From contig DAHXPE010000493.1 of NCBI GenBank assembly GCA_027364495.1, positions 1 to 14,097 on the forward strand: DNA of 14,097 nucleotides, given 5' to 3'. A model generated the notes under the pieces. It made no database searches, had not been told where the DNA came from, and saw only the letters and a list, made by a program, of their open reading frames with translations. A program made the position numbers and the translations under genes. This document shows positions 1-14,097 of the stretch, piece by piece. Numbering within the stretch: the first letter of the stretch is position 1; each line of letters opens with the position of its first letter. The DNA is from Candidatus Heimdallarchaeota archaeon (GTDB lineage: Archaea > Asgardarchaeota > Heimdallarchaeia > Hodarchaeales > LC-3).

Positions 1-491
1 TTAGAAGTTCTGGACTTTTTTTGATGTAACATTTGTAAAATTTCTTTTAAAATTTCATCTAAAGTTTGAACTCTATCTATCCCTAATAATTCGTTAATTC
101 GTTTCTGGTTTTGTTCCCAAATAGGCAATGCCTGTCGTAATCGATCCCTACCTAAATCAGTTAAAGTAACACGCTTAACACGTTTATCTTCATCTTCTAC
201 AAGGCTAATTAAATTTTCTTTTTCTAATTGACGAATATTTCTGGTTGCTGTGGTCTGGTCCATATCCAAAATTTGAGCAATTTCTGAAATATTCAATTCT
301 TTATCTATTGCTAGTATGGCTAAAGCTCCTAATTGAGTAGACAAAATACCTGTTTCTTTTAAAAAAGCATTTAATTGATTGGTTAATTGACGGACAACTT
401 TTCTCATGAGAAACCAAGAACAAGAATTGATAAATTCTTGTGACTTAAGTTCAATATAGTCCTGATTATCCATTTTTTCATTAAAACTCAT
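1..491 (-). CDS. MarR-family winged-helix transcriptional regulator (3' end cut by window)
   Basis: Reading the minus strand from the ATG at 491 gives 163 codons without a stop up to the window edge; the last complete codon is at 3-5, so the C-terminus is missing, probably by only a few residues. The protein begins MSFNEKMDNQDYIEL. After a helical N-terminal dimerisation region come a typical MarR helix-turn-helix (about residues 75-105, with NISEIAQILDMDQTTATRNI), a charged wing (VEDEDKRVKRVTLTDLG) and a further dimerisation helix. MarR proteins are dimeric DNA-binding repressors or activators that often respond to small ligands or redox state; the ligand here is unknown. No Shine-Dalgarno is seen. 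A TATA-like stretch near 517-527 lies about 30 bp before the start and suggests a nearly leaderless mRNA. The gene lies downstream of, and on the same strand as, the methyltransferase, so it may regulate that gene or be partly co-transcribed with it. Confidence 0.9.
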   Translation of the reverse strand, partial: MSFNEKMDNQDYIELKSQEFINSCSWFLMRKVVRQLTNQLNAFLKETGILSTQLGALAILAIDKELNISEIAQILDMDQTTATRNIRQLEKENLISLVEDEDKRVKRVTLTDLGRDRLRQALPIWEQNQKRINELLGIDRVQTLDEILKEILQMLHQKKSRTS

Positions 492-571
492 AACAAAATT
501 AGTAAGAAGGACGTGAATTTAAAATTATTGGATTTAGTTTTTGTTATTTTTGAATGGAAAATTCTTGGTCT

Positions 572-1402
572 TTATTTTTCAAAAACCCCATTAAAAACTT
601 CTATATTTTTATTCTCTAGGTTTTTCACAACATTATTGGCTTTTATTTCAAAATCATCACCACTAACGAGTTGCAATCCTAAAGGATTAGCTGGCCCTGA
701 TTTTGAGTTCTTAATCGCCGATTTAAACCAATTGAGGCTTTCATGAGTAACGTTTTCTGTAGTTATTTGCTTAAATCCAATTTTTTGCACTATCTTAAGT
801 AATTCATCAATTGAAATAAGATGATTGATTGTTGTATTTGCAGCCCAAGGTACTGGAAAGTAAAAAGATGTTCCTGGTCCTTTACAAATTTCATATAAAG
901 CTATTTTTCCAGAAGGTCTGAGCACTCTTGAAGCATCTGAGAATAATTTTACTTTATCTTTTATATTCATGCTCATATGTTGCATCCAAACGATGTCAAA
1001 TGTATTGTTTTCAAAAGGTATCTCTAACGCATTACCGAGAAAAAATTTTGTTTTATCATCCATATGTAATAATTCAGATAATATTTTTGCAGTCTGGTAA
1101 AATTCACTAACCAATTCAATACCAAAAACTTCTGCTTGATATTCAGAGGCTAATGTTCTTGCTGGTCCACCAATACCACAGCCAATATCCAATACCTTCA
1201 TCCCTGGCTTTATAGGTATCAAGTTTGCTAATGTTCTGGTTGCCTGTCTTCCTTGAATATGAAATTCATCAAAAGTACTAAAATCATCTCTTGTATAATT
1301 TTCAGAATCTAATTTAACTTTTTTAAGTGTATTTAATATTTTTTCTGGAAGATTTTGTATTGTATAATGTTTATTCACTTCTGATTCTAATTCTAATGCC
1401 AC
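572..1402 (-). CDS. Class I SAM-dependent methyltransferase
   Basis: This 276-residue cytoplasmic enzyme has the Rossmann fold of class I methyltransferases. The SAM-binding motif I is VLDIGCGIGGPA (about residues 70-81), followed by an acidic residue after strand 2 (E96, in FGIEL). Motif II/III-like segments are DIVWMQHMSMNI (136-147) and RVLRPSGKIALYEI (159-172). The overall layout, with a PVPWA segment near 183-187, recalls the UbiE and sarcosine/dimethylglycine N-methyltransferase group, but the acceptor cannot be read from the sequence. The start is a GTG at 1400-1402; a GAGGT Shine-Dalgarno at 1411-1415 with an 8-nt spacer supports it. It is upstream of the MarR regulator on the same strand with an 80-bp gap. 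A perfect 12-bp palindrome overlaps the edge of its presumed TATA box, so repression at the promoter is plausible. Confidence 0.88.
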   Translation of the reverse strand: MALELESEVNKHYTIQNLPEKILNTLKKVKLDSENYTRDDFSTFDEFHIQGRQATRTLANLIPIKPGMKVLDIGCGIGGPARTLASEYQAEVFGIELVSEFYQTAKILSELLHMDDKTKFFLGNALEIPFENNTFDIVWMQHMSMNIKDKVKLFSDASRVLRPSGKIALYEICKGPGTSFYFPVPWAANTTINHLISIDELLKIVQKIGFKQITTENVTHESLNWFKSAIKNSKSGPANPLGLQLVSGDDFEIKANNVVKNLENKNIEVFNGVFEK

Positions 1403-1410
1403 TTTTAGCT

Positions 1411-1415
1411 ACCTC
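1411..1415 (-). promoter_or_regulatory. Shine-Dalgarno site (GAGGT) that fixes the GTG start of the methyltransferase
   Basis: On the minus strand GAGGT lies 8 nt before the GTG at 1402. It complements the conserved CCUCC-containing 3' end of archaeal 16S rRNA. No ATG in this frame is a better start. Confidence 0.6.
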
Positions 1416-1441
1416 AAATATATTATACATTCAAATATTAC

Positions 1442-1460
1442 ATGTATATACATATAAAGT
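1442..1460 (-). promoter_or_regulatory. Putative promoter (TATA box) with palindromic operator candidate for the methyltransferase
   Basis: On the minus strand CTTTATATG (about 1452-1460) looks like an archaeal TATA box and would place transcription start near 1430, leaving room for the Shine-Dalgarno at 1411-1415. ATGTATATACAT at 1442-1453 is a perfect 12-bp palindrome directly abutting and overlapping this box, a common position for a repressor. The MarR-type protein encoded just downstream is an obvious candidate, by inference only. Confidence 0.4.
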
Positions 1461-1535
1461 TTTCCATGGTAAAAAAAAAGCGAACAAACAGAAAATATAA
1501 GCTAGTGATTATCAAATAAAATTTGGTGATTAGAG

Positions 1536-1545
1536 TATAATTATA
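1536..1545 (+). promoter_or_regulatory. TATA-box candidate for the longin-like gene
   Basis: TATAATTATA lies about 28 bp before the ATG at 1569. Archaeal TATA boxes sit near -26, so transcription would start around 1566. That would give either a nearly leaderless mRNA beginning at ATG 1569 or a 70-nt leader if ATG 1638 is the true start. Confidence 0.4.
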
Positions 1546-1568
1546 GGTTTGTTTGACTCAAATATAAA

Positions 1569-2204
1569 ATGTGCAAACTTTTAAATAAGAAAGTGAGGAA
1601 TAAGAATGAAAAGGTTACTAGCTCTTTTGGTGCATTGATGTCCGAAACAAAAAAATTAATGGATGAGATCATTTCAAGCGTTAAAAGTGATCTCGAAAAA
1701 GCATTTGAAAATGCAATTGCTACTGAAAGTTTTACTGAGTTAGAAACCCAAATTGCAGAGTTTGGCATTACCATATTTGCAATCATTGATGTTTCTGGAC
1801 AACCTTTACTCATTAAACCTTATGCAACATCTTCCGATGAAAATAAAACAAATAATGAGACCCTTTTTGCCGGTTTTATAGCTGCACTATCAAATTTTGC
1901 TAATGCAGAATTTTCTGGTAAAATTCAAGATTTTGCTATCAATAATCAGAGAATTTTCTTTAAATTTGTTGATCGGGTTATTTTCATTGCAGGTGTAAAG
2001 GAGGTTAATATTTCTAATTTAAAAATACAGGATTTTTACGTTTTTAGCGAACAAATATTTGAATTAACAGTCTCAAAATTTCTTCCCGAATATGAACTTA
2101 AAAGAAAAGATTTTGTTGGTCTTTATCCTTGGCTTGATACATTTAGCCAGCGTATAGATGAATATTTGATTACATCATTGCAGGCTATAAATATTCAATT
2201 TTAG
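1569..2204 (+). CDS. Longin/roadblock-like small regulatory-domain protein
   Basis: The protein has 211 residues from ATG 1569, or 188 from ATG 1638 (MSETKKLMDEI), which reads more like a normal N-terminus. An acidic amphipathic helix (about residues 24-65 of the long form) precedes two hydrophobic strands (GITIFAIIDVSG and QPLLIKPY), a helix (TLFAGFIAALSNFANAEF), three strands ending with RVIFIAGV, and C-terminal helices. This strand-strand-helix-three-strand order is that of longin and roadblock/LC7 domains, which bind small GTPases or other domains of the same type. Similar small proteins are numerous in Asgard archaea beside Ras-like GTPases, but no GTPase gene is in this window. A 10-codon open frame (1606-1638) with a GAGG site in front ends in TGATG, overlapping ATG 1638. 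No conserved catalytic residues are seen. Fold assignment is by pattern, not by alignment. Confidence 0.7.
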   Translation: MCKLLNKKVRNKNEKVTSSFGALMSETKKLMDEIISSVKSDLEKAFENAIATESFTELETQIAEFGITIFAIIDVSGQPLLIKPYATSSDENKTNNETLFAGFIAALSNFANAEFSGKIQDFAINNQRIFFKFVDRVIFIAGVKEVNISNLKIQDFYVFSEQIFELTVSKFLPEYELKRKDFVGLYPWLDTFSQRIDEYLITSLQAINIQF

Positions 2205-2220
2205 AAGGAAGGTCTTAAAA

Positions 2221-2931
2221 TCAGAATTCTTTTCCATATATTGGGATTGCTGCTCCAGTAATATCAGTTGCTTTGTCAGATATTAAAAACTCAATAAGAT
2301 TAGCAATTGAACTTGGTTTGACCCATAAATTAAAGTTTTTATTTGGCATCATTTTTCTATTGGAATCAGTATCAATGGTACTGGGAAGTATGCAGTTAAC
2401 TCTGATATTTTTATCAATTAATTCTTTTGCTAACGTTTGGGTTAATTTTATTGTTGCACTTTTTGATGCCCCATAAAATCCTGAACCGGGTGAAGCTTCA
2501 AGAGCTCCACGTGAACCTATAGTAATAATTACTCCACTTTGCTGTTTAATCATCTCAGGAACTGCAAATTTTGATAATAAAAATAGGCTCTTTGCATTTA
2601 AAGTAAACAATGTATCCCACATCTGGTTATCAGATAGATAAACAGGTTTACCTCCCATATAAGTACCAGCAGTATGTATAACTGTATCAATTCCATGGAA
2701 TTTTTCAATGGCTTTAGAAAAAATGTCTTTTAATGAATCTTCGGAAGTCACATCCCCCGTTAAGACTATATACTGGTTCTTAGGATAGGAAACGGATTCC
2801 AAAAATTGAACGGTTGTGTCAATTTTACGAGCAATGAGAACCAGATTATCTTGGTGGGGTATCAACATTTCTAAAACAGCTGAACCAAGTGCACCTGAAA
2901 CTCCGGTCAATAATATCGTTCTTTTTGTCAT
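2221..2931 (-). CDS. Short-chain dehydrogenase/reductase (SDR family)
   Basis: This is a classical-size SDR (236 residues) that uses NAD(P)H to oxidise or reduce an alcohol/carbonyl pair. The nucleotide-binding motif is TGVSGALG (9-16), with D60-V61 for the adenine ring. TAG (87-89) stands in for the usual NAG. N112, S140, Y153 and K157 (YGASK) form the full catalytic tetrad, so it should be active. R35 after strand 2 hints at NADP(H) preference. The C-terminal part ends DITGAAIPIYGKEF, like the usual GxxxxVDGG segment but altered. The substrate is unknown. It converges with the longin-like gene, leaving 16 bp. A 10-bp palindrome, TACTTAAGTA (2943-2952), lies just before the ATG. No Shine-Dalgarno is visible; TTTTTAAGAATT near 2974-2985 on this strand may be the TATA box. 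Confidence 0.93.
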   Translation of the reverse strand: MTKRTILLTGVSGALGSAVLEMLIPHQDNLVLIARKIDTTVQFLESVSYPKNQYIVLTGDVTSEDSLKDIFSKAIEKFHGIDTVIHTAGTYMGGKPVYLSDNQMWDTLFTLNAKSLFLLSKFAVPEMIKQQSGVIITIGSRGALEASPGSGFYGASKSATIKLTQTLAKELIDKNIRVNCILPSTIDTDSNRKMMPNKNFNLWVKPSSIANLIEFLISDKATDITGAAIPIYGKEF

Positions 2932-2942
2932 AGTAATCAGCT

Positions 2943-2952
2943 TACTTAAGTA
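2943..2952. promoter_or_regulatory. Palindromic operator candidate before the SDR gene
   Basis: TACTTAAGTA is its own reverse complement and lies 12-21 bp upstream of the SDR start, around the expected transcription start. The same half-site, TTACTTA, forms a second inverted repeat upstream of the SixA-like gene (13503-13517). Role as an operator is inference. Confidence 0.25.
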
Positions 2953-3172
2953 CTGAAAAGGATGAAATAGTCAAATTCTTAAAAAGATTCAGTAATGACT
3001 AATATTGGAAAATCATTTCTAAACAGAACCAAAAATTGCAAATAAAAAAAATAAATTATATGCTAACTATGATATAAAATTATAAAATTGTTGAGTAATG
3101 TCAATTTCCCTGTTTATAATTAGCCTTTTTTTTTTCGTTTATTTAATGTGTAAACATTAGGATTGTCCAAAT

Positions 3173-3916
3173 TTGACCGATTTTTTGTTTTCAATTGAAG
3201 AAGTATCTGCTAAAATTAAAAACACAACTATTTTAGCCGATTTAAATTGTAAAATACCAGCGAGACAAATCACAACCGTCATAGGTTCTTCAGGAGCTGG
3301 TAAAAGTACATTACTACGCACATTAGTTAGACTTTTAGATTTTTCTGGCGAAATTCTTTATCTAGGTAAGTCAATTAAGGACGTGTCGATCCGAGAACTT
3401 CGAAGAAATATCTGCTATGTTCCTCAGGTAGCAGAAATGTTTCCCGGTACCGTTGAGGACAATATTCTTTGGGCGAGATTGTTGTGGAAACTTCCAGTAT
3501 CAAAGGATTATATTTCTGAGTTATTGCAGAGTGTTGATTTAGATCCTGCATTAGCATTTAAAGACGGGAAAGACTTATCAGTAGGTCAAAAACAGCGTAT
3601 CTGTTTTGCAAGATCTTTGGCTTTAGAACCTCAAGTACTACTATTGGATGAGCCTGATAGTGCACTGGACGCCATTTCAAAGGAAGCTTTCGAACAACTG
3701 ATTCAAAAATTACGAAAAAAAAATACTAATCTTTCCATAATCATGGTAACACACAATTTACAGCAAGCAAGACGATTAGGTGACTATGTTATTTTATTAG
3801 ATAAGGGAAAATTAGTTTCTCAAGGGGTTTCAAAGAAAATTTTCTCAGATAATGGTTCCTTATCAGAGTCGGATCTCCTAAAGAAACTTCTTAATAACGT
3901 TGAGGAGGCCAATTAA
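3173..3916 (+). CDS. ABC transporter ATP-binding protein, FetA (YbbL)-like
   Basis: A complete 247-residue ABC ATPase. Walker A is GSSGAGKST (38-46), the Q-loop glutamine is Q85 (YVPQ), the signature is LSVGQ (135-139, the canonical second G replaced by V), Walker B is VLLLDE (155-160) with E160 catalytic, the D-loop is SALD (163-166) and the switch histidine is H194. It would dimerise on the cytoplasmic face and drive the membrane subunit encoded next. Pairing with a FetB/UPF0014 permease identifies the system; in E. coli FetAB exports iron and helps oxidative-stress survival, and plant STAR1/ALS3-type relatives act in aluminium tolerance. The only usable start is TTG 3173, because a stop lies in frame at 3158-3160 and there is no ATG. 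A TATA-like TTTATTTAAT (3138-3147) sits about 30 bp upstream, so the mRNA may be leaderless. Confidence 0.9.
   Translation: MTDFLFSIEEVSAKIKNTTILADLNCKIPARQITTVIGSSGAGKSTLLRTLVRLLDFSGEILYLGKSIKDVSIRELRRNICYVPQVAEMFPGTVEDNILWARLLWKLPVSKDYISELLQSVDLDPALAFKDGKDLSVGQKQRICFARSLALEPQVLLLDEPDSALDAISKEAFEQLIQKLRKKNTNLSIIMVTHNLQQARRLGDYVILLDKGKLVSQGVSKKIFSDNGSLSESDLLKKLLNNVEEAN
3902..3908 (+). promoter_or_regulatory. Shine-Dalgarno site (GAGGAGG) that fixes the FetB start
   Basis: GAGGAGG lies inside the last codons of the ATPase gene and ends 9 nt before ATG 3918. It shows that the permease starts at this ATG and not at the in-frame TTG at 3900, which lies upstream of the site itself. Confidence 0.8.
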
Positions 3917-3917
3917 A

Positions 3918-4703
3918 ATGATTGCATTATCTTCTCAAGTAACAGATGGCATTGTAAGGTTTCTTCTAAGCCTAATATTATTTTCATGTATTCTTATTCT
4001 CGCTTTTTGGCAAAAATTAAAGATAAATAAAGTACTTCTAGTTTCAGCTATTAGAGGATTTATTCAATTACTTTTTTTAGCATCAATTATTGCGCTTGTA
4101 TTTAGTTTAAAGAATTTTGTTTTTTTATTTATTTTGCTTTTTATAATGGTTATCTTTGGCGCACATGCTGCTGCTGGTCGTGTGTCAGAAATTCCAGATG
4201 TTTTTAAATTATTGTTAGTATCTCTTTCAGTTGGAATATTTTCTGTTATGATATCAACATTGATTATTGGAGTATTACCTATGAAAGCTGAATTTTTTAT
4301 TCCTATTGGTGGTATGGTGACAGGAAATTCAATGAATATCGCATATCTTACATTAAATAGAATAACTGGTGAATTAAAAAACCGTCAAGGACAACTTGAA
4401 GCAGCATTGTGTTTAGGAGCTTCTCCAACACAGGCGCTGGACCACCTGGAAGTTTTACCAATAGCACTGAGAACAGGAATTACACCTTCTGTGAATACCT
4501 TAAAAACGCTTGGATTAGTAACAATACCAGGTTTAATGAGTGGAATGATAATTGGAGGATTTGATCCTGTTGCTGCAGCTTTTTACCAAGTTTTTATATT
4601 TTTCTTAATAATTTTAGGTGGTTTAATATCAGCTGTTATAGCATCATATCTTTCTGTTAATCATTTATTTATTAACCAAGATGAACGTTTAATCACGCTT
4701 TGA
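3918..4703 (+). CDS. ABC transporter permease, FetB (YbbM / UPF0014 family)
   Basis: A 261-residue polytopic membrane protein, close to the family's usual ~260. Hydrophobic helices lie near residues 13-32, 43-63, 65-84, 97-120, 125-145, 195-214 and 222-246. Family hallmarks are SAIRGFIQLLFL (43-54), HAAAGR (83-88), GGMVTGNSMN (131-140), LCLGAS (164-169), and RTGITPSVNTLKTLGLVTIP followed by GLMSGMI (185-211). It forms the membrane channel of the FetAB-type exporter with the preceding ATPase. It starts one base after that gene's stop codon and has a strong ribosome site inside it, so translation is coupled. Substrate (iron or another cation) is inferred from the E. coli relative. T-rich stretches after the stop (4721-4756) may terminate the operon. 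Confidence 0.92.
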   Translation: MIALSSQVTDGIVRFLLSLILFSCILILAFWQKLKINKVLLVSAIRGFIQLLFLASIIALVFSLKNFVFLFILLFIMVIFGAHAAAGRVSEIPDVFKLLLVSLSVGIFSVMISTLIIGVLPMKAEFFIPIGGMVTGNSMNIAYLTLNRITGELKNRQGQLEAALCLGASPTQALDHLEVLPIALRTGITPSVNTLKTLGLVTIPGLMSGMIIGGFDPVAAAFYQVFIFFLIILGGLISAVIASYLSVNHLFINQDERLITL

Positions 4704-4741
4704 TTCATAGTTAAATCAATTTGTTTTTCATAAAATGTATA

Positions 4742-4755
4742 TTTTTTAGGTTTTT
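4742..4755 (+). terminator. Poly-T terminator candidate after the FetAB-type operon
   Basis: Six Ts at 4742-4747 and five at 4751-4755, preceded by five at 4724-4728, follow the permease stop. Archaeal RNA polymerase terminates at such T tracts without needing a hairpin. Confidence 0.35.
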
Positions 4756-4919
4756 ATAAAATAATATTAATGTAAAGACATTTTTAACTTTTAAAAAAAG
4801 ATTTTAATTTGTCCTATATTCAAAAAAACGGATTTACTATATTATCTATCATAGGGTTCATATCCTTGCATTTATTATTTTAAATTTACTCATTTTACCA
4901 CACATATAGATGATGAAAC

Positions 4920-5933
4920 ATGACTGAATCTCCTGTTGTTGAAGAAACTCTGGATGAACAAATCGTTGCCAAGGATAGGGATTGGGGTATAATTGCGGCT
5001 ATTTTTATCGGAGCCTTTTTTGCAATCATTTCTTTTTTAGCTACTATTTCAGGATTGAAATACACTGTTCCTTTTTTATTTATAACTATATCTGAAATTT
5101 TACTTTTTATTGCTGGTTTGACATTTTGGAGAGATAGAAAAATACTAGGTACAGATTTAGAGAATTCTCTATTAAAAAAAAGATATTATATGTTTATTGC
5201 AAGTCTGGTTCTTTATTTTGTTGGTATTTTTATTTGGATTTTTCTTTATAACTCTGATGCACTTATTGAAGTAACCTATATTACAGTCATACCTTTTTTA
5301 CTCATAACCATTAAATATTTTAACGTTTTTTTTGAAGGTTCTAATGAAAAGAACTCTGCTAATGAAGAAAATGAGTTATTAAAGAAAAAAAGTTCAAGCA
5401 TTACTAAATACAAACAAATGTTTGTAATCCCCTTAATTATCAATATTATTGGTGCGATATCCTTTTTCGTTTTCCCATGGTTTAGTACAACAGCCAATGT
5501 TTTAAATTATAATGCTTATTACAATTGTCCTAATTTTCCAAATTGTGATCCAACACAATTCACTACTCAAAGCACGGAATATTATAATTTTCAGAATGTT
5601 GGTATAAGTCGTTTTTTCACATATTTTATGATTTTATTAGCATTGATAGGCAGTATAATTCTTTACATTTCCTATAAAGATATTACTTTGAAACAATCAA
5701 ACGTTAAACTGAGAATCGGAATGTTAATATTAACAGCGACGTCTTTTTTGACTATTATGGGTTTGTTTTCACTTTATTATTATTTAGTATCTTTACAAGC
5801 AAATAGTGCCCCACCAGTTGATTATTTTTCAATTGATTACGGGCTACTATTAGGAATAATGCTTATTCTTATTTCAACTGCAGTATCTTTGAATATAAGC
5901 AGAACAATACATAAAATTTTTGATAAACATTAG
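4920..5933 (+). CDS. Eight-helix integral membrane protein of unknown function
   Basis: I do not recognise a family. The 337-residue protein has an acidic cytoplasmic N-terminus (1-20) and about eight membrane helices (22-44, 48-70, 89-110, 114-136, 166-187, 231-251, 264-290, 306-326) in two groups of four. A charged, Lys/Glu-rich linker (137-165) separates them and should be cytoplasmic by the positive-inside rule. The second half has a long external loop (188-230) rich in Asn, Tyr and Gln with two cysteines, C203 and C209, in CPNFPNC, which could form a disulphide. No transporter, enzyme or receptor motif is visible. It stands alone: 216 bp follow the FetB-like gene and 185 bp precede the next. 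A TATA-like stretch (TTTTAAATTT, about 4878-4887) may give it its own promoter, and there is no clear Shine-Dalgarno. Confidence 0.85.
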   Translation: MTESPVVEETLDEQIVAKDRDWGIIAAIFIGAFFAIISFLATISGLKYTVPFLFITISEILLFIAGLTFWRDRKILGTDLENSLLKKRYYMFIASLVLYFVGIFIWIFLYNSDALIEVTYITVIPFLLITIKYFNVFFEGSNEKNSANEENELLKKKSSSITKYKQMFVIPLIINIIGAISFFVFPWFSTTANVLNYNAYYNCPNFPNCDPTQFTTQSTEYYNFQNVGISRFFTYFMILLALIGSIILYISYKDITLKQSNVKLRIGMLILTATSFLTIMGLFSLYYYLVSLQANSAPPVDYFSIDYGLLLGIMLILISTAVSLNISRTIHKIFDKH

Positions 5934-6024
5934 TAAAAAAATAAATTAATCTTATTATTTATTGAGAAGAACAATTCTTTTTAATTACTAATATTAATTT
6001 ATACAAACGCACTTTTACTATAAG

Positions 6025-6041
6025 TTAGTAAGCCTACCTAA
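6025..6041. promoter_or_regulatory. Imperfect inverted repeat resembling a DtxR/IdeR-type box
   Basis: TTAG-TA-AG-C-CT-AC-CTAA has outer arms TTAG/CTAA and inner AG/CT around a central C. It resembles, with two bases fewer, the metal-dependent DtxR/IdeR operator. It lies about 35 bp upstream of a TATA-like ATATATTT (6075-6082) before the OB-fold-like gene. Function is only inferred. Confidence 0.2.
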
Positions 6042-6118
6042 TAATGATAATAGTGACAAAAAACTACTCCTAGAATATATTTAATGATATTTGATGAAGG
6101 AAAGAATGGTGATAATCT

Positions 6119-6490
6119 TTGCTAAAGTTGCATCACAGTAAGAAGCTCATACTATCATCTTTGATAATAGTAAGTGTTATATGTCTTAGTATTGGCGTAG
6201 TAGCAATTGAAAATAATAATCCAAATTATACTACGGAAGAACAATCTTTTACTGGAACAATTATTTCAGTCAATGATCAGACTTTTGAATTTACATCTGA
6301 CGATATAAATTACATCGTTCATGTGCCTCAATATGTTAACATATCGTTGTTAAATTTAGAATCTGATCAGTCTGTTGAAGTAACTGGATATTTAAAAGTT
6401 ACCTCTTGTAACAATGTTATTTACCCAACTGTTATTAATGGAATAGTTCTTGAAGATCTTAAACCTCTTGATGGATCAGGAAAGATTTAA
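6119..6490 (+). CDS. Small membrane-anchored or secreted protein with OB-fold-like domain
   Basis: A 123-residue protein with a basic N-terminus (HHSKK) and one hydrophobic stretch (about residues 10-30, LILSSLIIVSVICLSIGVVA) that is either a signal peptide or an anchor. The rest (about 44-112) is a beta-rich run: SFTGTIISVNDQTFEFTSDD, INYIVHVP and SVEVTGYL. Its strand pattern and GxI-SVN...VxGYL spacing are typical of small OB-fold domains found in exported proteins. It has no catalytic motif, and ligand and role are unknown. The start is a TTG directly after an in-frame stop, so nothing upstream is possible. A GAAGG site at 6096-6100 is 18 nt from this TTG but 5 nt from an ATG at 6106 that opens only an 11-codon frame, so the true start is uncertain. 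It converges with the YkgJ-type gene (18-bp gap). Confidence 0.7.
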   Translation: MLKLHHSKKLILSSLIIVSVICLSIGVVAIENNNPNYTTEEQSFTGTIISVNDQTFEFTSDDINYIVHVPQYVNISLLNLESDQSVEVTGYLKVTSCNNVIYPTVINGIVLEDLKPLDGSGKI

Positions 6491-6508
6491 TAGTTTTTAA
6501 AATATCTC

Positions 6509-7012
6509 TTAATCACTATATATTTCATCAAAAGCTTCACTTGATCTCTTAATATCGTTAATGTTTAAGTATGTACTAGCTGTATGGTCAAAAACTAAAG
6601 GTCCTATTTTTTTAATCATTTTTTTTATATTAATATCCCTTGATGTTTTATAAATATCTGAAATTGGTACTGAATGTGCTAAAGGGCATAATAAATCAAT
6701 AAAAATATTTGTTGGATCTAGAGCTGTTTTATTCCAAAGGATGGGATACATTTTGCATATAGTTGGTCTAGTATCATAAATTAAACACGCATTAGAAGAG
6801 GATAAAAATATACATCGTTCTCCATTAGTTTGATAAAAATATAAATCCTTCTCGTCAGATAGTTTTTCCAATGACTGAGTTGGTGGAATTACATCCTTTG
6901 TTTTGGCCTCTAAAAATGGATTAATTTCAGAAGAATGTATTATTAGATTTGCATTAGTACAACATCCTCCTGTCTTGATAATGCATTCGTTACAAATATT
7001 TTTATTTTCCAT
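6509..7012 (-). CDS. YkgJ-type cysteine-cluster protein (putative zinc or Fe-S binding)
   Basis: A 167-residue soluble protein with eight cysteines in the YkgJ pattern: C7 and C10 (CxxC), C17-C18 (GGCC), C67 (RCIFL), C76 (ACLIYD), C86 (RPTICKMYP) and C109 (LLCPL). The segment CxFL-x5-CxIYDxRPxxCKxYP is the family signature. YkgJ proteins are described as zinc- or iron-chelating and probably carry a metal cluster; their reaction is largely unknown. I place the start at ATG 7010-7012 (MENKNICNEC). A TTG nine bases upstream (7019-7021) is the only alternative, since a stop immediately precedes it. There is no Shine-Dalgarno. Upstream, an ATTCCT/AGGAAT inverted repeat (7047-7064) may be regulatory. 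The gene is divergent from the fluoride operon and converges with the OB-fold-like gene. Confidence 0.88.
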   Translation of the reverse strand: MENKNICNECIIKTGGCCTNANLIIHSSEINPFLEAKTKDVIPPTQSLEKLSDEKDLYFYQTNGERCIFLSSSNACLIYDTRPTICKMYPILWNKTALDPTNIFIDLLCPLAHSVPISDIYKTSRDINIKKMIKKIGPLVFDHTASTYLNINDIKRSSEAFDEIYSD

Positions 7013-7021
7013 AACTTTCAA

Positions 7022-7156
7022 TTATTAATCCAATAAACGAATTCTTATTCCTATGTAAAGGAATCAATTATTTTTCAAAAAATACTAGTCGAGATCTTCA
7101 CGATACTAATATTTAAAAATCAAAAAAAAGAGCAAAATTTGACCTTAAAAGCGCAT
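7022..7156. other. Divergent intergenic region between the YkgJ-type gene and the fluoride riboswitch
   Basis: With the riboswitch and its leader this makes a 354-bp stretch without a protein gene. It holds a 6-bp inverted repeat, ATTCCT/AGGAAT with a 6-nt loop (7047-7064), a TATA-like GTTTATTG near 7032-7039 for the minus-strand gene as read from that strand's leaderless start, and the promoter candidate of the fluoride operon at 7110-7120. No RNA gene or other reading frame is apparent. Confidence 0.4.
7110..7120 (+). promoter_or_regulatory. TATA-box candidate of the fluoride operon
   Basis: TATTTAAAAAT lies about 26 bp before an expected transcription start near 7141, about 16 bases before the first paired base of the riboswitch. 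A second TATA-like stretch, CTTAAAAG (7144-7151), is less likely because transcription from it would start inside the aptamer. Confidence 0.45.
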
Positions 7157-7217
7157 TTGGTGATGGAGTCCACCTTGGTTATTGTAACCAGAACCGCATT
7201 GTTGCTGATGACTTCTA
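7157..7217 (+). ncRNA. Fluoride riboswitch (crcB RNA motif)
   Basis: This leader RNA senses fluoride and turns on the channel genes behind it. All conserved parts are visible. P1 is GGUG (7159-7162) with CACC (7171-7174). Its loop, AUGGAGUC (7163-7170), includes the conserved GAUGG. A variable hairpin UGGUUA/UAACCA (7176-7181, 7185-7190) follows, then the conserved AACCGC (7192-7197), a short P2 (GCA 7196-7198 with UGC 7203-7205), and the 3' segment GCUGAUGACUUCUA (7204-7217). The pseudoknot is satisfied: GGAGUC (7165-7170) pairs with GACUUC (7210-7215) with one G-U pair. Two CrcB genes directly downstream confirm the assignment. Fluoride riboswitches are known in bacteria and archaea. The 158 nt between aptamer and first start codon must hold the expression platform. 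Confidence 0.93.
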
Positions 7218-7375
7218 ATTTTATATTTATAGGGTTATTACATGCAACATTTGAGCAGATTCGATTATCAACGTAATTATTTTTTAATTAAAGTTTTGGT
7301 AAATGAAAAGAGAAATTTAACAATTTTTTTCAAAAAAAGACTTTTCTACTAATTGATTGTCAACGGAATTCCTTT
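7218..7375 (+). promoter_or_regulatory. Riboswitch expression platform / leader of the fluoride operon
   Basis: This A/T-rich leader contains two T runs that archaeal polymerase could terminate at (six Ts at 7280-7285; seven Ts at 7324-7330, followed by C and seven As). GCAACA (7244-7249) can pair with UGUUGC (7200-7205), which would destroy P2 and enclose the pseudoknot strand, so the two folds exclude each other. The start site of the first channel gene is inside a weak, self-complementary GGAATTCC (7365-7372), with no good Shine-Dalgarno. Control by premature termination fits, but is not shown. Confidence 0.45.
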
Positions 7376-7753
7376 ATGATTAATGCTATTATCAACTTAC
7401 TTGCAGTTTCGATAGGAGGAACGTTAGGAGCTGAATCAAGGTATTATTTAACAGGAAAGATTAAATTTAAAAATCCAATTCCATTTGGGACCTACATCGT
7501 CAATGTTTCAGGAAGTTTTGGATTGGGAATATTTGTTGAACTTACAAAATTACTTCCCATACCATCATGGCTAGTTTTATTTATAGCAACTGGTTTTTTT
7601 GGCTGTTTTACTACAATGTCAACATTTGCAGTTGAATCGTTAGGATTAGCAGAACTGTCTAGAAAATTAGCTATTGAAAACATTGTCTTAATGATTTTTT
7701 CGGTCTTACTGGGAGCTTTACTGGGTGAAAGTATTCTTTCACTTATCAAATGA
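7376..7753 (+). CDS. crcB: CrcB/Fluc fluoride channel subunit 1
   Basis: A 125-residue, four-helix protein of the Fluc family, which lets fluoride leave the cell through dimeric channels. Helices lie near 4-20, 38-58, 66-88 and 100-120. Family residues are GGTLGAESRYYL (14-25, with R22), PFGTYIVNVSGSF (36-48, with pore N43) and GFFGCFTTMSTF (73-84). The helix break GxFTTxSTF forms the central sodium site and the fluoride path. The first of the two pore phenylalanines is Met (M81), the second is kept (F84). Basic residues sit in the loop after helix 1 (R22, K28, K30, K32) and in the loop after helix 3 (R96, K97), so both ends should face outside. It is first in the riboswitch-controlled operon; its partner starts 21 bp after its stop. 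Confidence 0.96.
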   Translation: MINAIINLLAVSIGGTLGAESRYYLTGKIKFKNPIPFGTYIVNVSGSFGLGIFVELTKLLPIPSWLVLFIATGFFGCFTTMSTFAVESLGLAELSRKLAIENIVLMIFSVLLGALLGESILSLIK

Positions 7754-7774
7754 ATAATTTATGAAGTTAATTAT

Positions 7775-8191
7775 ATGAAGATTCCAAATCTAAACAATTC
7801 ATTTTTTTTGGTCATGTTTGGTGCAATTCCAGGTGCATTAGGAAGATATTTTCTTGGACTGCTATTTAATGGACCATTTGTCATTCCGGTTGGAACTTTG
7901 CTTGCAAATGTAGCTGGAAGCTTTATATTAGGATCTGTGGTTACATTATATCGACTTCAACTTGTTAAGCCTGCTGCAATTACCGCGGTGGGAATTGGAT
8001 TTTGCGGAAGTCTTACTACTATGTCCACTTTTGCAATTGAATCAATAAATTTGCTTGCAAACTCTTATGTATTATTTTTAAGTTATTTGTCAATTACGTT
8101 AATTTTTATTTATGCAAGTGCTTATTTAGGTAGAATCGCTGTTATGCTTTTATATGTTAGAAGGAATGAGAAATGGAATTTAGAAAAATGA
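7775..8191 (+). CDS. crcB: CrcB/Fluc fluoride channel subunit 2
   Basis: A 138-residue second Fluc subunit, divergent from the first. Conserved parts are GAIPGALGRYFLG (16-28, R24), PVGTLLANVAGSF (38-50, pore N45) and GFCGSLTTMSTF (75-86). As in subunit 1, Met (M83) replaces the first pore phenylalanine and F86 is kept. The charge pattern is the reverse of subunit 1: basic residues are in the N-terminus (K2), the loop between helices 2 and 3 (R60, K65) and the C-terminal tail (R129, R130, K133, K138), while the loops after helices 1 and 3 lack them. Both ends should therefore face the cytoplasm. The pair probably forms an antiparallel heterodimer. Its last 19 bases overlap the DUF190 gene. 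Confidence 0.96.
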   Translation: MKIPNLNNSFFLVMFGAIPGALGRYFLGLLFNGPFVIPVGTLLANVAGSFILGSVVTLYRLQLVKPAAITAVGIGFCGSLTTMSTFAIESINLLANSYVLFLSYLSITLIFIYASAYLGRIAVMLLYVRRNEKWNLEK

Positions 8192-8484
8192 TTAGGGTCC
8201 AGATAAGAATAGCTGGTGATAAAAAAGTATCTGGAAAGCCTCTTTCACAGGCTATTTTAGAAGTTTGTAGAAAAGAGAGTATTTTAGGAGCAACCGTTAT
8301 ACGTTGTGAATTTGGATATGGTGAACACGAGTATAAGCCTCATGTTCTAAGGAATTTGACTGATCTACCGGAAATTGTTGAAATTGTTGATGAACCTTCT
8401 GAAATTATGCGTTTGTTACCAATTTTAAAAAAAATTGTCAATGATAATGGCTTAATTACTATTGATGAGGTGTTAACAGTATGA
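8173..8484 (+). CDS. DUF190 family protein (PII-like), fluoride operon member
   Basis: A 103-residue soluble protein of the DUF190 family, which has a ferredoxin-like, PII-like fold and often accompanies CrcB genes. Recognisable parts are IRVQIRIAGDKK (7-18), GKPLSQAILEVCRKESILGATVIR (21-44, the highly conserved helix-strand), GYGEH (48-52) and LTDLPEIVEIVDEPSEI (62-78, strand plus start of the second helix), ending ITIDEVLTV. Function is not established; a regulatory or nucleotide-binding role is an inference from the fold. The ATG at 8173 is preceded by GAAGGA (about 8160-8165), 7 nt away, and overlaps the end of the channel gene by 19 nt. An alternative ATG at 8188 overlaps the channel's stop as ATGA but lacks its own ribosome site. 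Confidence 0.92.
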   Translation: MEFRKMIRVQIRIAGDKKVSGKPLSQAILEVCRKESILGATVIRCEFGYGEHEYKPHVLRNLTDLPEIVEIVDEPSEIMRLLPILKKIVNDNGLITIDEVLTV

Positions 8485-9149
8485 ATCCAAATAATGACCT
8501 TCCAGAAAAAGAATTGCGATCTTCTTTGACAGTTGATGGCATTAAAGACGTTTTTAATACATTAATAATGAATCTATTGTATGAAATTAAATTATTTAGT
8601 GAAAATGTAAACAAAGATCATTCAGATGAAATTGCTGCTCAATTGAATAAAATTGACACCAAAAATGATTACTTTTCACATTTACTTACACAAATTTTAC
8701 TCAAAGGAATATTTCTACCAATAAATGATAGATATTTTACCCAAAGCATTCAAAAATTTGATGAATTAATAGATTTAATCCAAAGAATTAGTCATCATTT
8801 GTGGCTTTTGAAATGTCCTTTATGGATAGTAGACCACTATGTTGAAATGTTTGGAATAATATCAGATCAACTTGTGAACTTAAATAAATGGTTTGTAGAT
8901 GATGTAGATTATGATCGAGAATTAGAAAAAATTTCTCAGCTAGAGAATAAAGCAGATAAATATCACATTGAATTTTTACAAAGTCTTTTTGCAAAAGAGA
9001 ATGATTTTAAGGTTTTTGCACAGGCTAATTTACTTGATCAAACACTAGAGGATATTACAGATACAATTGAACGTCTATCTAAGCAATTGTTTATTTTTTT
9101 CAATGAATATAAAACTCTTACACAGCCATTACCTCATTATCTCCCTTAA
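8481..9149 (+). CDS. DUF47/PhoU-like helical protein, last gene of the fluoride operon
   Basis: A 222-residue all-helical protein with the two-repeat layout of PhoU/DUF47. Repeat 1 has the segment FLPINDRYFTQSI (78-90) followed by FDELIDLI (93-100), matching the family's PhDRxDhxxL-DDhhD motif but with N for the first acidic position. Repeat 2 starts with ENKADKYHIEFL (155-166, the ExxAD helix) and ends DQTLEDITDTIERL (186-199). DUF47 proteins usually sit beside PiT phosphate transporters and bind metals on these acidic helices; no PiT gene is present here. The start overlaps the DUF190 stop as ATGA, with GAGGTG (8467-8472) 8 nt upstream, so the gene is certainly translated with the fluoride operon. 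Its task in fluoride defence is unknown. A poly-T tract follows 50 bp later. Confidence 0.82.
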   Translation: MNPNNDLPEKELRSSLTVDGIKDVFNTLIMNLLYEIKLFSENVNKDHSDEIAAQLNKIDTKNDYFSHLLTQILLKGIFLPINDRYFTQSIQKFDELIDLIQRISHHLWLLKCPLWIVDHYVEMFGIISDQLVNLNKWFVDDVDYDRELEKISQLENKADKYHIEFLQSLFAKENDFKVFAQANLLDQTLEDITDTIERLSKQLFIFFNEYKTLTQPLPHYLP

Positions 9150-9198
9150 TTGTTCAAGTTCAAGCCTTAATGCTTTACTCACATAATTTTTCAAAGCC

Positions 9199-9206
9199 TT
9201 TTTTTT
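9199..9206 (+). terminator. Poly-T terminator candidate of the fluoride operon
   Basis: Eight consecutive Ts follow the DUF47-like gene by 50 bp. Such tracts act as intrinsic terminators in archaea, and the next gene has its own TATA-like box further downstream. Confidence 0.5.
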
Positions 9207-9230
9207 ACTTTTAATTATCTAGGAAAATCA

Positions 9231-9241
9231 TTTTATTATAT
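9231..9241 (+). promoter_or_regulatory. TATA-box candidate of the 6-phosphogluconate dehydrogenase gene
   Basis: TTTTATTATAT ends about 28 bp before ATG 9269. Transcription would start near 9262, giving a very short leader, in agreement with the lack of a spaced Shine-Dalgarno site. Confidence 0.4.
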
Positions 9242-9268
9242 GAAAAAGAATTTATTAGATGATAGGTA

Positions 9269-10708
9269 ATGGCATTTTCTCCGAATTCTGATATAGGTCT
9301 AATTGGATTAGCAGTTATGGGTCAAAACTTGGTTCTAAATATGGTAGACCATGGTTTCACAGTATCTGTCTATAATCGAACATATTCAACAACTGAACAG
9401 TTTGTTTCCAAAAACAAATCTGGAAAAATAAATGGTACAGCGACCTTAGAAGATTTAGTTCTTTCTTTAAAAAAGCCAAGAAAAGTTTTGTTAATGGTCA
9501 AAGCTGGGACACCTGTAGATGACATGATTGCTCAATTAGAGCCATTTTTATCTAAAGGTGATGTGATTATTGATGGAGGTAATTCAAACTTTAACGATAC
9601 CAATCGACGAACACGGGACCTCGAAAGAAAAGGTTTTTTATTTATCGGAACTGGAGTCTCAGGTGGTGAGGAAGGAGCAAGACATGGTCCATCTATTATG
9701 CCAGGAGGATCTAAAACAGCCTGGCCAATTGTTAAAGATATATTACAAGCAATTTCTGCGAAAGTAGAAGATGGTTCAGCATGCTGTGATTGGGTAGGAG
9801 AAAATGGTGCTGGCCATTATGTTAAAATGGTTCATAATGGAATTGAATATGGTGATATGCAATTAGTAACTGAAGCTTATCTATTAATGAAATCATTACT
9901 TGGAATGTCAGCAGGAGAAATAAGTACTGTTTTTGATGAATGGAATAAAGGTAAATTAAATTCTTATCTTATTGAAATTACAAGAAATATTTTACGTGTT
10001 AAAGACACCGATGGAAATCCTCTGGTCGAAAAAATACTTGATACTGCTGGTCAAAAAGGAACAGGAAAATGGACTGCAATATCAGCTTTAGATTTAGGAG
10101 TATCTGTAACACTTATAGCTGAATCTGTATTTCAACGATGTATATCAGCTATGAAAGATGAACGTGTGAATGCTTCAAAAGCACTGCATTTTGTTCCAAA
10201 AGAAAAGTTCAATATTGGCGATAAAAAAGCATTTATTCAGGACCTTATGGAAGCGCTTTATGCTTCTAAAATCATCTCTTACACTCAAGGATTCATGCTT
10301 ATGCGTGCTGCTGCGAAAGAATTTGGTTGGAATTTAAATTATGGCGGTATTGCACTTATGTGGAGAGGTGGTTGTATAATTCGTTCAGTATTCTTAGGTG
10401 AAATCAAAAAAGCTTTTGATAAAAACTCATCTTTAGAATCTTTATTAATGGATTCATTTTTCAATGAACAAATACACGCAGCTCAACAATCATGGAGAAG
10501 AGTTGTTACAAAAGCAATTGAATATGGAATCCCAGTTCCAGGATTGTCATCAGCTTTGTCTTTTTTCGATAGTTACCGTTCAGCTGTTTTACCAGCCAAT
10601 TTATTGCAAGCCCAACGTGATTATTTTGGTGCTCATACCTATGAACGAATAGACAAACCACGAGGCAAATTTTTCCATACAGAATGGATTGAAGAGTCTT
10701 CTAAATAA
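9269..10708 (+). CDS. gnd: 6-phosphogluconate dehydrogenase, decarboxylating (long type)
   Basis: Converts 6-phosphogluconate to ribulose 5-phosphate and CO2 with NADP+, the last oxidative step of the pentose phosphate pathway, in the cytoplasm. With 479 residues it has the full length of the homodimeric enzyme of bacteria and eukaryotes. The N-terminal Rossmann domain has GLAVMGQNL (13-21) and NRT (36-38, NADP+ phosphate contact). Substrate and catalytic residues are present: N105, S131-G132-G133, K186, H189, N190, E193 and Y194 in GHYVKMVHNGIEYG (182-195), K263 in GQKGTGKWT, R290, and the C-terminal tail R450 and H456 from the second subunit. It should be active. It stands as a single gene with its own promoter, and no glucose-6-phosphate dehydrogenase or lactonase is in the window. 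Most archaea lack this long enzyme, so acquisition by transfer is possible. Confidence 0.98.
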   Translation: MAFSPNSDIGLIGLAVMGQNLVLNMVDHGFTVSVYNRTYSTTEQFVSKNKSGKINGTATLEDLVLSLKKPRKVLLMVKAGTPVDDMIAQLEPFLSKGDVIIDGGNSNFNDTNRRTRDLERKGFLFIGTGVSGGEEGARHGPSIMPGGSKTAWPIVKDILQAISAKVEDGSACCDWVGENGAGHYVKMVHNGIEYGDMQLVTEAYLLMKSLLGMSAGEISTVFDEWNKGKLNSYLIEITRNILRVKDTDGNPLVEKILDTAGQKGTGKWTAISALDLGVSVTLIAESVFQRCISAMKDERVNASKALHFVPKEKFNIGDKKAFIQDLMEALYASKIISYTQGFMLMRAAAKEFGWNLNYGGIALMWRGGCIIRSVFLGEIKKAFDKNSSLESLLMDSFFNEQIHAAQQSWRRVVTKAIEYGIPVPGLSSALSFFDSYRSAVLPANLLQAQRDYFGAHTYERIDKPRGKFFHTEWIEESSK

Positions 10709-10816
10709 AAATTGTTATTTTAAATTATAAATAGTAAATGGTTATTCTTATATACCTGTTTCTAGGAAATCTTCATTATTATCATGAAACTTATCTATCA
10801 ATGGTTTCAGAAAAGA

Positions 10817-11098
10817 TTATTTAGTATCTCGATTGTATTTATATAATAATTCATGAATTACGCTATAAAATTCACCTGGGTCTGAATGAATTGTTTCCCA
10901 AGATTCAAAAATTCGAAGCTCCTCTTCTTTGGTTAAGTACGACAATAATTCTTTAAAAACTTGTTGTGCTTCTTTTTGTTTTAAAGAATGAGGTGCATAT
11001 TTTTTTAATAATAAGAGTAGTTCTTCAGGGTGGAGATTAGTTAATGGTAGTAAGTTTTCATAGATTTCTTCAGAATTATTTATATTTCTAATTGTCAA
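10817..11098 (-). CDS. Small helical protein of unknown function (93 aa)
   Basis: I do not recognise it. The protein is soluble, acidic and mostly helical, with leucine-rich segments HPEELLLLLKKYAP (23-36) and EAQQVFKELLSYL (43-55), a mixed segment RIFESWETIHSDPGEF (62-77) and a C-terminal helix ending YKYNRDTK. No catalytic or metal-binding pattern is seen. The start is TTG 11098, since there is no Met codon elsewhere in the frame near the N-terminus; GTGGTAA upstream is at best a weak ribosome site. It follows a second small gene on the same strand by 22 bp, suggesting one transcript. It converges with the 6-phosphogluconate dehydrogenase gene, 108 bp away. Confidence 0.65.
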   Translation of the reverse strand: MTIRNINNSEEIYENLLPLTNLHPEELLLLLKKYAPHSLKQKEAQQVFKELLSYLTKEEELRIFESWETIHSDPGEFYSVIHELLYKYNRDTK

Positions 11099-11120
11099 TT
11101 TTTACCACAATTTTTTTTTT

Positions 11121-11324
11121 TTACATATTAAGACTTGAAATAAAATCCGAATCATTATAATTTGAATAATTTTCAAGTGAATTAAGATTTAATACAAGCG
11201 GTCGATGAGGAATACCTAAGTTTCTTGTAGAATCATAATGCTCGCAAAGAAAAACTGAACTGGATTTATAAATGGATAAAGAACTAATATTTGAATAAGC
11301 AATAGAGCGTTGAGATAAATCCAT
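11121..11324 (-). CDS. Small hypothetical protein (67 aa)
   Basis: Unrecognised, and the least secure gene in the window. The protein is rich in Ser, Asn and Tyr and has one cysteine (C27) in VFLCEHYDS, with no membrane helix. Support comes from its promoter: on the minus strand CATTATAAAT (11351-11360) is a good TATA box about 30 bp before the ATG at 11322-11324, the spacing of a nearly leaderless archaeal gene. It lies 22 bp before the 93-residue gene, so it may instead be a leader to that gene, or a chance frame. Confidence 0.42.
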   Translation of the reverse strand: MDLSQRSIAYSNISSLSIYKSSSVFLCEHYDSTRNLGIPHRPLVLNLNSLENYSNYNDSDFISSLNM

Positions 11325-11350
11325 ACAATTCCAACTTTACAATATCGTTA

Positions 11351-11360
11351 ATTTATAATG
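11351..11360 (-). promoter_or_regulatory. TATA-box candidate for the two small genes
   Basis: CATTATAAAT on the minus strand places transcription start near 11329, a few bases before the ATG at 11324. Confidence 0.45.
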
Positions 11361-11617
11361 GAAGCGAACTATTTAAAGGTTAGTATTTTTTTTTAGTATG
11401 AAAATGTTAGCAATTATTCTAAATAATAAAATAATCATAACCATTTAAAAATTGTAAAGTATGACAAACCAGTTTTAGATATTGTTTAGAAATTAAATTT
11501 AAAAATGCGAAACAAACTGATTTCCGAATGGGTAAATTTAATTTTAAATTAAATATTAACTGTAATAAATTAAAGAATATCCCTTTTCCAAATTCAAAAC
11601 AGGGGTTGATAATTAGT
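11361..11617. other. AT-rich spacer between the VTC-like gene and the small genes
   Basis: Two structures are visible. CCCTTTT...AAAACAGGG (11581-11604), with a short A/T loop and one mismatch, can form a hairpin just past the VTC-like stop codon and could end that transcript. ATTTAATTT/AAATTAAAT (11536-11554) is a 9-bp inverted repeat of only A and T, which may be chance. No gene, tRNA or repeat array is seen. Confidence 0.35.
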
Positions 11618-13261
11618 TTAATTTTTTTTGGATTTCTTTTCGAAATTCATCAATGGATTAAGCATTATATTTGCAAATTCTTGATAGAATTGTTCTAATT
11701 CATAATAAATTTCTTCAACATTCTTTTGAATTCCATCTTTTCGACCAATATAACGCATTTTGCAATAAGTTTCAATTTTAGATTTATTATCATCAAAATG
11801 ATCTGTTTTACGTTCGACAGTCAATTTATAAACTCGGTTTGATTTTTTGGAAACGACCAAAAAACCATAACTTCGAAATTCAGATACCCCTGATATTTCA
11901 ATTGATGCATGCAATGCTGGATCCAATTCACTTTTTGAGGTAATTCCAATTGATCTAATTGGATATTTGTCCTCTTCCATGATAAAAAATGCTGGTTTAT
12001 CTTTTGGAAGTTTTACTGGAAATACTGTTGGAGGTAAAATGTACTTTATAAATGGTCCTTCAATGTGAACAATCAATGATGGGTTTGGTACGCCAACATA
12101 ACCAGTAACCCAGTTTTCAGATTTTACCAAGACCTGTGGGTTTAATTCATATAATTGAAAAGAGGCAGAACTTTGAATTAGTTCAAAAAATCCTCTCTGG
12201 TTCAGAATAATACGATAATTGAACCATGAAGGATCGACTTTGAAATACCCAGAGATAATTTTACCTAAGGATGCAGTTTCATCCCATAATGCTTGATCTG
12301 AAATATGATTTTCAGAGACAAGGGTCGCACCAATCCATTTTTTACTCAAATAAGCAACTGCTTTGAAATTAGCTACGATTTCTGATATGAGAAACAAAAG
12401 ATTATTGTTGATTCTTTGGAGATTACCTATATCCATTTTAAATTCTAAACGATAAAATCGTTCTTTTAAAAGATATTCAGCTATGGATGATGAATCTTTG
12501 GGGTAATCATGAGGATTAGTTAGAACTAATCTGAAATATTCGACACCAGGATCAATTGTTACGCGAATGAAATCTGATAATTCTTTGTCTTGGTGTACTA
12601 AATGTATTCTGTTGTATTGTGTCATAACATAAGGAAGTAGAATGTCTTTGCCACGAATTTTATCATTTAGTAATTTAACTAAGTCTGGTGAGAGTCGCTT
12701 ATCTAATTCAGTCTCGCTACTTAATATAGTTACAATTTCAGAATATTTCATGTAAGGAGATTTATGGCTATCAACCTCATTTTCATCGAGCCATCCTTCA
12801 AGTCGATTCTTAGATTTTAACGATGATTCATGAAGTATTCCGTCTTCTGATGCTTTCTGAATACGAAATACTATATCTTTGTCTTGTTTAACACTAATAT
12901 AATCAATTAATCCTGGTGAAGATTCTTCAATAAAATCACTATTTTCGATATCCCCTTGGGAAACCGTAGTTTTAATTTCAAGGAGATTGAAGACAGTGTC
13001 ATTTGAAATATGCCATATATTATTTGCACGGACTTTAGCATACAATCTTGCTTTAACAGAAAGGCCTGGTTCAAGACCATTGACGCCTGAAAAATAGATT
13101 GTTCTTGTAATAGGTGTATCTTCATAAATTTTTTGCTTAAAGCCAAGTTTTTCAAACTCTTCAATTAAAGATTGTTCATCTCGAGCATAAAAAACATATC
13201 TTAATTCAGATCGTTCAAGGTCAATGGCCCTTTTGTCAAGATCTGTCTTCGTAATAGTCAT
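11618..13261 (-). CDS. VTC/TTM-domain protein (polyphosphate polymerase-like) with unassigned C-terminal domain
   Basis: A 547-residue soluble protein. Its N-terminal ~300 residues follow the VTC domain of the triphosphate-tunnel superfamily, whose yeast member VTC4 builds polyphosphate from ATP. The motif order matches: ERSELRYVF (16-24, compare ERYELKY), TRTIYFSG (52-59, R53), VKARLYAK (69-76), LLEIK (93-97), MTQYNRIHL (213-221, R218), RVTID (233-237) and YRLEFKM (270-276, E273, K275). These basic and acidic residues would line the tunnel. The usual RxR is KxR (K70, R72), and long inserts separate the strands. Residues 280-345 are helical. The C-terminal ~200 (about 346-547) I cannot assign; they are beta-rich and end in a helix (EEIYYELEQFYQEF). 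There are no membrane helices or SPX domain. The gene is divergent from the SixA-like gene. The start at ATG 13261 has no Shine-Dalgarno, and a TATA-like TATTATTATTTG lies about 28 bp upstream. Confidence 0.72.
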   Translation of the reverse strand: MTITKTDLDKRAIDLERSELRYVFYARDEQSLIEEFEKLGFKQKIYEDTPITRTIYFSGVNGLEPGLSVKARLYAKVRANNIWHISNDTVFNLLEIKTTVSQGDIENSDFIEESSPGLIDYISVKQDKDIVFRIQKASEDGILHESSLKSKNRLEGWLDENEVDSHKSPYMKYSEIVTILSSETELDKRLSPDLVKLLNDKIRGKDILLPYVMTQYNRIHLVHQDKELSDFIRVTIDPGVEYFRLVLTNPHDYPKDSSSIAEYLLKERFYRLEFKMDIGNLQRINNNLLFLISEIVANFKAVAYLSKKWIGATLVSENHISDQALWDETASLGKIISGYFKVDPSWFNYRIILNQRGFFELIQSSASFQLYELNPQVLVKSENWVTGYVGVPNPSLIVHIEGPFIKYILPPTVFPVKLPKDKPAFFIMEEDKYPIRSIGITSKSELDPALHASIEISGVSEFRSYGFLVVSKKSNRVYKLTVERKTDHFDDNKSKIETYCKMRYIGRKDGIQKNVEEIYYELEQFYQEFANIMLNPLMNFEKKSKKN

Positions 13262-13357
13262 ATGATCACTAGTTCAATTCCAAATAATAATATCTATTTT
13301 GGGCTAGAAATCGCAATAGGTCAAATATCTACAATAAATGAACTTTATAAATAAAAA

Positions 13358-13453
13358 TCTAACTAAATTTGACAAATTGTGTTAAATTATTCTACTTCGA
13401 AAGAATATAAAATACTTTGTATTCTATTTTCCTTTATTTTTCTAACTAAATTT
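13358..13453 (+). repeat. Pair of 13-bp direct repeats TCTAACTAAATTT
   Basis: Exact copies at 13358-13370 and 13441-13453, 83 bp apart (start to start, about eight helical turns), in the divergent promoter region. They could be two binding sites for one regulator, or chance in A/T-rich DNA. Confidence 0.35.
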
Positions 13454-13502
13454 TATAACTATTTGAATATTTGATTACATTTCGTTTTTTTCCTTTAAAA
13501 AA

Positions 13503-13517
13503 TTACTTATTAAGTAA
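13503..13517. promoter_or_regulatory. Palindromic operator candidate upstream of the SixA-like gene
   Basis: TTACTTA-T-TAAGTAA is a perfect inverted repeat with 7-bp arms, about 80 bp upstream of the ATG at 13598. The half-site equals the one before the SDR gene (2943-2952). Confidence 0.25.
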
Positions 13518-13597
13518 AAGATTTTTATGTGGAAAAGTAATTTTCATTTTACCAAAGACTTAAAACTAATATTACGAAATAATTCAGTTGTGCTACT

Positions 13598-14083
13598 ATG
13601 GAAGTATTGCTTGTTCGTCATGCCAAAAGTTCATATGACTGGGAAAAATATCCTACAGATGCTGAACGTCCTTTATCCAAAAAAGGTCGGCAACGTCAAA
13701 CAAAAGTAGCAAAAGGTCTAAAAAAATTAAAATTAACATTTGATCTGGCTTGGGTTTCACCTTATGCACGTGCACAAGAAACATTAAAAATCTTAAGAGA
13801 AATAATAGTACCGTTCGTAGAAACAATGGTAGTTGAGGAGTTAACACCAGATGGAGATGAGGATAAAACATTAATATTGTTGCGAAAACAAGCAGTAGAA
13901 ACTCCAACGATCCGATTACTTATAGTAAGTCATAATCCATTAGTATCCTCGTTATTACAGCTTATAGAAGTCTCAAAAAGTACTCCAGAGATGAAAACTA
14001 GTGACGTTGCCCTATGTGAAATAACCTCTAAAGAAAGTAAATTGATTAAATACTATTCCCGTGAAGAATTAATGAATAATTAA
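13598..14083 (+). CDS. SixA-type histidine phosphatase (phosphohistidine phosphatase family)
   Basis: A 161-residue cytoplasmic member of the histidine phosphatase superfamily, close in size to E. coli SixA. The signature RHA (7-9) carries nucleophile H8 with R7. RPLSKKGRQRQ (24-34) is the family's typical segment; R58 in SPYARAQET (54-62) and H112 in SHNPLV (111-116) complete the phosphate pocket, and E81 in VEELTPDGD (79-87) is the likely acid. SixA removes phosphate from histidine-phosphorylated proteins; archaeal and bacterial relatives may act on other phospho-compounds, and the substrate here is not known. It has no Shine-Dalgarno; TATA-like AAACTAATATTA about 26-35 bp upstream suggests a leaderless mRNA. 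It is divergent from the VTC-like gene, which suggests a joint role in phosphoryl or polyphosphate turnover. The stop is just inside the window. Confidence 0.92.
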   Translation: MEVLLVRHAKSSYDWEKYPTDAERPLSKKGRQRQTKVAKGLKKLKLTFDLAWVSPYARAQETLKILREIIVPFVETMVVEELTPDGDEDKTLILLRKQAVETPTIRLLIVSHNPLVSSLLQLIEVSKSTPEMKTSDVALCEITSKESKLIKYYSREELMNN

Positions 14084-14097
14084 TATTTTTCATCAAA

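Follow-up and report, generated by a model that had tools for sequence, protein, structure and literature searches.

An archaeal operon in which a fluoride aptamer and a probable heterodimeric Fluc channel precede PII-like DUF190 and PhoU/PitR-like DUF47 genes

PII-fold regulators can bind transporters: GlnK docks on AmtB and SbtB on SbtA. Among helical partners of transporters, family PF01865 is PitR, which comprises accessory regulators of phosphate transporters according to the accessible text of PMC13170248. Fluc fluoride channels, in the available portion of PMC3755343, are studied as purified proteins free of partners, and the same portion describes a pair experiment on heterodimeric Fluc channels. 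The open-licence literature (titles and abstract starts, with most subscription papers outside its scope) yielded no work on fluoride with DUF190 or DUF47, nor any on a PII-like protein with CrcB or a fluoride riboswitch in Asgard archaea.

The locus described here lies in a stretch of 14,097 nucleotides, termed the window. It runs from a fluoride aptamer through crcB1, crcB2 and DUF190 to DUF47, with the following features:

7112-7119, plus strand: TATA-box-like TTTAAAAA, a putative archaeal promoter, seen as a pattern about 30 nt 5' of the aptamer
7150-7224, plus strand: fluoride riboswitch aptamer, RF01734 (45.6 bits, E 4.4e-10, full model 1-64)
7200-7249, plus strand: candidate alternative hairpin (expression platform) that would take up the 3' side of the aptamer; weak, from predicted folds
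7376-7753, plus strand: CrcB1, Fluc subunit, predicted N-out (PF02537, 77.6 bits; K+R bias to loops 1 and 3)
7775-8191, plus strand: CrcB2, Fluc subunit, predicted N-in (PF02537, 75.5 bits; K+R bias to the termini and loop 2)
8173-8484, plus strand: DUF190, PII-like (PF02641, 71 bits; 2dcl and 1o51 by sequence)
8481-9149, plus strand: DUF47, PhoU/PitR-like, of the fluoride-operon clade, with a C-terminal PLPHYLP tail (PF01865, 36.9 bits)
9199-9206, plus strand: run of eight T, candidate archaeal transcription terminator, 3' of the last gene

Rfam and Pfam matches bear out the five-part layout of aptamer, two CrcB genes, DUF190 and DUF47 proposed in the first-pass annotation, and all four gene products exceeded the Pfam cut-offs in a profile search (32.9 bits for PF02537 and 24.4 bits for PF01865). 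The tight coupling that it had reported is likewise present, with a 19-nt overlap of the CrcB2 and DUF190 genes (8173-8191) and a 4-nt overlap, ATGA, of the DUF190 and DUF47 genes (8481-8484), and the four genes would share a transcript. A second in-frame ATG at 8188 would shrink the first overlap to 4 nt. This later start is predicted for 5 of 20 DUF190 rows in one alignment; in another, 17 of 19 rows conserve the motif M-x-x-R-[KR]-[ML] at the earlier start, so 8173 is favoured. The suggested archaeal origin also held, as Heimdallarchaeota MAGs supply the four top-ranking genome loci for DUF190. Identity to the DUF190 of the window is 50-58% for proteins or loci named Heimdallarchaeota, while one 50% relative (P0053) is named Methanobacteriota; the archaeal names among the sources of DUF190 homologues are Heimdallarchaeota twice and Methanobacteriota once. 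The host is probably an Asgard archaeon of the Heimdall lineage, as judged from these sequence relationships; the window itself contains no marker gene.

The covariance-model check that had been proposed for the aptamer gave a score above the RF01734 gathering cut-off of 34 bits, and this was the only Rfam match in the window at gathering score. The aptamer is therefore present as claimed, although the match is shorter than the 7141-7230 first assigned to it. Its pseudoknot, also claimed, forms with 6/6 pairs, one of them G-U, between 7165-7170 (GGAGUC) and 7210-7215 (GACUUC), and the leader RNA would be expected to respond to fluoride. The predicted fold of 7196-7258 has an energy of -12.8 kcal/mol, which 13 of 200 shuffles equalled or bettered. 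Further along the leader, runs of T are present at 7280 and 7324. We take TTTAAAAA to resemble an archaeal TATA box by likeness to the consensus as we know it; a scan for sigma-70 promoters and terminators gave matches at chance level.

CrcB1 and CrcB2 are identical at 41 of 125 aligned positions, and with the stricter profile TIGR00494 (cut-off 80.45) CrcB1 scored above (82.8) and CrcB2 below (62.4). With manually placed loop borders, their loop K+R biases are of opposite sign (-4 and +6), while 16 single CrcBs range from -3 to +1; a second CrcB pair, in genome G208, gave +6 and -5. This count drew on 16 of the 18 genomes with CrcB (15 single, one pair), leaving out G075, whose CrcB is interrupted by a stop, and G209, where it is fragmentary. 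From the plasmids described below it took Methylocystis only, as Chroococcidiopsis was dropped for its long N-terminus and Hymenobacter was not entered. Because opposite loop charges are also found in the pairs of PMC3755343, as far as the available text describes them, CrcB1 and CrcB2 are probably the two halves of one antiparallel heterodimeric Fluc channel. The first-pass annotation had counted two channels; that reading was rejected on these charges.

It had also left the last two proteins without an assigned function, which is too blank in view of the PII-like fold of DUF190 and the PitR family assignment in the accessible part of PMC13170248. The DUF190 model (pLDDT 88.2) yielded Foldseek hits to 2dcl (E 7.6e-9) and 1o51 (E 6.8e-8), and also to CPII, SbtB and GlnK, including chains from SbtA-SbtB and AmtB-GlnK complexes. 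DUF190 is thus PII-like by sequence and predicted fold, its model being least confident at residues 51-60 (mean pLDDT 61). DUF47 matches the PhoU-like 3l39 both by sequence and by predicted model (E 2.9e-5), and is PhoU/PitR-like on these grounds.

To place the last two genes, we took the phylum to which a Heimdallarchaeota MAG belongs and surveyed 227 of its genomes for DUF47 following crcB-DUF190, as had been suggested. The block crcB-DUF190-DUF47, with a 4-nt overlap of the last two genes, was found in four (G001, G002, G050 and G054), and in a fifth, G067, a contig opens with DUF190-DUF47 overlapping by the same length. Seven genomes, counting the G067 fragment, were seen to carry a Heimdall-type DUF190; all seven have a strong A1-type (fluoride-operon-type) DUF47, adjacent in five. 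Strong here means 76 bits or more, a border chosen after the scores were seen, with the next score at 35. Of the 9 genomes whose DUF47 is of the strong A1 type, 8 hold crcB, compared with 18 in the full set of 227; the hypergeometric probability of this co-occurrence, 2.4e-9, is uncorrected for kinship. As these genomes are related to one another, their co-occurrences are not independent.

DUF190 and DUF47 could conceivably share the mRNA by descent only, with no role in fluoride defence. Two genomes with Heimdall-type DUF190, G003 (on another contig) and G004 (about 7 kb away), do keep DUF47 apart from crcB, which fits such a history; DUF47 is also separate from crcB in G208 and G209, and these four cases count against the reading favoured below. 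Elsewhere, however, the block has been retained despite only 25-33% identity of the relatives' DUF47 to that of the window. Ten bacterial plasmids gave a match; the three that were viewed (Methylocystis, Chroococcidiopsis and Hymenobacter) all have crcB-DUF190, with fluoride aptamers in both of the two searched. We consider descent alone very improbable.

The association with DUF47 is nevertheless restricted. Of 14 bacterial genomes, 13 match CrcB and 6 match DUF47, and in none does DUF47 lie near crcB; the shortest distance, in G009, is about 28 kb. An A1-type DUF47 match is absent from G051 and G188, which carry another DUF190 subtype in the same phylum as the survey. On these results we rejected the idea that operons with crcB-DUF190 generally include DUF47. 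In G049 and G053, which have a similar CrcB, neither DUF190 nor A1-type DUF47 was found, the G053 contig ending just past crcB. DUF47 scans of GTDB and viral contigs with two peptide patterns each yielded nothing useful, and missed distant relatives in L008 and L009.

The relatives with crcB-DUF190-DUF47 carry one crcB. An RF01734 search gave no riboswitch over the cut-off in G001-G004, and the loci of G001, G002, G050, G054 and G067 gave no fluoride riboswitch match up to E 5. No divergent riboswitch was found in the Heimdall relatives: the best matches below the cut-off (22.9 bits in G002, 21.6 in G003) lie on contigs other than that of crcB, and 13 of 14 control genomes also match at that weak threshold. 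Because the relatives have a single crcB and lack a riboswitch scoring above the cut-off, the five-part form is seen only in the window, and no conservation of fluoride control over DUF47 is seen. The fourth member of the larger module first proposed recurs in related genomes, but the five-part form is not general.

DUF47 might instead be a regulator of phosphate homeostasis, co-induced as fluoride disturbs phosphate metabolism and acting in trans on phosphate transporters rather than on the fluoride channel. Its family lends this some weight, since bacteria with both genes have pitA beside pitR with a sole exception, and some genomes carry further, unclustered PitR homologues (both from the accessible text of PMC13170248). 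Against it, a separate DUF47 adjoins 7 of 8 PiT genes in nine of the genomes with related loci. A Pfam scan of 16 ORFs from the window gave no match to PiT (PF01384). In a tree, 21 fluoride-operon-type and 6 PiT-linked DUF47 rows fall on opposite sides of a 100/99 branch, the seventh PiT-linked sequence (G001), a below-cut-off match with a stop, not being used. The tree omitted P0008, a short sequence, and the DUF47 of the window itself, P0001, and used shortened entries for the G002 operon DUF47 (a 191-aa piece) and fused DUF47s (last 225 residues); its label 'crcB' on P rows was set by family, their gene order being unseen. A PxYL C-terminal tail is present in 18 of 21 operon-type DUF47s and none of 29 others. 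The operon type, moreover, tracks crcB even when not adjacent, and in the operon DUF47 is coupled to DUF190-crcB. A role in phosphate homeostasis is rather unlikely. Separately, and as an indirect observation, for 5 of the 12 P DUF47s besides that of the window (P0006, P0008, P0009, P0010 and P0012) the longest contig is as long as that of a DUF190 homologue.

PhoU proteins bind metals via ExxxD motifs. Among 12 aligned DUF47 rows E155 never varies and D159, D186 and E190 hardly do, which would suit DUF47 and DUF190 acting as a stress buffer linked to metals or nucleotides (binding Mg, Fe or metal-fluoride complexes, for example) and making no direct contact with the channel. Divalent-cation transporters are also over-represented near fluoride exporters, as far as PMC11139923 is accessible. 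The operon-linked DUF47 of G001, however, deviates at 159, 186 and 190, and translational coupling would better fit a complex. Such a buffer is improbable, though less so than shared descent alone.

On balance we lean towards a heterodimeric channel that is induced by fluoride and served by two dedicated accessory proteins, which would regulate it. Fluoride would bind the leader RNA and raise expression of the operon, and the channel, DUF190 and DUF47 would be made together; a single antiparallel CrcB1-CrcB2 channel would let fluoride out. By analogy with GlnK-AmtB and SbtB-SbtA, DUF190 would most likely dock via its T-loop on the cytosolic face of the channel and tune or gate it, and the PhoU/PitR-type helical DUF47 might be part of the channel complex or relay the state of the channel. 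Heterodimer, docking and gating are what we infer from these comparisons. Purified Fluc channels function without such partners in the available part of PMC3755343, which counts against this reading. A more specific version, which we hold only tentatively, is that a PhoU/PitR-like clade left phosphate transport and, with its PII-like partner, took up a gating or sensing role on a fluoride channel; DUF190 (through nucleotide or anion state) and DUF47 would then turn export on or off once the riboswitch had set the amount of channel. Such a regulated Fluc complex would have no counterpart that we know of.

From the four-gene operon it seems that fluoride export may come with regulators of its own, and the recurring coupled PII-like and PhoU-like pair would make such regulation testable. 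If the pair does regulate export, this would point to a role for the PhoU/PitR family with an anion besides phosphate.

Like SbtB in SbtA-SbtB (7egk) and GlnK in AmtB-GlnK (2ns1), whose chains its model matches, DUF190 has a predicted PII-like fold, but its docking on a transporter is a prediction and Fluc is a much smaller channel. PitA-PitR and NptA-PhoU, as presented in the accessible text of PMC13170248, have in common with the window a PhoU-like accessory whose gene adjoins that of a transporter or is fused to it; the window differs in having a fluoride channel as the partner and DUF47s that are separate in the tree. In the bacterial plasmids CrcB is likewise followed directly by DUF190, with aptamers in the two records searched, but there is one crcB, no DUF47 is listed in the stretches viewed, and DUF190 is 27-39% identical to that of the window. 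The La1/La2 Fluc pair of Lactobacillus acidophilus, in the available part of PMC3755343, shares tandem crcB genes of low identity and opposite loop charge; relative to the bacterial pairs described there, that of the window is archaeal, is led by a riboswitch and is followed by DUF190 and DUF47.

A covariance search returned a fluoride aptamer (RF01734; 45.6 bits against a cut-off of 34, E 4.4e-10) as the sole gathering-score Rfam match of the window. Its pseudoknot arms (7165-7170 and 7210-7215) pair at 6/6 positions, confirming the complete, pseudoknotted aptamer of the first-pass annotation. The gene order and overlaps proposed there also stand: CrcB2 and DUF190 overlap by 19 nt, and DUF190 and DUF47 overlap as ATGA. 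The two crcB genes are separated by 21 nt.

6509-7021, opposite strand: gene, upstream border of the unit
7112-7119, plus strand: putative TATA-like TTTAAAAA, by pattern, 5' of the unit
7150-7224, plus strand: fluoride aptamer RF01734, Rfam covariance-model match
7376-7753, plus strand: CrcB1, 3' of the aptamer (Pfam)
7775-8191, plus strand: CrcB2, 3' of CrcB1 (Pfam)
8173-8484, plus strand: DUF190, third gene (Pfam)
8481-9149, plus strand: DUF47, fourth gene (Pfam)
9199-9206, plus strand: run of eight T, 3' of the unit
from 9269: 6-phosphogluconate dehydrogenase gene, downstream border of the unit

Elsewhere in the window, a 547-aa ORF (11618-13261, minus strand) matched no Pfam family up to E 1, and a 337-aa ORF (4920-5933, plus strand), membrane-like by eye, had no Pfam match above cut-off.

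The paired Flucs of Lactobacillus acidophilus are described in excerpts of PMC3755343 as each inactive alone and active together, with loop charges that are opposite within Fluc pairs and relatively balanced in singletons. We scored charge bias as K+R in the termini and loop 2 minus K+R in loops 1 and 3, after placing the loop boundaries manually on CrcB1. CrcB1 scored -4 and CrcB2 +6; 16 single CrcBs (15 from the phylum surveyed below, one bacterial) ranged from -3 to +1, and the crcB pair of genome G208 gave +6 and -5. The first-pass annotation had counted two channels, but the opposite loop charges of CrcB1 and CrcB2 fit one heterodimeric channel better, and this is the reading we prefer from sequence.

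The DUF190 profile matched PH1503 (2dcl) and TM0021 (1o51) by sequence. Its predicted model (mean pLDDT 88.2) resembles first 2dcl and 1o51, the latter named PII-like in its entry title. CPII, SbtB and GlnK follow, some of these matches being chains of the SbtA-SbtB and AmtB-GlnK complexes. The model is least certain at residues 51-60 (mean pLDDT 61), where the T-loop would be expected. Asgard archaea include Heimdallarchaeota, and the DUF190 homologues with source-given archaeal names are from Heimdallarchaeota (P0040, 57%; P0052, 50%) and Methanobacteriota (P0053, 50%); the best four genome loci (L008-L011) are all Heimdallarchaeota MAGs (50-58%). Among 10 bacterial plasmids with a match, all three viewed carry crcB-DUF190, and both records searched contain fluoride aptamers. 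A Methylocystis plasmid (L001 357-2839 plus its record) has three aptamers and an array of antiporter, stress-protein, crcB and DUF190 genes; a Hymenobacter plasmid (L003 2474-3209) has two consecutive DUF190 genes 3' of crcB.

Whether DUF47 follows crcB-DUF190 in related genomes, as the earlier annotation had asked, was surveyed in 227 genomes from the phylum of G001, which carries L008. The three genes are contiguous, with a 4 nt DUF190/DUF47 overlap, in G001, G002, G050 and G054. The G067 contig begins within DUF190, which shares an ATGA overlap with DUF47; a CrcB search of that genome found no crcB. G003 and G004 keep crcB-DUF190, with a related DUF47 on another contig and about 7 kb off, respectively. 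In G208, where crcB is paired, and G209, a riboswitch lies 5' of crcB and a divergent DUF47 relative adjoins a dehydrogenase-like gene; a DUF190 search of both genomes gave no match. The DUF190 of G051 and G188 is of a different subtype (the Heimdall profile scores it at 52-53 bits, versus 129-162 for the four Heimdall-type ones scored) and stands in riboswitch-crcB-DUF190 order in G188; a profile search of both genomes found no A1-type (fluoride-operon kind) DUF47. CrcB is present in G049 and G053, where neither a DUF190 nor a DUF47 partner was found. Overall, CrcB occurs in 18/227 genomes, DUF190 in eight, an aptamer above cut-off (strict filters) in 12, and DUF47, by the A1 profile of the window's family, in 25 (nine at ≥76 bits, 16 at ≤35 bits). 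No aptamer above cut-off was detected in G001-G004, and the strictly filtered search of the phylum gave no match in G050, G054 or G067. In the comparison with these 227 genomes, riboswitch, paired crcB, DUF190 and DUF47 were seen together only in the window. None of the 12 closest DUF47 relatives was met in scans of GTDB 220 and viral contigs, which used two peptide patterns each and are informative on close kin only.

Other loci in the phylum were also recorded. L141 (4389-5042) and L142 (3986-4612) each hold a divergent relative of the operon-type DUF47 next to a dehydrogenase gene (GAPDH-like by eye), both in genomes with a riboswitch-led crcB; at L149 (3058-3297, G075) a riboswitch-led crcB is broken by a TAG stop. 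G173 has four fluoride aptamers above cut-off (L061, L080, L081, L075), near ORFs named by eye as WD-repeat-like, MFS-like and P-type-ATPase-like. Nearby ORFs at the L066 and L065 aptamers resemble, again by eye, a membrane transporter (G091) and an antiporter (G220). CrcB searches of G173, G091 and G220 gave no match.

The DUF47 profile matched the PhoU-like structure 3l39 by sequence (E 4.7e-6), as did the predicted model (pLDDT 84.6, E 2.9e-5). The main rival reading is that DUF47 works in phosphate homeostasis during fluoride stress, a link covered in sections of the review PMC11139923. Portions of PMC13170248 equate the PitR family with PF01865 and report that, in bacteria with both proteins, pitA adjoins a pitR with a sole exception. 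A PiT gene was present in 8/9 survey genomes examined and adjoins a DUF47 in 7/8, counting that of G001, a below-cut-off match containing a stop. In a 50-row DUF47 tree (midpoint root for drawing only), a branch with support 100/99 parts 21 rows, comprising the window family and crcB-adjacent, lone and dehydrogenase-side DUF47s, from 29 others (six PiT-linked, 23 other). A C-terminal PxYL tail ends 18 of the 21 (exceptions G054, G208 and G209) versus 0/29. A tie of A1-type DUF47 to fluoride, even where the gene is not adjacent to crcB, is favoured because crcB occurs in 8/9 genomes with a strong A1-type DUF47 versus 18/227 overall (hypergeometric 2.4e-9, kinship ignored); the ninth is G067, whose contig is cut.

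We propose that fluoride would raise expression of the operon and the CrcB heterodimer would export the ion, while the PII-like DUF190 may dock on the channel and the PhoU-like DUF47 may join the channel complex or act as a relay. Among the open-licence papers listed by our searches, we found none linking a PhoU/PitR-type clade with a fluoride channel; the component parts themselves belong to known families.
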